Shown piece after piece: positions 1 through 64,000 of a stretch of DNA of 64,000 nucleotides. Each line of letters starts with the position of its first letter. The first letter of the stretch is position 1. Source of the stretch: Flavobacterium dauae (GTDB lineage Bacteria > Bacteroidota > Bacteroidia > Flavobacteriales > Flavobacteriaceae); contig NZ_CP130821.1 in assembly GCF_004151275.2 (NCBI RefSeq), positions 558,001 through 622,000 on the forward strand, written 5' to 3'. A program made the translations under genes and the position numbers. Below the pieces are notes generated by a model. That model made no database searches. It was not told where the DNA came from and saw nothing but the letters and a program-made list of their open reading frames with translations.

Positions 1-2771
1 GCCTCTATCTGATCAAAAAACAACTTGTCGGCTTCTTCAAATTCTGTCCCGAAACGATCATTTAATACATGGATAATTTCTGACAGTAAGACCTCTTCTT
101 CATTTTTTCGTTTTAAACCAGCTTCCGTGACACCGCTCAATTCACCGTCTTCATTTTTCTTTAATTCGATAGCGCCTTCTTTTATCTTTTGAAGCCTGTA
201 ATATTCCAACGCGATTTCATCATCCAAATGAACTACTTCGGAAAGATCCCGCTTGGGCAACCTGGTTTGCAGTAGTTTTGCATACGCAAAGAATTTTTCA
301 GAATCAACATCTGTAAAAGGCATAATCTGAGCAAGGAAGGCATACAAATTTGTCCATGTCCTTAATCCCTTTTTAAATTCATCCTGTTGCTCATCATCCA
401 GTCCCTTAAAGCGATCCACGGCATTGTCCGTTGAAGCATAAAGAAACCGTTGGTCTTTAACACTATTTATTTTAATTGCCGGATCAAAATAGATCTGTGC
501 AAAGGCATCGATTTCACTTTCCCAATAGACCTGAAACTGATCTAATCTTTGCTTTAAGTCAAACAAGTGGTTGATATCCGGCTCTTCCGTTACCGAGGTG
601 ATTTCATAATAGGGCTGGAACGACTCTAATATGGTTTCCCGGTCGTTTGCAAAATCCAATACAAAAGTGTCATCTTTACCCGGACAGGTTCTATTGAGAC
701 GGGACAAGGTTTGTACAGCTTTCACGCCAGACAGTTTCTTATCTACATACATGGTATGCAGTAAAGGTTGATCGAATCCCGTTTGATATTTATCGGCAAC
801 AATCAGGATTTTATACTCGTCGGTATCAAAAACATCCGGTAATTCTTTTTCCCCATAGCCCGTCAATTCCGGTTCGGAAACCCCGTCGAAATAGTCATCG
901 TCTTTTACCTTTCCAGAGAATGCCACCAGCACTTTTATCTCACTGTCATAGCTTTTTTCATTGATGTATTTTTGAAACTCCTGGAAATATCGTTTGGCGT
1001 GCAGGCGTGAACCGCATACTACCATCGCCTTGGCTTTACCGCCGATTTTTTTGGCCACTACTTCTCTAAAATGCTCAACGATAATCTCTGTCTTTTGAGC
1101 CAGGTTATGAGGATGCAGTGAAACGTATTTGCCGATAGCTTTTGCGGCTTTGCTTTTATTAATTTGAGGATCGTCTTCTATGGCCTTGGTCAACTTGAAA
1201 TACAACTCGTATGTTGTGTAGTTCTGCAACACGTCTAAAATAAAGCCCTCCTCAATCGCCTGGCGCATCGCGTATAGATGAAAAGGTTTGGGCTTGCCTT
1301 CTTCGTCTTTATCGCCAAATACCTGCAGGGTTTTGTATTTAGGCGTGGCTGTAAAAGCGAAAAATGAAATATTGGGCTGCTGACCACGGCTTTGGGCTGA
1401 GGCTTCTATCTGCTCCCGAATAAAATCATCGCCGCTGTAATCGTCGTCCATTTCTTCAATAGCACCTTCTTCCAATGATTTCACGGCCAAAACCTCTTTT
1501 AGCTTTTTGCTGGCTTCACCTCCTTGCGAACTGTGAGCTTCATCGATAATCACCGCATACTTACGATCCGGCAGTTCGCCCACTTTGTCCACCACATAAG
1601 GGAATTTTTGCAGTGTGGTAATGATAATATTGGTACCATAGCCCAAAGCGGAAGCCAATTGATTGCTATCCTTGTCAATTTTCTGAACCACCCCGGTTTT
1701 ATGTTCAAACTGATAAATGGTACTCTGCAATTGACTATCCAGTACCCGGCGATCCGTGACCACAATCACCGAATCAAACATGCGCTCGTCCAGTTGGTTG
1801 TGTAGGCTGGATAAACGATAGGCCAGCCAGGCAATGGAATTACTTTTTCCGGAACCTGCGGAATGCTGTATCAGATAGTTTTTACCCACGCCGACTTCCA
1901 ATACCTTCTTGCTGATTTCCCTTACCGCATCTAACTGATGGAACCTTGGAAAAATCAGGCGTTCTTTTCGATATACCTTACCATCTGTTATAATTTCATC
2001 CGTTTGTAAATGCACAAAGCGTTGAAGGATTTCCAGCCAACTATCTTTAGCCAGAATGTCTTCCCATAAATAGGATGTTCTATAGCCATTGGCGTTTGGC
2101 GGGTTACCTTTTCCTTTGTTAAAACCTCTATTGAAAGGCAGCCAATAAGTTTTGCTACCGTCCAAGCGGGTCGTCATGAATACCTCATCCTGGTCGACAG
2201 CGAAATGTACCAAAGCCCGTTTTTTAAAGGCAAACAATATTTCCCGGTTATCCCGCGTGCTGCTATATTGCCTTAATGCATTTTGTACATTTTGACCGGT
2301 AAACTGGTTTTTGAGCTCCAGCGTGGCAACTGGAATACCATTGAGCGCCAACAATACATCTACCGAATTTTTATTGTCTTTGCTGTAATAGATTTGCCGA
2401 TAGACTTTTAAGCTGTTTTTGTTATATAGTGCCACCGCATCTGGGTTCAAACCGGATGCGGGTTGAAAATAGGCCATCTGGAAACGGACACCATAATCTG
2501 TAAAACCATTGCGTAATACATCCAGACTGCCCCGCAAATCCATCTCTTTATACAAGCGTTGCAGCACACGGTTTTCTACATCCGTTCCGTGCACGCTTTC
2601 AATTTTCTTCCATCGCTCGGGTTGGGAGCCTTTCAAAAATTGGATAATGTCACTACGGAAAAATCCCAGCTCTTTGCTATAAGCGGAGGCATTCCCTAAC
2701 GCATAACCGCCTTTTTCGGTAAGCGATTGTACCAAGGCAGATTCAAAAGTATGTTCGGTAGTAATATTCAT
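1..2771 (-). CDS. hsdR: Type I restriction enzyme R subunit HsdR (partial, 3' end outside window)
   Basis: This is the motor and nuclease subunit of a type I restriction complex, which translocates DNA and cuts unmodified DNA. The frame is open from the ATG at 2771 to the window edge (about 923 codons), so the C-terminus is missing. The N-terminal part has a typical HsdR nuclease-domain layout, including LLALNGIPVATLELKN. A Walker A motif, SAGSGKS, is encoded near 1840-1863 and a DEAH box near 1533-1544, followed by an FTATP helicase motif. It is the last gene of a tight minus-strand operon and starts 11 bp after the Ntn-like gene. The family call is secure; only the end is unseen. Confidence 0.95.
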   Translation of the reverse strand, partial: MNITTEHTFESALVQSLTEKGGYALGNASAYSKELGFFRSDIIQFLKGSQPERWKKIESVHGTDVENRVLQRLYKEMDLRGSLDVLRNGFTDYGVRFQMAYFQPASGLNPDAVALYNKNSLKVYRQIYYSKDNKNSVDVLLALNGIPVATLELKNQFTGQNVQNALRQYSSTRDNREILFAFKKRALVHFAVDQDEVFMTTRLDGSKTYWLPFNRGFNKGKGNPPNANGYRTSYLWEDILAKDSWLEILQRFVHLQTDEIITDGKVYRKERLIFPRFHQLDAVREISKKVLEVGVGKNYLIQHSAGSGKSNSIAWLAYRLSSLHNQLDERMFDSVIVVTDRRVLDSQLQSTIYQFEHKTGVVQKIDKDSNQLASALGYGTNIIITTLQKFPYVVDKVGELPDRKYAVIIDEAHSSQGGEASKKLKEVLAVKSLEEGAIEEMDDDYSGDDFIREQIEASAQSRGQQPNISFFAFTATPKYKTLQVFGDKDEEGKPKPFHLYAMRQAIEEGFILDVLQNYTTYELYFKLTKAIEDDPQINKSKAAKAIGKYVSLHPHNLAQKTEIIVEHFREVVAKKIGGKAKAMVVCGSRLHAKRYFQEFQKYINEKSYDSEIKVLVAFSGKVKDDDYFDGVSEPELTGYGEKELPDVFDTDEYKILIVADKYQTGFDQPLLHTMYVDKKLSGVKAVQTLSRLNRTCPGKDDTFVLDFANDRETILESFQPYYEITSVTEEPDINHLFDLKQRLDQFQVYWESEIDAFAQIYFDPAIKINSVKDQRFLYASTDNAVDRFKGLDDEQQDEFKKGLRTWTNLYAFLAQIMPFTDVDSEKFFAYAKLLQTRLPKRDLSEVVHLDDEIALEYYRLQKIKEGAIELKKNEDGELSGVTEAGLKRKNEEEVLLSEIIHVLNDRFGTEFEEADKLFFDQIE

Positions 2772-2782
2772 AGTTTCCGATA

Positions 2783-3784
2783 TTAATAGGTTTCTTCTTC
2801 CTGTTTTTGCAGACTAATAAACATGCGATATGCAAGATCTTTGAATATCAGTCTCAGGGTGTGTTTCGACTTTTCTGACAGCCCGGATTTTAGATGTCCT
2901 GTTTCTTCATAGCAATCCCTTACGAACTCAAAATCGTTACCATAGATTTCTTCTGTAATCTGGGTTAACTTATCCGGCAAATCGGATTCGAGTATTTCAA
3001 AACTGTCAGGGTTGAAGTAGCGTACCAAAGGTTTATTAAGTTCGTTATACTCTCGCCCTTGAAAACAAGGCTTCCCCTTACTGGACGGCCAGTATATGCC
3101 AAAAAATTCCGAGGTGTTGGATTTATAGACTTTCCCAATTTGTAAACTTCCATCAATGGCCCTGTGATCATCGTTCAGAGAAATATCCCGTAAAATCTTC
3201 AAGGGTTCCATATCAATCGGGTCGTCCTGAATGTCTTCATCAAAGAGCATTTTTCTATACATCTCTTTCGCTGTACCCTCTATTTCATCGGGATCTCCCA
3301 GAAAAGTATAAAACCGTTTTTTACCATTATTGGTAAGTTCATCGAAAATAAACCCCTCCACATCTTTTGAATAATAGAGTTTCCATACTCTAAATGCCCC
3401 GGATGAGCCATTGCTCCAATCCCAACCCCCAAACAAAAACTGCACGCCGCTCCTTAATTCATGAATGTCTTCTCCAGGAATTTCCGAGATAATTTTTGTA
3501 ATAAGATCGGTGAATAAGCTTGAAAGGTATTCCAAAACATCCTGCAAACTGGATTCCGGAGATTGCAGGTATTTATCGAGGTGGATTGACGACACTAGAT
3601 TGAGCACCAAAGGGTAAGCTCTTGCGGTACTCCCTGCAAAGCATAACAGGCAATCTCTTTTCGGGATTCTGAATAATTTGATGCCGTGTTTCCACTTCTC
3701 ACCACCGGTAAGACAACTATCGGTAGCAAAGACGAGTTCTTCAGTTTCGTTTGCTTGACGTATATAGGCTACACAAAGTGTCAT
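2783..3784 (-). CDS. Proteasome/HslV-like Ntn-hydrolase-fold protein inside the hsd operon
   Basis: No standard restriction subunit matches this 333-aa protein. Its first ~55 residues resemble the start of HslV and proteasome beta subunits. Thr2 follows the initiator Met, as a Thr nucleophile would after Met removal. An ATDS motif puts an Asp at residue 22 (compare D17), Lys36 lies in GIKLFRI (compare K33), and FAGSTA follows at 49-54, as in HslV. A GGWDW segment lies further on. There is no signal peptide. It lies 3 bp from hsdS and 11 bp from hsdR, so it is almost certainly co-transcribed with both. The fold is inferred from motif order. Peptidase activity, and any role in restriction, are unproven. 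Confidence 0.6.
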   Translation of the reverse strand: MTLCVAYIRQANETEELVFATDSCLTGGEKWKHGIKLFRIPKRDCLLCFAGSTARAYPLVLNLVSSIHLDKYLQSPESSLQDVLEYLSSLFTDLITKIISEIPGEDIHELRSGVQFLFGGWDWSNGSSGAFRVWKLYYSKDVEGFIFDELTNNGKKRFYTFLGDPDEIEGTAKEMYRKMLFDEDIQDDPIDMEPLKILRDISLNDDHRAIDGSLQIGKVYKSNTSEFFGIYWPSSKGKPCFQGREYNELNKPLVRYFNPDSFEILESDLPDKLTQITEEIYGNDFEFVRDCYEETGHLKSGLSEKSKHTLRLIFKDLAYRMFISLQKQEEETY

Positions 3785-3787
3785 ATT

Positions 3788-5110
3788 CTAATCAATTACT
3801 TTTACTTTCCCCGTTACCACCTCACTGATTAAAGCGGTTCGATATTCGGTTAATAGGTCTATCAGCTTCTCGGTTTTTGCTATTTTGGATTCTATCCGCG
3901 AACATTCGATTTCGATATACTGGACAATGGATTGTTGTTCGTCTAAGGGGGGAACTTGAACCCTAAACGACTTTATCAACTCTTGGCTGATATTGGGTTG
4001 CCCACCACCGTAACTCATATTTATGATTTCCTTTCTTGCTGCCAATAGTAGGTAAAATGCAAAAATATTATAGAAATGCTTAGGAGCACCCATTACGCAA
4101 CAAGCTTGGTTCACACTCGTTGGAATCTTCAGTATTCCTAATTTTCCAATGGTTGCCCCATACATAGCCATTACTATGGAGTCTTTAGGATATTCTTTTA
4201 ATGAAGAATGATCATCCAACGCTTTTTGAGTAATTTTCTTTGATGTTTCGCATATTTCTCCATCAGTTAAATCACCTGTCAATAACCAATTGAATGTACC
4301 ATTATAATAGTACTCTTCTTTGCCGGCTTTTGGAGTAGTACCACTTCCAATTATTCCAAAGCACCAGCTTAGTCTCTTCACCTCCCAATGTTCCGGTATC
4401 TCCCCCAACCATTCGATACCGCTGTCCTTCAATTTTACTTCCTGGTTGATCCCCTTGGTGACAGCCTGGTTGATGATGGCTGTTTTTTCTTCTTCGTAGA
4501 GTTCCAATAAGCGTTTTTTATCGGCAATCAGGCTTTCTATTTCGGCGGTTTTACGGTCCAGGTAGGTGGCGATGGCGGTTTGTTCGTCAATAGATGGAAA
4601 TGTAAATCCAAATTCAACAAAAACGTTTTGATAAAGATGCTGAATAGTTGATCCATACGAGGTGTATTCGTTGAACTGAGTAAATAACTTAGATTTTAAT
4701 ATCCAAAAAAGGAATTCCGTAGAAAAATCTTCCTCTGTAGAACGTACTACAAAAATTCCGCTATTTAAACAGGCTGGTTTATCAATATTATTGACAATCG
4801 CCAATTTCCCTATTGTACCGTCTTTAGTAATCAATAAATCTTCATTTTGCAACTGTATATAGGGATCCTCTTCATATCTCTCTTGATCAATATGATAGCA
4901 TTCTTTCCAATCAACTTTATCATTTTTAAAATCAGAACCTGTAACCAAATACGCATACCCATCTTTCAAAAATTCATCAGATTTTAGACCTTTCCATCCA
5001 ACACGAGCTTTAACATAGCATCGGTGCTTAATTTTCTTTACTCCCCAATGACTTGGAATTTCCCCAATCCATTCGATACCGGAATCTTTATATGTGTCGT
5101 ATTGTTTCAT
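3788..5110 (-). CDS. hsdS: Type I restriction enzyme specificity subunit HsdS
   Basis: This subunit sets the DNA target of the type I complex for both HsdM and HsdR. The 440-aa protein has two target-recognition domains. Each opens with a near-identical block, KDSGIEWIGEIPSHW near residue 9 and KDSGIEWLGEIPEHW near residue 230. Each is followed by a conserved helical spacer containing DEQTAIATYLDRKTAEIE or DEQQSIVQYIEIECSRIE. Two distinct half-site domains imply a bipartite asymmetric recognition site, which cannot be read from the sequence. It follows the RloC-like gene with a 2-bp gap and ends 3 bp before the Ntn-like gene. Confidence 0.95.
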   Translation of the reverse strand: MKQYDTYKDSGIEWIGEIPSHWGVKKIKHRCYVKARVGWKGLKSDEFLKDGYAYLVTGSDFKNDKVDWKECYHIDQERYEEDPYIQLQNEDLLITKDGTIGKLAIVNNIDKPACLNSGIFVVRSTEEDFSTEFLFWILKSKLFTQFNEYTSYGSTIQHLYQNVFVEFGFTFPSIDEQTAIATYLDRKTAEIESLIADKKRLLELYEEEKTAIINQAVTKGINQEVKLKDSGIEWLGEIPEHWEVKRLSWCFGIIGSGTTPKAGKEEYYYNGTFNWLLTGDLTDGEICETSKKITQKALDDHSSLKEYPKDSIVMAMYGATIGKLGILKIPTSVNQACCVMGAPKHFYNIFAFYLLLAARKEIINMSYGGGQPNISQELIKSFRVQVPPLDEQQSIVQYIEIECSRIESKIAKTEKLIDLLTEYRTALISEVVTGKVKVID

Positions 5111-5112
5111 TT

Positions 5113-7671
5113 CTAATTTGTGAATTTCTTTCTTATTTCTTTGAAGGTATCAAAATCTGCCTTTAGCTCTTCAATGGTCGGCGTAGATGGAACTTCTTCG
5201 GGACAACTGTGACCGTCAATAGAAGTACAGCATTTTTCGTATATGTCATTCAGACTTCCCTTATATTGATCAATTTTATCACCCTGAACCCTTAACAAGG
5301 AAGGAAATGCCACGCCTTTACTGTATCTTTTGATTGTTTTCTGGAGAATATCTGACTCCACAGAAACTTCAATTGCCGAGCGAAGATGACCATAGCCTTC
5401 TGCTGCAAGCTTTGCTTCATCTTGTCCGTTTGGTTTTGTCTCCAGTACCTTGGCCAATTTCTTAGTATAATGGGTATATGAATTAATCTCTTCAACTTCG
5501 TCCACAATTCCCGTAATGCCAAAATTTGATTTCACGCTAATAAAATTGAAATCTATTCCTGCCTGTTTATTTGTTGGTAATTCAGATTGCTGGATCAAGC
5601 TGTTCAAAAACAAAATACTGTGGGTGAAAATAATGACCTGCCTATCTTTGGATAAGAGGATTAGTCGTTTACCAACTGCATCAATTATTTTGTGGTCGAG
5701 GCTGTTGACCGGGTCATCGAAAATGATAGGCGCCTTAATATTATCCAGCTGCAGCTCTGTGAGAAATTCAGCCAATGCAATAGACTTTTGTTCTCCTTCG
5801 CTCAAAATTTCCAATAACTGGTGGCTGTTTATCTGGTGGCTAAGCTTTGTATTGCCCCGGTCTGTTCCGAAGCTTAAATCAATTGGTAATCCGGATTTTC
5901 TCAGTGCTTTTAATTCCTGTTGAAAAACATCGTTGAAGTTTTGACTTATCAACTCTTCTCTGGCCTGCGAGGTCTTTCTGCTAACAGAGCTTGTATTAAA
6001 TGCGTTAGCGTGTTTATTGAGAACATGAATTACTTTGTGGTTGGCAATAATTTTCCGTACTTCATCCTGCTTACCAAAAAGGAATTTCCGGTCTTTTAAT
6101 TCCGCTATTTTCTTTTTAAGCTCCTTTTCCTTCGTCTCTATATTGTTAAAGGAGTCCGTTTTTGATTTAAGTTCAGCCTCTAAAGCGTCTTTTTTATCAT
6201 TGACAAATTTTCTAAACACCTCATATTTCAAGTCAAATACTGAAGTTTCCGCTACTTCGTCTTTTATAAATGTATTTTTTAAAGCGGTTGCCTGTTTACT
6301 GAACTGTTCAAATACAGTAGGTTGAAGTAAGTTTCCTTCCTCATCTGTACCAAAACTTGGATAATTTAGCTTGAACGAAGCCTCAATTTCTCTAACTCTA
6401 CTTATTAGCAACGCTTTATCGCTTTTCTGTTTGGTAAGCTTTTCTTCAGTTGTGTCATTTAACAACTTTCTGTAGTTGTTTAGTAGCTCTTTGGCTCCAT
6501 CCTCAAGGGGCTGCTGACAATAGACGCAAACATCTTTCTCTTGCGGATACTCTGGCTTATTAATCTTCTTGATGTAGGCTTCAGCGGCATTTAAAAAGGT
6601 TTTAAATTCGTCTGATTCGTAGAACTCAACACCTTTATCCTTAGCAATTTCAGAGATTCCTTTTTGGGTGGTTTTCTCTAATTCCGAAATATTTTTATTG
6701 ATAACTATTAACTGTTTCCAAGCTGCATCGTTGAGCACTGATTCCAGATTACCAATTTTGTTAATGATGACGGTCAGTTCACCAATTTGTGAATTGAGCG
6801 CACCTATTTCATTTTGAAGCAGTGATTTATTAAGTTGCGAAAGCCCTGTTTCTGCTGCTTTCAACTCCTTGTCGTGTTCTGCACTAAAAACCGCAATCTT
6901 ATCTAACGTTTCCTCATTCGCATCTTTAGAAAGCGTGCTGATGAATTGTTGCTGTGGCGTTCCCGTATTTAGATTATCCAACCAGTTAATGTCGATTGGA
7001 TATTCACTTCTTTTCGTTTTATAAAGCCGCTCCAATTCGCCTAACTCAGCAGAAACCAAATTGAATAAATGAAAGCCTATCGGGGAAACGATAAGATGCC
7101 TACTTCCGTCAAGGCTAATCTGAACACAGTTGTTATTGAAAACCGAAATGCTTTCTAATTCTGCGTTTTTATTCGTACCGTTCCAGACGAAGGTATTCTC
7201 ATCCCCATTAGATTTGAACTTTATCTTTGCGGTTTGCGGCTCTGATTCTCCAAAAATATTGGAATAGATTTTATTGCCTCGGTCATAACTAAATCCAAGT
7301 GCCTTTAAAATTCGACCGTAGCCTGTTTTTCCCGTTCCATTTTCACCATAAATAACGGTTATGTTCGGGCTGAAATTCACAACTTGACCTGTTGCAAGTT
7401 TATTTACTCCGGTAACATCAGAAAGCGAAGCAAGTTCTACTTGCTTTTCACTTGGAGAATAGCTGGGCCTATCTATCGACAATACGGGCAAGTCGCTTAT
7501 TAAACCGATAGCTTGCAAAAAATATTTGAAAATTTCGGCTCTATCGTCAGGAGATAAATTACTTTCTGTATGGATAATCTTTTGCACCAAAAGTTTTTCC
7601 CAATTCGAATTTGCTGCCCATTCCCAGAGAAAGTCAACAATTTCTTTTTTATTAGGTGTGGTTGATGCCAT
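5113..7671 (-). CDS. RloC/PrrC-like ABC ATPase with zinc-hook motif, candidate anticodon nuclease
   Basis: The 852-aa protein has an SMC/Rad50-like split ATPase. Walker A GENGTGKT is at 109-116, the signature LSEGEQ at 623-628, Walker B with DDPVNSLD at 652-659, and a TH switch at 683-684. The middle is coiled-coil-rich and carries CVYC at 382-385, resembling a Rad50/RloC zinc hook. The last ~110 residues follow the ATPase and hold R764, E768 and H821. The R-x3-E spacing matches the Arg-Glu-His triad of PrrC/RloC tRNA anticodon nucleases, although the distance to His is longer. PrrC is known to sit inside type I hsd operons as a second line of phage defence, and the context here is the same. 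The ATPase is certain; nuclease activity is an inference. Confidence 0.7.
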   Translation of the reverse strand: MASTTPNKKEIVDFLWEWAANSNWEKLLVQKIIHTESNLSPDDRAEIFKYFLQAIGLISDLPVLSIDRPSYSPSEKQVELASLSDVTGVNKLATGQVVNFSPNITVIYGENGTGKTGYGRILKALGFSYDRGNKIYSNIFGESEPQTAKIKFKSNGDENTFVWNGTNKNAELESISVFNNNCVQISLDGSRHLIVSPIGFHLFNLVSAELGELERLYKTKRSEYPIDINWLDNLNTGTPQQQFISTLSKDANEETLDKIAVFSAEHDKELKAAETGLSQLNKSLLQNEIGALNSQIGELTVIINKIGNLESVLNDAAWKQLIVINKNISELEKTTQKGISEIAKDKGVEFYESDEFKTFLNAAEAYIKKINKPEYPQEKDVCVYCQQPLEDGAKELLNNYRKLLNDTTEEKLTKQKSDKALLISRVREIEASFKLNYPSFGTDEEGNLLQPTVFEQFSKQATALKNTFIKDEVAETSVFDLKYEVFRKFVNDKKDALEAELKSKTDSFNNIETKEKELKKKIAELKDRKFLFGKQDEVRKIIANHKVIHVLNKHANAFNTSSVSRKTSQAREELISQNFNDVFQQELKALRKSGLPIDLSFGTDRGNTKLSHQINSHQLLEILSEGEQKSIALAEFLTELQLDNIKAPIIFDDPVNSLDHKIIDAVGKRLILLSKDRQVIIFTHSILFLNSLIQQSELPTNKQAGIDFNFISVKSNFGITGIVDEVEEINSYTHYTKKLAKVLETKPNGQDEAKLAAEGYGHLRSAIEVSVESDILQKTIKRYSKGVAFPSLLRVQGDKIDQYKGSLNDIYEKCCTSIDGHSCPEEVPSTPTIEELKADFDTFKEIRKKFTN

Positions 7672-7674
7672 AAT

Positions 7675-9471
7675 CTATTCTAAAACAGTTTTTTCGGTTT
7701 CCAATGTTTTTTCTTCCAAAGCCAAAATGTCCTCTTTGATTTTTGACAATGATCTCAACGGCTTAAACTCATAGAAATACTTAGTGAAGTTGATTTCATA
7801 CCCAATCTTAGTTTTGCTTTCGTCTATCCAGGCTTCTGGCAGATGAGGTTGTACCTCTGCTTCGAAATATTCTTCGATAGTTTGAGGCGACAGATTTCCA
7901 TTGGCATCTTTTTTCATAAACGGGATGTTCTCGTAATCTCTCAAGGAAGTATCCGGTTTAGGCTTTCCCTTCGTTTTCACGATCTTACCATTCTCTTTTA
8001 AAGGTTGTTCCACTGTTACACGCGAATAGCCGAAAAATTCATTGGGGTAGATTTTCACAAATTCATTTTCTTCAAAATCTCCATACAATTTTGTGATAAA
8101 GCCAATACCCTTGGTGTTGCCGTTTTCCGCAATCTTTTTACGCTTGTTGCCTAGGCTGCGGTCCATCTTCTGCCAGAAACGGTTGAAATCCAGTTTGCCC
8201 TCTTTTAATAACTCCTCGTCTTTGACACCGGTGGCATTGATGAGTTGTATTTTACCTTTTCGTTCCTGGCTTTTATGATTCGTGACCACCCATATGTAGG
8301 TACTGATGCCGGTATTGTAAAACAACTGATCCGGCAGGGCGATAATTGCTTCCAACCAGTCGTTTTCAATGATCCATTTACGGATGTTGCTTTCGCCGCT
8401 TTCTGCCGCTCCGGTAAACAAAGGTGAACCGTTGAATACAATTCCAATACGACTTCCGGCACTTTTCATTTTGGAAATCATGTGTTGTAAAAACAACAAA
8501 GATCCATCGTTGATACGAGGTAGTCCTGCTCCAAAACGTCCACTCATCCCTTTTTTATCGGCTTCTGTTTTGATGGTCTTTTCTGCTTTTTTCCAGTCCA
8601 CCCCAAACGGAGGATTGGAGAGCATATAGTCAAAAGTTTCGTCCTCCAGTCCATCAACAGTAAAGGTGTTTCCGAATTTGATATTACCCGGGTTTTGGCC
8701 CTTGATCAGCATATCCGATTTACAAATGGCATAGGATTCAGGATTTATTTCCTGTCCGAATACTTTCAGCTCCGCTTTTGGATTCAGCTCTTTTACATAT
8801 TCTTCTCCGATAGACAGCATACCTCCGGTACCACAAGCAGGATCATACAGGGTCTTAACTATGCCTTCTTTGGTGAGCATCTCACGATCTTCGTTAAATA
8901 GTACATTTACCATCAACCGGATGACCTCCCTTGGCGTAAAGTGTTCTCCGGCAGTTTCATTGGATTGCTCAGAGAATTTACGGATCAGCTCTTCGAACAC
9001 ATACCCCATTTCCATAGAGGTCATGTCGGACAGATCGATTTTTTTAAATTCCTCTACAACACGAAACAAAATATCAGCCTGTGGGTTATCCATTCGGTCT
9101 ATTTGATCATCGAAATTGAAATACTCGATGATCTCCCTGGCACCGGCAGAAAAGCCGTTGATGTAATTGCGCAAATTAACCGCAACGTTATTCGGATCTG
9201 CTACCAGCTTCTCGAAATCGAACAGACTTTTATTGTGGAAATTGAACCCGGCAATCTTATTAAGGGCAATGTCCTTGGCATTCTCTTTTAAGGATGCAAT
9301 CTTGGGCAGGTAATCCAAAACCTTCTGCTTAGTAGGAGCCAAAACGCAATCTAACCGGCGTAATACGGTCAATGGCAAAATAACCTTTCCGTAATCTGAT
9401 TGTTTGTAATCACCCCGAAGTAAATCTGCGATTTTCCAAATAAGGTCTGCCTTTTCTCTAAAATTTTTCAT
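7675..9471 (-). CDS. hsdM: Type I restriction-modification methyltransferase subunit HsdM
   Basis: HsdM is the adenine-N6 methyltransferase subunit, protecting host DNA at the site chosen by HsdS. The 598-aa protein has the N-terminal helical domain (residues ~5-130), then HFTPREV at 177-183. The SAM-binding motif DPACGTGGM is at 210-218 and the catalytic NPPFG at 286-290. All key residues are present, so it is predicted to be active. It begins 21 bp after the small HTH gene and ends 3 bp before the RloC-like gene, making it the first enzymatic gene of the operon. Confidence 0.97.
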   Translation of the reverse strand: MKNFREKADLIWKIADLLRGDYKQSDYGKVILPLTVLRRLDCVLAPTKQKVLDYLPKIASLKENAKDIALNKIAGFNFHNKSLFDFEKLVADPNNVAVNLRNYINGFSAGAREIIEYFNFDDQIDRMDNPQADILFRVVEEFKKIDLSDMTSMEMGYVFEELIRKFSEQSNETAGEHFTPREVIRLMVNVLFNEDREMLTKEGIVKTLYDPACGTGGMLSIGEEYVKELNPKAELKVFGQEINPESYAICKSDMLIKGQNPGNIKFGNTFTVDGLEDETFDYMLSNPPFGVDWKKAEKTIKTEADKKGMSGRFGAGLPRINDGSLLFLQHMISKMKSAGSRIGIVFNGSPLFTGAAESGESNIRKWIIENDWLEAIIALPDQLFYNTGISTYIWVVTNHKSQERKGKIQLINATGVKDEELLKEGKLDFNRFWQKMDRSLGNKRKKIAENGNTKGIGFITKLYGDFEENEFVKIYPNEFFGYSRVTVEQPLKENGKIVKTKGKPKPDTSLRDYENIPFMKKDANGNLSPQTIEEYFEAEVQPHLPEAWIDESKTKIGYEINFTKYFYEFKPLRSLSKIKEDILALEEKTLETEKTVLE

Positions 9472-9492
9472 TTATACTCGTTTCGTATTATT

Positions 9493-9690
9493 TTATTTTG
9501 TAGGATTCAATAATTCCCTGACATCTATTTTTAGCAGCTTTGCAATATCTGCCAGTGTCTCTACCGATGGTTGCACCTCATTGGTACACCAACGGGAAAC
9601 TGTGCTTTCGCTTTTGCCTAATTCCTTCGCTAACCATTTGCTGGTTTTAGAATGTTCTACCAGTACAACTTTCAGTCTATTGATTTTCAT
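9493..9690 (-). CDS. Small XRE-family HTH regulator of the hsd operon
   Basis: This is a 65-aa helix-turn-helix protein starting at the ATG at 9690 (MKINRLKVVLVE). An upstream in-frame start at 9711 would add seven residues. The HTH spans about residues 14-55, with WLAKELGKSESTVSRW as the recognition part and VETLADIAKLLKIDVREL as the following helices. It lies 21 bp upstream of hsdM on the same strand and is first in the operon. That is the arrangement of controller proteins that delay or tune restriction gene expression. The exact role is inferred from position. Confidence 0.85.
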   Translation of the reverse strand: MKINRLKVVLVEHSKTSKWLAKELGKSESTVSRWCTNEVQPSVETLADIAKLLKIDVRELLNPTK

Positions 9691-9785
9691 ATTATGCTCA
9701 TTGATACGCACAGTATGCGAATTTATTCATTATTAATGATTCTTACAAAGGAAATATGAGTGATTTTTGGGAAGTAAAATGCAAG

Positions 9786-9814
9786 AAAAAGGGAGCTTGA
9801 TTACACAAACTCCC
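9786..9814 (-). terminator. Hairpin terminator at the 3' end of the TraD-like gene
   Basis: GGGAG (9791-9795) pairs with CTCCC (9810-9814) across a 14-nt loop. On the minus strand a T-run follows. The TAA stop of the TraD-like gene is inside the loop. It separates the tra genes from the hsd operon. Confidence 0.55.
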
Positions 9815-10436
9815 TAATATCAAAATTATCCAGATGAGTTGTCCGCAAAGTGGAAGAACCGACTTCCTTTTCAGGAGAGAGCGTGCTGTCAAAAATCTTC
9901 GCAATTTTTTGTGATGCATCCGCAATGGAACTTTCCAGAAGTGCAAATAATTCGGTTCCCTGCAATCTTTGAACGATATCAATCGCTGTTTGCTTTTGAC
10001 CTGGTTCCAGTACGTCTTTTTGAAGCAAGCTCCCCACGCTTGATAGCTCTTCAAAGGTAACCCCGGTGGCAAAACCGTTATCGCCGCCGGATATTCCGTA
10101 CCTGTTCCATTCTTCTTCCTCTTCTGCCAGATCAGGAGCACTGCCGAACACTTCATCCAGATCTTCCGGCGGGATCTGCATTCCGGTCATTTCATTTTCG
10201 TCGTATTCGATGTCTAAAGTATCGGGATCAAAGTCCTGTTCAGCAATTTGGCTTTTAGCGGTAGCACCCGGCACTGAAAAATTTCTCGGCGGTCTGGGCC
10301 GCCCCATGATGTCAGGCAGGTGCGGATTGGCTTTTTCCCCTTCCGGCTTTTGTTCGGTTTTCCTTTTTATGACCACCTTATCCTGCAACAGCAGGACAAT
10401 GATGATCAGCAGGCATATGACGATTACTGTTTCCAT
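9801..10436 (-). CDS. TraD-like conjugative transposon protein
   Basis: The 211-aa protein starts with a single N-terminal membrane segment (METVIVICLLIIIVLLL), followed by a charged, mostly soluble acidic domain rich in D and E (residues 65-115). It is a probable bitopic inner-membrane protein. It follows three DUF3408 genes and ParA on the same strand, the place of traD in CTnDOT-type elements (traA-traB-traC-traD). The expected next genes, traE and onward, are not found here; the hsd operon follows instead. The assignment rests mainly on position and architecture. Confidence 0.55.
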   Translation of the reverse strand: METVIVICLLIIIVLLLQDKVVIKRKTEQKPEGEKANPHLPDIMGRPRPPRNFSVPGATAKSQIAEQDFDPDTLDIEYDENEMTGMQIPPEDLDEVFGSAPDLAEEEEEWNRYGISGGDNGFATGVTFEELSSVGSLLQKDVLEPGQKQTAIDIVQRLQGTELFALLESSIADASQKIAKIFDSTLSPEKEVGSSTLRTTHLDNFDIREFV

Positions 10437-10439
10437 ACC

Positions 10440-10712
10440 TCATAAAATAGGTTTGAACCGTTTATTGAAATAATCGGTAATATCGTCGCCATATTCCCTG
10501 AAATGAAGTTCAAGGATATTGTCGATGTATGCGTACAGGGTTGCCTTTTCATCCCGTGTCAACTGCACGATGCGGAGCAATCTCTCGTGGTATTCCGGAC
10601 GTATGTACACTACTTTGCCATTTCGTCCTGATGGGAATCTATTGATTAAAAATAAAAAGGCATAAAGGTCTTTTTGCTCTTTATGTCGCGGATTTTTTCT
10701 GTTTTTACTCAT
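10440..10712 (-). CDS. DUF3408 family conjugative transposon protein (third copy)
   Basis: This 90-aa protein belongs to the DUF3408 group typical of Bacteroidetes conjugative transposons (TraB/TraC type). It has a basic N-terminus, then KVVYIRPEYHERLLRIVQLT, then an acidic helix ending LELHFREYGDDITDYF. The core aligns with the two neighbouring genes, so the three are paralogues. No enzymatic motif is visible; a ribbon-helix-helix-like DNA-binding role is plausible but unproven. It lies 2 bp from the next DUF3408 gene and 3 bp from the TraD-like gene. Confidence 0.75.
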   Translation of the reverse strand: MSKNRKNPRHKEQKDLYAFLFLINRFPSGRNGKVVYIRPEYHERLLRIVQLTRDEKATLYAYIDNILELHFREYGDDITDYFNKRFKPIL

Positions 10713-10714
10713 AA

Positions 10715-11002
10715 TTACATTTTTTTAAAAATTGGTTTGTCCGTTTTATCGTAAAGCTTATTCATTTCAGCCCCGTAATCATCAAAATGATCTTGGAGCA
10801 GATTATGCAGATAATCTGCAAGCGTGAGCCTTCCCCCACCGAGCATAAACACAAGCTGGCTTAGTTTCTGGTGGAACTCTTTACTGATGTATACTGTTTT
10901 TCCATTCCGTGCTAAAAATTCTGTCGGGGTCAGGAATTTGGATCTATACTGAGCCGCGCGTATTGTTTTTCCCGGCTTTTGCTTTAAATTTTTCATAATC
11001 AT
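10715..11002 (-). CDS. DUF3408 family conjugative transposon protein (second copy)
   Basis: This 95-aa protein has the DUF3408 core, TVYISKEFHQKLSQLVFML followed by LADYLHNLLQDHFDDYG, behind a Lys/Arg-rich N-terminus. A second in-frame ATG lies two codons inside. It sits between two other DUF3408 genes with 2-5 bp gaps, so translation is probably coupled. The function is unknown. Position downstream of ParA suggests a part in segregation, DNA processing or transfer regulation. Confidence 0.75.
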   Translation of the reverse strand: MIMKNLKQKPGKTIRAAQYRSKFLTPTEFLARNGKTVYISKEFHQKLSQLVFMLGGGRLTLADYLHNLLQDHFDDYGAEMNKLYDKTDKPIFKKM

Positions 11003-11007
11003 ATATT

Positions 11008-11454
11008 TTAAAAAAGAGGTTTAAATTTCTCAATAAAATCATCGGTAATCGCTTTCTCAAATACTTCGAAATGATGTTTGAGAATATTGTCGAGATAGGC
11101 ATACAGCGGAATTTTATCCCTTCCTATTACCTGTACAATACGTGATAACCTTTCGTGGTATTCCTGACGGATATAGATGCTCTTTTCGCCGCGTTTTTCC
11201 ATTGAGTGCGTATTCAGAAAGTGTTCAGCGTAGGTGTTGTCAGGATTTTTCTTTGCTCCGGTTCGTTCCCTTTGAACAGGTTTCTGATGCGGAATTTTCT
11301 TTAGTTTCTCCTTAATTTCATCCGTAGCAGGTTCTTTAGGAATTTCAGATACAGATTGTTGCATCCCCTCATCGCGTACACCGCCGGCCATTAAATCCAT
11401 TACATACTCTTCGTCAATTTCAGGGGCATTCGTTTTTTTATTTCCTTTTTCCAT
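11008..11454 (-). CDS. DUF3408 family conjugative transposon protein (first copy, longer)
   Basis: At 148 aa this is the longest of the three DUF3408 paralogues. A charged, probably disordered N-terminal half (residues 1-80) precedes the core KSIYIRQEYHERLSRIVQVI and a final helix, LKHHFEVFEKAITDDF. The extra N-terminus has no recognisable motif. It starts 5 bp downstream of the ParA stop, in the TraB position of CTnDOT-like elements. It is likely a DNA-associated accessory protein, without direct evidence. Confidence 0.8.
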   Translation of the reverse strand: MEKGNKKTNAPEIDEEYVMDLMAGGVRDEGMQQSVSEIPKEPATDEIKEKLKKIPHQKPVQRERTGAKKNPDNTYAEHFLNTHSMEKRGEKSIYIRQEYHERLSRIVQVIGRDKIPLYAYLDNILKHHFEVFEKAITDDFIEKFKPLF

Positions 11455-11459
11455 AATCG

Positions 11460-12227
11460 TTAAAGTTCAATGGTTCTTAAAAATTCCTGTATAAATAAAT
11501 CCAACTGACAAGCCCTCATCTGCCTTTGGTCTGGTGGCAACAAAGAGGAACGGAAAGGGGTCCGTTCCATAGCTTCACTTTCTTTTCTGAAGCGTTTGCT
11601 GTCGGTTATATACGTTTTCATCAAAGAAAAACCCATATTCGCTATAAATTTGCCGTATAAATCGTATAAGTCTGATTTTTCACGCCTGTCCACCTGGTTC
11701 CAGAACAGGTGGATACCCTTGATCGTACTTTTTCCGCTTTTCATAATAATATCCGTAAGCGCCTGTGTAAAGCTCAGTGTACTTTCCACAACGACCCTGT
11801 CGGCCGTTATGGGCGAAAAGATGAAATCCATTCCCATAAGCGTCCGGAGTATTCCGGCTGAATTGACCGTTCCCGGCAGGTCAAAGAAAATCACATCCAA
11901 TGAAACCGTTGAGGATTGCATTAAATGATCGGCTTTACTCAAAGCCGTTTCTGCTTTGCATTGCCCGATTGCATAAGCTTTCTTATTAATACTCATAAAC
12001 TGCCTTTGAGCGATACGTTTAAAATTTTCATTTTCCATAACAGCTTTCAAGTCTCTTTCCCGCATTTTTAGCAAACTGTACTGCGGATAATCACAGTCTA
12101 ACACCGCTACGTTGTAGCCCAATCGATAATGGAGCAGACTTGCGGCAAGTGCAGTAAATGTGCTTTTGCCGACACCGCCTTTTTGAGAAGAAAAGGCAAT
12201 AAACAGTGGTTTCTTTTTTGTTTCCAT
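11460..12227 (-). CDS. ParA/MinD-type ATPase (TraA of conjugative transposon)
   Basis: This 255-aa P-loop ATPase has the deviant Walker A KGGVGKST at ~residues 15-22 and an FDLPGT Walker B region near 115. It belongs to the ParA family that in Bacteroidetes ICEs heads the tra operon under the name TraA. Likely roles are element maintenance or positioning of DNA or transfer machinery. It is first in the minus-strand run ParA - DUF3408 x3 - TraD-like and is divergent from the mob genes. The 640-bp space upstream holds many inverted repeats. There is no obvious ParB partner here. Confidence 0.88.
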   Translation of the reverse strand: METKKKPLFIAFSSQKGGVGKSTFTALAASLLHYRLGYNVAVLDCDYPQYSLLKMRERDLKAVMENENFKRIAQRQFMSINKKAYAIGQCKAETALSKADHLMQSSTVSLDVIFFDLPGTVNSAGILRTLMGMDFIFSPITADRVVVESTLSFTQALTDIIMKSGKSTIKGIHLFWNQVDRREKSDLYDLYGKFIANMGFSLMKTYITDSKRFRKESEAMERTPFRSSLLPPDQRQMRACQLDLFIQEFLRTIEL

Positions 12228-12396
12228 ATTTTAAAATTTAAAGTTTCTATTTTCTTGCAGGCAGTCAATCGTGCTGACAGTCAATCAGGCTTTCCCGATT
12301 TCAGTCGGGCTTCCTCGCAGGATAGCCCTCATTCCTGCAAACCTGCATACGCGCCGGATGGTTACCTTATGTGATAGCCTGATATCAGGCTATCTT

Positions 12397-12444
12397 TCTT
12401 GCTTCCTTGCTTTCCTGCTTTCTTGCGTTCCTGCAATCCTGCAA
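12397..12444. repeat. Six 8-bp tandem repeats (YCYTGCNN)
   Basis: Units are TCTTGCTT, CCTTGCTT, TCCTGCTT, TCTTGCGT, TCCTGCAA and TCCTGCAA, back to back. The last unit forms the left part of the palindrome at 12437-12458. Iteron-like spacing in the putative oriT region suggests a protein-binding array. Confidence 0.6.
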
Positions 12445-12752
12445 TCCGGATTGCAGGAATATCTGAATGACGCGCTGATAGCGTTCCTGCCTGAACACTG
12501 ATACAAAGAACTATCTATATTTTTTCCATTGTATATATGTGGCACGCTTTGTCCCCGGGAGACCTTATTTGGCACTGTGTTACAGTGCAATCCTTTCATA
12601 AAGAGGTCTTTACTTTGTAAAATGAATAATATTAACGGATTGATACGAAAGTCTTCCGACAAACCGGCGGGTAACCGGGGCGGCGACAAGCCGCTTCTCC
12701 CTGTTACATTTAATCCGTCCCGCAGGGCGGATTATTGTGTTCACCCGAACAC

Positions 12753-12809
12753 GGCAAGTTGTGTCTTGAGGCACTCAAAACTGTATTTTGTGCCTCAAAA
12801 CAACTTGCC
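12753..12809. repeat. Long two-part inverted repeat upstream of mobA
   Basis: The outer arms are 10 bp and the inner arms 9 bp, with a 3-nt versus 1-nt asymmetry and a 15-nt loop. A second small hairpin (12737-12752) abuts it. There is no T-run directly after it on either strand, so it is not an obvious terminator. It is a candidate relaxosome-binding hairpin. Confidence 0.6.
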
Positions 12810-12869
12810 CTTGCAGGGGGCGGAAAATACCTCCGAAGTCGGCTTTTCGTATGAATTATAAATGGATTA

Positions 12870-13316
12870 GTGATGAATCAGAACATTAACAGCAAACAGA
12901 ATAAGGGCGGTCGTAAGCCCAAGCTTAATCCCAGCATACACCGCCACGTTTTCCGTCTTACAGACGAGGAAAACGCCAAACTTCTATCACTTTTTGAAGC
13001 ATCGGGAATGACCAATAAAGCAAAGTTTATTGCTTCACAAGTGTTCGGAAAGGAAATGAAGTCGGTTAAAATAGACAAGGGAACGGTTGATTTTTATATG
13101 CGGCTGACGTCGTTTTATAGCCAGTTCCGCGCTATCGGTGTCAATTACAACCAGATTGTGAAGCTGTTGTACCGGCATTTTTCCGAGAAAAAAGCCGCAG
13201 CCTTTCTTTATAAACTGGAAAAACAGACGGCTGAAATGGCACTATTGTGTCAGAAAATCGTTCAGTTAACAGAAGAATTTGAAGCAAAATACCTGAAAAA
13301 CCAGCCTTTAAAATGA
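12870..13316 (+). CDS. mobA: MobA-like relaxosome accessory protein
   Basis: This 148-aa basic protein has the MobC-type ribbon-helix-helix start RHVFRLTDEENAKLLSLF (residues ~25-42), followed by a helical region that ends IGVNYNQIVKLLYRHF. Proteins of this kind bind near oriT and help the relaxase nick DNA. The gene overlaps the relaxase start by 4 bp (ATGA at 13313-13316), which implies translational coupling. The start at 12870 precedes a second ATG one codon later, so either could be used. The name follows common usage for Bacteroidetes ICE mobilisation genes. Confidence 0.8.
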   Translation: MMNQNINSKQNKGGRKPKLNPSIHRHVFRLTDEENAKLLSLFEASGMTNKAKFIASQVFGKEMKSVKIDKGTVDFYMRLTSFYSQFRAIGVNYNQIVKLLYRHFSEKKAAAFLYKLEKQTAEMALLCQKIVQLTEEFEAKYLKNQPLK

Positions 13317-14608
13317 TCGCAAAAATAGGAAGAAGCGGAAATTTGTATGGTGCATTGGCGTACAATAACCTCAAAGTTGATAAGGAAAACGGACAGATCC
13401 TGTTCACAAATAAGGTAATTGAAACGGCAAACGGACACTATTCCGTTGCCCAACTGGCCCAATCTTTTGAACCGTACCTTATCGCAAATCGCAATACAGA
13501 AAAGCATACGCTGCATATTTCGCTCAATCCGGACCCGAAGGACAAGGTCAGCGATGAAAAGTTCCGGGAAATGGCGGAAGAATATATGCGGGAAATGGGT
13601 TATGGAAATCAGCCTTTTGTGGTGTTCAAACATACGGATATTGACCGGAGCCACATCCATATCGTATCGGTTTGTGTGGACGAACAGGGTGCAAAGATTT
13701 CGGACAAGTTCGAAAAAGTACGCTCCATGAAAGTCTGTCGCGAGCTCGAAAAAAAGCACGTACTCATCCCAGCAACGGACAGGGAGCGCAACCAGAGTGA
13801 CAAGATTTTCAGACCTGTGGATTATAAAGCCGGCAATGTAAAAAGTCAGATTGCTTCGGTCGTCAGGCACGTGCCGGATTACTACCGGTTTCAGACGTTG
13901 GGCGAATACAACGCGTTACTTTCCCTGTTCAATATAACCACTGAAAAAGTGGAGGGCGAACTGCACGGCAAAACGAAGCGGGGTTTATTGTACATTCCCC
14001 TGGATGAGCAAGGCGGAAGAGCCGGACACCCGTTCAAGGCATCGCTTTTCGGAAAGAATGCGGGATTACCTGCCTTGGAACAGCATTTCGGGAAATGCAC
14101 AACAGTTTTAAAAAACCACCCGGGCAGGCAGACCCTTAAAGTAGCAGCGACCATTGCACTGAAAACCACCAACGACGAGCAGGCTTTTAAAAAACAATTG
14201 TCGGAACAGGGTATAAATGTTGTTGTACGCCGGAATGATACCGGCCGCATTTATGGTATCACGTTCATTGACCACAATTCCAAAACGGTCTGGAACGGAT
14301 CCCGTTTAAGCAAGGAGCTTTCCGCCAATACTTTTAATGAATACTGGAGCAAAGACATCCGCACTAAAATGGAAGAACCTTCGGTTCCGGTTCAAACGGT
14401 CAGCGACATACCGGAGCAGGAAATAGCGAAGGACGATGCACCGCACCATTTTTTCAGCTTTCTGGACGATGATGGCGGCGTTGTACAGAGCGTTTTTGAA
14501 GGAATGGGAGGATTGTTTGCCGAAACAAAAAGTAGAACAGCCGGAGAAGCGGACTTTATTTTTAACTCAACAAAAAAGAAAAAACGGAAAAGAAAAAGGG
14601 AGTTATAA
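13313..14608 (+). CDS. mobB: MobB relaxase (HUH-type mobilisation nuclease)
   Basis: The relaxase nicks oriT and stays covalently bound to the transferred strand. The 431-aa protein has Tyr candidates near the N-terminus (LYGALAYNN, residues 11-19), HTLHISLNP at 65-73 and the metal-binding histidine motif HIHIV at 114-118. This matches relaxases of the MobA/VirD2-like group found in Bacteroidetes elements. The C-terminal third is charged and ends in a Lys/Arg tail. It is translationally coupled to mobA. The coupling ATPase gene usually follows directly but here is separated by two cargo genes. Confidence 0.9.
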   Translation: MIAKIGRSGNLYGALAYNNLKVDKENGQILFTNKVIETANGHYSVAQLAQSFEPYLIANRNTEKHTLHISLNPDPKDKVSDEKFREMAEEYMREMGYGNQPFVVFKHTDIDRSHIHIVSVCVDEQGAKISDKFEKVRSMKVCRELEKKHVLIPATDRERNQSDKIFRPVDYKAGNVKSQIASVVRHVPDYYRFQTLGEYNALLSLFNITTEKVEGELHGKTKRGLLYIPLDEQGGRAGHPFKASLFGKNAGLPALEQHFGKCTTVLKNHPGRQTLKVAATIALKTTNDEQAFKKQLSEQGINVVVRRNDTGRIYGITFIDHNSKTVWNGSRLSKELSANTFNEYWSKDIRTKMEEPSVPVQTVSDIPEQEIAKDDAPHHFFSFLDDDGGVVQSVFEGMGGLFAETKSRTAGEADFIFNSTKKKKRKRKREL

Positions 14609-14614
14609 ACTCCC
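14594..14614 (-). terminator. Hairpin terminator for the lipoprotein gene, overlapping the mobB stop
   Basis: GGGAGTT (14598-14604) pairs with AACTCCC (14608-14614). The T-run follows on the minus strand, so it would stop transcription coming from the lipoprotein gene. It resembles the terminator at 9786-9814 (AAAAAGGGAG and AAACTCCCTAA flanks). Confidence 0.55.
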
Positions 14615-14640
14615 TAAAAAATATATAGATATCACAGCAA

Positions 14641-15489
14641 TTAAATATCTTCTAATACAATTTCTACATGATCGATATAAGATTTGAAATAAAGATGCAG
14701 ATTATCTCCGTATGTTGTTGTGAAGAAATATTCTGATTCAAAATTGGTTAATGGAGGATAAACCACTTCTCTTGAATTTTTATGGAATGAAACAATGCCC
14801 ATAAGTGAATTAGTAGCCGGATTATATGTTTGAATCCCCGGAACTATATCGTAACCTTCAGCTGTCATTGCCGGAGGTATACTAGTTGGCGAGGTAAACG
14901 GTATCGGAGCATCACCCTTTAAAAACATAGTCTTTACAGGTGACCCCACGTTTGAATTATGGTATATATAATTGTAAACACTATATATTTTTCCATATTT
15001 CTGTAAGAAATTAACTTCTAAGGCATTTAATGGACTCGATGCAGTAAACGAACTGAAATTATGCGTTACCGAAGTGCCGGAACTAATAGGTAAAATATAC
15101 TGTACAAATAATGCGGGATTAAATTCATTACCACCGTAGAGTAAATTAGGGGCATTTGTTATATCCAATACAGGACCACCACCAGCAGCCGGACTATAAT
15201 CAATAACACCATTGATATTGCCATCGTAATATGCCGGTCCTACCTGGACACGGTATCCTATCTGGTAATTTGCCGTATTATTAATAAACTTTACAGGGAC
15301 ATCGATTATATTATTGATGTCGAACGGACTTTCATACCCAACCGCGGGTGTATTAGTATAAACACTATTTTGAGGGTTACTCGAGGTTTCGTTAGTATTC
15401 TCATTCATCAGATCTGCATCCTGATAAGAATCTTCACTACACGCAACAAGTGTAAACAAGCCTATAAGGGCAATAATTGATTTTTTCAT
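14641..15489 (-). CDS. Hypothetical surface lipoprotein
   Basis: The 282-aa protein starts with a lipoprotein signal peptide, MKKSIIALIGLFTLVACSED, with a lipobox Cys at residue 17, so it should be anchored in a membrane as a lipoprotein. A low-complexity Asn/Ser/Thr linker (residues ~25-50) precedes a beta-rich domain with no motif I recognise. Its DNA is more AT-rich than the neighbouring mob genes, which suggests separate acquisition. It lies on the opposite strand to mobB and mobC, between them, as cargo. The function is unknown; surface exclusion or adhesion would be pure guesses. Confidence 0.75.
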   Translation of the reverse strand: MKKSIIALIGLFTLVACSEDSYQDADLMNENTNETSSNPQNSVYTNTPAVGYESPFDINNIIDVPVKFINNTANYQIGYRVQVGPAYYDGNINGVIDYSPAAGGGPVLDITNAPNLLYGGNEFNPALFVQYILPISSGTSVTHNFSSFTASSPLNALEVNFLQKYGKIYSVYNYIYHNSNVGSPVKTMFLKGDAPIPFTSPTSIPPAMTAEGYDIVPGIQTYNPATNSLMGIVSFHKNSREVVYPPLTNFESEYFFTTTYGDNLHLYFKSYIDHVEIVLEDI

Positions 15490-15578
15490 ATTTTGATTTA
15501 ATTTTAAGTTGATATTGTGAAATTAATTCTTAAAATTTAAATAAAAATATTTTTTATTTGATTTGTTTTCAGTATTTT

Positions 15579-15782
15579 ATGCACTTCCAGATCAAACTTG
15601 AAAACGGAAGAAAAATCAAGGTGGTTGATAATATTTTACCAATTCAAAACGACATACGCATAGTTTTTCGTACTAAAGTTATGCTTTGGATTGCAGGATC
15701 GTCCAATAAAAAACAGATTAAATGCTTTCCAAATCACAGATACGGTCCGACTGCCAGTATTCCTGCGTATCTATATCCATAA
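15579..15782 (+). other. Possible small gene or gene remnant
   Basis: A 67-codon frame (MHFQIKLENGRKIKVVDN at its start) reads like coding sequence in its first ~45 codons, then runs antisense into the 3' end of the metallophosphoesterase gene. No promoter or ribosome site is apparent. It may be a fragment of a gene disrupted when the cargo arrived, or chance. Low confidence. Confidence 0.2.
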
Positions 15783-16485
15783 TGGTCAGCCTGCCGTTCA
15801 GGTGACCGGCTCCGGTATCCATATTGGTTATATTAAAAGCATTCATCGGCTGGTCTGTTCTCCAATTGGTCGTTGGGGTATGACCGATGTAAACCTCCCT
15901 AAAAGGTGTTGCCATTTCAAGAACCGAAGAGGAATTACCATTTTCCTTTAAACCGACTGCCTCTTCCCACAGCTCCCTGTTCCAGTAATAGGCGGTTTCC
16001 TGTTGCCGGTCAAATGCTACCGTCCGGTCAAAGCCCGCGTGGATAAAGCAACGGTTGTCTTCCGTGACGTGAAATAATTGCTGGTTTCGGAAAAACGCTT
16101 GGTGCGCCGCGGGTATATCCGTTGAACTCAGCGAGGTTTTATACCCACTGCCTGATGCAAGGCAGATTTTCTTCCCTTCTTTTTTATGTTCGAGATAGGA
16201 TAGTATGGTGCCTTTGCCACCGTAAGTCCAGTACACCGGGTGGAAATCGTTTTCAATGAATTCGAGCAACCAGATATCGTGGTTTCCTTTGATGGCGATA
16301 AGGTTACGGATTTTTAATAATTCTTCTACGCATTCGTAGACATATCGGTGTCCGTCAGCAACGTCCCCGAGCTGGATCAGTACATCCTTTTCATAATCAA
16401 AATTCGACCTTTTTAAACATTGCACAAGTGCCCGGTGAGCACCATGGATATCACCCATAACAAAAGTTCTCATTTCTTTTTCCAT
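15718..16485 (-). CDS. Metallophosphoesterase (PP1/PP2A-like serine/threonine phosphatase family)
   Basis: This is a calcineurin-like phosphoesterase. The three metal-binding motifs are present in order and properly spaced: GDIHG near residue 11, GDVAD near 40 and GNHD near 67. Later histidines lie in FIHAGFD and YIGHTP. The preferred start is the ATG at 16485 (255 aa, MEKEMRTFVMGDIHG); an ATG at 16473 is also possible, while the longer upstream frame lacks the family's usual start. Substrates of such small bacterial phosphatases (phosphoproteins, nucleotides) cannot be told from sequence. It is divergent from the coupling protein gene and lies within the mob region as cargo. Confidence 0.9.
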   Translation of the reverse strand: MEKEMRTFVMGDIHGAHRALVQCLKRSNFDYEKDVLIQLGDVADGHRYVYECVEELLKIRNLIAIKGNHDIWLLEFIENDFHPVYWTYGGKGTILSYLEHKKEGKKICLASGSGYKTSLSSTDIPAAHQAFFRNQQLFHVTEDNRCFIHAGFDRTVAFDRQQETAYYWNRELWEEAVGLKENGNSSSVLEMATPFREVYIGHTPTTNWRTDQPMNAFNITNMDTGAGHLNGRLTIMDIDTQEYWQSDRICDLESI

Positions 16486-16624
16486 TGCGTTTATAACACA
16501 TACAATATACGGAAAAAATAGCCTAAAACGCCAAATAATTCCAGTAAAAGCCATAGTAAACCACAAATGCACAGCCTCTTACAACCGGTAATAATTTCAA
16601 CTGCAAACATTAAAAATTACAACT

Positions 16625-18637
16625 ATGCAGGGAGAAGACGACTTAAGGGGACTGGCCAAAATCATGGCTTTTATGCGTGCGGTAAGTATCCTGTTGGTAC
16701 TGATGCACTTTTACTGGTTCTGCTACGGTTTCTTTGCCGGACGGGGCTGGACATTGGAGCTTGTCGGTAAGGTACTGACCAATTTTAACCGGACAGCGGG
16801 GCTATTTTCGCACACGCTTTACAGCAAGATTTTTGTGCTGGTACTACTGGCGTTAAGCTGTCTTGGAACCAAGGGGGTAAAGAACGAAAAAATCACATGG
16901 CGTAAAATCTACACTGTATTAGCCATCGGATTTGTGCTGTTTTTCCTAAACACACCGCTGCTGGAATTACCGGCAGTATTGGCAGCTTCCCTCTATATAC
17001 TGACCACTTCATTGGGTTACATCGCCCTTATGGTAGCCGGAGCATGGATGACGCGCCTGCTGCGAAGCAACCTGATGGACGATGTTTTCAACAACGAGAA
17101 TGAAAGCTTCCAGCAGGAAACAAAGTTGATGCAAAATGAATATTCCGTCAACCTGCCTACGAAATTTTATTACAGGAAAAAATGGAACGACGGCTGGATT
17201 AACGTCGTCAATCCTTTTCGGGCAACGATCGTGCTGGGAACACCGGGTTCGGGTAAATCTTATGCCGTTGTAAACAACTACATCAAACAGCAGATTGAGA
17301 AAGGCTTTTCAATGTACATTTACGATTTCAAATTCGATGACCTCTCTACCGTTGCATACAACCATTTACTCAAACACACTGATAAATATAAGGTGGCACC
17401 GAAGTTTTATGTCATCAATTTTGACAATCCGCGAAAAAGCCACCGTTGCAACCCACTCAATCCCGATTTCATGACGGATATATCGGATGCCTACGAAGCA
17501 GCCTATACCATCATGCTGAACCTCAATCGCAGCTGGATCCAGAAACAGGGAGATTTTTTCGTGGAATCACCAATTATTTTACTTGCCGCTATTATCTGGT
17601 TCCTAAAAATTTATGAGAACGGAAAATATTGTACGTTCCCTCACGCCATCGAATTACTGAATAAAAAGTATTCGGACGTGTTTACCATACTTACTTCATA
17701 CCCCGCACTGGAAAACTATTTGTCGCCCTTTATGGATGCCTGGCAGGGAGGCGCACAGGATCAGCTTCAGGGACAGATTGCATCAGCAAAAATTCCTTTG
17801 TCGCGGATGATCTCCCCGCAATTGTACTGGGTGATGACGGGTGACGATTTTTCACTGGACATCAATCATCCGGAAGAACCCAAAATTCTGTGCGTGGGCA
17901 ACAACCCCGACAGGCAAAATATCTATTCGGCAGCATTGGGGCTGTACAATTCTAGGATTGTCAAACTCATTAATAAAAAAGGGCAGCTAAAAAGTTCGGT
18001 CATCATCGATGAACTGCCTACGATTTACTTTAGAGGACTGGATAACCTGATCGCGACGGCGAGAAGCAATAAGGTGGCTGTATGCCTGGGCTTTCAGGAC
18101 TTTTCGCAATTGACAAGGGATTATGGCGATAAAGAAAGCAAGGTCATCCAGAATACGGTTGGTAATATTTTCAGCGGTCAGGTTGTGGGCGAAACGGCAA
18201 AAAGCCTGAGCGAGCGTTTCGGTAAAGTGTTGCAGAAACGCCAGAGCATGACCATCAACCGCAACGACAAATCCACATCCATATCTACGCAGCTGGACAG
18301 CCTAATTCCGGCTTCTAAAATCTCAACACTCACACAGGGAATGTTCGTAGGTTCCGTATCGGACAACTTTGATGAGCGTATCGAACAAAAGATATTCCAT
18401 GCTGAAATCGTGGTGGATAACGATAAAGTAGCAGCCGAAACAAAAGCTTATAAAAAGATACCGCAGATCCTGTCCTTTGCGGATGAAAAGGGTATCGATA
18501 CGATGAAGCGACAAATTGAAGCGAATTACAAACAGGTAAAATCAGATATAGTCCATATTATTGAAACTGAGATTGACCGGATAAAAAATGATCCGGAGTT
18601 GCAACACCTGATAGCCGACGAAAGTAAGTCGTCATAG
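16625..18637 (+). CDS. mobC: MobC/TraG-type conjugation coupling ATPase (T4CP)
   Basis: The coupling protein brings the relaxase-DNA complex to the mating channel at the inner membrane. The 670-aa protein has an N-terminal YWFCY-type membrane domain (YWFCY at residues 30-34, with about four hydrophobic segments to ~residue 140). Walker A GTPGSGKS follows at ~204-211, and the C-terminal TraM-recognition-like domain contains VIIDELPT and GFQDFSQL. It starts at the ATG at 16625, 140 bp from the divergent phosphatase gene. The length and layout are those of Bacteroidetes ICE coupling proteins. Confidence 0.92.
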   Translation: MQGEDDLRGLAKIMAFMRAVSILLVLMHFYWFCYGFFAGRGWTLELVGKVLTNFNRTAGLFSHTLYSKIFVLVLLALSCLGTKGVKNEKITWRKIYTVLAIGFVLFFLNTPLLELPAVLAASLYILTTSLGYIALMVAGAWMTRLLRSNLMDDVFNNENESFQQETKLMQNEYSVNLPTKFYYRKKWNDGWINVVNPFRATIVLGTPGSGKSYAVVNNYIKQQIEKGFSMYIYDFKFDDLSTVAYNHLLKHTDKYKVAPKFYVINFDNPRKSHRCNPLNPDFMTDISDAYEAAYTIMLNLNRSWIQKQGDFFVESPIILLAAIIWFLKIYENGKYCTFPHAIELLNKKYSDVFTILTSYPALENYLSPFMDAWQGGAQDQLQGQIASAKIPLSRMISPQLYWVMTGDDFSLDINHPEEPKILCVGNNPDRQNIYSAALGLYNSRIVKLINKKGQLKSSVIIDELPTIYFRGLDNLIATARSNKVAVCLGFQDFSQLTRDYGDKESKVIQNTVGNIFSGQVVGETAKSLSERFGKVLQKRQSMTINRNDKSTSISTQLDSLIPASKISTLTQGMFVGSVSDNFDERIEQKIFHAEIVVDNDKVAAETKAYKKIPQILSFADEKGIDTMKRQIEANYKQVKSDIVHIIETEIDRIKNDPELQHLIADESKSS

Positions 18638-18694
18638 TATGTTCTTACAAAACACCGCTAAAAGTCGGTATGTACTCTTACTAAATTTGCACTT

Positions 18695-18731
18695 ATAAAC
18701 AATTTTGTTTAAATAAAATTGTTTATCTTTG
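18695..18731 (+). promoter_or_regulatory. Palindromic operator overlapping the promoter of the HTH-DUF6922/AbiEii operon
   Basis: The 12-bp arms ATAAACAATTTT (18695-18706) and AAAATTGTTTAT (18715-18726) are perfectly inverted. The right arm overlaps TATCTTTG (18724-18731), a match to the Bacteroidetes -7 box TAnnTTTG. The start codon is only 5 nt further on, so the mRNA may be nearly leaderless. Autorepression by the HTH protein is inferred. Confidence 0.65.
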
Positions 18732-18735
18732 TAGT

Positions 18736-19245
18736 ATGGACAACGAATTAACCATATTGAAAGGCATACATCCGGGATTTTTCCTTGCCAATGAACTGCG
18801 CAAGAGAAAAATATCCAAGGGGCAGCTTGCGCTACGTATCAGCGAATACCCACAGGTTATCGGCGATATTACCCATGGCAAACGCAGGCTGTCCCCCCGC
18901 ATTGCCCTGAAGCTGGATAATGCCATCGGTAAGGAAGAGGGGTTTTTCCTGTTACTGCAAGCTTGGTTCGATATCTACGAGGAAAAGCGATTACAGCAGC
19001 AAAACGATAAACCTGACACAACAAAATTCAGATCCGGTATTTTTTGGGATACAGACATCAACAACATTGATTGGAGCAAACAATACAGGGCTGTTATACA
19101 GCGCATATTCGAGCGTGGAAACGATGAAGAAAAGAAAGAGATCACCCGTTTTTACGGATCGAAAAAAACACAGTCCGTACTTGCCGCTCTGAAAGGGAAA
19201 ACCGATGCTCCGCCCAAAGTAAACAAACGCCATGCTACACTTTAA
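18736..19245 (+). CDS. HigA-like HTH antitoxin fused to a DUF6922-like domain
   Basis: This 169-aa protein has an XRE/HigA-type HTH in residues ~8-75 (HPGFFLANELRKRKISKGQLA, then VIGDITHGKRRLSPRIALKLD). The C-terminal region has a DUF6922-like core, FWDTDINNIDW, then VIQRIFERGNDEEKKEITRFYG. It overlaps the next gene, an AbiEii-like nucleotidyltransferase, by 14 bp. Together they form a likely type IV-like toxin-antitoxin or abortive-infection pair. The promoter carries a perfect palindrome, as expected for autoregulation. Confidence 0.8.
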   Translation: MDNELTILKGIHPGFFLANELRKRKISKGQLALRISEYPQVIGDITHGKRRLSPRIALKLDNAIGKEEGFFLLLQAWFDIYEEKRLQQQNDKPDTTKFRSGIFWDTDINNIDWSKQYRAVIQRIFERGNDEEKKEITRFYGSKKTQSVLAALKGKTDAPPKVNKRHATL

Positions 19246-19876
19246 TACGGTAAACGTTCTGTTGAAAGACAGTCTGGATTTTATAATGCAGGCTGAAATT
19301 TTTAATGATTTTCGGTTGGTGGGTGGTACTTCATTGAGCTTGCAACTTGGCCATAGGGAATCTGTTGATATTGATGTCTTTACAGACGCACCCTACGGTA
19401 CCATCGATTTTGCAGCAATCGACCGTTTTCTGCAACAAAATTTTGCATACGTACACCATACCCGCACATTGCCGGCGATGGGTAAATCATATCTTATCGG
19501 TTCTGCGGCGGATCACGCCGTGAAACTTGATGTTTTTTATACCGAGGCGTTTATCCAGCCACCTTTGCTGAATAATCATATCCGTTTGGCTACCATCGAT
19601 GAAATCGTAGCCATGAAAATAGATGTGGTGCAGCGTACCGGACGCAAAAAAGACTTTTGGGATCTTCACGAGATTATGGACGATTACAGCCTGGATCAAA
19701 TGCTAGCACTCCATAAAAAACGGTATCCTTATACGCATAATGCAAACCTTATTATCAAAAATCTTACGGATTTCACCAGTGCTGACGGGGATTTTGACCC
19801 CATCTGCCTGCGGGGAAAATTCTGGGAGTTGATCAAATACGACCTAACAGCAGCTTTTGGCGATGCCAAGCTTTGA
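19232..19876 (+). CDS. AbiEii-like nucleotidyltransferase toxin
   Basis: The 214-aa protein has the AbiEii/MenT-type nucleotidyltransferase core near residues 30-50: VGGTSLSLQLGHRESVDIDVF, with a Gly-rich loop and the DxD metal pair. A following conserved block contains DEIVAMKIDVVQRTGRKKDFWDL, seen in this family, where it helps form the active site. Family members modify tRNA or nucleotides and slow growth when the antitoxin is lost. It is translationally coupled to the upstream HTH gene. It may both stabilise the ICE and block phages; this is inference from family and context. Confidence 0.85.
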   Translation: MLHFNTVNVLLKDSLDFIMQAEIFNDFRLVGGTSLSLQLGHRESVDIDVFTDAPYGTIDFAAIDRFLQQNFAYVHHTRTLPAMGKSYLIGSAADHAVKLDVFYTEAFIQPPLLNNHIRLATIDEIVAMKIDVVQRTGRKKDFWDLHEIMDDYSLDQMLALHKKRYPYTHNANLIIKNLTDFTSADGDFDPICLRGKFWELIKYDLTAAFGDAKL

Positions 19877-19964
19877 AAGATGATGATCTGAATAGCCTGG
19901 TTTTTCTATATTTTTTCTTTTACATCACTTTTTATTAACTTTCACCCGTCGTATTCAACGATTT

Positions 19965-20549
19965 ATGGAAAGAATGTCTGCTTTCGACGAAAAAGAGCTA
20001 CTTGCAGCTTTGCGGGGTGGGGATCCTACTGCTTTCAGTTCCATATTCCACAGATTTCATTCTTCACTGGTTTTCTTTGCAGAAAGAATTCTGACGGGGT
20101 ACGATATAACGGAAGCGGAAGAAACGGTACAGGACACTTTCATTAAACTATACGACCGCAAGGAAGCTTTTGATACGCTTCAGAACATCAAGGCTTTTCT
20201 TTACATCACCACCAAGAACGCGTGCTATGACCGCATTGCAAAGGAAAAGGTACGTCGTAAACGCTTTGACAGCTACATTGCCACCTTCGAGGAAGCGGAC
20301 GACCATATCCTACGTGAAATTACCTATGCCGAAGTGATACGGGAGGTCAGCATGGCAATAGACCTGTTACCGGAAAAATGCAGGGTGATTATGAAGCAGT
20401 TTTTCGATGAAGACAAAACTGCCAAAGAAATTGCCGATGACCTTGATATTACGGTAAGTACGGTAAACAACCAAAAAGCACGGGCTGTCGTGCTTCTGAA
20501 AAAAAGGCTTTCGGGAGCCGGAATCGCCCTTTTGTTGCTTTCCCTTTAA
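19965..20549 (+). CDS. ECF (FecI-like) RNA polymerase sigma factor
   Basis: This is a 194-aa sigma-70 family protein of the extracytoplasmic-function type. Region 2 spans ~residues 25-95, with AEETVQDTFIKLYDRKEAF as region 2.3-2.4. Region 4 spans ~130-185, with LPEKCRVIMKQFFDEDKTAKEIAD followed by an HTH. A second possible start lies at codon 4. It is 60 bp upstream of a FecR-type anti-sigma gene, followed by an STN-domain SusC. In such systems substrate binding to the receptor releases the sigma factor, which activates the receptor operon. Confidence 0.93.
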   Translation: MERMSAFDEKELLAALRGGDPTAFSSIFHRFHSSLVFFAERILTGYDITEAEETVQDTFIKLYDRKEAFDTLQNIKAFLYITTKNACYDRIAKEKVRRKRFDSYIATFEEADDHILREITYAEVIREVSMAIDLLPEKCRVIMKQFFDEDKTAKEIADDLDITVSTVNNQKARAVVLLKKRLSGAGIALLLLSL

Positions 20550-20609
20550 TTTTTTTCATTTTCCTTTAGAGAAGCTGTTGCATTTTTCCGTTTCTACGAA
20601 AAAGAAACA

Positions 20610-21776
20610 ATGCACGGGCAAGGTATTAACCGAAGTTTTAAACTGGGCGACATCATCCGCAAGCACATACAGCAACAAGAACTGGATAAGGAGGAACAAC
20701 GCCTGCTTACGGCATGGTTAGCGGAAGATCCGGAAAACCGGAAACTTTTTGACAGCCTTGGCGACCAGCAGTCGCTTGCCAATGCAATCAGGAGAATGCG
20801 GCAAAGTGATACTGCCATCCAGTGGGATATGGTTAACCGCCGGATCATCAGGCAGCGTGCGATAAAACGAATAAGGCGGTGGGCACCTGCTGCCGCAGCG
20901 GTGCTGTTGTTTTTCACGACCGGTCTGTGGTATTTTATCGACAGCAAAACCGTACCGGAGCCGCCCGTGTCTCCTTTGGCTACTGTTGAAGATGTGGCAC
21001 CGGGCACCAACCGGGCAACTCTTACGCTGGACGGCGGAGAATCCATTGTATTAAGTGAAGAAAAAGAAGGTATATCCATTACGGATGAAAGTATTCATTA
21101 TGACGACGGCACCTCGATTACAAAAACAGGGAAAATTGTCTATGCTACGATCAGCACACCACGTGCAGGTCAATACCATATAACCTTAGCCGATGGTAGC
21201 AGGGTATGGTTAAATGCGCAGACTTCATTACGTTATCCTACCCGTTTTGAATCCGACTCACGCGAGGTTTATATTGACGGGGAAGCATTTTTCGAGGTTG
21301 CCCATCTAAACGGCAAGCCATTCACTGTACATACGCCTTTACAGGATGTGATTGTGATGGGAACATCTTTCAACGTGTATGCGTATAAACAAGATAGTTC
21401 GCAGGTTACTACATTGGCTACCGGTAAGGTACGGATTGAAGGTACCGGCGACCATAAAAATACGGTTCATTCAATACTTTCACCCGGACAGCAGGCTGTT
21501 TTTGAAAATGGAAAAATGAACGTCAGACAGGTGGATGTCAACGGATATACATCGTGGAAAGACGGCTACTACATATTAGACAGCTACGACATTCATCAAT
21601 TTGCAAAGCAGATGGAACGCTGGTATGATGTGGATTTTGAAATCTCATCCGATAAACACATAAAAATATCGGGGGTCCTCTCGCGGAATCTTAACCTTTC
21701 AGAAGTGCTCTCTTCGATTTCGCAGAACCAGAATATTAAATTTGAAGTCAACGGAAGGAGGATAAAGGTATTGTAA
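20610..21776 (+). CDS. FecR-family anti-sigma factor
   Basis: The 388-aa inner-membrane protein has a cytoplasmic N-terminal domain (residues 1-88) that would bind the sigma factor. One transmembrane helix spans ~91-109 (APAAAAVLLFFTTGLWYF). The periplasmic FecR domain begins near YHITLADGSRVWLN, and a C-terminal DUF4974-like domain contains WYDVDFEI. It receives the signal from the STN domain of the downstream SusC. It sits between its sigma gene and susC on the same strand. Confidence 0.93.
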   Translation: MHGQGINRSFKLGDIIRKHIQQQELDKEEQRLLTAWLAEDPENRKLFDSLGDQQSLANAIRRMRQSDTAIQWDMVNRRIIRQRAIKRIRRWAPAAAAVLLFFTTGLWYFIDSKTVPEPPVSPLATVEDVAPGTNRATLTLDGGESIVLSEEKEGISITDESIHYDDGTSITKTGKIVYATISTPRAGQYHITLADGSRVWLNAQTSLRYPTRFESDSREVYIDGEAFFEVAHLNGKPFTVHTPLQDVIVMGTSFNVYAYKQDSSQVTTLATGKVRIEGTGDHKNTVHSILSPGQQAVFENGKMNVRQVDVNGYTSWKDGYYILDSYDIHQFAKQMERWYDVDFEISSDKHIKISGVLSRNLNLSEVLSSISQNQNIKFEVNGRRIKVL

Positions 21777-21799
21777 TTAAAGATTTCATGTGTTTGGAA

Positions 21800-21851
21800 C
21801 TGACAAATTAAAAATGCCGTCCCGAGGACGAGTCGGGACGGCGATTGTCAG
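21800..21851 (+). ncRNA. Two-stem leader hairpin in front of susC
   Basis: An outer stem CTGACAA/TTGTCAG (21800-21806, 21845-21851) encloses a 10-bp stem GCCGTCCCGA/TCGGGACGGC (21816-21825, 21833-21842) with a 7-nt loop. No T-run follows, so it is probably not a simple terminator. It may be an attenuator, an RNA-stabilising element or a processing site between fecR and susC, whose start is 57 nt on. Confidence 0.5.
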
Positions 21852-21907
21852 GCATTCTCAAAAGATTACTAACAAAATAATTATCTGCACCTAACATCAA
21901 CAAAGGT

Positions 21908-24900
21908 ATGAATTTTAAGATTCATGCAAAGGGGGATATGTTTTATCATCAACGACAAATCCCCTCACGCATTAACAACTTATCCAGCTATTTTCTTGCG
22001 ATGAAATTGATAGTACTACTAATGATTACAACTTTTAGTTCAGCATCTGCAAATCTTTTTGCGCAGCAGATCGACCTTGATTTAAAGAACGTTGATATCA
22101 AAAATGCGTTTATTGAAATTACACGTAAAGCGGGGTATAATTTTATTTACAGCGAGGAAATCCTCCAAATCGCTCATCCAGTAACCATTACCATCCATAA
22201 AACAAAAGTGGAGGAAGCTATCAGTGAGCTGTTTAAAGGACAGCCATTTGATTACTCAATCAAAGGTAAAACCGTCACCGTAAAACTGAAGAACGGACGA
22301 AAAGCACTTAACCTCATGACTACCGGACAAATAACAGTTTTCGGCACGGTCACAGATTCCACAGGCACACCCTTACCGGGAGTAACGGTGTCCGTAGTAG
22401 GATCGGATCTGAAAACCATCACCAATAGTGACGGAACATACAGAATCACAGTTGCCTCCGTTGAAAATCTTTTGTCGTTTTCACTTTTGGGATACCGGTC
22501 TGTTACGATACCATCCGGTACCGGAAAATTAGATATAGTACTTAAACAGGTATATACGGAGCTTTCGGAAGTGGATGTTAGTGTGAATACGGGCTATCAG
22601 GTATTGCCGAAAGAAAGGGCGACCGGTAGTTTTGTATATATTGATAGTAACTTGTTTAATCGTAGTGTGTCAACAAATATTTTAGATAGATTAAATGGAA
22701 TAACAAGTGGCTTATTATTTAATGGGCTGGCACTTAATACCCCGATTGATTACCCTTCACAATCAGGCAAAAATTTAGGTGTTAATATTCGCGGAGAAAA
22801 TACAATTAATGCTCCAACAGACCCATTAATAGTTTTAGACAACTTTCCATATGAAGGTAATTTATCAAGTATCAATCCGAATGATATAGAAAGTATATCA
22901 GTTCTTAAAGACGCAGCGGCGGCAAGCATATGGGGTGCGAAAGCCGGAAATGGAGTTATAGTTATTAGTACAAAAAGTGCAAAATATCACTCGAAGGTTA
23001 CAATAGATTTTAATTCAAGTTTAAATATTTTGAGCGCCCCAAATCTATTTGACAATCTTCGTTATATTTCATCCAAAGACTATATAGGGGTGGAACGGTT
23101 ACTTTTTGAAAATCAATATTTTAATGATGCTTTATCAAACGAAACTACTCATCCGGCAGTTTCACCAGCCGTAATATTATTAAATCAGCATAAAGAAGGA
23201 GATCTATCGGAAAGTGAACTCGAAGAACAACTTTTATATCTAAGTCTGCAAGATATAAGAAAAGATTATGACCAATACATATATAGAAGTTCCAAACAAC
23301 AACAATATTACTTAGCACTAAAAGGAGGCAATGACAACCATTCTTTTCACATATCAACAGGATATGATAATAATCAAAGAAACTTTATTAAAAGCCGTGA
23401 TCAAAGAAACACAATAAATATAGGACATAACACACAGCTCTTTAAAAAGCTAACCCTGCACTCCAACCTACTTTATAGTAGAAGTAAATATGAGAATATT
23501 GATAACGATTATCTGTATGGACGAAATACAAGTTTGAGCAGCATATACTCTGGAATATTTCCATACGCTCGTCTAATTGATGAGTTTGGCGACCCTGCTT
23601 CGATAGAAAGGGGAAATACCACAGCATATAAAAATAGTATGGAGTCGGTAGGTTTTAAAGACTGGTCGTTCCGCCCTTATCAAGAATTTCTTTTAGCCGA
23701 CGAAAGCCAGAGAATATCTGATATAACGATGCGATTCAACCTACACTACAAAATCTCTGCCCCCTTAAGCTTGAATGTCTTATATCAATATCAAAACCAA
23801 GTTATTAATAGAAGAAATTATAGTGATTCAGAAAGTTTTCAAGTAAGGGATTTAATAAACAAATTCGCGCAATTTGATGAAGCTACTGTATCCACAACTT
23901 ATATTTATCCAGAAGGTGCATTATTAAATGTCAACACATATGATTGGAAATCAAACAATCTTCGCGGACAATTAAACTATGATCGTACAATTGACAAACA
24001 CAACGTAACAGGGATACTGGGCACCGAAGTTCGTCAAATCAATGTTAGTGGATGGGGAAATACTTCATATGGCTACGATGATCAGTTTGGTACAAGTGTA
24101 ATGAATCTTGACTATACGAGAGCTTATCCAACGAATCCAAGTGGAACCGGTTATATCCAAGCACCGACGGGTGGAGAATATGGAGATTTACAACGATATA
24201 TTTCCTATTATACGAATTTAGGGTACTCATTCGAAGATAAATATATCCTAAATTTCAGTGCCAGAAAAGATGGTTCAAATCTTTTCGGCGTAAATACAAA
24301 TAATCGATTTACCCCCCTTTGGTCTGCCGGTTTAGGTTGGAATCTATCTAAAGAAAATTTTTATCATTCCCGTTTAATCCCTTACCTAAAGTTGCGAGTC
24401 ACCTATGGTTATAATGGTAATATAGGTACGACACCAGCCCAATTAACGGGGAGATATACCGGACCAAGGGCAGAAACCCCATTTCAATCTATTACGATTA
24501 TATCCGCTCCAAATCCCGAATTACGATGGGAAAGAATAAGGAATCTAAATACAGGATTAGATTTTTCATCAAAAAACAATAGGTTATCTGGTACGTTGGA
24601 ATGGTACAGAAAAGACGGTATTGATTTACTACAGCCCACTCCGTTGTCCCCTCAGACTGGCTTTAACAGCTTTATGGGTAACTTTGCAAAGGTACGAACG
24701 AAAGGCATAGACATAACGTTTAACAGTTTAAATACGAAAGGTTTTATTAACTGGAACACAACTTTACTCTATAGTTTTCTTGAGGATAAGCTTCTTAGGT
24801 ATGATGTTAAACCAACCGCTCAATCGGTATGGTACGGACGGTCATTAGTGGTGGGAAAATCCATGTACGGTCTTTACAGCTATGCGTGGGAAGGATTAGA

Positions 24901-25510
24901 TCCGCAGAACGGAGATCCTTTAGGTACTATAGATGGAGAAATTAGCAAAGATTATATTGCAATTGTTAATAATTACCTCCCCGATAGTTTAGTATACCAT
25001 GGTTCAAATAGACCTACTCATTTTGGTTCAATACGAAACGAATTCACTTATAAGAATTTAAGTTTTTCTGCCAATATTGTTTTTAAGTTAGGATACTATT
25101 TTAGAAGACCGTCCATTAACCTAAACTACAGCTCCATTCTAAAAGGTTCATACACAATAGATTTTGAAAATAGATGGCAAAAACCAGGAAATGAAAAGCA
25201 TAGTAATGTTCCTTCATTGACATATCCAGATAATATCAACAGAAACAACTTCTATCAATATTCCTCAAGTTTAATTGAAAATGCATCACATGTACGTCTT
25301 CAAGATATTCGGATCGCATACTTCTTTGGAAACGACTTGTTGAGCAATATTGGTATTCGTAGGCTTCAAGTTTATTCATATATATCCAATCTGGGAATAA
25401 TTTGGAGAAAGAATAATTATAACATTGATCCTGACGCATATAGTACAAATAGTTCCACAGTATTTCAATCACCTTTTAGCGTTGCGTTTGGTTTGAATCT
25501 AACCTTATAA
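21908..25510 (+). CDS. SusC/RagA-family TonB-dependent receptor with N-terminal STN domain
   Basis: This is a 1200-aa outer-membrane importer. A long N-terminus with a signal peptide ends near residue 52 (NLFAQQ). An STN signalling domain lies at ~55-110, a carboxypeptidase-regulatory-like beta-sandwich at ~120-215, then the plug (with IRGENTINAPTDPLIVLDN) and the beta-barrel, ending FGLNLTL. The STN domain fits control through the upstream FecI/FecR pair. Base composition changes sharply near 22.6 kb: the N-terminal signalling module matches the ICE, while the plug/barrel part is AT-rich like the downstream susD. The substrate is unknown. Confidence 0.95.
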   Translation: MNFKIHAKGDMFYHQRQIPSRINNLSSYFLAMKLIVLLMITTFSSASANLFAQQIDLDLKNVDIKNAFIEITRKAGYNFIYSEEILQIAHPVTITIHKTKVEEAISELFKGQPFDYSIKGKTVTVKLKNGRKALNLMTTGQITVFGTVTDSTGTPLPGVTVSVVGSDLKTITNSDGTYRITVASVENLLSFSLLGYRSVTIPSGTGKLDIVLKQVYTELSEVDVSVNTGYQVLPKERATGSFVYIDSNLFNRSVSTNILDRLNGITSGLLFNGLALNTPIDYPSQSGKNLGVNIRGENTINAPTDPLIVLDNFPYEGNLSSINPNDIESISVLKDAAAASIWGAKAGNGVIVISTKSAKYHSKVTIDFNSSLNILSAPNLFDNLRYISSKDYIGVERLLFENQYFNDALSNETTHPAVSPAVILLNQHKEGDLSESELEEQLLYLSLQDIRKDYDQYIYRSSKQQQYYLALKGGNDNHSFHISTGYDNNQRNFIKSRDQRNTINIGHNTQLFKKLTLHSNLLYSRSKYENIDNDYLYGRNTSLSSIYSGIFPYARLIDEFGDPASIERGNTTAYKNSMESVGFKDWSFRPYQEFLLADESQRISDITMRFNLHYKISAPLSLNVLYQYQNQVINRRNYSDSESFQVRDLINKFAQFDEATVSTTYIYPEGALLNVNTYDWKSNNLRGQLNYDRTIDKHNVTGILGTEVRQINVSGWGNTSYGYDDQFGTSVMNLDYTRAYPTNPSGTGYIQAPTGGEYGDLQRYISYYTNLGYSFEDKYILNFSARKDGSNLFGVNTNNRFTPLWSAGLGWNLSKENFYHSRLIPYLKLRVTYGYNGNIGTTPAQLTGRYTGPRAETPFQSITIISAPNPELRWERIRNLNTGLDFSSKNNRLSGTLEWYRKDGIDLLQPTPLSPQTGFNSFMGNFAKVRTKGIDITFNSLNTKGFINWNTTLLYSFLEDKLLRYDVKPTAQSVWYGRSLVVGKSMYGLYSYAWEGLDPQNGDPLGTIDGEISKDYIAIVNNYLPDSLVYHGSNRPTHFGSIRNEFTYKNLSFSANIVFKLGYYFRRPSINLNYSSILKGSYTIDFENRWQKPGNEKHSNVPSLTYPDNINRNNFYQYSSSLIENASHVRLQDIRIAYFFGNDLLSNIGIRRLQVYSYISNLGIIWRKNNYNIDPDAYSTNSSTVFQSPFSVAFGLNLTL

Positions 25511-25518
25511 TACTTACA

Positions 25519-26907
25519 ATGAAGAAAAAATATTTTTATACAATTGGATTACTGCTTTTAGTCGTAATATCGTGTGACAAGCAAAATGATTGGTTAGCTG
25601 CAAAGAAGCAAAAAGATCTGGTTATTCCGGAAAAACTTAAAGATTTTCAAGCTGTTCTGGACCAATTTACATCTATACATACGGCACTTCCTATTTTCGG
25701 ATTGGTAGGCACAGATGATTTTGTTCTAACTGATGCGGACTTCGACCGATGTCCAGAAGAAATAAGAAATGGATATATTTGGAACAAAAACATATGGAGC
25801 ACCGATGAATCTACAAATTGGACACAAGGTTTCGAAGTAATAATGCGTTCAAATGTAGTCTTGGACGGATTAAAAAATATTACAACAACATCAGCGACAC
25901 AATTAAAATATCGTGATATTGAAGGGCAGGCTTTTTTTTACCGCGCGTTGTTCTATTATGGCTTGTCACAATTATTCTGTAATGCGTACTCAAATAACGC
26001 AGACAAAGAACTTGGATTGCCACTACGGCTGACTTCCGATGTTAATATTGTCTCGCAACGGTCTTCTCTTGCTAAAACATATGAACAAATAATTTCAGAT
26101 GCTGTAACAGCATCTGAATTACTACCAGAAAAAAGTGCTAATAATAGAAGACCGTCTAAAGCCGCTGCATATGCCATTTTAGCAAAAACACATCTTGTAA
26201 TGGCTAATTTCGAGAAAGCTCTTTTTTATGCAGAAGAGGCACTGAAGTTAAGTGACTCACTATTAGACTTCAACTCAAATTATGCTACTATTTCCAACAC
26301 CTATAGATTTCCTGCCAACCCATTTGATCATCCTGAAATTATATTTTATGCTAAAGGCATGAGTTATGGTGCTGTTATGCCAGCAACGGCAGCACAGGCA
26401 GTAATAAGTGATACTTTGTATGACAGCTATGACGATTTTGATCTAAGAAAATCACTGTTTTATTATGTTAATACGAATAATCAGGTAAAATATAGAGGTA
26501 GTTATACTGGTACTAACTCAAATTTTTGTGGACTTGCAACTAACGAATTATATTTGATCAGTGCAGAATGTTATACACGTCAGGAACAAATTGACTTAGC
26601 TCAAAATCGAATCAATAAACTTTTAAAAAACCGTTACCAGCAAGATCATTATTCTGAAATCCTAATCGACAATAATGAGGATTTATTGATTTTTATACTG
26701 CAAGAACGTCGAAAAGAGTTAATCGGTGTGGGAAATATTAGATGGGAAGATCTAAAACGATTAAATATGGAAACACGATTTCAGAAAACGTTAACCCGCA
26801 ATTTAAAGGGGGAATTTTACGTGCTTCTTCCAAATAGTCCTTTATACACATTACCAATTCCCAATAATGAAATCCAAACCAGTAGCATTTCCCAAAATGA
26901 AAGGTAA
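25519..26907 (+). CDS. SusD/RagB-family substrate-binding lipoprotein
   Basis: The 462-aa lipoprotein has signal peptide MKKKYFYTIGLLLLVVISCD, with the lipobox Cys at residue 19. Its helical TPR-like fold includes EGQAFFYRALFYYGLSQLF and KAAAYAILAKTHL, and the C-terminal SusD block has LQERRKELIGVGNIRWEDLKR. It forms the lid on the SusC barrel and captures the ligand outside the cell. It starts 8 bp after susC and ends 7 bp before the thioredoxin-like gene, so the three are one transcript. It is shorter than many glycan-type SusDs; a peptide- or small-molecule-type substrate is possible but not shown. Confidence 0.93.
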   Translation: MKKKYFYTIGLLLLVVISCDKQNDWLAAKKQKDLVIPEKLKDFQAVLDQFTSIHTALPIFGLVGTDDFVLTDADFDRCPEEIRNGYIWNKNIWSTDESTNWTQGFEVIMRSNVVLDGLKNITTTSATQLKYRDIEGQAFFYRALFYYGLSQLFCNAYSNNADKELGLPLRLTSDVNIVSQRSSLAKTYEQIISDAVTASELLPEKSANNRRPSKAAAYAILAKTHLVMANFEKALFYAEEALKLSDSLLDFNSNYATISNTYRFPANPFDHPEIIFYAKGMSYGAVMPATAAQAVISDTLYDSYDDFDLRKSLFYYVNTNNQVKYRGSYTGTNSNFCGLATNELYLISAECYTRQEQIDLAQNRINKLLKNRYQQDHYSEILIDNNEDLLIFILQERRKELIGVGNIRWEDLKRLNMETRFQKTLTRNLKGEFYVLLPNSPLYTLPIPNNEIQTSSISQNER

Positions 26908-26914
26908 ACCTAAC

Positions 26915-28384
26915 ATGAAGATTCTTTTGACTACGTTATTATTCGTGATTGGATATGTAGAAGTTTATGCCCAAAACCTGCCAAAGTACAGTCTTGATAT
27001 TACTGTTAATTTGACAAACACACTTCCAGGTGACACACTTATATTGGAATTAATTGATCAATGGACATTGAAAAAGCATTCTGAAATTAAAACTGGTGTT
27101 TCTAAAGGCGGGAATTTCACTTTCCATACGAATCCGGTTCAGTCAGCGGGCTTTTGGATGTTACAATTAGTTCGAAATAGTGACGATACGCAAGCACGAG
27201 AAGACAGGGCTATTACTAATATCTTCTTTTGGGAAGATCAAGATAATATTTCATTATCTCTCAGTACAGAATTGGGTCAGTTAACGGGAATTAAAAGCAA
27301 ATATAAGTTTTCCGGAACTGGTTACCTAAAATATCAGTTAAAAGCCGATTTTAATGATGACACCTATCTCAATAGCTGTTTTTCCGATTATAGGGATGGA
27401 TATTTTTCGAAAGATTTTGAATATATCAGGGAATATAATCCTTGTCTTGAAGAACAACTGTCTATTTTAGATAGTAAAAAAAAAGAGTTGTCAGAAATCG
27501 CTTATTTGTCGTTAAAAAGCGATATTATTTACAATTTCCCACGTAGCTTTGCCACAAGTGTTCGAAATTTTATCTATGAAAATTCTTACGACGTTGAAAA
27601 ATTAAAAAATAATTACTTCACCTCCACTAAAGAAATTTTCTCTCAGGATGATAACCCGTATTTTTTTTATTCATATGGAGCAGTAGGGCGTATTCAGGAA
27701 AAATTAATGACAGATTTAAGGGTATCAATTTATCCTCTAAAAAATGTATCTGATTATTATACTTATTTAAAAAATAACACAGCAGGAGAGGCACGAGAAA
27801 GGCTAATAGTGCACTATTTTGCCAATTACAGGCAGTCAAAGAAAACTGATAGCTTGATTGCTGATGCGTTGACTTTTTTCAAAACTGAGGAAGGAATACA
27901 AGAGTTGAAAAAGTTAGAGGCTCCACTTCCTATCAGTATTGGGAAAGGTTACAAATTTATTGATCACAATGGACAACAATTCAATTTGGATAGCCTAAAT
28001 GGTAAAGTTATTTTAATTGATGTGTATAATCCCGGTTGTATCCCATGCATACATTTGTACAAGAACGTTATTTCTAAAATCAAAAATGATTTTAGAAATA
28101 ATCCTGATTTCATTGTATTATCACTGTCGGTTGAGCAAAGTGACGATATGTATCACAAAACTTTGGCAACAGGATTATATACATCATTTACGGACAATAC
28201 TATAAATGTATATACGGGAGCGGTCGGCAGAAGGCATCCGTTTTTAATACAAAATAAATTTTATTTTAATCCTTCCGTATTATTGATTGATAAGGATGGC
28301 AAAACGCGTTACATAAATAACGATTTTTTCTTTCAGTATGAAAAATTAAAGCCAATAATAATAAAGCTATTAGATAACAAGTGA
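26915..28384 (+). CDS. TlpA-like thioredoxin-fold protein with DUF4369-like N-terminal part
   Basis: The chosen start is the ATG at 26915, because it begins a clean signal peptide, MKILLTTLLFVIGYVEVYAQ; a longer upstream frame overlaps susD. The 489-aa periplasmic protein has an N-terminal beta-rich domain, a long helical middle and a C-terminal thioredoxin fold (residues ~350-489) with the redox motif CIPC near 373-376. SusC-SusD-TlpA sets are common in Bacteroidetes, and the reductase may act on the imported ligand or on envelope proteins. The AT-rich composition matches the susC barrel and susD. Confidence 0.88.
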   Translation: MKILLTTLLFVIGYVEVYAQNLPKYSLDITVNLTNTLPGDTLILELIDQWTLKKHSEIKTGVSKGGNFTFHTNPVQSAGFWMLQLVRNSDDTQAREDRAITNIFFWEDQDNISLSLSTELGQLTGIKSKYKFSGTGYLKYQLKADFNDDTYLNSCFSDYRDGYFSKDFEYIREYNPCLEEQLSILDSKKKELSEIAYLSLKSDIIYNFPRSFATSVRNFIYENSYDVEKLKNNYFTSTKEIFSQDDNPYFFYSYGAVGRIQEKLMTDLRVSIYPLKNVSDYYTYLKNNTAGEARERLIVHYFANYRQSKKTDSLIADALTFFKTEEGIQELKKLEAPLPISIGKGYKFIDHNGQQFNLDSLNGKVILIDVYNPGCIPCIHLYKNVISKIKNDFRNNPDFIVLSLSVEQSDDMYHKTLATGLYTSFTDNTINVYTGAVGRRHPFLIQNKFYFNPSVLLIDKDGKTRYINNDFFFQYEKLKPIIIKLLDNK

Positions 28385-28390
28385 AATATA

Positions 28391-28420
28391 GAAAGCCGTC
28401 TGGAAATTCAAACGGCTTTA
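28391..28420. terminator. Bidirectional terminator between the TlpA-like and DUF6520-like genes
   Basis: AAAGCCGT (28392-28399) pairs with ACGGCTTT (28412-28419) between two convergent genes. Confidence 0.75.
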
Positions 28421-28423
28421 AAT

Positions 28424-28738
28424 TTACTGAGCAAATTCCGGTTGTTTGGAATTAATAGTAGTTTGTAAAGGATCATTAACGTCAGAAATTAAAATTTGAT
28501 CGCCAGATACATTAGCTGTTGTTTCAATTTCACAAGGGCGTAAATTTCCAAAACCACATTGACTTTCTTCTGGCTCACTCATACTAACTTTGTAATGGGT
28601 GGAACTTGCTAACTCGGTTACCCAGTAAGTTTGTGGTAATTTTTTAATTTCTTCATTGTTTGCTTTTGAAAATGCAAAAGCTCCTATTGTGCCCGCAGCA
28701 AGAACGATTGCTGCTGAGGCGATTTTAATTCGGTTCAT
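28424..28738 (-). CDS. DUF6520-like small secreted protein
   Basis: This 104-aa protein starts at the ATG at 28738, which gives a signal peptide MNRIKIASAAIVLAAGTIGAF. An upstream ATG at 28843 would read through the leader RNA and is unlikely. Two cysteines lie in SQCGFGNLRPCEI, and the tail has no membrane segment. It resembles the small DUF6520 proteins frequent in Bacteroidetes, of unknown function. It is preceded by copy A of the duplicated leader RNA and may be co-transcribed with the upstream lipoprotein gene. Confidence 0.7.
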   Translation of the reverse strand: MNRIKIASAAIVLAAGTIGAFAFSKANNEEIKKLPQTYWVTELASSTHYKVSMSEPEESQCGFGNLRPCEIETTANVSGDQILISDVNDPLQTTINSKQPEFAQ

Positions 28739-28773
28739 AATAAAATTGTTATAAAAATTTACAAATAGTGTGA

Positions 28774-28919
28774 TGCGGTATATTACCGCAATACGGTTTG
28801 CAAAGGCATAGACAAGAAAAAGGTCTATGGGTTTCTTGTACAATCCAAAAAGGTTAAACGATACACATTCAATAGATCCGGAATTCGGATACGTGGTCTT
28901 CGGTCTTTAGATTTGACCG
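28774..28919 (-). ncRNA. Structured leader RNA, copy A (upstream of the DUF6520-like gene)
   Basis: Read on the minus strand there are four helices. P1 is CGGTC/GACCG (915-919 with 901-905). P2 is ATCCG/CGGAT (86-90 with 76-80). In P3 an outer stem TTGTA/TGCAA encloses CATAGAC/GTCTATG, with internal-loop strands CAAGAAACC and CCTT. P4 is TGCGGTA/TACCGCA (784-790 with 774-780). (Offsets are from 28000 or 28800.) The outer P3 stem has a G-U pair that exists only in minus-strand RNA. Copy B at 30033 has the same layout with compensatory changes. Confidence 0.7.
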
Positions 28920-28970
28920 TTTATTTTAGGGTTAATCATCGAATAAATCGGTGAGATTTCTTTTTCTTGT

Positions 28971-29999
28971 TTAAGGCAACGCCAGAATAGCAGTCTCCAC
29001 TTGCGAATAACTTGTCGTAGTTATTAAGCCGCTTGATGGTACGATATATATACCTGTGCTGGAAATAGCGGTCGAAAGGATATAGTACACGTAGTTACCA
29101 GCTTGTTCTCCGACAAAAATAATGTGGCAGTCCAATCCTACCGGAACAAGCCCTGTATGCTCTTCAAACGTGTTGGTAGCTGAATAGAACATATCAAATT
29201 GCGCAAGCATATTTTCTTCTCCTTCGACAGCAAGATATACCGAAGAATTACTTTGGTCAAATCCTGCCGGTGGTGTAACTTTAAGTTTTACTTTAGTTCC
29301 AGGCCAGCTTGACAAGCGATCAATGTTGCACCATCCGAAACTTCCGGAATCTTTGATAAGCACATCGTATATTCCTGTTCCGTTCTTACCACCAAAAACG
29401 GCACCGTCCACTTCAAACTCCAGATCGTTGGTACTTGCTCCATCCCAGGTTAAGTCGCCATTGGGATCAATGGCACCATTCCATAATACCATATTGGCAG
29501 GGTTTGCTTTGGAATTGCTTGTATTGATATTTACTTTTATCGGCGTAACGATTTTCACTTGTTGTCCATTATAACTTATATCGAGGTAAAATTCACCACC
29601 GGTAACCAAAAATCCTTTGTCCCCCGTAGGTAAGTTTGCAACTGTAGGTTTGTTCGTTACCACCATTTTAGCACGGTTAAAGATTTCCATGTATTCAATT
29701 TTGATGTTTCCGTTAATCGGCTTTCCATCGTTTGTTGCGATGGAACCCGGTGGTATCACGATGGAGCCCCGTGTGTTTGTGGTAAAAGTTGCGCCCCTTT
29801 GGTTGTCATAATAAATGGTTCCTCCCTGGTTAATATCGGCAAGTGCCGAATTTCGTAAATTTTCCAAGCCGGGGCTCCCTTTACCGGCAACCGTGTTGTT
29901 TTGCGTTGTTTGATTATCGGTTTCATTGGTTACAGACTCTGAATCACAGGAAACAAAGATGAATGAAGCAGCCACTAGGGTAAAAATTAATTTTTTCAT
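28971..29999 (-). CDS. Lipoprotein with ZU5-like/beta-sandwich domains
   Basis: This 342-aa protein has a lipoprotein signal, MKKLIFTLVAASFIFVSCDS, with the lipobox Cys at residue 18. It has an Asn/Thr-rich linker and then beta-rich sequence. The block GSIVIPPGSIATNDGKPING (about residues 78-97) resembles the start of ZU5-type or similar surface domains. The likely location is the outer membrane or cell surface. It is preceded by copy B of the leader RNA. Next in the same direction is the DUF6520-like gene. No function is assigned. Confidence 0.72.
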   Translation of the reverse strand: MKKLIFTLVAASFIFVSCDSESVTNETDNQTTQNNTVAGKGSPGLENLRNSALADINQGGTIYYDNQRGATFTTNTRGSIVIPPGSIATNDGKPINGNIKIEYMEIFNRAKMVVTNKPTVANLPTGDKGFLVTGGEFYLDISYNGQQVKIVTPIKVNINTSNSKANPANMVLWNGAIDPNGDLTWDGASTNDLEFEVDGAVFGGKNGTGIYDVLIKDSGSFGWCNIDRLSSWPGTKVKLKVTPPAGFDQSNSSVYLAVEGEENMLAQFDMFYSATNTFEEHTGLVPVGLDCHIIFVGEQAGNYVYYILSTAISSTGIYIVPSSGLITTTSYSQVETAILALP

Positions 30000-30032
30000 A
30001 TTAAATCGTTATAAAGTTTATACTATTTTCGA

Positions 30033-30183
30033 GCGGACATTATCCGCGAAGTGACCTGCGAAGGCATAGACAGAAAGTTGGAACGTCTATGGGTTTCTTG
30101 CGCAGTCCGGTAAAAGTTAAATTACTATGCTTTAATAGATCCGAAAAATCGGATACCGGGCTTCGGTTTTCTTTTTGGAACCG
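30033..30183 (-). ncRNA. Structured leader RNA, copy B (upstream of the lipoprotein gene)
   Basis: On the minus strand P1 is CGGTT/AACCG (30179-30183 with 30164-30168) and P2 is ATCCGA/TCGGAT (30149-30154 with 30139-30144). The outer P3 stem is CTGCG/CGCAG (30101-30105 with 30056-30060) around CATAGAC/GTCTATG (30085-30091 with 30065-30071). P4 is GCGGA/TCCGC (30043-30047 with 30033-30037). Loop strands CAAGAAACC and CCTT, and CTATT after P2, are identical to copy A. P1, P3-outer and P4 differ from copy A by paired changes that keep the helix. P4 ends 34 nt before the start codon. Confidence 0.72.
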
Positions 30184-30242
30184 TTACAGGGGGTGGAATA
30201 TTTTCCGCAAATGAATGTGAGCTTTCATTTTTGATATTTTCC

Positions 30243-30273
30243 ACCATACAAGTATTATAAATGCTTGTATGGT
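30243..30273. repeat. 10-bp inverted repeat between the leader RNA and the repeat array
   Basis: ACCATACAAG (30243-30252) and CTTGTATGGT (30264-30273) are perfect inverted arms with an 11-nt loop. There is no T-run on either strand. It may be an operator. Confidence 0.5.
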
Positions 30274-30368
30274 AAAATTATATGTTAAAGAAGCATAAAA
30301 CAATAGTTTGGAGTGAGATGACAGGACAAATTTGACGAGTCTGCAAAAAGACAACGGTTTTACTGGGC

Positions 30369-30465
30369 TGTGTTATTTCGTCGCCGACGAAATAACACAA
30401 ATTTCCGACGAGATAACATCATTTTCCGATGAAACAACAGTAATTCCGACCAAACAACATAAAAA
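30369..30465. promoter_or_regulatory. Tandem ~21-bp repeat array with an inverted lead unit, candidate LytTR binding sites
   Basis: Units beginning CCGA (consensus CCGACGAAATAACA) start at 30384, 30405, 30426 and 30446, so the period is 21, 21 and 20 bp. The first unit is preceded by an inverted copy, giving perfect 15-bp arms (30369-30383 and 30385-30399) around one central base. LytTR-domain regulators bind direct repeats about two helical turns apart, and the neighbouring gene encodes one. Binding is inferred. Confidence 0.55.
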
Positions 30466-30513
30466 AATGTTAAAAAAGAAGGTTCTAAATTGTGTTTTTG
30501 TGTTAAAAATATC

Positions 30514-31416
30514 TTAAAGAGCACCAAAGTGGGAAATAATGACTTCAACATAGTTTTTTGTCACGGTAAACCGGTCTTCTCCATAATGTTTAATAAGTGG
30601 CTCAAATTCGTCCAGAAATTTAAGTACTAGCGTATTCCGTTTCTCACCATTCGTATAAGCCTCGAAAATCTTACCATTGACAATCACGGATCTGTTTATC
30701 CTGTGAAAATCAGCTGCCGGTAATACCTCTTCCAGATGGCTCAGATTGCGGTCTATAATAATTTCTTCTTCATTGCAATTCACCAGATAAATATTTTTGT
30801 CGTTTGCATAGAAAAACAGGATATAATCTGTTATCGCAATGTCAATCTCGATTTTTGGAAAGAGTTCAGCAATGCGATCCTTTCTTTCCTCTGAAGAAAT
30901 TGTATTTTCAATTTTGACTATACTTACCCCGGTCGGAACATCTTCGTCGATGCTATTAAACATATACGGCTGGTTTTGAATTTTACTGGTAGCCAACAGG
31001 AAATGTACGGCATAATAGAAATTCAGCAATAGGATAAAGCAAACAATTATGGGAAAATCATATCTAAGAAATCCGTTTTTAAAGATATTGGTTCCCATAA
31101 AGTAAAAATAGACGGACATCAATGTAAAATCGAAGACCAGCGGAACTAAGACACCAAATAACAGTTGGCGGAATGTCCGCGTTTTGGAAGTCTCACGCCA
31201 ATCAAAACGGACATCGAGTGAGGTGGTAACAAAATGCACCCAGGTTACCAAGAGTAATGCAATTGCGAAACTAACCGTAAAGGCAATGTAAAAGACAGGG
31301 TTGCGAAGTTCTCCGATGATGTCTAATGATCTTCCGTGGAATAAAATGTAGTAGGATGCAATAAGGGCAGCAAGAATCCTGAAACCTTTGTTTCTGTAAT
31401 GTAATTGTGTTTCCAT
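30514..31416 (-). CDS. Membrane-bound LytTR-family transcriptional regulator (module 1)
   Basis: The 300-aa protein has four predicted membrane helices in its first ~150 residues, then a linker and a C-terminal LytTR DNA-binding domain (residues ~195-300). That domain includes DYILFFYANDKNIYLV, LSHLEEVLPAADFHRINRSVIVN and a final beta-strand region. There is no receiver domain, so the membrane part may sense the signal directly. It is divergent from a 128-aa gene (96 bp between the starts). The same pair recurs at 43914-45301. A 21-bp-period repeat array begins about 50 bp beyond its stop. Confidence 0.85.
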   Translation of the reverse strand: METQLHYRNKGFRILAALIASYYILFHGRSLDIIGELRNPVFYIAFTVSFAIALLLVTWVHFVTTSLDVRFDWRETSKTRTFRQLLFGVLVPLVFDFTLMSVYFYFMGTNIFKNGFLRYDFPIIVCFILLLNFYYAVHFLLATSKIQNQPYMFNSIDEDVPTGVSIVKIENTISSEERKDRIAELFPKIEIDIAITDYILFFYANDKNIYLVNCNEEEIIIDRNLSHLEEVLPAADFHRINRSVIVNGKIFEAYTNGEKRNTLVLKFLDEFEPLIKHYGEDRFTVTKNYVEVIISHFGAL

Positions 31417-31512
31417 AAGTAAGGTTTTTATATAATTTGAAATTAAATATAAAGAAAATTTATTAACTTTATTGAATTACAATATATTAATTAACCTAAA
31501 CACCAATATCTT

Positions 31513-31899
31513 ATGGCAACATTGTACCCATTTACCCCGGAGGGAGTCCAGGACAAACTCGACGAATTATACGCACTTTCAGACCCTGCATTATTTGCTC
31601 AGGCTGACGCAATCGAAGCTGATTTCGGCAGCTGGATTATAAATAATTTTTCATTATCGGTGGAACAGCAATCTTTTCTCGATAATATGAATGACGAAGC
31701 TTTAAATTATTTTGGATCGCAGTGCGCGTTATGCTTCCGGCACCGACGACCGATTACGCTCATTTATCCGTCACCACCAACAACCCCGGGATATGCGAAG
31801 CTACCCGAAAGCAGCAATACGTTAAAAGTCAATTCGGATGATTCCGGAAACATTGAAGTAACCGGATCGCTGACTTTTACCATGGTCTACAGAACATAA
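31513..31899 (+). CDS. Small protein of LytTR module 1 (paralogue of 44930-45301)
   Basis: This 128-aa protein has no signal peptide or membrane segment. The N-terminal half is helical (GVQDKLDELYALSDPALFAQ, then DFGSWIINNFSLSVEQQSFLD). It matches the protein at 44930 position by position: KxxELxAL, AQA, DFxxW, NFxL, QxxFLD. The C-terminal half is beta-rich and diverged. The family is not recognised. Its fixed place opposite a membrane LytTR regulator in both modules suggests it is that regulator's partner or target. A terminator follows it. Confidence 0.7.
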   Translation: MATLYPFTPEGVQDKLDELYALSDPALFAQADAIEADFGSWIINNFSLSVEQQSFLDNMNDEALNYFGSQCALCFRHRRPITLIYPSPPTTPGYAKLPESSNTLKVNSDDSGNIEVTGSLTFTMVYRT

Positions 31900-31927
31900 T
31901 ATTGTATTTTTTTTAAGTGTAATTTTT

Positions 31928-31964
31928 GGCAGCCTACATATACATTTTGCGGGTTGCCTTTTTT
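31928..31964 (+). terminator. Terminator after the small LytTR-module gene
   Basis: GGCAGCC (31928-31934) pairs with GGTTGCC (31952-31958), including one G-U pair, followed by six Ts. Confidence 0.65.
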
Positions 31965-32008
31965 AGTTTCTAACGGATAAGTACGGGATGACCTTGTGGT
32001 GTTGGTAC

Positions 32009-35000
32009 TTATATCCGCATACTCTGTTTTTCTGGTTTTCCCGTTTCGTTAAGCACAACTGCTTCCTCAATTAGATCTTCTTTTGGTTCTTCCTGCTCGC
32101 CCGTTTGTTCCGGGGTAAGGAAAAGCTGTATTTTGCGTTCTATAGCAGCCAGTTCTGTTTTGAGTTCGCTCAACCGGGTATCTTTGTTCCAGTTATCGTT
32201 TACCACACGCTCCAGAACAGGCAGGTCATTCTCCAAGGCATGCAGCTTCTTTTGGTCTTCCCCGATTAAATCGGGAAGTTTTTTAAGGGCATTGAGAAAA
32301 TTCCCTGCGGCAAGTTTTTCGTCTTTAGCAAGGATTCCGTTGTTGTACGTGTATTTGATGTTTCCCTCACCCTGCACCAGAAAACGGTTTATCCGTATAT
32401 CCACACCTTCTTTTTGGGAAATTTCGGTTTTCACCAGCAGCTGGAATCCATACAGGCTTCCGATCTCTTCATAATCACCGCCCGTGCGGGCTTTTTCAGC
32501 GATATGGCTAAGCTTGACACCGATCTGTTTGACATCAGCTGCGACTGATAATCCATCCAGTTGAATGGGATTTAAAATGCTTCCGTCAGGATGCTTTTGT
32601 ACGCGTTTCAGCAAGTTCTCCCAATCAGTGGTCATCCGATCCACTCGGGATTTGGTTTTATCATATACCGCACGGACATCTTCCAGCTTATATTTTGCGG
32701 CAGACTTTGAGTGGTTGAACGCCCGTTTTTCGCTTTCCAGCCCCGCAATCTGTTTTTCCAGCTTGGCTTTATCCAGCAGGTCGGTATTCCCCGAAAGGAT
32801 CGCTACATATTCCGAAAAGTTCATTCCGGATTTTTCGTCCATACCGCCTTCGTCAATCGTCCGTTTGCCCAGACTGTTGCTTTTCAGCTGGTCTATGAAC
32901 AGCTGCTTATTGTACAGCAGGTTGAACTTATAGCTGTCCAGTGATTTTTCCACGGCATAAATGATCACGTCCACCTTGTTATCGGCAAAGTTTTTAGCAA
33001 TTTCATTGCCTTTGCGGATCGCCCGACCGTCCCTTTGTGCAAGGTCGGAAGGCCGCCACGGCGTATCCAGGTGATGGACGGCAACAGCCCGCTTCTGGGC
33101 GTTCACGCCTGTACCCAGCATGCTCGTAGAACCGAACAGAACCCTGATTTTGCCCTGGTTCATGGCTTCTATAAGCCCTTCCCGTTGCTTGTCGGTTTTC
33201 CCTTCCTGTATAAAGCGGACTTCGTTGGCTGGTATGCCGTGGTCTTCAACAAGTTTACGTTTGATCTCGGAATACACGTTCCATTCGTTCGGCTTATACG
33301 TCCCCAAATCCGAGAATACAAACTGTGTCCCTTTTTGGGCGTTGAACTGCCTGTAATATTTTGCAATGGTATGAGCACAATGTGAAGCCTTATTGTCAGG
33401 ATGGTCTTCATATTTGCTATTTACCATGCGCATATCAAGGGACATCTTACGGGCGTAGTCCGTAGCGATAAGCATCTTCGCTTTTTCTTCGCTCTGACTT
33501 AGTTTAGACCTGCCCAGCAGTTCTGCATTTCCCGTATTGGCAAATTCCATCAGGTTGCGGATAAATACTTCCTGATCCGGCGTGGGCGGTATGTTGTAGA
33601 GTTTCTCGTTTTTTCGGGGACGGTCGATGCCGATCATTTCGGCTGTACGGTAATCCGTGATTTCGGAATAAAACTGAGCCAGTTCCGGTGCTTTGATAAA
33701 ATACCGGAAACGTTCCTTTGCCACGATATTGTTCGCTACCGAAAATTCATAATCGGTCGTCTTACGGGTGTATATCGCGGCCCAGGCATCGAAACAGTTG
33801 ATACCTTGTTTTTCCAGAGCCCGCGGCCGAAGGTACTTGAACAGCAGGTACAGCTCCGTTAATGAATTACTTATGGTTGTACCCGAGAGAAAGGTTGCCC
33901 CCATATCCGCATCGGTACGCTCCTGAATGGTACGGATGGCAAAAAGCAGGTTCATCGCCTTCTGGCTTCCGTCCACATTCCCCAATCCGGCAACCCTCGT
34001 GTGGCGGGTATTGAACATCAGGTTTTTAAACTGATGGCTTTCGTCCACAAACAGGTGATCTATGCCCATTATCTTAAAATCAACCACATCGTCTTTGCGG
34101 TTTTCAATGTCATGTTCCAGCGTTTTTAGTTTTACCAGCAGGTTCTTTTTGCGGATCTCCACACCTTTGAGCATACCCCCGGTTATTTCCTTTCCCTGTG
34201 TTTTCATAGCATCAAGGTTACGCTCTACGCTTTCCAGTTCGGTTTCGAGGATTTCCCGTTGTATATCCGGTGATTGCGGGATCATACCGAATTGGTCGTG
34301 TGTGAGTATCACGCAATCCCAGTCGTTATTTTTAATGTCCCCGAAAATCCGTTGTCGTTTTGCGGGTGTAAAATCATTTTTTCCCGGAAACAGTATTTTA
34401 GCGTGGGGATAGGCGGTGCGGTATGCTTTTGCAATTTCGTGAACATTACTTTTCAGTCCGATGATCATCGGTTTGTGTGCCATGCCCAAACGCTTCATTT
34501 CCTGTGCAGCGGTACACATGACCAATGTTTTTCCGGCGCCCACTTCATGGTCGCAAATTACACCGTTATTCATCTTGATCATCCAGACGGTGTCTTTTTG
34601 GCTCGGATAGAGGTTTTCGATATCCAAACCTTTACGGTCCAATCCCGGGAAATCCTGATGGCTTCCGTCATAATTAGGGCGAACAAAACAGTTAAAGGTA
34701 TCGTTGTACTGATCTGTCAGCCTCGTTTTGAAATCGTCGTTCTGTGCGTGCAGCCAGTCTGCAAAGGCGGTACGGATTTCATCAATCTTCGCATTCGCCA
34801 TTTGTATGGCTTCCATATCCCGGACCTTGACATCTTTACCGTCAACTTTGATTTTTTTGGTAATGTCGGGTACGGTGTTAACCAGCGCGTGTTTAAGCAG
34901 GGCAATTCCGTCAAACGTCCGGCTGGTGGCTTTGACGGCATACTGATCCCTTATCTGTACGTTCTTTTGCTGAGAGGTGACCGAGAAATCATCCGAGCTT

Positions 35001-37447
35001 TCCGAATAATGGATGCTCACTTCGGTATTGTAAAGATGCGATGCAAAACGGGCATAAATCCGCGGGGGTATCCAGCGTTCACCCAAATTAAAATCGAGCT
35101 CCTCAAATTCAATACGCCTTGGTCTTGCTTCCTCTAATACGGTAAGGCTTTCTTTTGCCCGTGTATCATCGGGATAGCTTTCAAGGTAGGTTCCGACCTC
35201 TTTGGCTTTCTCGACTACGTTACCCGCAACCCAGCGTTCGGATATTTCATATACCTTTTGCAATGGATTGTAGTAGATGCGGCCGTGCAGGGCTTCTTTC
35301 AAAGCATCGAAAGACATACCGCTGATTTCGGACATATAGTCCAGATCCACAGCCCCGTATTTATTTAGGGAAGCCGATAAGGCTTCTTCGGGATTGTCCG
35401 TTGCTATGGTTGCGGTTGAAAAACTTACGGGGCGGTTGAATATATCCGCCTTATGGATCACACCACCAACGACACGCTCCAAATAGGGCATTTCCTTACC
35501 TGCACTGTCTGTTTTGATAAGTTCGATATTTTTGGCATCGTTGAAGTTTCCGTATTTTTTGACAAAGGCGTTATAAAGTTGATTGAGGGTTTCCCTTTCT
35601 TCTTTGTGTTCTGTTTGTAGTTCCGCTTCTTTGTTGTAAAGCTGTTGGTAAACATCACGCACCCCGATATATGCTTCGGCCCTTGCTTTCTGTAAGGAGG
35701 GCAGTTGTAAGGGGTGGAAAACAGCCGTTTCGTCTGCTGTATCTACGTCTTGCAGGTGACCTACCCAGCCGTTATCCACTGCAAGGCTGTCGTTTCGGTG
35801 GAACGGTTGCAGTTCGCCACTGTACGGAGCCGGTTCGGGAATGGTGTTAATGGCACTGTTGGAAACGGCAGGTATTACCGCCTGTCCATTCCCGTTGGCT
35901 TGTGAAAACAGGTCACCGACGGCTTCCTTTTTTTTGCCGTTTATCTGTGAGGTGCCGTTCACAGTTCCGTTGGGTTTCGGCGGTGTATAAGGTTGCTGCA
36001 TCGCACCACTGAACAGGTTGGTCTGGCGGTTTGCTGGTCGGTTGTTTTTCTTTTTGGTTTTTCTTTTGGCAACTGCGGCTTTTTTAACCGGTGCACTGAC
36101 AACCGGAGGTTCTTCCGGATTTTCAAAAAGATCGAAAATGCTCAACTGTTTCAATTCCTGCGGACTTTCCTGATGAATTACAGGTACCGGAACAGGTTTC
36201 GGCTTTTGTTGAACAATAACAGGATCTGTTACCGGAAGCGTAACCGTTGGATTTAATGGAATTTGGATCGCCGGTTCATCGTTGCGTCCGCCTTTGTACA
36301 AAGCCAGATTCAGGTGCGTTCCAAAATCTTCGGAAAGCATTTGCCTCAAATCTTTGGCAATGCCGCCCACACCATCTTTATGGGTATAGATGATGGCAGG
36401 TTGTCCGTAGGGGTCGGTATCAATTTTACGGTCGGTATGGATAACCCTCGAACCATTGCGGAAAAAGGCATTGCTCGGCGTACCGTATTTGGTCTGCTTA
36501 CTTTGGTAAAACAGTTCTTCAGTTTCGGTCAGTCCTTGTTTCGCCGTGTTCTTTTGCAGGACGATCAAATCGCTTCCGACCTCAGTACCTGCATATTCCG
36601 TAAACAGGTTGTTGGGCAATCTAACAACCGAAACCAAATTATTATTCGCCACTAACGCCCTACGTATCGGTTCGTTCTTCGGGCTGTTCAATATGCCTTG
36701 TGAGGTAATAAACACCTGTAAACCGCCCTCACGGAGCATATCGTTTGCTTTGAGAAAAAAGTAATTATGTAGGCTTCGGGCTGCCTGTACTTTTGCATTG
36801 TCCTTGCTTCGGGAAAAGGATAAATCGAATACGGACGTATCACCGAAGGGAATGTTGCTTGCAACAACATCGTAGCTGCCTTGTTCCTTTTCGGAAATTT
36901 CCTCAAAACCGCTGATACGTATAGTGTTTTCGGGGTAAAGATGCTTTAGGATCGTACCCGTAAGAAGATCTTTTTCATAGGCGGTAACCTTGGCTTGCCG
37001 GTTTTCGGAAAAGGATTGTATAAATGAACCGGTTCCTGCCGAGGGTTCGAGGAACTTACTGATGGTCACACCGCTTTCCCGCAGGGTTTTGGAAATTGCG
37101 TCAATGACCTGCGGCGGTGTGTAAAATGCTGTCAGCACGGAACTTTTCATGCTGTCCACATACCTGCGGTATTGCTTTTCGTCGTTGGAATTTTCTTTTA
37201 ATAACTGGTGGAGCTCCTGCGTAATCGGGAAAAGTTCGTGGTCGTTTTTCCGCCAATGGTCGATGTCTGTATCGTCCGCGATGGGGTTGAGAACGAATTT
37301 AAGACCGCCAAATCCGCTGTATTGCATCATTGACAGTCTTTCCGCTGCGGTGGCTTTCCGTTTCTCCTTTTCTAATGTAAATGCAATCCGCAGGGCTTCG
37401 ATATTTTGCAGGAGGTGCTGCTTTTTACTGAAGCCCATGTTCCTCAA
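32009..37447 (-). CDS. Giant N6-adenine methylase/SNF2-type helicase of the conjugative transposon
   Basis: The 1812-aa protein combines two enzymes. The N-terminal ~330 residues form an N6-methylase-like domain ([12 protein letters not shown], then ASNIPFGD, an NPPF-like motif with Ile in place of the first Pro). A Pro/Lys-rich linker (~380-520) follows. The second half is a superfamily 2 helicase with Walker [17 protein letters not shown], and a motif VI block with [14 protein letters not shown], then C-terminal coiled coils. Such proteins are standard in Bacteroidetes ICEs and some phages and may protect or process incoming DNA. Its start overlaps the DUF1896 gene end by 23 bp. Methylation activity is uncertain because of the changed motif. 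Confidence 0.88.
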
Positions 37448-37862
37448 TCCATAGGGCGATTATCCCAGTCAATTCGGTGTAGAGCTGGTCAAACTCATAC
37501 CCGTAGGCGAAATCATCGGTTAATTCATAGCGGGCAAATACAGGCTCGCAGACAGGGAACATTGCCAATGCAAACGGACGCAGTTCTTCATCCGCCATCA
37601 GCGTGTCAAACTCATTGCAGACAACCTGGAAAACGGCATCGAATCTGGAGAAGTGCAAACCGGCGAACAATATGTAATTGGCAATGCGGTCGCATTCTGA
37701 GATAGGGTTCCCGCTGCGGAACGCCCCCTCGTAGGCATTGGCGGCCCAAGAAGACCGCTGGTCGATGAATTTTTGGTCGTTGGCTTTTTCAGGGAAACTT
37801 TCGTTTAAAAGTTCTTGCAGCGTCAGCCGGAAATAAGACAGGTCTTTTTGTTGTGGACTCAT
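37425..37862 (-). CDS. DUF1896 family protein
   Basis: This 145-aa soluble, acidic protein has the DUF1896 pattern: [17 protein letters not shown] near the N-terminus, [16 protein letters not shown] in the middle and an aromatic-rich C-terminal half. These proteins sit directly before the helicase/methylase gene in many Bacteroidetes ICEs, as here, where the two reading frames overlap by 23 bp. The role is unknown; co-occurrence suggests it works with the helicase. Confidence 0.85.
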
Positions 37863-38019
37863 ATTAAGATTTGTTTAAAAACCTGAAATTAAGGAGGTAA
37901 TCGTGCGATATCGGTAAAACGGTTTTCTTTGGCGGTATAAGGCTTTATTTTGCCCGATAACAGGCGGCGGCTTTAAGAAAAAAGCTTATTTTTACCCTTG
38001 AAACATAAATTATTTACAG

Positions 38020-38196
38020 ATGAAAGAACTTATCGAAAAAATCGCCGCATCATTTGAAGCATTTAAAACAGATGCGGAGCTGCAAACTGAAAAAGGAAAC
38101 AAAGCTGCCGGGACAAGGGCACGCAAGGCATCGTTGGAACTGGAAAAACTTTTGAAGGAATTCCGTAAGGATTCGGTTGCAGCGGATAAAAAATAA
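38020..38196 (+). CDS. Histone H1-like small basic DNA-binding protein
   Basis: This is a 58-aa Lys/Arg/Glu-rich protein, MKELIEKIAASFEAFKTDAE at its start, with KGNKAAGTRARKASLELEK in the centre. It matches the short Hc1/histone-H1-like proteins of Bacteroidetes, probably nucleoid-associated. It is on the plus strand between the minus-strand DUF1896 and topoisomerase genes. A strong terminator follows 16 bp after the stop. An ICE-borne copy could mask or compact transferred DNA; this is inference. Confidence 0.85.
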   Translation: MKELIEKIAASFEAFKTDAELQTEKGNKAAGTRARKASLELEKLLKEFRKDSVAADKK

Positions 38197-38210
38197 CTGT
38201 CAAAATAAGG

Positions 38211-38243
38211 AAAGGCTCCTCAACGGGAGCCTTCACTTTTTAA
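38211..38243. terminator. Bidirectional terminator between the histone-like and topB genes
   Basis: AAGGCTCC (38212-38219) pairs with GGAGCCTT (38226-38233), with a 6-nt loop and a T-run after CAC on the plus strand. Confidence 0.75.
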
Positions 38244-38264
38244 ATCAATACACGGCGATATTAC

Positions 38265-40337
38265 TCATCGTTTCTTTTCAAACTCAAAAGCACTTTCGGC
38301 GTTTTCTTTCAGGACGATGTACGCGTCGAATTTCTTTCCCGCCTTGCTTTTCATTCCTTTGACAAGGGAAGTTTTACCTTTACCCACAAGGTTTTCAATA
38401 TCGGCAATACCGATATGGACGCCGCATACGTTGCGGAACTGTACCCAATGGCAGACTTCGTCCGGACACTTGACGATCTTATCGCGGATGATTAATTGCT
38501 GGGTTTTGCATCTCGGACAAGTGAGCTTCGGCAGGTTTTCGTTGACGATTGAGGTCTGCAACAATTCTTGCGTGATAGTGGAGGTATAGCTTTCTATCTC
38601 CCGATGGAAATCTGCCGCATCCCCTTCGTTGTTTTCTATTTTAAGTAAGGTCATTTCCCACTGCGCAGTCATTGCTACATCCGCAATTTTCCGGTCTTTG
38701 ACCAATTCATACACCTGCAATCCCTTTTCCGTCGGTACCAGAGCCTTCTTTTTCCGCTGTATGTAATTGCGGGTAAACAGGGTTTCGATGATCGAAGCCC
38801 TTGTAGCCGGTGTTCCGATACCTACGTTTTCCAAAGCTTTGCGCTCTTCCTCATTATCGGTTTGCCTGCCTGCGGTTTCCATCGCCGACAACAACCCCGC
38901 TTCGGTATAAAGGACAGGCGGCTTGGTCTGTTTCTTCATAAGTTCAACGGCTTTGATACCGATGGTATCGCCTGTTTTCAGTTCCGGCAGCTGCTGCATT
39001 TCCTCTTCGGGATCATCTGAAAAGCTGCCGCGTACGGCACGCCATCCGGGAGCCGTAACGGTACATCCTTTCAGCACAAAATCAAAATCCGTTACAGTCA
39101 GTTCGATTTTGGTGACTTCCTTACGGCATTCCTTTGAAACTGCTTCGAGCAGTCTAAGGGCAATTAGGTCATATACCACATTTTCCTTGGCGGATAATGC
39201 CGAAGGAATCTTTCCGGTAATGAGCAGACCGTGATGGTCGGTAACACGCAGGTCGTTCACCATCCGCCTGTTGAGCCGTTCCCATTTCAAGCTTTCCGCT
39301 GCCTTTGAGCAGGTTTCCCTGTCCTGTAAAGCCTTTATAAGATCAGGAATCTCTGCCCATACATCTTCGGGAATATATTTGCTGCCAGTGCGGGGATAGG
39401 TAATAAACTTTTTTTCATAAAGACCCTGGGCGGTGGCAAGGGTTTCATCGGCGGTAAACGCATAGCGTTTATTGGCTTCTTTTTGCAGTCCGGTAAGATC
39501 AAACAGCAAGGGTGGCTGCTCATTGACCGTTTTGCGTTCCACGGCTTTAACGGTTGCCTGTCGGTGGAGTTCAATGGAACGCAGGGCTTGTTTTGCCTGA
39601 TCCGCCTGGTTCCATTTTGTTTTGGAAGTGCTTTTGAAATCCGAACCGTCCACGTGGTGTTGCAGGGCGATTTGCCAGTAGTCCTGTACGTTGAACGCAC
39701 TGTGTTCCAGGTATCGTTTACAGATCATTGAGAGCGTAGGTGTTTGGACACGCCCCAGGGAATAAATGCCGGTTCCCGCGGCAACGGATAGTGCCTGCGT
39801 GGCGTTGATGCCCACCAACCAGTCGGCACGGCTTCTGGCTTGCGCTGCCTGAAACAGACCATCGAATGTTTTTCCGTCTTTCAGGTTCTCAAATCCCTGT
39901 TTGATAGCCTTTTCGGTAAGCGAGCTGATCCAGAGCCGCTCAAAGGGTTTATGGCATTTCAAATATTCGTAAATAAAACGAAAGATCAGTTCGCCTTCGC
40001 GTCCGGCATCGGTTGCAACGATGATGCTGTCGCTTTGTTTAAAGAGCTGTCCGATGACCTTCAGCTGCTTTACTGTGCCTGCATCAACCTGATAACCCTT
40101 GTCTTTTCTGACCTTACGGACGCTCAGAACAAAGGGGTTAGGAAGTATGGGCAATGAAGCCCTGTCAAATCCCGAAATGCCGTAATCTTCCGGCATTCCC
40201 AATCCAATAAGGTGGCCGAATGCCCACGTAACAAAGTAACCGTTGCCGGTGAGATAGCCGTCTTTTTTTTCAACGGCTCCCAGCAAACCGGCTATTTCCC
40301 GTGCTACGCTTGGTTTTTCTGCAATGACTGTTTTCAT
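38265..40337 (-). CDS. topB: DNA topoisomerase III (type IA)
   Basis: The 690-aa protein starts at the ATG at 40337 (MKTVIAEKPSVAREIAG). The TOPRIM domain has VIAEKPSVA and the acidic ATDAGREGELIFR near residue 101. The catalytic tyrosine lies in KFITYPRTGSKYIPED near 305-320. A C-terminal zinc-finger-like CPRC..CPDEVC follows. It relaxes or decatenates single-stranded DNA intermediates during ICE replication or transfer. The start codon lies two bases after the stop of the DUF3945 gene, so the pair is co-translated. Confidence 0.95.
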   Translation of the reverse strand: MKTVIAEKPSVAREIAGLLGAVEKKDGYLTGNGYFVTWAFGHLIGLGMPEDYGISGFDRASLPILPNPFVLSVRKVRKDKGYQVDAGTVKQLKVIGQLFKQSDSIIVATDAGREGELIFRFIYEYLKCHKPFERLWISSLTEKAIKQGFENLKDGKTFDGLFQAAQARSRADWLVGINATQALSVAAGTGIYSLGRVQTPTLSMICKRYLEHSAFNVQDYWQIALQHHVDGSDFKSTSKTKWNQADQAKQALRSIELHRQATVKAVERKTVNEQPPLLFDLTGLQKEANKRYAFTADETLATAQGLYEKKFITYPRTGSKYIPEDVWAEIPDLIKALQDRETCSKAAESLKWERLNRRMVNDLRVTDHHGLLITGKIPSALSAKENVVYDLIALRLLEAVSKECRKEVTKIELTVTDFDFVLKGCTVTAPGWRAVRGSFSDDPEEEMQQLPELKTGDTIGIKAVELMKKQTKPPVLYTEAGLLSAMETAGRQTDNEEERKALENVGIGTPATRASIIETLFTRNYIQRKKKALVPTEKGLQVYELVKDRKIADVAMTAQWEMTLLKIENNEGDAADFHREIESYTSTITQELLQTSIVNENLPKLTCPRCKTQQLIIRDKIVKCPDEVCHWVQFRNVCGVHIGIADIENLVGKGKTSLVKGMKSKAGKKFDAYIVLKENAESAFEFEKKR

Positions 40338-40339
40338 GA

Positions 40340-41785
40340 TCAACTTACTTTTCTGCTCCGTGGTTTAGCAGGTGCTTTAGGCTTATTCTGTTGCTCCTGC
40401 TGTTTTTCATTTTTCGGTCTTTGCTGCCCGGATTTCAAAGGCTCGTTGATATTTTTGGTTGCTTCATTGGTCTTGCCCTGTGAATTAACCTCGGTTTGTG
40501 TTTTGTATGCCTCGGCAGCCTGCACACGTTCCTTGTATTGGCTGGGAAATTCAAAAAATAATTTGTCCGTTGTTTTATTGAGTGTGATGTAGCCGCTATA
40601 GGGTTGGTTTTTTTTATCCGTCAGTTCTATAAAGACGGATTCGCCACCTTTGAGCTTGCCGTGCTGCTCGTCGGTCAGTTCTTTTCCACGGAATGTTTTC
40701 GGGGTATCCTGTGATGGGGTTTGCAGGTTGCTCTGTACCTGCCGGTTATTGTTGCTCCGGTCAAACAAAAACTCGACGTAACGTTTGTCTGCGTTAAATT
40801 GCACAGCAGCCGAAAACTCGGTGCCTTTTTTGGAAATCATACCCTCCAGATGGAGCGGTTTGCCATCCATAAGCGTTTGCTTTTGCTGGTCATTCAATTT
40901 TACTCCCTTGATTTCATCGGGAATTTTAATGAATTCCGTTTTTAAGGCGATCACTTCATTGGTCAGTCTGTCTACGCTGATTATAGATGGCATTAGTTCA
41001 CCGGTCTTGGTATTTTTCAGATCGACAATACGCCCCATGTTACCGGTTTGGAGCAGGCTCTTCTTGTCTTCGTCCGTAAAGGTGTGTCCGAAAAATTCAT
41101 AATGCAGGTTGGGCTCTTTACGAACACCGTGAATCCCCACGACGACTTTCCCTTCCTGGTCCTGCTGTAAAGATAAGCGGGCATCCGTCCGGAGGATCGA
41201 TCCGCCGAGATTAATGCCTATCGGTAAAAGCTCATTGGTTTTGTACCCCTTTAAAAGCGGTTCGAGCAGGTTTCTTTTTTCGAGGTATTCCCTGCTTAAC
41301 CCAATGTTTTTCATGGTTTCCCAATCGATTTGTTCCGGTTGGAAACGGTATCCGTTTGCTTCCGGTGGTGTCTGTGCTGTTGTCATATGGTCTTGATTTT
41401 CCTGTTTTTGCTCTTGTTGTGGTTCTGTTTTCACTTCGTGTTCTTTCATCAGTGCTTCGCCCTCGGGTGTTGGCTGTTTCACTTGTTTCTGCATTTGTTC
41501 CGCCATATCGATAGCGATGGGGGCCGGAACTTTGAAAAAGGAGAAGTTGGTGGGATTTTTCAACTGGCTGAAAAAATTGGAAAAGAAATTAGAAAACACG
41601 TCTCCGTGCCTGTCCACCCGCATAAACTGGTTCTGGTTTTTTTTGGTGGGTGTCACGGTTTCCATCGTGCCGTTTTCGTCCATGCTTTTTACGGCACGGA
41701 TCTTCATTTTTTCCTTATCCAGTACCAGCAGGATGTCCGATAATTGTTCGGGCATTTCCTGCGTTTCTGTTGTTTGATCACTCAT
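40340..41785 (-). CDS. DUF3945/DUF4099 conjugative transposon protein
   Basis: The 481-aa protein is rich in Gln and Lys. After an N-terminal region with LLVLDKEKMKIRAV and a low-complexity Gln/Glu linker (~100-150), a DUF4099-like block begins at IDWETMKNIGLSREYLEKRN. DUF3945-type repeats follow, with LTDEQHGKLKGGESVFIE and KLNDQQKQTLMDGKPLHLEG as two clear copies. It is a standard ICE gene next to topB, with which it overlaps or abuts. The biochemical role is unknown. Confidence 0.85.
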   Translation of the reverse strand: MSDQTTETQEMPEQLSDILLVLDKEKMKIRAVKSMDENGTMETVTPTKKNQNQFMRVDRHGDVFSNFFSNFFSQLKNPTNFSFFKVPAPIAIDMAEQMQKQVKQPTPEGEALMKEHEVKTEPQQEQKQENQDHMTTAQTPPEANGYRFQPEQIDWETMKNIGLSREYLEKRNLLEPLLKGYKTNELLPIGINLGGSILRTDARLSLQQDQEGKVVVGIHGVRKEPNLHYEFFGHTFTDEDKKSLLQTGNMGRIVDLKNTKTGELMPSIISVDRLTNEVIALKTEFIKIPDEIKGVKLNDQQKQTLMDGKPLHLEGMISKKGTEFSAAVQFNADKRYVEFLFDRSNNNRQVQSNLQTPSQDTPKTFRGKELTDEQHGKLKGGESVFIELTDKKNQPYSGYITLNKTTDKLFFEFPSQYKERVQAAEAYKTQTEVNSQGKTNEATKNINEPLKSGQQRPKNEKQQEQQNKPKAPAKPRSRKVS

Positions 41786-41864
41786 AATAATTCTGATTTT
41801 TGTTGTACTATGTGAAGTTAATGCACCTTATGGGATACCTGCACCAACCCGTCTTTTGACGGCA

Positions 41865-42185
41865 TTATTTGTCCGACTTTGGCTTTTCACGGATGACCCG
41901 GTTGTTGAAATGCTCCCGTATAAACAGGTGTACATCCGAATTTTTATAATACAGCTTGCCGCTGATCGTATAGTAGGGCAACCGCCCGGATGAACGGTAA
42001 CGTTGCAGGGAGCGCGGACTGATTTTCAGCAGTTCCATCAGATCCTGGTTGTCAAATAGCTCCTCACCGTCAAAGGCATTGAGCTTGTTTTGCTGTTTTC
42101 GGACGGCTTCGCCGAGGATGTCCAGCCGGTCAACGATTCGCTGCATCCATGCGATAAATTCCGTACGGTCTATATTCATACTCAT
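41865..42185 (-). CDS. HTH_17 (MerR/excisionase-like) DNA-binding protein
   Basis: This 106-aa protein has a helical N-terminus (residues 1-40) and a winged-helix HTH at ~45-95: LFDNQDLMELLKISPRSLQRY then SGRLPYYTISGKLYYKNSDV. It resembles the excisionase/regulator HTH proteins of CTnDOT-type elements. It is placed upstream of the DUF3945-topB genes on the same strand, about 80 bp away. It probably regulates excision or nearby transcription. Confidence 0.82.
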   Translation of the reverse strand: MSMNIDRTEFIAWMQRIVDRLDILGEAVRKQQNKLNAFDGEELFDNQDLMELLKISPRSLQRYRSSGRLPYYTISGKLYYKNSDVHLFIREHFNNRVIREKPKSDK

Positions 42186-42412
42186 GATTTTTCCTTTTTA
42201 AAATGTTACCAAACAACCTTCGAAGGATGCAGGCAAAGGAAGCATGAAGGGCAACGCCGGAAAAGCACGACTTTTTCCGTACCCCGTTTCCGTGCCCCAC
42301 CGGATGAGGGTAAAATGTTACCGGAATGAAGCATGGATGCGACAGGCGGAAACCAGATTATGGATATGTAAATTGAAGGGGGGACAAAAAAAGGCTTAGA
42401 TAAGCCTTTTTG
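42186..42412. other. Intergenic spacer with direct repeats and a terminator
   Basis: No gene is seen. TAAAATGTTACC occurs twice, at 42199-42210 and 42311-42322 (112 bp apart), each followed by similar GAAG/GATGC-containing sequence. The right end holds the terminator of the gene at 42413. Confidence 0.4.
42388..42411 (-). terminator. Terminator of the 42413-43645 gene
   Basis: AAAAAGGCTTA (42388-42398) pairs with TAAGCCTTTTT (42401-42411), with a T-run on either strand. Confidence 0.75.
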
Positions 42413-43645
42413 TCAGTAATCCTGTATTTTCTGGATCATCCGCCGCAGGGTGTGGATGGTAACCTCCTTATCGGTCTGTTCCGCATTGTATGACTTGCTG
42501 CGTATAGATTCGTAGCTGAGATCGGGTGTCTGCCGGGTGGAAAGATGGGGGACAATACTGCGGAATACTGCTGTAAGGGAACGTGCAGAGAGCATCCGTA
42601 CTTCATCGGCAGCACGCAGCAGCAGGGCGATCTGGTCGCCGGAAAGGGTACAGAGCACTTTGCTTTCCGGTGAGGGATTCTTTTTTTCTATTGGTGTGGA
42701 TTCCTGTGTACCGGTACAGACCGGGGCGAGCGATACGATCTTGCGGAAATAGCTCAACTCTTCATCGAACCATTTATCCAAAACATTCAGAATGTTGTGG
42801 TATTCGGGATTAAAAGCGTCGTTCGGGTTGCTGTGCAGCTGGCGGAATCCCTTATAATAACCAAGAAGCAGTCCGACTTTGTCCGCATCGGGCGTATTGC
42901 CGATATTTTCTGCCAGTGTGCACGTAAGGTATGCTATATAGGTCTTGGAGTTGAAATTCATAAACAGCAATAGGTTGTCCAATGGAAATTTCCCTGTCTC
43001 CCTGTCGGGTTTCCATTGTGGCAGTTCCATAATCTTCCGGAGCAGGTTCAGTCGATACGCTACACAACGGTAGGTAACGGGATAGGGATATTTGGATTGA
43101 AGGATGAATTTGGATACGGTTGCACATACGATACCGATCACATTTTGCGTATGGGTGCAATGCATTTTGCTGTTCCGCTTTGTAATTGCATCCAGCAGCA
43201 GCTGCAATTTCTTCTTGGCATCCAGTAAATAGTACCGCGGGACTTTTCGGTCCTGCCCGAGGTAATCACCAAAATGGTTTTCGAGAAAATCTAATAGGAA
43301 ACGTAGTCTGCCGTGCAGTTCGCCACAGATGTTTTTGAAGGCTGCACCGGCCGCTTCATTGTCGTGTCCGATGTGATACAGTACATTCATATAACAGGTA
43401 ATGGTCTCGTGGTAATAATTTGCTACGAGCTTCCTGCTTTTCTTTGCAGCGACAGACACAAAGATTTCTCCCCTTATGCGTAATTTAAGTTTGCCGGTTT
43501 CCTTTTCTGCACAGGACAGCAAATCCATTCCTTCTATCCGGAGGTCATTTGGTTCCTTGTTTTTTTCGGTTGGAAAAGATCTGAGTTTTTCAATTAAAAC
43601 GTCCAACCAATCAAACGGGTATTTATTCTCATACATGGTTTTCAT
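42413..43645 (-). CDS. Hypothetical ICE protein (RteC position)
   Basis: The 410-aa soluble protein starts at the ATG at 43645 (MKTMYENKYPFDWL); the frame extends further upstream without good start features. It is helical, with several His/Tyr-rich segments (NYYHETITCYMNVLYHIGHD) and a C-terminal region (RSIVPHLSTRQTPDLSYESI) that could be an HTH. In CTnDOT-like elements a similarly placed gene is rteC, an activator of excision genes. I cannot confirm that homology by eye, so the call stays hypothetical. Confidence 0.6.
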   Translation of the reverse strand: MKTMYENKYPFDWLDVLIEKLRSFPTEKNKEPNDLRIEGMDLLSCAEKETGKLKLRIRGEIFVSVAAKKSRKLVANYYHETITCYMNVLYHIGHDNEAAGAAFKNICGELHGRLRFLLDFLENHFGDYLGQDRKVPRYYLLDAKKKLQLLLDAITKRNSKMHCTHTQNVIGIVCATVSKFILQSKYPYPVTYRCVAYRLNLLRKIMELPQWKPDRETGKFPLDNLLLFMNFNSKTYIAYLTCTLAENIGNTPDADKVGLLLGYYKGFRQLHSNPNDAFNPEYHNILNVLDKWFDEELSYFRKIVSLAPVCTGTQESTPIEKKNPSPESKVLCTLSGDQIALLLRAADEVRMLSARSLTAVFRSIVPHLSTRQTPDLSYESIRSKSYNAEQTDKEVTIHTLRRMIQKIQDY

Positions 43646-43913
43646 ATTAAGAATCCGTCGCCCGGCTGCTTTCCCGTTAAGGGGCTCACACGGCAATCGG
43701 TACCACGAATTAACGGGTTACGGTAATTCTTTGCAAAAAGCCGCACTCAGGACAGGGCGTTTAAGCCGCTGTTCCGGTGCATTCCTTTAAAGATCCGGTG
43801 TGTTTATCTTCCGGATGGCGGCTTTCAGCCTTAAAATATGCGTTTCGGAGGTTTCGGTCCGGTTTGCTGACACAAACTGCTCATAAAAGTACAAAAAATG
43901 AATTTATGCCGGT

Positions 43914-44819
43914 TTACCGTTTCATCCAGAGCTTGAATTTAGGCGTCCTGTTTTCACTTACCACCGTAAGCTTGATGTATTCGGGAGGTATGTCACTGTG
44001 TACCGGGTACATTTCCGGATCAAGCGTAAGGAGTAGTGTCTTGGCGGTTTCCTGCCGGAAGGAAACCACGGATTGGAAATGGACGGTCATCTGGCGGTTG
44101 ATGCGGAAGAATTTTGACGGGTCGAGCAGTGCTTCGAGGTCTTTCAGCGAATAATTGGTCTGGTAACTTTCATTAATATCCGTCATATCCCTTAACCGTA
44201 TGAAAACCCCGTCGCTCATACGGAAGATGTAGGCAATATCATCCGTACTAACGGGAAATGTTTTCAGGGTGGTCGTAATGATAATGGTTTCACGGTAGGT
44301 GTGCTCCGCAGGTGGTTCCTGCGGGGCTGCTTCTGCCGACGAAACAGCTATAATCGGCCTGGCAACTAAAAAACTGTACAGTCCGAAATAGTAAAGGTTG
44401 GCAGTAAGCAACATCAAAAGAACCAGCGGGTAATCCTGCTCCAGATAAACGGTATCGAGGATCTTGATGCCATATATCCACAGAAACAGGGCAACCAGCA
44501 GAAAGACTATAATTGCAGGTGCAATAAATCCGATGCATACTTGCAGGATAAAACGGATAAGGGTATGGTTGTGCCAGTCGTACCTCCGGTCAAGACGGAT
44601 GGTTATGTAATAGATATACCAAAGCATCATGTATGCCATTACCAAACTGGCAATAAATCCCCGGAGATAGGAGATGGTAAAAATAGCTTCAAAAAAACCG
44701 TCCTGCTCATTATAAATCGTCATGATATGGGCGGCGATAACGGCGAGAAAGATGCGGATCGGCAGATCGCTATACCGTACCGTCCGTGGCTCTGCGGAAT
44801 CCTGTATTGGTGCTTTCAT
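43914..44819 (-). CDS. Membrane-bound LytTR-family transcriptional regulator (module 2)
   Basis: The 301-aa protein has the same plan as 30514-31416: four membrane helices in the first ~160 residues, a linker and a C-terminal LytTR domain containing DIAYIFRMSDGVFIRL and LEALLDPSKFFRINRQMTVH. The TM regions also share features with module 1 (LDRRYDWHN versus LDVRFDWRE). It is divergent from a 123-aa gene with 110 bp between starts. The repeat of the pair on one element argues for a functional unit. Confidence 0.85.
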   Translation of the reverse strand: MKAPIQDSAEPRTVRYSDLPIRIFLAVIAAHIMTIYNEQDGFFEAIFTISYLRGFIASLVMAYMMLWYIYYITIRLDRRYDWHNHTLIRFILQVCIGFIAPAIIVFLLVALFLWIYGIKILDTVYLEQDYPLVLLMLLTANLYYFGLYSFLVARPIIAVSSAEAAPQEPPAEHTYRETIIITTTLKTFPVSTDDIAYIFRMSDGVFIRLRDMTDINESYQTNYSLKDLEALLDPSKFFRINRQMTVHFQSVVSFRQETAKTLLLTLDPEMYPVHSDIPPEYIKLTVVSENRTPKFKLWMKR

Positions 44820-44929
44820 AAGGCAGCTGCGAAACTTGCGTTTCCGGCAAGAATTACATTTTAATTGGGTAACTTGTTGATATTGTAACGGATAAACCTT
44901 AAAATTGTTGTCATCAATACTTTAAAGAC

Positions 44930-45301
44930 ATGGCAAGAGTACCTTTAACAACGGCAGGCGTGCTGCAAAAACAGGAAGAACTGTTTGCCCTTGCACAGCC
45001 CGAACTGGATGCACAGGCTGCTTCGCTGACCACAGATTTTCGTTTGTGGGTAAGTGATAATTTTGAGCTGACTCCCCAGGAACAGGGATTTCTCGACAGT
45101 GCGGACGACAATTTTATCCGGCTGCTTTCTTCGGTGGTTTTCGTTAGCGTGAGAAACCGCCTGCCGATAGATTTCGTTAAATCGACGGTGGTAACGGCAG
45201 TCAAAAGGTTCGACACCACATCAAGTTTCGATTTCAGTTACCAGTGGGGCGGTGCGCTCACATCCGATACGGACGTTAAGCTGGAAATTGTATATACCTG
45301 A
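44930..45301 (+). CDS. Small protein of LytTR module 2 (paralogue of 31513-31899)
   Basis: This 123-aa protein has a helical N-terminal half (GVLQKQEELFALAQPELDAQ, then DFRLWVSDNFELTPQEQGFLD) matching the module 1 protein, and a beta-rich C-terminal half. It has no signal peptide. The family is unrecognised. It is more G+C-rich than its module 1 counterpart, so the two pairs may have separate histories rather than arising from a recent duplication. A terminator follows. Confidence 0.7.
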   Translation: MARVPLTTAGVLQKQEELFALAQPELDAQAASLTTDFRLWVSDNFELTPQEQGFLDSADDNFIRLLSSVVFVSVRNRLPIDFVKSTVVTAVKRFDTTSSFDFSYQWGGALTSDTDVKLEIVYT

Positions 45302-45310
45302 AAACAAAAA

Positions 45311-45332
45311 AAGCAGAATATTTCTGCCTTTT
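45311..45332. terminator. Bidirectional terminator between convergent genes
   Basis: GCAGAA (45313-45318) pairs with TTCTGC (45322-45327), with an A-run before and a T-run after. Confidence 0.7.
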
Positions 45333-45352
45333 TCCCTTTGATGCAAACTTCT

Positions 45353-45628
45353 TTAATGTTCGTCGAAGCCGTCCATAAGTTTTCGGATGTCCCCGTATTT
45401 GTAATACATCAGCCCCCCGACTTTCGTATAGGGCAGACTGCCGTTGAGCCGGAGGTTCTGCAAGGTACCTGCTGATATTCCAAGCAGTTTTCTTACCTCG
45501 TAACTTTTCAGCCATTCGCGGGGTGGTTCTCCCTCTTTGCCCTTTAGGTACCGGTTCCCCCTGATTTCCCGGATAATTTCTTCTTTGAAGTTATCCAGGT
45601 CTTCTTTTGTAACAAGTTCTACGTTCAT
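45353..45628 (-). CDS. Excisionase-like HTH_17 protein
   Basis: This 91-aa protein has the winged-helix HTH of excisionase/MerR-type proteins at residues ~38-88: PREWLKSYEVRKLLGISAGT then LPYTKVGGLMYYKYGDI. It lies 123 bp from the integrase gene on the same strand. That fits the small HTH proteins (Xis2c/Xis2d-like) that direct excision of CTnDOT-type elements. Confidence 0.85.
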   Translation of the reverse strand: MNVELVTKEDLDNFKEEIIREIRGNRYLKGKEGEPPREWLKSYEVRKLLGISAGTLQNLRLNGSLPYTKVGGLMYYKYGDIRKLMDGFDEH

Positions 45629-45751
45629 CTGTCATCTGGTTTTAATGTTATTATCGTACAAATGAACCAAATTCGGCTGATGCTACTTCATACTGGGTAC
45701 CGGCAGGCTTTATTTGTCATCCAATGGCTGCAAGAAAACCGGATTTTTTAT

Positions 45752-46996
45752 TTACGGGTGCAATACCATGCGGCTTTCCAGCTGTTCCATATCTTCACTG
45801 AGTTTCCGTTCGATGACTTTCGCATAGATCTGGGTCGTCCGGATGGAAGTATGTCCGAGCATTTTGCTTACCGATTCGATCGGAACACCATTGCTTAATG
45901 TTACCGTGGTAGCGAAAGTATGCCGTGCAAGGTGGAACGTGAGGTTCTTGCGGATTCCGCAGATCTCCGCTATTTCTTTCAGGTAGCCGTTCATCCGCTG
46001 GTTGCTTATTACAGGAAACAACAGACCGTTGGCGACAGCGGAAGGGTGGTGTCTGTATTTGGCGATAAGCCGTAATGCTTCTGCCAGCAAGGGTACTTTC
46101 ACATCGGTTCCCGTTTTCTCCCGATTAGTCATCAGCCAGTTCTTACCGTCAATACCCGTGCAGATGTGTTCGGGTGTCAGGTTTGAAATATCAACATATG
46201 CAAGTCCGGTGTAACAGCTGAACAGAAACATATCCAATACCGACTGTAGGCGTTCGATGGAAAATTTCTTTGCACGTAAAACATCGAGTTCTTCCCTCGT
46301 CAGATGTCCTCTTTCTGTTTTGTCGAAACGGAGCTTATATTTTGCAAAAGGGTCTTTGTTGAGCCATTCCATCTTAATTGCGAGATTGATCATTTTGCGC
46401 AGGCGTTCCATGTGTTTCATTACCCCGTTGTTTCCTAATGGTCTGTGGTGATCCAGCGGCTGGTAATTGTCTAGGAATGTTTCGAAATCGAGGATAAAAC
46501 CGTAATTGATTTCGTCAAGGACAATATCCGTCTTTCCGTCGCGTTCAGCAAGAAACTTTTTGATATAGCTTTCCGTAGTGCCGTAATTTTTCATTGTCCC
46601 CGGTGCAAGCTTTCCGGTGGCAGTAAGTTTATGGTATTCCACCAGTTTCAGCAGTGTTGCCGTTTCTTCGGCATCTTCGCCAAGATAGAGGGATTTAACA
46701 GCCTGTACGGTAACGGTTTTACGCTTTTGAACCAACTGGTTGTAACAATCGGAAAGCTGTGCACGTATGGTTTCCATATGGGTATTCAACCGGGCGATCT
46801 CATCACGTTTCCCTTTTGCCTTTCCTTTTGCTTCATCCCAGTTTTTGACGGAAACCTTACTTTTGAGGGATATTTCTGCCCTTCGTCCGTTGACCGTTAT
46901 CCGGGCATAAATGGTAGCGGCATCGTCTTTCTGTTGTTTGGGCATCCGCAGTACGAATTGGATACCGAAGGTGTTTCTGTTTTTCATATCATTCAT
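45752..46996 (-). CDS. int: Tyrosine recombinase/integrase of the ICE (IntDOT-like)
   Basis: The 414-aa protein has the three-domain plan of Bacteroidetes integrases: an N-terminal arm-binding domain, a SAM-like core-binding domain (~115-215) and a catalytic domain (~235-405). Catalytic residues seen are K294, H355 and R358 (HLARH), H382 (GHTS) and the nucleophile Y391. The first catalytic arginine is replaced by Ala266 in TGLAYVD. IntDOT likewise lacks this Arg. It integrates and excises the element and lies at the ICE end beside tRNA-Pro. The start is at 46996, or three codons later. Confidence 0.95.
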   Translation of the reverse strand: MNDMKNRNTFGIQFVLRMPKQQKDDAATIYARITVNGRRAEISLKSKVSVKNWDEAKGKAKGKRDEIARLNTHMETIRAQLSDCYNQLVQKRKTVTVQAVKSLYLGEDAEETATLLKLVEYHKLTATGKLAPGTMKNYGTTESYIKKFLAERDGKTDIVLDEINYGFILDFETFLDNYQPLDHHRPLGNNGVMKHMERLRKMINLAIKMEWLNKDPFAKYKLRFDKTERGHLTREELDVLRAKKFSIERLQSVLDMFLFSCYTGLAYVDISNLTPEHICTGIDGKNWLMTNREKTGTDVKVPLLAEALRLIAKYRHHPSAVANGLLFPVISNQRMNGYLKEIAEICGIRKNLTFHLARHTFATTVTLSNGVPIESVSKMLGHTSIRTTQIYAKVIERKLSEDMEQLESRMVLHP

Positions 46997-47220
46997 TTTA
47001 AGTTAAACTTTTACGCTTTGGTGGAGTTCCTGCATTGCACACTTTATACAAATGCTTCAAAAGACGTCAAAAAGCAACAAAACGAATAATTAAACCATTG
47101 GTAATTAATGATTTGTATGCTATTCAGTGAGTAAAAATAGAATTTAAAATGACTCACCGTTTAACTCACATTTACATTGATATTCCTTGGGATATTTTGA
47201 TATGAAATAAAACAAAAAAA
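46997..47220. other. ICE-chromosome boundary region (attachment site expected here)
   Basis: No gene is seen. Base composition drops to the chromosomal AT-rich level across it. GTGAGT/ACTCAC inverted arms flank a short AT-rich stretch near 47.13-47.16 kb, and tRNA-Pro lies just to the right. The exact core of recombination is not visible without the other end of the element. Confidence 0.5.
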
Positions 47221-47250
47221 CCGCAAATCCATAGAATTTGCGGGTTTTTG
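47221..47250. terminator. Terminator downstream of tRNA-Pro
   Basis: CCGCAAAT (47221-47228) pairs with ATTTGCGG (47236-47243). A T-run follows on both strands; on the minus strand it would end the tRNA transcript. Confidence 0.75.
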
Positions 47251-47272
47251 ACTTTACTTAATGTAAGTGTTG

Positions 47273-47347
47273 TCGGGGTGGCAGGATTCGAACCTGCGAC
47301 CTCCTGGTCCCAAACCAGGCGCGATAACCGGGCTACGCTACACCCCG
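47273..47347 (-). tRNA. tRNA-Pro (anticodon TGG), copy 1
   Basis: The acceptor stem is CGGGGTG/CACCCCG, the anticodon arm CCTGG-TTTGGGA-CCAGG gives anticodon TGG, and the T-arm is GCAGG-TTCGAAT-CCTGC. CCA is not encoded. Its 3' end faces the integrase. Confidence 0.95.
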
Positions 47348-47379
47348 AAGAGTATCTATTTAAACAATTAAAATTTTAG

Positions 47380-47454
47380 TCGGGGTGGCAGGATTCGAAC
47401 CTGCGACCTCCTGGTCCCAAACCAGGCGCGATAACCGGGCTACGCTACACCCCG
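47380..47454 (-). tRNA. tRNA-Pro (anticodon TGG), copy 2
   Basis: This 75-nt gene is identical to copy 1 and lies 32 nt upstream of it in the same direction, so the two are probably one transcript. Confidence 0.95.
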
Positions 47455-47604
47455 AATAATCTTTAATTGCGAGTGCAAATATAATTATTTTTTTATTCTG
47501 TGTCAATATTTTTATATTTTTTTAAATTACTTAATGATAGAATCAATCAATCACATCATAGATATTTAAAAGGACACTTTCTTTTATATCCATTCATAAA
47601 TACC

Positions 47605-47612
47605 TATTTTTG
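47605..47612 (+). promoter_or_regulatory. Probable -7 promoter box of trxB (TATTTTTG)
   Basis: The box matches the Bacteroidetes TAnnTTTG element and lies 25 nt before the trxB start codon. Confidence 0.5.
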
Positions 47613-47637
47613 TAAACTTAAAATTAGAAGAATAGAT

Positions 47638-48579
47638 ATGTCAACAATAGAAACAGTAAAGTGCTTAATTATAGGCTCGGGACCGGCAGGATATACTGCT
47701 GCAATTTATGCAGCTCGTGCAAATATGAATCCGGTATTATATCAGGGAATGCAACCGGGCGGACAGCTAACAACGACAAATGAAGTAGAAAATTTTCCAG
47801 GTTATCCAGACGGAATAACAGGTCCGGAAATGATGATGCAATTACAAGCACAGGCAAAACGTTTTGGAACCGATGTTCGTGATGGTTTTGCTACAAAAGT
47901 GGATTTATCGGGAGAAATTAAAAAAGTTTGGATTAATGATACAATTGAAATCCATACTAAAACAGTGATTATTTCAACTGGTGCAACGGCAAAATATTTA
48001 GGAATTCCATCAGAACAACATTACCTGCAAATGGGCGGTGGTGTTTCGGCTTGTGCTGTGTGCGATGGGTTTTTCTACCGCAACCAGGAAGTTATTATTG
48101 TGGGAGCAGGAGATTCGGCTTGTGAAGAAGCGCATTACCTATCTCATTTGTGTAAAAAAGTAACAATGCTGGTTCGTTCAGAAAAATTCCGTGCGTCAAA
48201 AATTATGGAAGAACGCGTGAAAAATACACCAAACATTGAAATTTTAATGAGTACCGAAATTGATGAAGTTTTGGGCGATGGACAAATTGTAAACGGTGTT
48301 CGGGTTGTTAACAATGTAACCGGAGAAAAGAAAGAAATTGCTGTAACAGGCGTTTTTGTTGCAATTGGGCATAAACCTAATACCGATATTTTTGCAGGTC
48401 AGTTAACAATGGACGAAACCGGTTATTTAATTACCGAAGGCAAAACATCAAAAACTAATATTCCGGGAGTTTTTGCCTGTGGCGATGTGCAGGATAAAGA
48501 CTATCGCCAGGCAATTACCGCAGCAGGGTCGGGCTGTATTGCCGCTTTAGATGCCGAGCGTTATTTGGCAAGTTTATAA
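47638..48579 (+). CDS. trxB: Thioredoxin-disulfide reductase
   Basis: This 313-aa FAD/NADPH enzyme passes electrons from NADPH to thioredoxin. The ATG at 47638 (MSTIETVKCLIIGSGPAGYT) is chosen over a longer frame because it places the FAD-binding GSGPAG near the N-terminus as usual. The redox-active CAVC is at ~residues 140-143, the NADPH-binding GAGDSACEEA follows, and a C-terminal FAD motif reads GVFACGDVQD. It is the first chromosomal gene beyond the tRNAs. A short hairpin follows the stop. Confidence 0.96.
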   Translation: MSTIETVKCLIIGSGPAGYTAAIYAARANMNPVLYQGMQPGGQLTTTNEVENFPGYPDGITGPEMMMQLQAQAKRFGTDVRDGFATKVDLSGEIKKVWINDTIEIHTKTVIISTGATAKYLGIPSEQHYLQMGGGVSACAVCDGFFYRNQEVIIVGAGDSACEEAHYLSHLCKKVTMLVRSEKFRASKIMEERVKNTPNIEILMSTEIDEVLGDGQIVNGVRVVNNVTGEKKEIAVTGVFVAIGHKPNTDIFAGQLTMDETGYLITEGKTSKTNIPGVFACGDVQDKDYRQAITAAGSGCIAALDAERYLASL

Positions 48580-48586
48580 TTTAATC

Positions 48587-48609
48587 AAGCGGCTTCGGTC
48601 GCTTTTTAT
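48587..48609 (+). terminator. Terminator after trxB
   Basis: AAGCG (48587-48591) pairs with CGCTT (48600-48604), followed by TTTATTT, ending 3 nt before the ABC gene start. Confidence 0.55.
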
Positions 48610-48611
48610 TT

Positions 48612-49541
48612 ATGCTGAAAATAAATCAATTGTCATTTTCTTATCATACAACACCTGTTTTAACTGATGTTAATTTTCAGCTTGCAGCAGGAAGATCGTA
48701 TGCTTTGATTGGTGCAAGTGGAAGCGGTAAATCTACTTTATTGAAGTTGATGTATGGCTTGCTTGACGCAAATTTTGGAACTGTTTTTTGGAATGACGAA
48801 CCAGTTTTAGGACCCGCTTATCACTTGGTTCCCGGAATGAGCTTTATGAAATATCTGGCACAAGATTTTGATTTGATGCCTTTTGTTTCGGTCGAAGAAA
48901 ATGTAGGAAGGTTCTTGTCTAATTTTTATCTTAAAGAAAAAAAAGAACGTATTAATGAGCTATTAACTTTGGTTGGAATGACCGATTTCTCTCACATTAA
49001 AGCTAAATTTTTAAGTGGCGGACAAATGCAGCGAACCGCTTTGGCAAAAGTTTTAGCCTTAGAACCCCAAGTTTTATTGCTCGATGAACCTTTTTCGCAT
49101 ATTGATTATCATCAAAAAACCGAATTGGCACAGCACGTTTTTGCGTATTGTAAAGAAAAAGGCATAACGGTTATTTATACTTCGCATACACCTGATGAGA
49201 TTTTGATGTTTTCTGATGAGGTAATTGTTATGAAAAACGGAGTTGTTATAGAAAAAAATACGCCACAGAATATTTACCAAAATCCTAAAAACGAATACAT
49301 TGCCCGTTTAACAGGAGAAGTGAATGTAATTCCGTCTAATTATTTGAATAATGAAAATGATCTTTTACTTCGCCCTCATCAATTAAAGGTTGTTGATACT
49401 GGTTATGAGGCAGAAGTTTTACAAAGTTATTACGTTGGAAAAAATTATTTTTTAAAAGTAGCTTTTCAAGATTTACTCTTAATGATTGAATCGGATAAAA
49501 GTTATTCGGGTAAAATAAAGTTTGAGATAACTAAACTTTAA
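48612..49541 (+). CDS. ABC transporter ATP-binding protein
   Basis: The 309-aa nucleotide-binding subunit has Walker A GASGSGKS (residues ~35-42), a FLSGGQMQR signature (~130-138), Walker B LLLDEPFSHID (~157-167) and an H-loop in YTSHTP. The C-terminal ~80 residues (from VNVIPSNYL) resemble the TOBE-type regulatory extension of importer ATPases. No permease or binding protein gene is adjacent, so its partner and substrate are unknown. Confidence 0.9.
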   Translation: MLKINQLSFSYHTTPVLTDVNFQLAAGRSYALIGASGSGKSTLLKLMYGLLDANFGTVFWNDEPVLGPAYHLVPGMSFMKYLAQDFDLMPFVSVEENVGRFLSNFYLKEKKERINELLTLVGMTDFSHIKAKFLSGGQMQRTALAKVLALEPQVLLLDEPFSHIDYHQKTELAQHVFAYCKEKGITVIYTSHTPDEILMFSDEVIVMKNGVVIEKNTPQNIYQNPKNEYIARLTGEVNVIPSNYLNNENDLLLRPHQLKVVDTGYEAEVLQSYYVGKNYFLKVAFQDLLLMIESDKSYSGKIKFEITKL

Positions 49542-49545
49542 ATAT

Positions 49546-49584
49546 AAAAACCTGCAAAATTCTATGTAAATCTTGCAGGTTTTT
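49546..49584. terminator. Bidirectional terminator between convergent genes
   Basis: AAAAACCTGCAA (49546-49557) pairs with TTGCAGGTTTTT (49573-49584). Confidence 0.85.
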
Positions 49585-49593
49585 ATGGTTATA

Positions 49594-50940
49594 TTATTCC
49601 CCCACAATAGAATGATACAATTCTAAAGCCTTGCCATCGGTTAATAACGAAATAAATCTACATACATTTAATAAACGCAAATACAAACTTTCGTTTTCGG
49701 TTTGATATTGTTCTGGCAACAATTTTAAAATCAATTCATCGTAATGTGTTGTTTTACCGTTGAATTTGTTGTTGGTTGCCGCAATAAATTTTTCTAACAA
49801 GGTGTGCAAAACTTTATAGCCTACTACCTCTTTTTCAACCACCTCTTTGCTTTCGTACACGTTAGAAATGCTAATGGTAATAATATCTTTCATTTGTGCT
49901 ACATAAGCACATTTATCGGTTAATGCAAACGGAAAATTTCCTTTTAAAATTTCTTCTTCGTTTTCCATAAACACACGTACCGCATCGTTAATTAAACTGC
50001 CAATTGCCAAAGCACGCAGATAACTTACACGTTCGGCTTTTGTTTGTAGCTGGGCGTATTTTACCGAATTAATGTTGTTTTTTACAATCTTTATTAAAAA
50101 TTCCAACGCGTGTTCTTCAGGAATCCAACCTAAATTAATTCCGTCTTCAAAATCAATAATGGTATAGCAAATATCATCGGCAGCTTCGACTAAATACGTT
50201 AACGGATGACGAAAATATCGCAATCGTTCGCCTGCTCTCTTTAATAAACCAAGTGTGTTGGCAACATCTAAAAAGCTTGATTTATCTGCCTGAAAAAAGC
50301 CGTATTTTTTATCAGAAATTTCGTTTGTTGGTTTTTTAGGCAAACTTTCTTTTGGATATTTCATAAAAGCACCCAATGTGGCATACGAAATTCGTAAACC
50401 ACCTTCGGCCCCCGGACGTGAATCGGTTAAAATATGATATCCGTTGGCATTTCCTTCAAAATCAATCAAATCTTGCCATTGTGCGGGCTCTAAATCTAAA
50501 CGAAAACGTTCGCCGGCACCGTGTTTAAAAAAATCGCCAATGGCTTTTTCGCCCGAATGACCAAAAGGCGGATTTCCAATATCATGACACAAACAAGCAG
50601 CCGCAACTATGGCTCCGAAATCATTAATGGTGTAACCTAAATCTGTTAATTCGGGATATTTTTCGATAATCTGTGCACCTGCCAACCGACCGATAGATCG
50701 ACCTACAACCGAAACTTCTAAACTGTGCGTTAAGCGCGTGTGAACAAAATCGGTTTTTGATAGTGGAATTACCTGTGTTTTATCTTGCAAACTGCGAAAG
50801 GCGTTCGAGAAAATAATTCGATCGTAATCTACTTCAAAACCAATGCGCGAAGGGTTTTCGTTTTTTCGTTCGCGAACTTTTGTATCTCCAAATTTTTTTA
50901 AAGATAACAACTGTTGCCAATTCATTATGGTATTTGTCAT
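49594..50940 (-). CDS. dgt: dGTP triphosphohydrolase (dGTPase)-like HD-domain protein
   Basis: The 448-aa protein belongs to the HD superfamily that cleaves dGTP to deoxyguanosine and triphosphate. Metal-binding motifs seen are HTRLTHSLEV near residue 67, then CHDIGNPPFGHSGEKA near 120, and DDICYTIIDFEDG further on. A second start at codon 6 (MNWQQLLSLKKFGD) is also good. dGTPases limit nucleotide pools and have antiviral roles in some bacteria. It starts 3 bp after the AAA ATPase stop, so the two form an operon. Confidence 0.92.
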   Translation of the reverse strand: MTNTIMNWQQLLSLKKFGDTKVRERKNENPSRIGFEVDYDRIIFSNAFRSLQDKTQVIPLSKTDFVHTRLTHSLEVSVVGRSIGRLAGAQIIEKYPELTDLGYTINDFGAIVAAACLCHDIGNPPFGHSGEKAIGDFFKHGAGERFRLDLEPAQWQDLIDFEGNANGYHILTDSRPGAEGGLRISYATLGAFMKYPKESLPKKPTNEISDKKYGFFQADKSSFLDVANTLGLLKRAGERLRYFRHPLTYLVEAADDICYTIIDFEDGINLGWIPEEHALEFLIKIVKNNINSVKYAQLQTKAERVSYLRALAIGSLINDAVRVFMENEEEILKGNFPFALTDKCAYVAQMKDIITISISNVYESKEVVEKEVVGYKVLHTLLEKFIAATNNKFNGKTTHYDELILKLLPEQYQTENESLYLRLLNVCRFISLLTDGKALELYHSIVGE

Positions 50941-50942
50941 TT

Positions 50943-51638
50943 TTAAGACAATTGTTCGTTTATAATATTTTGCTTTACTTGTTTATAAAAATCGTCTTTC
51001 GCTTGTGCGTACGACACTTGATACAAACGTTTTTTAGGATGATACTTCTCTGGAATGGGTAATTTAAGCGTATCATACAGATCATTTAATAATTCATTTG
51101 ATGGTTTTTCGTACGCAATCTGCCATTCAAAACGGCGTTTCAAAGCTTCGTCAATCATGTGAATTTGATTGGTTGCTGCAATTAAAATAGATTTCTGCGG
51201 AAAATAATCCATTAACTGAATAATCGCATTTACCACACGTTTCATTTCTGAATTATCTTTATTGTCGTAATCGCGGATCTGCCCTAACGAATCAAATTCA
51301 TCTAACAACAAAACCATACTTTCATACTGCGATTCTTTAAAAAGCAAATCTAAATTTTTAGCGGTTTCTCCCAATTTTGATGAGATGATGGTTGCTAAAT
51401 TCACAATCATCAGTTTTTTGTTTAAATGATTGGCAATTACTTTCGCAGTCATAGTTTTTCCTGTACCGCTATCGCCATACAACAACAATTTGTTTGAAAT
51501 TGGTATTTTATACTGATCAAACAAATGCTTAAACTGCTGTTCGTGCAAAAAAGCCATTAAGTGACTTTTAATTTCGGGTGAAGCAATGAAATCTTCAAAC
51601 GAAACGTTACTTCTATCGATATAATAAAAACTACTCAT
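50943..51638 (-). CDS. AAA-family ATPase
   Basis: This 231-aa protein is a single AAA module: Walker A GDSGTGKT (~residues 55-62), Walker B LLLDEFDSLG (~109-118), sensor 1 AATNQ and an arginine-finger-like ALKRRFEW. It resembles the classical AAA proteins (FtsH/spastin type) without other domains. It is 2 bp from the MFS gene stop and 3 bp from the dGTPase start, so it is probably co-transcribed with both. The function is unknown. Confidence 0.85.
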   Translation of the reverse strand: MSSFYYIDRSNVSFEDFIASPEIKSHLMAFLHEQQFKHLFDQYKIPISNKLLLYGDSGTGKTMTAKVIANHLNKKLMIVNLATIISSKLGETAKNLDLLFKESQYESMVLLLDEFDSLGQIRDYDNKDNSEMKRVVNAIIQLMDYFPQKSILIAATNQIHMIDEALKRRFEWQIAYEKPSNELLNDLYDTLKLPIPEKYHPKKRLYQVSYAQAKDDFYKQVKQNIINEQLS

Positions 51639-51639
51639 T

Positions 51640-52857
51640 TTATATAGATTGTGTTTTCTTTAATCCTTTGTAAGCCATGAAAAACGCACAAATCATTAAG
51701 ATTGATGCCAAAACGAAAGGTGCACCTGGAAATTTAAACGGAGCCGAATCGTGTGTAAAGAAATAAAAAATACTTGTCATTACCAATGGTCCAAAAGTCG
51801 CGGTAGCACTGTTTAAGCTGGCTAATGTTCCCTGAATTTGTCCTTGTTCGTTTGGCGGTACATGATTGGTGATTTCGGACTGAATTGCCGGACCTGCCAA
51901 ACCACCCAAACAATAAGGAATTAGGAACACAAAAACCATCCATTCTTGCGATGCAAATGCAATGAGCATTAAACCTAACGAGTTTATAGAATAGCCTATT
52001 AAAATACTTTTACCGTTACCTATTTTTGGATTTACAAAGCGAACCAAAACACCATGAACAATTGCAACAAACAAACCAATAGCACCAAGTGAGATACCAA
52101 CCATACGCTCGTCCCAATTATATCGGTACATCGTATAAAAACTCCAATTTCCATGAACTGCGTGCGAAGCAAAGTACATAAAAAACATGGCAGCAACCAA
52201 ACCTATAATGTTTGGAAACTTTTTTAATCGTGCCAAAGCACCAATGGGGTTTGCAGCTTTCCATTCAAAAGCTCTGCGCTTTTCATGTTTTAACGATTCG
52301 GGCAATACAAAAAAGCCATAAATAAAATTTACAAAACACAAAGCAGCCGCAGCGTAAAAAGGCACACGCGAGCCATATTGTCCCAACAATCCGCCAATCA
52401 CTGGGCCAATAATAAAGCCAATACCAAAAGCTGCCCCAACCAAACCAAAATTCTTTGCCTTGTTTTCGGGTGTGCTAACATCCGATATATAAGCCATTGC
52501 CGTAGAAATACTGGCGCCGGTAATACCTGCAATAATTCTACCTACAAACAACCAAGCTACTGTAGGTGCTAATGCCAATACCAAATAATCAACCGCAAAT
52601 GCCATTAAAGAAATCAACAAAACAGGTCTTCTGCCGTATTTATCAGACAAACTGCCCATTAAAGGCGCACACAAAAACTGCGTAAACGCGTAAGCAAACG
52701 CCAGCCAACCGCCCAATTGTGCCGCTTCGCTAATATCGGAATGATTTAACTCTTGCAAAAGCTTGGGAATTACAGGAATAATGATGCCTATTCCTATAAT
52801 ATCGATTAACATTGTAATGAATATAAAACCAATCGCAGCTGATTTTTTGGAACTCAT
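51640..52857 (-). CDS. Major facilitator superfamily exporter, TCR/Tet family
   Basis: The 405-aa protein has 12 predicted membrane helices and the MFS motif A GSLSDKYGRRPVLL (residues ~65-78), with motif C-like GAAFGIGFIIGPVIGG, as in TetA-type antiporters. It may export drugs or other compounds. Chromosomal homologues are common in Flavobacteria, so it should not be taken as proof of tetracycline resistance. It is the first gene of a minus-strand run with the AAA and dGTPase genes. Confidence 0.88.
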   Translation of the reverse strand: MSSKKSAAIGFIFITMLIDIIGIGIIIPVIPKLLQELNHSDISEAAQLGGWLAFAYAFTQFLCAPLMGSLSDKYGRRPVLLISLMAFAVDYLVLALAPTVAWLFVGRIIAGITGASISTAMAYISDVSTPENKAKNFGLVGAAFGIGFIIGPVIGGLLGQYGSRVPFYAAAALCFVNFIYGFFVLPESLKHEKRRAFEWKAANPIGALARLKKFPNIIGLVAAMFFMYFASHAVHGNWSFYTMYRYNWDERMVGISLGAIGLFVAIVHGVLVRFVNPKIGNGKSILIGYSINSLGLMLIAFASQEWMVFVFLIPYCLGGLAGPAIQSEITNHVPPNEQGQIQGTLASLNSATATFGPLVMTSIFYFFTHDSAPFKFPGAPFVLASILMICAFFMAYKGLKKTQSI

Positions 52858-52978
52858 GTCTTTTAAAAATTAGAAAACAAAGCTACAAAAAACACTAGTA
52901 ATTTAGTAAATAAAACCTATTTATGAAGTATCAAGTTTATAAAAGAACTATCTTCGTAATTCTTAACAATCTGTTATT

Positions 52979-53602
52979 ATGGCAAACAAATATGTAAATT
53001 TTATATCTGACGAACATCTATTATCCTGCGTAGAGAATTTGCATAAATCATATTTAAGAGCTAAAAACAAAATTTCAAAGAAAAGCTTTTATGCAAATAA
53101 AGTTGATACAATAAAACTTACTTTCGACTCTAAATTTAATGACATAAACGAAGAAGATTTAATTCAAGCTGAAATCCTCCGCCAAATTGACAAATCAATT
53201 AACAATTCAATTGGAACTTTTCACGAACAAGTTTTAGGGGGAGTTGAAGGTTTTGAAATTGGCAATTTAAGCGGTTTTGATATTAAGGCAAATGATAACA
53301 CATTGTTTGCTGATATAAAAAACAAGCACAATACAATGAACAGTAGTTCAGCAGAAGCTTTATTTCAAAAATTATCTCGATATGCAGATGATTACAAAAA
53401 AGCCAAATGTTATTGGGTTCAAATTTTAGCGAAAGGAAGTTTTAATGAACATTGGAAAGGTGACATTAATGGAAAAGAATATAGTCACTCAAGAGTTTTT
53501 AAAATTTCCGGTGATCAGTTTTATGCTTTGCTCACAGGAAAAAATGATGCCTTATTTCAATTATACAAAGCACTACCTAGAGCGATCGATGATTATCTAT
53601 AA
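52979..53602 (+). CDS. Eco47II-like type II restriction endonuclease, 3' end apparently decayed
   Basis: The 207-aa protein resembles the Eco47II/Sau96I family, which cuts GGNCC-type sites. It contains the conserved VDTIKLTFDSKFNDI, a candidate PD-(D/E)XK core (GFDIKANDNTLFADIKNK), and LFQKLSRYADDYKKAKCYWVQ. After the TAA at 53600 the DNA continues as coding-like sequence. With one extra base in a run of nine As it would read to 53742 (SILDQITFDNYSYYLGFDKL). So the gene carries a nonsense codon plus a frameshift and has lost about 47 C-terminal residues. Activity is uncertain. Confidence 0.75.
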   Translation: MANKYVNFISDEHLLSCVENLHKSYLRAKNKISKKSFYANKVDTIKLTFDSKFNDINEEDLIQAEILRQIDKSINNSIGTFHEQVLGGVEGFEIGNLSGFDIKANDNTLFADIKNKHNTMNSSSAEALFQKLSRYADDYKKAKCYWVQILAKGSFNEHWKGDINGKEYSHSRVFKISGDQFYALLTGKNDALFQLYKALPRAIDDYL

Positions 53603-53742
53603 TCAATTGAAAAAAAAACTCCATAAAAGAAAATTCGGCTTTAGAAGAAATAACTTCTGAAACCGAAAAATCAAAACGTTCTATTCTTGACCAAATAACT
53701 TTCGACAACTATAGTTATTATTTGGGATTTGATAAATTATAA
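53603..53742 (+). pseudogene. Detached C-terminal remnant of the restriction endonuclease
   Basis: From about 53626 one frame reads KENSALEEITSETEK and so on to TAA at 53740-53742. It lies downstream of the TAA at 53600 and of a nine-A run at about 53610. It overlaps the 3' end of the convergent methyltransferase by 25 bp. Confidence 0.5.
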
Positions 53743-54956
53743 TATCCATTTAAAAATTGAATAATTGAATAACCAACTTCGCAACCTAAATTTACTGGAA
53801 CTGCATTTCCAATTTGTTTATATTGTTGAGCCATTGGCCCGGAAAACTCCCAATCATCTGGAAAAGTTTGAATTCTGGCATATTCTCGAACGGTAAACGG
53901 ACGCGTTTCATCTGGATGACAACGCTCTGTTTGTTTTTGAGCCGGACTACAAGTTAGTGTTAAGCAAGGTTCATCCCAACCAATACGCCTTGCCATTCCG
54001 GTTTTTCCGCCGCCTAAATAAAAACTTGCTCCCATAAAATCCTTTTGGATTTCAAGTGGTAAATCACGCCAATATCCTTTTGGTGGAACTAAATCTAAAA
54101 CATTTTTTTTGCTCTCGGGATATTTAACTCCAATTGACTTTGGAACGTTTGAATCGAACAATTCTCCCTTTTTAAGTGCATCTTTTAAATTGTAAATTTT
54201 CTTATATGGTTTGGGATATTCGTATTTAAAATTGATGTCTTTTCTAATTCCGACCAAAATTAAACGCTCACGTTTTTGCGGAACTTTAAAATTAATTGCT
54301 TTTAAAACTTCGATTGGAGCTACTTTATAGCCAATTTCATCTAAAATAGAAATCATTCCTTGTAACGTTTTTCCGTTATCGTGGTTTAAAAGTCCCTTAA
54401 CATTTTCGCCTATACAAATCGGCGGGTTTACTTCTTTAACAACACGTGCAAATTCATAAAACAACGTTCCTCTGGCATCTTCAAACCCTAATCTTTTCCC
54501 GGCATAACTAAATGCCTGACAAGGAAATCCTCCAGTAACAACATCTACTTTATTATAATATTTCGAAAAATCAAAATTCTTAATATCTCCTTCTAAAACA
54601 TTCCAATTTGGTCGATTTTTGCGCAAAGTTTCACAAGCGTGTTTATCAATTTCATTTAAAGCAACACATTTTAAACCTGCTTTTTCCATTCCTACCGCTA
54701 AACCGCCTGCTCCTGCAAAAAGTTCTAATACTTTATAGTCGTGATTGGGTAACACAAAGTTTGAAACAATCTCAGCTTGATCAGTATTTACAAAACCTGA
54801 AAATAATTTTAAAACTTCAGACTTTCTATAAACCCGATAATTACTCATTGGTTCACGAACAGCAGAAAGCTTACCTTCTTCATCCCAACGACGGAGTGTT
54901 TTTGTACTTTTATTAAGTAATTTTGCTGTTTCTGAAATAGTTAAATACTCACTCAT
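53718..54956 (-). CDS. DNA (cytosine-5) methyltransferase with N-terminal MerR-type HTH
   Basis: The start is the ATG at 54956 (MSEYLTISETAKLLNK), giving 412 aa. Residues 1-60 form a MerR-type HTH (SETAKLLNKSTKTLRRWDEEGKL). The methyltransferase follows: LELFAGAGGLAVG (SAM binding), GGFPCQAFS with the catalytic Cys, ENVKGLL, and the C-terminal IGNAVPVNLG. It protects the sites cut by the adjacent convergent endonuclease. The HTH may let the enzyme repress transcription, as known for some C5 methyltransferases with N-terminal HTH domains. Confidence 0.92.
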   Translation of the reverse strand: MSEYLTISETAKLLNKSTKTLRRWDEEGKLSAVREPMSNYRVYRKSEVLKLFSGFVNTDQAEIVSNFVLPNHDYKVLELFAGAGGLAVGMEKAGLKCVALNEIDKHACETLRKNRPNWNVLEGDIKNFDFSKYYNKVDVVTGGFPCQAFSYAGKRLGFEDARGTLFYEFARVVKEVNPPICIGENVKGLLNHDNGKTLQGMISILDEIGYKVAPIEVLKAINFKVPQKRERLILVGIRKDINFKYEYPKPYKKIYNLKDALKKGELFDSNVPKSIGVKYPESKKNVLDLVPPKGYWRDLPLEIQKDFMGASFYLGGGKTGMARRIGWDEPCLTLTCSPAQKQTERCHPDETRPFTVREYARIQTFPDDWEFSGPMAQQYKQIGNAVPVNLGCEVGYSIIQFLNGYYNLSNPK

Positions 54957-55012
54957 AACCAAATTATACAACATTAGACATTGGTTACAAATGTACAATT
55001 ATTTCTATAAAA

Positions 55013-55040
55013 AAAAGTCTTTCTAAACAGAAAGACTTTT
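55013..55040 (-). terminator. Terminator of sucA-sucB
   Basis: AAAAGTCTTTCT (55013-55024) pairs with AGAAAGACTTTT (55029-55040), with a T-run on the minus strand. Confidence 0.85.
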
Positions 55041-55064
55041 AGCAATATAAAAAACAATAAAATA

Positions 55065-56288
55065 TTATAGTTCTAAAGCTTTTTTAGGATCGTTGTTTAG
55101 TAACAACTCCATTGGGTTTTCTAAAGCTTCTTTAACAGCAACCAAGAAACCTACAGACTCACGACCATCGATGATTCTGTGGTCATAAGATAATGCAATA
55201 TACATCATTGGCGCAATAACTACTTGTCCGTTTACTGCCACAGGACGTTCAATGATATTGTGCATTCCTAAAATACCTGATTGTGGCGGGTTGATGATTG
55301 GCGTTGACAACATAGAACCAAATACACCACCATTGGTAATTGTAAAAGTTCCACCTGTCATTTCATCAACTGTAATTTGTCCGTCACGTGCTCTTGTTGC
55401 CAAACGTTTAATTTCTGCTTCAACACCACGGAAAGATAATAATTCTGCGTTGCGAACAACCGGAACCATTAATCCTTTTGGTCCTGAAACGGCGATTGAA
55501 ATATCGGCAAAATCAAATTTAATTTGCTCTTGACCATCAATCATCGAGTTTACATCTGGATACAACTGTAAAGCACGAGTTACCGCTTTTGTAAAGAACG
55601 ACATAAATCCTAACGACGCATTGTGTTTTGCTTTAAAGGCATCTTTAAATTCGGCACGTATTTTATTTACTTCAGTCAAGTTAACCTCGTTAAAAGTAGT
55701 TAACATTGCTGTTGTATTTTTAGCTTCAACCAAACGTTCTGCTACTTTTCTGCGTAACATCGACATTTTTTTGCGTTCTGTTCCACGAGGTCCGCCGGTT
55801 GGTGTTCCCATTGAAGGTGTTGCGTTTAACGCGTCTTCTTTAGTTACACGACCATCTTTACCTGTACCTTGAACAGATGCAGCGTCGATGCTTTTCTCGT
55901 CTAATATTTTTTTGGCCGCCGGCGAGGCAGATCCTGTTGCATACGTAGCAGCTGGTGCAGATGCAGGAGCTGGTGCAGCCTTAACTTCTTCTTTTTTCTC
56001 TTCAGCTTTTGGGGCTTCGGCAGCTGGTGTGCTACCCGATGGTTTTGCAGCACTTGTATCGATTAAACAAACTACCTGACCAACAGCCACAGCATCTCCT
56101 TCTTCCGCTTTTAAAGTAATAATACCACTAGCTTCAGCAGGTAATTCTAAAGTTGCTTTGTCAGAATCAACCTCAGCAATTGCTTGGTCTTTCTCTACAT
56201 AGTCGCCGTCTTTTACTAACCAAGTAGCAATTTCCACTTCTGTGATTGACTCTCCTGGCGAAGGAACTTTCATTTCTAAGATACTCAT
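55065..56288 (-). CDS. sucB: Dihydrolipoyl succinyltransferase (2-oxoglutarate dehydrogenase E2)
   Basis: The 407-aa protein has a lipoyl domain (residues 1-78, lipoyl Lys in [12 protein letters not shown]), an Ala/Pro-rich linker, a peripheral-subunit-binding domain ([20 protein letters not shown], then [10 protein letters not shown]) and a C-terminal acyltransferase with [15 protein letters not shown]. It transfers succinyl from lipoate to CoA in the TCA cycle. It lies 46 bp downstream of sucA on the same strand, with a terminator after it. Confidence 0.96.
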
Positions 56289-56334
56289 GAGTATATTAAT
56301 TTAATTTTGTTGTTATTTGAAATACGTTCTAAAA

Positions 56335-59100
56335 TTATAAATTTTTATCGAATACTTTGGCAATTGCGTGTGCATATCTTTCTTTAGATCGAACAGATGA
56401 ACCTGCTGCCGGTGCAGCCGCGGCTGCCGGTGATGCTAAACGGAATTTTACTAAATCAAAATTCATTAGCATATAACCGTAAGCACCCATATTTTTAGGT
56501 TCTTCTTGTGCCCAAACGTAATCATCAACATTCGGGTACGAAGCTATAACTTCTTTTAATTTATCGTTATCTAACGGAAACAATTGTTCAACTCTTACAA
56601 AAGCCACATCGTTTCTGCCTAAATTTTCTTTTTCTGCCTGTAAATCGTAATAGAATTTACCTGAAACAAAAACCAGTGTTTTTACTGCCAATTTATCTTG
56701 AACCTTTGGATCATCTACAATTGTTTGGAACGATCCGTTGGTTAATTCTTCAATGGTTGAAGTAGCTTCTGGGTGGCGTAACAATGATTTTGGCGACATA
56801 ATTACCAATGGTTTTCTAAAATCGGTAATCATTTGTCTGCGCAACATATGGAAATGGTTCGCTGGCGTTGTACAGTTGGCTACATACATATTGTGGTTTG
56901 CACACAATTGCAAGTAACGTTCTAAACGAGCCGATGAGTGTTCTGCTCCCTGATGTTCGTAACCGTGTGGCAATAACATAACGATACCATTTTGATTGCC
57001 CCATTTGTCTTCGCCGGCCGCAATATATTGGTCGATCATAATTTGAGCACCGTTAGAGAAATCTCCAAACTGAGCTTCCCAAATGGTCAACGCTTTTGGA
57101 TTTGCCATTGCATATCCGTATTCAAAACCTAAAACGGCATATTCAGATAAAAGCGAATTGTAAATACGCATTTGTCCGTTTTGCGATTTTATGTTGTTTA
57201 AAGGGATATATTCTTGTTCGGTATCTTCGGTTTTAACAACTGCGTGACGGTGTGAAAACGTACCACGTTGCACATCCTGTCCTGAAAAACGTACATCAAA
57301 ACCTTCTGAAATCAAAGTGCCGTATGCTAACAATTCGCCCATTGCCCAATCTAAACGATTGGTTTCATAGTACATATTGTAACGATCCTTGATTAATTTT
57401 GAAATTTTATTGATGAATTTTTTATCTTCGGGCAACGATGTTAATGAAGGCGCAATATCATCTAATAATTCGCGTGATACTTTGGTGTCGTATGTTTGTA
57501 ACATACGGTTAGCATTTGCAATGTGATAGCCTTCCCATTCTTTTTGCATAAAAGGAATTACGGTTGCTTTTTCGGTTGCTTTTGCTGCTGTTAAATTATC
57601 CTCTAAAACAGCTTTGTATTTATCTTCTAAAGTACCTACGTATGCGTTATCAATTACTTTATTTTCAAGTAATCGCGCGTTGTAAATGTTGCGTGCGTTT
57701 TGGTGCTTTGAAATCAGTTTGTATAAAATAGGTTGTGTAAAACGTGGCTCGTCACCTTCGTTGTGCCCGTATTTACGGTATCCAACTAAATTAACAAACA
57801 CGTCTTCTTTAAACTCCATTCTGTAAGCTAAAGCAAACAACATTGCTTTAACAGCTGCTTCGGTATCATCTGCATTTACGTGAACCACAGGTGCTGCCAC
57901 TACTTTTGCAACATCTGTACAATAAACGCCTGAACGAGCATCTTTATAACCGGTTGTAAAACCAACTTGGTTGTTTAGTACTAAATGAATGGTTCCTGCT
58001 GTTTGGTATGCACGTAATTTGCTCATTTGAACAATTTCGTACACAATGCCCTGACCAGCAACCGCGGCGTCACCGTGTAATGCAACAGGTAATACTTTTG
58101 AGAAATTGGTTGGGTATAATTGGTCTTGTTTTGAACGAACCACACCTTCGATTACCGCACCAACGGTTTCTAAATGTGAGGGATTCGGAGCTAAATTCAA
58201 ATTGATTTTTTTGCCCGAAGCGGTTGTTTTTTCAGAAGTGTATCCTAAGTGGTATTTTACATCTCCATCAAACGTATCGGCTACATCGGCATAATCTTTT
58301 CCGTCAAATTCTGTAAAGATATTCTGTGCAGGTTTCTGCATAATATTAGCCAAAATATTCAAACGTCCACGGTGTGCCATTCCAATAACCACGTCTTCTA
58401 CACCCGAAGTTGCCGCAGCGTCAATCATTGCGTCTAATGCCGGAATGGTAGCCTCTAATCCTTCTAAAGAAAAACGTTTCTGTCCTACATATTTGGTATG
58501 GAAAAAATTTTCAAAAGCAGCAGCTTGTACCAATTTTTCCAGAATATGCTTTTGTTGATCCGTTGACAAATCATTTGATTTTGATTCAAAATATTTTGCA
58601 ATCCACTGAACTTTTTCTTCGTTTGGAATATACGTATATTCAACACCAATTGTGGTACAATAAGTGTTTACTAAGTGGTCAATAATTTGCTGTAAAGTAC
58701 TTTTAGGTAAGTTAATGCTTAATGCGGCATCAAATGGAACGTTTAAATCGGCTTGTGAAAGACCGTATTTTTCAATAGATAATTGAGGATTTGTCCCTGT
58801 GTTTTCTATTAAAGGATTTGTTCGGGTAACAATATGCCCATGCGTTCTGTAGGCATCAATCAGTCTTAAAACTGCAAATTCTTTTTTAACTGTTTCTGCT
58901 AACTTTGCCGTTTCTGCGGAACCTTCGTAAGCATTTGATAATTGTTCTACCGGACTGCCATTGTATTCGTTTGCAAAATCAAACCCTTGAAAAAAACTTC
59001 TCCAACTTGGCTCAACACTGTCAGGACTTGTTAGGTACTGATCGTATAAATCTGCAAAAAATGAGGTATGTGCAGCGTTTAAAAAGGAAAACCTATCCAT
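56335..59100 (-). CDS. sucA: 2-oxoglutarate dehydrogenase E1 component
   Basis: This 921-aa thiamine-diphosphate enzyme oxidatively decarboxylates 2-oxoglutarate. The ATG at 59100 (MDRFSFLNAAHTSFFADLYD) is chosen because the family begins with this Phe-rich block; the longer frame adds a Lys-rich stretch. Typical motifs are GMAHRGRLNILAN, HGDAAVAGQG, GYRKYGHNEGDEP and PHGYEHQGAEHSSAR. A Pro/Ala-rich segment lies just before the C-terminal RSKERYAHA. It is upstream of sucB in one operon. Confidence 0.97.
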   Translation of the reverse strand: MDRFSFLNAAHTSFFADLYDQYLTSPDSVEPSWRSFFQGFDFANEYNGSPVEQLSNAYEGSAETAKLAETVKKEFAVLRLIDAYRTHGHIVTRTNPLIENTGTNPQLSIEKYGLSQADLNVPFDAALSINLPKSTLQQIIDHLVNTYCTTIGVEYTYIPNEEKVQWIAKYFESKSNDLSTDQQKHILEKLVQAAAFENFFHTKYVGQKRFSLEGLEATIPALDAMIDAAATSGVEDVVIGMAHRGRLNILANIMQKPAQNIFTEFDGKDYADVADTFDGDVKYHLGYTSEKTTASGKKINLNLAPNPSHLETVGAVIEGVVRSKQDQLYPTNFSKVLPVALHGDAAVAGQGIVYEIVQMSKLRAYQTAGTIHLVLNNQVGFTTGYKDARSGVYCTDVAKVVAAPVVHVNADDTEAAVKAMLFALAYRMEFKEDVFVNLVGYRKYGHNEGDEPRFTQPILYKLISKHQNARNIYNARLLENKVIDNAYVGTLEDKYKAVLEDNLTAAKATEKATVIPFMQKEWEGYHIANANRMLQTYDTKVSRELLDDIAPSLTSLPEDKKFINKISKLIKDRYNMYYETNRLDWAMGELLAYGTLISEGFDVRFSGQDVQRGTFSHRHAVVKTEDTEQEYIPLNNIKSQNGQMRIYNSLLSEYAVLGFEYGYAMANPKALTIWEAQFGDFSNGAQIMIDQYIAAGEDKWGNQNGIVMLLPHGYEHQGAEHSSARLERYLQLCANHNMYVANCTTPANHFHMLRRQMITDFRKPLVIMSPKSLLRHPEATSTIEELTNGSFQTIVDDPKVQDKLAVKTLVFVSGKFYYDLQAEKENLGRNDVAFVRVEQLFPLDNDKLKEVIASYPNVDDYVWAQEEPKNMGAYGYMLMNFDLVKFRLASPAAAAAPAAGSSVRSKERYAHAIAKVFDKNL

Positions 59101-59433
59101 AATATTTGTCTGATGACTCTTTTTTTTCGTTAAAAAATTTTCACAAAAATACAACAGTTTCAATTAATAATATAATATTTTATGCAGTTTTATGGTTTTA
59201 ATTTTTGTTTACGTTGAGTTTTTGTATTACTTTGATTTTAATTTAAATATTGTTTTTAACAATATTGTTTTTAAACAGCTTTTTTTTATCACTTTTATTA
59301 TTTAATTGCAATTTTACCGATTATTTTTTTGTTATTGATAAATTGTATTGTTTTTGAAACGGCGTCACATTTTTTGTTTGTTAAGATACATTTAATTCAT
59401 TAATTAATATCTTAGCCAAAATTTGATTCTCTT

Positions 59434-59970
59434 ATGAAAAAAATATTTTACACACTTACAACTTGTTTTTTAATTGGGTTTAATTCCTTTGCACAGGAAA
59501 ACCAAGATACTTATCAACCACGTACTACTACTTTTTTTAGCGATGTACAATTTGGAGGCGGATTAGGCTTGGCTTTTGGCAGCGGTTTTACCAATATTGC
59601 GGTTTCGCCAATGGCATTAAAACCAATTACCGAACAATTTTCGGCTGGTTTGGGTTTGCAGTTCAATTATTTAAAATCGAAAGGATTTTATGAAAGTACA
59701 TCGTACGGTGCAAATATTTTGGGAATTTACAGTCCGGCAGAAATGATTCAACTTTCGGGCGAATTAGAACAGCTTCGTGTAAATAATACCTGGACAGATT
59801 TACCTTCTGCAAGTTATACAACACAAAACTTTTGGAACACTGCTTTGTTTTTAGGTGCTGGTTACACCAATCAAAATGTTACAATTGGCATTCGCTATAA
59901 TGTTTTATACAAAGAAAGCGATTTGGTTTACAACCAAGCGTGGATGCCTTTTATCCGCGTTTTCTTTTAG
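59434..59970 (+). CDS. Small outer-membrane beta-barrel-like protein
   Basis: This 178-aa protein starts with signal peptide MKKIFYTLTTCFLIGFNSFA. The mature part has alternating hydrophobic/glycine strands (FGGGLGLAFGSGFTNIAVSP, then AGLGLQFNYLKSKGFY) and ends with a terminal Phe after an aromatic strand (MPFIRVFF), as beta-barrel outer-membrane proteins do. The family is not recognised. It is monocistronic with a strong terminator. Confidence 0.75.
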   Translation: MKKIFYTLTTCFLIGFNSFAQENQDTYQPRTTTFFSDVQFGGGLGLAFGSGFTNIAVSPMALKPITEQFSAGLGLQFNYLKSKGFYESTSYGANILGIYSPAEMIQLSGELEQLRVNNTWTDLPSASYTTQNFWNTALFLGAGYTNQNVTIGIRYNVLYKESDLVYNQAWMPFIRVFF

Positions 59971-59988
59971 AATGCATATAATAAAAAA

Positions 59989-60012
59989 AATCCGAAACAT
60001 TGTTTCGGATTT
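59989..60012. terminator. Bidirectional terminator between convergent genes
   Basis: AATCCGAAACA (59989-59999) pairs with TGTTTCGGATT (60002-60012), followed by Ts. Confidence 0.85.
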
Positions 60013-60014
60013 TT

Positions 60015-60986
60015 TTATACGGTTCTATTCATTAATGATAAAGCAAATTCTTTTAAATCTTCTTTAAAATGATAAGGAATTTCTAATGTTTCTAATTGTT
60101 GTAGAGCTTTTTGCGTGTATTCTTCAATTAAAAGCTGCATATTTCCGGTAGCATTGGTTTTTATAAACAGCTGTTTTACCGAATCTATTTTTTCTTGAGA
60201 ATCTTCTTTTGTAGCGTACCATTTTACAAGCTCTTCTCTGTCAACTTCCGATGCGTTTTCAAGAGCTTTTAAATACAGGTATGTTTTTTTGTTTTCTAAA
60301 ATATCGCCACCAATTTGCTTACCAAAAGTAGCTGTTTCACCAAAGGCATCTAAATAATCGTCTTGTAACTGAAAAGCAACGCCCAAATGTCGCCCAAAAT
60401 TATAAATAGCCTCTTTGTTTAATGGTGTTGTTTTGGCAACAATGGCACCCATTTCTAAGGCAGCTCCCACTAAAACAGCGGTTTTATAGTCAATCATTTG
60501 AATGTATTCGGGGATACTTACATTGTTGCGGGTTTCAAAATTAATGTCTAATTGTTGTCCTTCACAAACTTCTAACGCCGTTTTGCTGAACAATTTAGCG
60601 AGATCTTTAAAAACAGCTGGTTCGTAATTCTCGAAATACTGATATGCCAATATAAGCATTGCATCGCCCGATAAAATTCCGGTATTCAGATTCCATTTTT
60701 CGTGAACGGTTTTTTTACCTCTTCGCAAAGGGGCATCATCCATAATATCATCGTGAATCAGCGAAAAATTGTGAAACAATTCAATTGCAACCGCTGCGTG
60801 AATAGCTTCATTTGGTGCGGCACCAAAAACTTCTGCTGCAAAAAGGGTAAGTAACGGACGTAAACGTTTACCACCTAAAGTTGCAATATACCCGATTGGT
60901 TCGTAAAGCTCCTTTGGATTTTTGTTGAAATTAATCTGATCTATATAATCGGCAACAGCGTTTTTGTAATCAATGAAATTATTCAT
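60015..60986 (-). CDS. Polyprenyl (isoprenyl) diphosphate synthase
   Basis: The 323-aa trans-prenyltransferase has the first Asp-rich motif in LIHDDIMDDAPLRRGKKT (~residues 76-93), the substrate-binding GGKRLRPLLTL near residue 34 and the second Asp-rich motif QLQDDYLDAFG near 208. It makes long-chain isoprenyl diphosphate for quinones or cell-wall carriers. Chain length cannot be told by eye. It is divergent from the efflux regulator gene. Confidence 0.93.
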   Translation of the reverse strand: MNNFIDYKNAVADYIDQINFNKNPKELYEPIGYIATLGGKRLRPLLTLFAAEVFGAAPNEAIHAAVAIELFHNFSLIHDDIMDDAPLRRGKKTVHEKWNLNTGILSGDAMLILAYQYFENYEPAVFKDLAKLFSKTALEVCEGQQLDINFETRNNVSIPEYIQMIDYKTAVLVGAALEMGAIVAKTTPLNKEAIYNFGRHLGVAFQLQDDYLDAFGETATFGKQIGGDILENKKTYLYLKALENASEVDREELVKWYATKEDSQEKIDSVKQLFIKTNATGNMQLLIEEYTQKALQQLETLEIPYHFKEDLKEFALSLMNRTV

Positions 60987-61063
60987 ATAAGGGTATAAAC
61001 TTCTTTAAATGTGTACAAATGTAAGCTAATTAATTATTTAAATAAAATTTTTAAAAAAACTTT

Positions 61064-61103
61064 GGAAACTTATTTGGTATTTAAAGTTTCCTACATACCT
61101 TTG
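61064..61103 (+). promoter_or_regulatory. Promoter and inverted-repeat operator of the TetR-TolC-HlyD operon
   Basis: GGAAACTT (61064-61071) and AAGTTTCC (61084-61091) are perfect inverted arms 12 bp apart. The -7 box TACCTTTG (61096-61103) follows directly. This spot would let a TetR dimer block its own promoter. Binding is inferred. Confidence 0.6.
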
Positions 61104-61121
61104 TCGAAATTATTTGAGAGG

Positions 61122-61733
61122 ATGAAAGAGACTGTTTTAAAAAAATCTTTAGAATTATTCATTAAAAACGGCTTTAAATCTGTTACAATGGATGATATTG
61201 CTAAAGAACTGGGAATATCAAAAAAAACGATTTATCAACATTTTTCGGCTAAAGACGAGTTGGTTAAAGCAACGGTTGATTATGTTTTTACATCGGCAAC
61301 CGATAAAATGAAGAGCATTGCCGGAAATTGCAAAACACCTATTCACGAACATTTTGAAATGAAAAATTGTTTAGGCGATTTATTTGGGCAGAATATTCAG
61401 GCAAGCACCATTTATCAGTTTAACAAATATTATCCAAAACTAGCTGAACGTATCCAGCAAAAAAAACACGAAAATTATGATTTTACTATTTTAAGAAACT
61501 TACGCGACGGTGTTGCACAAGGATATTACAGAGACGATATTGATATAGATTTTGTTGGAAAAATATTTTTTGCAAGTACTACGGCATTTTTTAACGATGA
61601 AATGTTTATTAATTTACAAAGTACACAATCTATAGATGAACTAAATTATAAATTATTAGAATACCATTTAAGAGGAATTGTTACTCCGAAAGGATTACAA
61701 ATTTTAGAACAATTATTACAAAAAAATCAATAG
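61122..61733 (+). CDS. TetR/AcrR-family repressor of the efflux operon
   Basis: The start at 61122 (MKETVLKKSLELFIKNGFKS) is chosen because it places the N-terminal HTH (residues 1-50; VTMDDIAKELGISKKTIYQHF) correctly; the upstream frame runs through the promoter. The 203-aa protein has the usual C-terminal ligand-binding/dimer domain. It lies 2 bp before the TolC-like gene in one operon and probably represses it through the inverted repeat at 61064-61091. The inducer is unknown. Confidence 0.88.
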   Translation: MKETVLKKSLELFIKNGFKSVTMDDIAKELGISKKTIYQHFSAKDELVKATVDYVFTSATDKMKSIAGNCKTPIHEHFEMKNCLGDLFGQNIQASTIYQFNKYYPKLAERIQQKKHENYDFTILRNLRDGVAQGYYRDDIDIDFVGKIFFASTTAFFNDEMFINLQSTQSIDELNYKLLEYHLRGIVTPKGLQILEQLLQKNQ

Positions 61734-61735
61734 CA

Positions 61736-63058
61736 ATGAAATATAGAATTTCAATTTTACTAGCGTTTTTAGGATTCTTTGCCCAGGCACAAGAACAACT
61801 AACGCTTAAAGATGCGGTTAATTACGCTTTACAAAATAAAGCCGATGCTGTGAAAGCCAAATTAAACGTAGAAAACAGCGAGTACAAAATACAAGAAGTT
61901 CGTGCTAATGCTTTACCACAAATTAGTGCTAACGGAGGTTTAACGTATAATGCTATTATTCCTCAAATGGCTTTGGTAATGGGCGATCAGGTACAGGTAA
62001 TTCAAATGGGAACGCCTTGGCAATCAAACGCCACACTATCGTTAAATCAACAATTATTTAATCAAGCCGTTTTCACAGGGTTAAAAGCTGCAAAAACCAC
62101 ACGCGAATTCTATAAAATAAACGCACAGCTAACCGAAGAACAAGTTATTGAAAAGGTTGCCAACAGTTATTACGAAGTTTATAAAACCGAATCGCAACTT
62201 AAAACAATAGATAAAACCATTGAAAACACCACCCGTGTTCGCGATGTTATTCAAAGTTTGTACGATAATGGTTTGGCAAAAAAAATAGATTTAGACAGAA
62301 CCAACGTTACTTTAAACAATCTGAAAAGTAATCGTCAGCAATTAGTAAATGCCTTACAGTTGCAAGAAAATGCGTTAAAATATTTAATTGGTATGGATAT
62401 GAATCAAGATATCAATATGCCTGAAAATACGTTTGAAGTAACTAAACATGCTTTGGTTGACGAAAGTGTTAACATTGAAAACAGAACCGAAATAAAGTTA
62501 CTAGAAAAACAAAGCGAATTATTAACATTAAACAAAAAAGCAATTACCGCAGAAGGGTATCCAAATTTAAGTATGAACGCAAATATTGGTTATAATGGTT
62601 TTGGTGATACATTTCCGTGGTTTGCAAAACCTGCCGATGGTGTATATTGGTCAGGAACTTCAGCGATAGGTTTAAATTTAACCATTCCTATTTTTAATGG
62701 TGGATCAATTCGCGCAAAGGTAAAACAAGCACAGATTGATATTGAAAAACTAGAAGCAGATAAACGAGATACCCGTTTAGCTTTAGATATGGCTTTAAGA
62801 AATGCCGTAACACAACTAAACAATTCTTTAATCACGCTAAACACACAAAAAGAAAATGTGAATTTGGCTAAAGAAGTATTAACAAACATAGAAAACAATT
62901 ATAAATTTGGTTTGGCAACCTTAACCGATTTATTAGACGCAGAAACGCAGTATGCCGACGCACAAAACAATCACACCAATGCTTTACTAGATTATAAAGT
63001 TGCCGAAATACAGCTTATTAAAGCAAAAGGAGAATTAAAATCATTAACAGAAGAATAA
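61736..63058 (+). CDS. TolC-family outer-membrane efflux channel
   Basis: The 440-aa protein has a signal peptide (MKYRISILLAFLGFFAQA). Two outer-membrane efflux repeats follow, with long amphipathic helices and the characteristic ENNYKFGLATLTDLLDAETQ near the C-terminus. It forms the outer channel of a tripartite exporter. It sits between the TetR and HlyD genes, so it works with the HlyD-type adaptor and most likely an RND pump beyond the window. Confidence 0.94.
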   Translation: MKYRISILLAFLGFFAQAQEQLTLKDAVNYALQNKADAVKAKLNVENSEYKIQEVRANALPQISANGGLTYNAIIPQMALVMGDQVQVIQMGTPWQSNATLSLNQQLFNQAVFTGLKAAKTTREFYKINAQLTEEQVIEKVANSYYEVYKTESQLKTIDKTIENTTRVRDVIQSLYDNGLAKKIDLDRTNVTLNNLKSNRQQLVNALQLQENALKYLIGMDMNQDINMPENTFEVTKHALVDESVNIENRTEIKLLEKQSELLTLNKKAITAEGYPNLSMNANIGYNGFGDTFPWFAKPADGVYWSGTSAIGLNLTIPIFNGGSIRAKVKQAQIDIEKLEADKRDTRLALDMALRNAVTQLNNSLITLNTQKENVNLAKEVLTNIENNYKFGLATLTDLLDAETQYADAQNNHTNALLDYKVAEIQLIKAKGELKSLTEE

Positions 63059-63076
63059 AACTAATTGCATTTAAAA

Positions 63077-64000
63077 ATGAAAAAAGTCATCATAACAGGA
63101 ATAGTAATAATTGCCGCTTTAGCAGGAATTATGTACGTTTTAAATAAAAACAAAGCAAACAGCGAAGCACAAACCGCAATTGTTGCACAAAAAAATGCAG
63201 CTGTAGCTGTACGTGTTGAAACAGCCGATTTTAAAAACGTAAATGGCGAATACGTTGCAAATGGTGTTTTTGCACCTAAGCAAGAAGTGAAAATTTCTGC
63301 CGAAACTGCCGGTATCGTTACAAAAGTTTTGGTTAAAGAAGGATCTTTTGTTAGTGCAGGACAAACACTTGCCGTAATTAAAGCAGACAAACAAAATGTA
63401 AACGTAAGTAACGCTCAGGCAAATTACAACAACGCTAAAGCAGAAGTAGAGCGTTACCAAAGTGCTTATGCAACAGGCGGTGTAACCAAACAACAGTTAG
63501 ATCAAATGAAACTGCAATTGATTAACGCTAAAAACAACCTACAAAGTGCACAAATTACCGCTGGTGATGTAAACATTAAGGCATCGTTTTCTGGTATTGT
63601 AAATAAAAAAAGTGTTGAACCAGGTGCGTACGCAAACCCAGGAACCGAATTATTCGAAATCGTAAATGTATCTACTTTAAAATTAAAAGTAAAGGTTGAC
63701 GAGAAAAATGTAGGAAGCTTAAAATTAGGTCAGTCTATTAAAGTAGAATCGCCTGTTGTTGCCGATAAAGAATTTACAGGAAAAATATCGTTTATTGCCC
63801 CAAAAGCAGACGAAAGCTTAAATTTCCCTGTAGAGCTTGAAATTCAAAACAATGCTGCAAACGATCTAAAAGCCGGTATGTACGGTAACGCTTATTTTGG
63901 TAACAGCCAAATGGCAAACGTATTAATTGTTCCGCGTACAGCATTTGTTGGTAGTGTAAGTTCTAACCAAGTGTTTGTTTACAAAGAAGGAAAAGCCGTA
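63077..64000 (+). CDS. HlyD/AcrA-type periplasmic adaptor (partial, 3' end outside window)
   Basis: The open frame of 308 codons starts at the ATG at 63077 (MKKVIITGIVIIAALAGIMY), an N-terminal membrane anchor. It continues with a biotinyl-lipoyl-like half (KISAETAGIVTKVLVKEGSF), a coiled coil with NAKAEVERYQ, and the second half IKASFSGIVNKKSVEPGAYA. It bridges the TolC-like channel and an inner-membrane pump. It lies 18 bp after the tolC-like gene and runs off the right edge. Confidence 0.93.
   Translation, partial: MKKVIITGIVIIAALAGIMYVLNKNKANSEAQTAIVAQKNAAVAVRVETADFKNVNGEYVANGVFAPKQEVKISAETAGIVTKVLVKEGSFVSAGQTLAVIKADKQNVNVSNAQANYNNAKAEVERYQSAYATGGVTKQQLDQMKLQLINAKNNLQSAQITAGDVNIKASFSGIVNKKSVEPGAYANPGTELFEIVNVSTLKLKVKVDEKNVGSLKLGQSIKVESPVVADKEFTGKISFIAPKADESLNFPVELEIQNNAANDLKAGMYGNAYFGNSQMANVLIVPRTAFVGSVSSNQVFVYKEGKAV

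Follow-up and report, generated by a model that had tools for sequence, protein, structure and literature searches.

A putative structured 5' leader RNA in two copies upstream of two exported-protein genes in Flavobacterium dauae

Results

Genes and setting of the two leaders

The window analysed here is a stretch of 64,000 nt from Flavobacterium dauae (contig NZ_CP130821.1, positions 558,001 to 622,000). On its minus strand a LytTR regulator gene (30514-31416) is followed by leader copy B (30029..30184), the gene for a 342-aa lipoprotein (28971..29999), leader copy A (28770..28920), the gene for a 104-aa exported protein (28424..28738) and, in a simple pattern scan, a terminator-like hairpin (28392..28419). 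The labels 'lipoprotein' and 'exported' are readings of the N-termini. The 342-aa protein matches no Pfam family at E 0.001, and a protein search returned 38 relatives among the matches listed (31-91% identical), 28 of which make up alignment A4. For the 104-aa protein, the sole relative listed in the protein search was the protein itself (one of eight candidates). Its gene had been described as DUF6520-like, a label that is dropped here: up to E 10 the only Pfam row is DUF4910 (E 0.19), and DUF6520 is not among the results. Neither downstream protein matches any metabolic or transport family.

The surroundings of the leaders look like an integrative conjugative element. Genes for a relaxase, a TraG-type coupling protein, a topoisomerase, a helicase (part scanned) and a tyrosine recombinase lie in the neighbourhood, the last of these adjoining two tRNA-Pro genes. 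With regard to the ends of the element, no 18-mer from the tRNA-Pro region (47191-47520) is repeated elsewhere in the window, and an attachment repeat was thus not identified. The plus strand of 19965-28384, convergent to the genes behind the leaders, carries genes for an ECF-type sigma factor, FecR, SusC-like, SusD-like and weakly thioredoxin-like proteins, a cluster that constitutes surface-uptake cargo.

Several regulatory features occur near the leaders. Upstream of B, a predicted promoter-like site on the minus strand (TTG-N20-TAATTTTA, 30273-30303) has one mismatch to the pattern TTG/TAnnTTTG, and a second predicted one-mismatch match occupies 30327-30354; a near-palindrome (30243-30273) is located close to the start expected from the first site. 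The -7 consensus behind this pattern comes from PMC9723704. Around A, the 255 nt scanned hold no match within two mismatches. Sites of the sigma-70 type number 8 in 28300-30600 against 6.5 expected and therefore carry no weight, including one (28764-28737, minus strand) whose end coincides with the beginning of the small gene. The simple terminator scan found no site on the minus (gene) strand within A or B or after their P4; it did match the minus strand inside the lipoprotein gene (29126-29142) and the plus strand twice, once inside B (30155-30167). In predicted folds the start regions are 50-62% unpaired on average.

Between the LytTR gene and leader B there is an array of about 3.9 copies of the 21-bp repeat CCGACGAAACAACATAAATTT (30384-30463), adjoined by a perfect 15-bp inverted repeat (30369-30399). 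The two-helical-turn spacing of the array suggests that it serves a regulator, perhaps the LytTR protein. The window encodes a pair of LytTR regulators that share 23% identity over 274 columns and have a hydrophobic N-terminal part. Both lie divergent to a small protein, and the two small proteins belong to one family (36% identity across 85 aa); 30514-31899 and 43914-45301 together form a duplicated two-gene module.

Structure of the leader

Each leader is about 150 nt long and folds into helices P1, P2 (enclosing P2a), P3 and P4. In copy A, on the minus strand, these are the P1 hairpin CGGUC/GACCG (28901..28919); a weak P2 of three pairs, CCA/UGG (28845..28896), within which lie P2a (AUCCG/CGGAU) and a possible P2b (UUGAA/UUUAA); P3 (28798..28843), with an AAACC internal loop and the invariant inner stem CAUAGAC/GUCUAUG; and the P4 hairpin GCGGU/ACCGC (28775..28789). 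Copy B has the corresponding P1 CGGUU/AACCG (30164..30183), P2 CCGG/CCGG (30107..30159) around P2a and a possible P2b, P3 with the same internal loop and inner stem (30056..30105), and P4 GCGGA/UCCGC (30033..30047). The strands named in the original prediction were all recovered on the minus strand, namely P1 (CGGTC/GACCG in A, CGGTT/AACCG in B), the outer P3 (TTGTA/TGCAA in A, CTGCG/CGCAG in B), P4 and the inner stem CATAGAC/GTCTATG. Its helix model stands for these helices and lacked P2 and P2a, which co-vary, as well as the doubtful P2b.

The similarity of the two copies is far beyond chance: the upstream regions of A and B have a local alignment score of 135, and none of 500 mononucleotide shuffles scored above 48. 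Covariance models were built from A and B alone (R1) and from A, B and the third copy C described below (R2); R2 matches B and also A, the latter at C1:586756-586921 of the organism's own genome. Each sequence is also more stable than expected, with single-sequence fold z-scores of -3.1 (A), -2.6 (B) and -3.5 (C) and 2, 3 and 1 shuffles, respectively, as stable as the native sequence among 200 dinucleotide shuffles each. In the MAFFT alignment of A, B and C (A5), the RNAalifold consensus reaches -24.0 kcal/mol against -5.7 +/- 2.5 (z -7.3), and none of 1000 column shuffles, which preserved gaps and the identity pattern, was as low. The reverse complement of A5 folds nearly as well (z -6.6), so folding energy alone cannot pick the strand. 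The minus strand was instead chosen by the U-G/G-U pairs of A and the orientation of all three downstream genes; the earlier remark on the strand was correct in that minus-strand RNA has a U-G pair in the outer P3 of A.

Not every helix is equally well represented in the predicted folds. The single-sequence fold of A contains P2a and P2b and omits P2; in that of B another small hairpin takes the place of P2b, which is likewise absent from the minimum-energy fold of C and from the alifold consensus. As only the fold of A includes it, P2b is treated as doubtful. P1 is clear by eye in each single sequence and is missing from the alifold consensus, A5 having the P1 of A out of register. In folds extended by 60 nt of coding sequence, C retains P1, P2, P2a, P3 and P4; B retains P2, P2a, P3 and P4 and loses P1; and A retains P1, P2a, the core stem and P4 and loses the outer P3.

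A third copy in Paenimyroides baculatum

Searching 14 loci that hold relatives of the lipoprotein (148 kb) with R1, a model blind to it, found copy C in Paenimyroides baculatum (locus L040, 4829-4972, E 4.3e-11); the runner-up across the same loci had an E-value of 9.9. Copy C is 28 nt upstream of the start of a lipoprotein gene whose product is 85% identical to that of the window, and P. baculatum seems to belong to the genus of the window under the classification of the genome set, where an 85% locus with the same contig number and position is labelled as congeneric. The similarity is thus not confined to the pair A and B. B and C are orthologous leaders, while A is the sole copy that precedes a different gene, and in all three the leader stops about 30 nt short of a start codon and has the orientation of the gene. 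Copy C departs from the others in that P1 lacks its fifth pair, two of the five P2b pairs are broken and the CUU of P3 is shifted by one, moving the inner P3 pairs. Its single promoter-pattern match has two mismatches and lies inside the leader (4862-4889 of L040).

Covariation was assessed on a structure of 37 pairs in seven helices, named on A5. Paired cells amount to 93.7% across the 37 pairs, a figure biased upwards as the structure was partly drawn from A, B and C themselves. Two-sided changes affect 8 of the 37 pairs against a shuffle mean of 3.3, with 1 of 500 shuffles as high, and sliding the partners leaves 0-2 such pairs; the count is 9 of 38 in a hand alignment and 9 of 30 in RNAalifold's own consensus, all of these being thin statistics drawn from three members. 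The co-varying helices are P2, P2a, P3 and P4. Together with the third copy and the consensus z-score, these changes support the structured leader with compensatory changes that was originally proposed.

Identities within A5 are about equal (A-B 63.3%, A-C 62.7%, B-C 63.9%), indicating that the A/B split is approximately as old as the B/C split. Between the lipoprotein genes behind B and C, 52 of 130 comparable fourfold sites are identical, which is near saturation. Against this background the blocks GUAUCC, GGAUCU, AAGAAACCCAUAGAC and UGUCUAUGC are the same in A, B and C and map to P2a with its flanks and to the P3 core. The invariant blocks of 15 nt and 9 nt suggest selection, given that silent sites are near saturated and the copies only about 63% identical.

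The core of P3 required some revision. The strands CAAGAAACC and CCTT, described as a fixed and unpaired loop, are indeed fixed in A and B, but C retains AAGAAACC only; and the AAG of this 'loop' pairs with CUU, which leaves AAACC opposite a C residue. AAACC has an unpaired probability of at least 0.95 in B and C and of 0.70-0.98 in A, and CAUAGAC is paired in all three. The hairpin loops of the core stem differ in length (9, 13 and 8 nt), which is easier to reconcile with an RNA than with DNA bound by a protein dimer.

Distribution

The many copies that the original proposal asked for as support were not found, and the known members are three in all (A, B and C), two in the organism's own 2.94-Mb genome and one in P. 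baculatum. Across the phylum, R1 matched 1 of 296 genomes at E <= 0.001, the window's own, and an exact core pattern likewise occurred only in the window's own genome among 395. A shorter pattern of 16 bases with one mismatch allowed was found in 5 of 60 relatives, with single matches in the four other than its own. Of 299 congeneric genomes, among which P. baculatum is not included, 16 had R2 matches at E <= 1 and only the own genome was significant; the best other match (0.0056 per genome) is at chance level for a sample of 299. In the surveys of 296 and 299 genomes, strict filtering limited the scoring to 9 or 10 candidates from each genome, and weak members may have escaped them. A laxer run over 40 relatives gave the own genome and three matches at 0.022-0.026. 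In the genomes of seven lipoprotein loci, five had matches at E <= 1, strong in P. baculatum and weak in four (0.019-0.6), and the 101 genomes of P. baculatum's genus yielded P. baculatum plus two weak places already seen in the 299-genome survey. It should be noted that these genome samples overlap, so that their counts must not be summed, and that E-values of R1 and R2 are rough due to a short calibration.

Six weak matches were inspected, five from the 15 other places in the 299 genomes and one from the four in the lipoprotein-locus genomes. Three were rejected for overlapping ORFs of at least 70 aa (L055, L059 and L072), one as a 40-nt hairpin without AAGAAACC (L056) and one that skips the P3 core (L058). 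The match most worth a second look (L057, 1501-1626; R2, E 0.02) lies before an exported-protein-like gene in a congeneric genome and keeps AUAAGAAAC with flanking UUGCA/UGCAA, with the core stem broken.

The leader does not accompany the lipoprotein family throughout. None of ten lipoprotein orthologs at 46-58% identity (L041-L050) has a significant R1 or R2 match, and L040 remained the only significant match when R1 was run on L014-L037 and L040-L053 and R2 on L014-L022 and L040-L053. The leader is therefore not an obligate companion of this family. The obvious place to look for more members is among the listed relatives at 61-91% identity (P0002-P0009), seen here as proteins, one of which may be that of P. 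baculatum. A different upstream motif, AGTCCGGAAT, occurs about 85-105 nt before the lipoprotein ATG in nine of L041-L050 and in L081 (10 of 11 aligned sequences, L050 being without it) and may be a second leader or a promoter element of the family. Like the leader, it is a conserved 5' region of one lipoprotein gene family, but its sequence differs, and R1 and R2 are not significant in L041-L050.

Among mobile genomes, viral contigs contained no match to the core patterns and no lipoprotein relative; a looser pattern hit at least 120 stretches, 80 of which were scored with R2 (best E 0.88). Plasmids had no match to leader A or the lipoprotein, and phages had none to leader B.

Discussion

Relation to known RNAs

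The leader looks like a rare, uncatalogued RNA of a kind already known in flavobacteria. At gathering threshold, Rfam 15 identifies two tRNAs only in the whole window, in agreement with the original statement that no known class could be recognised. With permissive filters up to E 10 around the leaders, all matches fall far below gathering scores; the best to touch a leader, isrK on the opposite strand (E 0.79), was discarded at 17 bits, its gathering score being 50. No report of the motif was found in Rfam or in text-based literature searches. The Flavo-1 RNA motif, which is presumably present in Rfam, does not appear in the cmscan rows, either for the window at gathering threshold or for the leader regions up to E 10. 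Like the leader, Flavo-1 is a computational RNA motif of the Flavobacteriaceae with no assigned function, although it is widespread. It is named in PMC9723704, which also lists 64 structured 5' transcribed regions of Flavobacterium psychrophilum and proposes a regulatory role. These too are folded flavobacterial mRNA leaders, several of them conserved beyond the species and lacking an Rfam match, but the named examples precede other genes (pheA, hisG, ftsY, acsA, alaS and rimP); beyond these, the present motif may overlap with the listed regions.

A probable cis-acting leader and its alternatives

That A, B and C are a real structured RNA is very probable. That A and B represent a single cis-acting structured 5' leader RNA in two copies, co-transcribed with the genes behind them, is the probable reading, at a lower level of confidence; both estimates rest on the co-variation of P2, P2a, P3 and P4. 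We infer that the region is transcribed at all, that leader B, the lipoprotein gene, leader A and the small gene share one transcript, that the action is post-transcriptional, and that the partner is a protein in preference to a small molecule. The invariant core consists of the AAACC internal loop on the 7-bp CAUAGAC/GUCUAUG stem, together with P2a and the flanks of that stem. This core would be recognised by a partner, for which a protein is the most likely candidate, and which would set the translation or stability of the next cistron. Were the two leaders and both genes on one transcript, a leader would stand before each cistron, and control of translation or decay would be favoured over premature termination. 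The absence of a gene-strand terminator in A or B from the simple scan makes a cis-acting post-transcriptional leader the best reading. In autoregulatory leaders of the ribosomal-protein type, a protein reads an invariant RNA core and controls translation; here, by contrast, the downstream genes appear to encode exported proteins and the partner protein is hypothetical.

A more ambitious version of the leader reading is possible but doubtful. It holds that A, B and C are the founding members of a new RNA class with a fixed recognition core, controlling flavobacterial surface lipoproteins in cis. The leader would have travelled together with the gene it controls onto an integrative conjugative element, and there another leader would tune a second cistron. 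Should this be true, the ligand or partner would be new.

The strongest alternative is an orphan riboswitch, in which a small molecule binds the AAACC loop and P2a and thereby alters surface-protein expression. The ligand- or protein-binding core originally suggested would fit the invariant bulge and stem, and a fold of several helices, the outer ones variable, around an unpaired strand that does not vary, placed before two unrelated genes, is what a riboswitch would present. An invariant 7-bp helix is nevertheless unusual for a pure ligand pocket, and the invariant stem suggests recognition by a protein. There is also no obvious expression platform, given the lack of a minus-strand terminator-like site in A or B and the partly unpaired starts, though a translational switch would still be compatible; nor do the downstream proteins belong to a recognised metabolic or transport family. 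A riboswitch is considered unlikely.

It is improbable that the element is a trans-acting non-coding RNA, made from its own promoter or processed from the leader, for which its position before genes would be secondary. The stable stand-alone folds would accommodate such an RNA, and base pairing of the conserved core with a target, or binding of a chaperone to it, is conceivable, but all three copies keep their place about 30 nt before a start codon in one orientation, and the scan of A and B found no terminator-like site after P4.

The invariance of the inner repeat and the LytTR gene upstream raise the possibility of a DNA operator, in which CATAGAC/GTCTATG and its flanks would bind a transcription factor such as the neighbouring LytTR regulator. 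This is quite improbable. The arm spacings of 9, 13 and 8 nt are out of helical phase, the co-variation of P2, P2a, P3 and P4 extends over the whole span, the 21-bp array is a better candidate for a LytTR site, and by eye no LytTR gene is among the ORFs of L040.

Control by a short translated frame, as a leader peptide or attenuator, is hardly credible: each leader does contain short open frames, and in A the frame 28424-28843 is open from part of the leader into the gene, but six-frame translations inspected by eye reveal no peptide common to A, B and C, and the indels between copies are 1, 4 and 5 nt. Two copies no more than 1.3 kb apart, on what is likely an integrative element, could recall a MITE- or REP-like mobile or repetitive element that landed before genes by chance, an explanation made very improbable by the few copies found (P. 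baculatum has one and the 2.94-Mb genome two), their age (63% identical) and their constant distance from start codons.

Implications for the Flavobacteriaceae

The narrow range of the leader RNA limits its impact. If confirmed as a cis-acting leader, it would add an orphan leader RNA to those of flavobacteria, one that has a compact, testable core of 15 and 9 invariant nucleotides. Finding one leader in front of two unrelated genes would suggest that cargo of the mobile element is jointly controlled at the post-transcriptional level.
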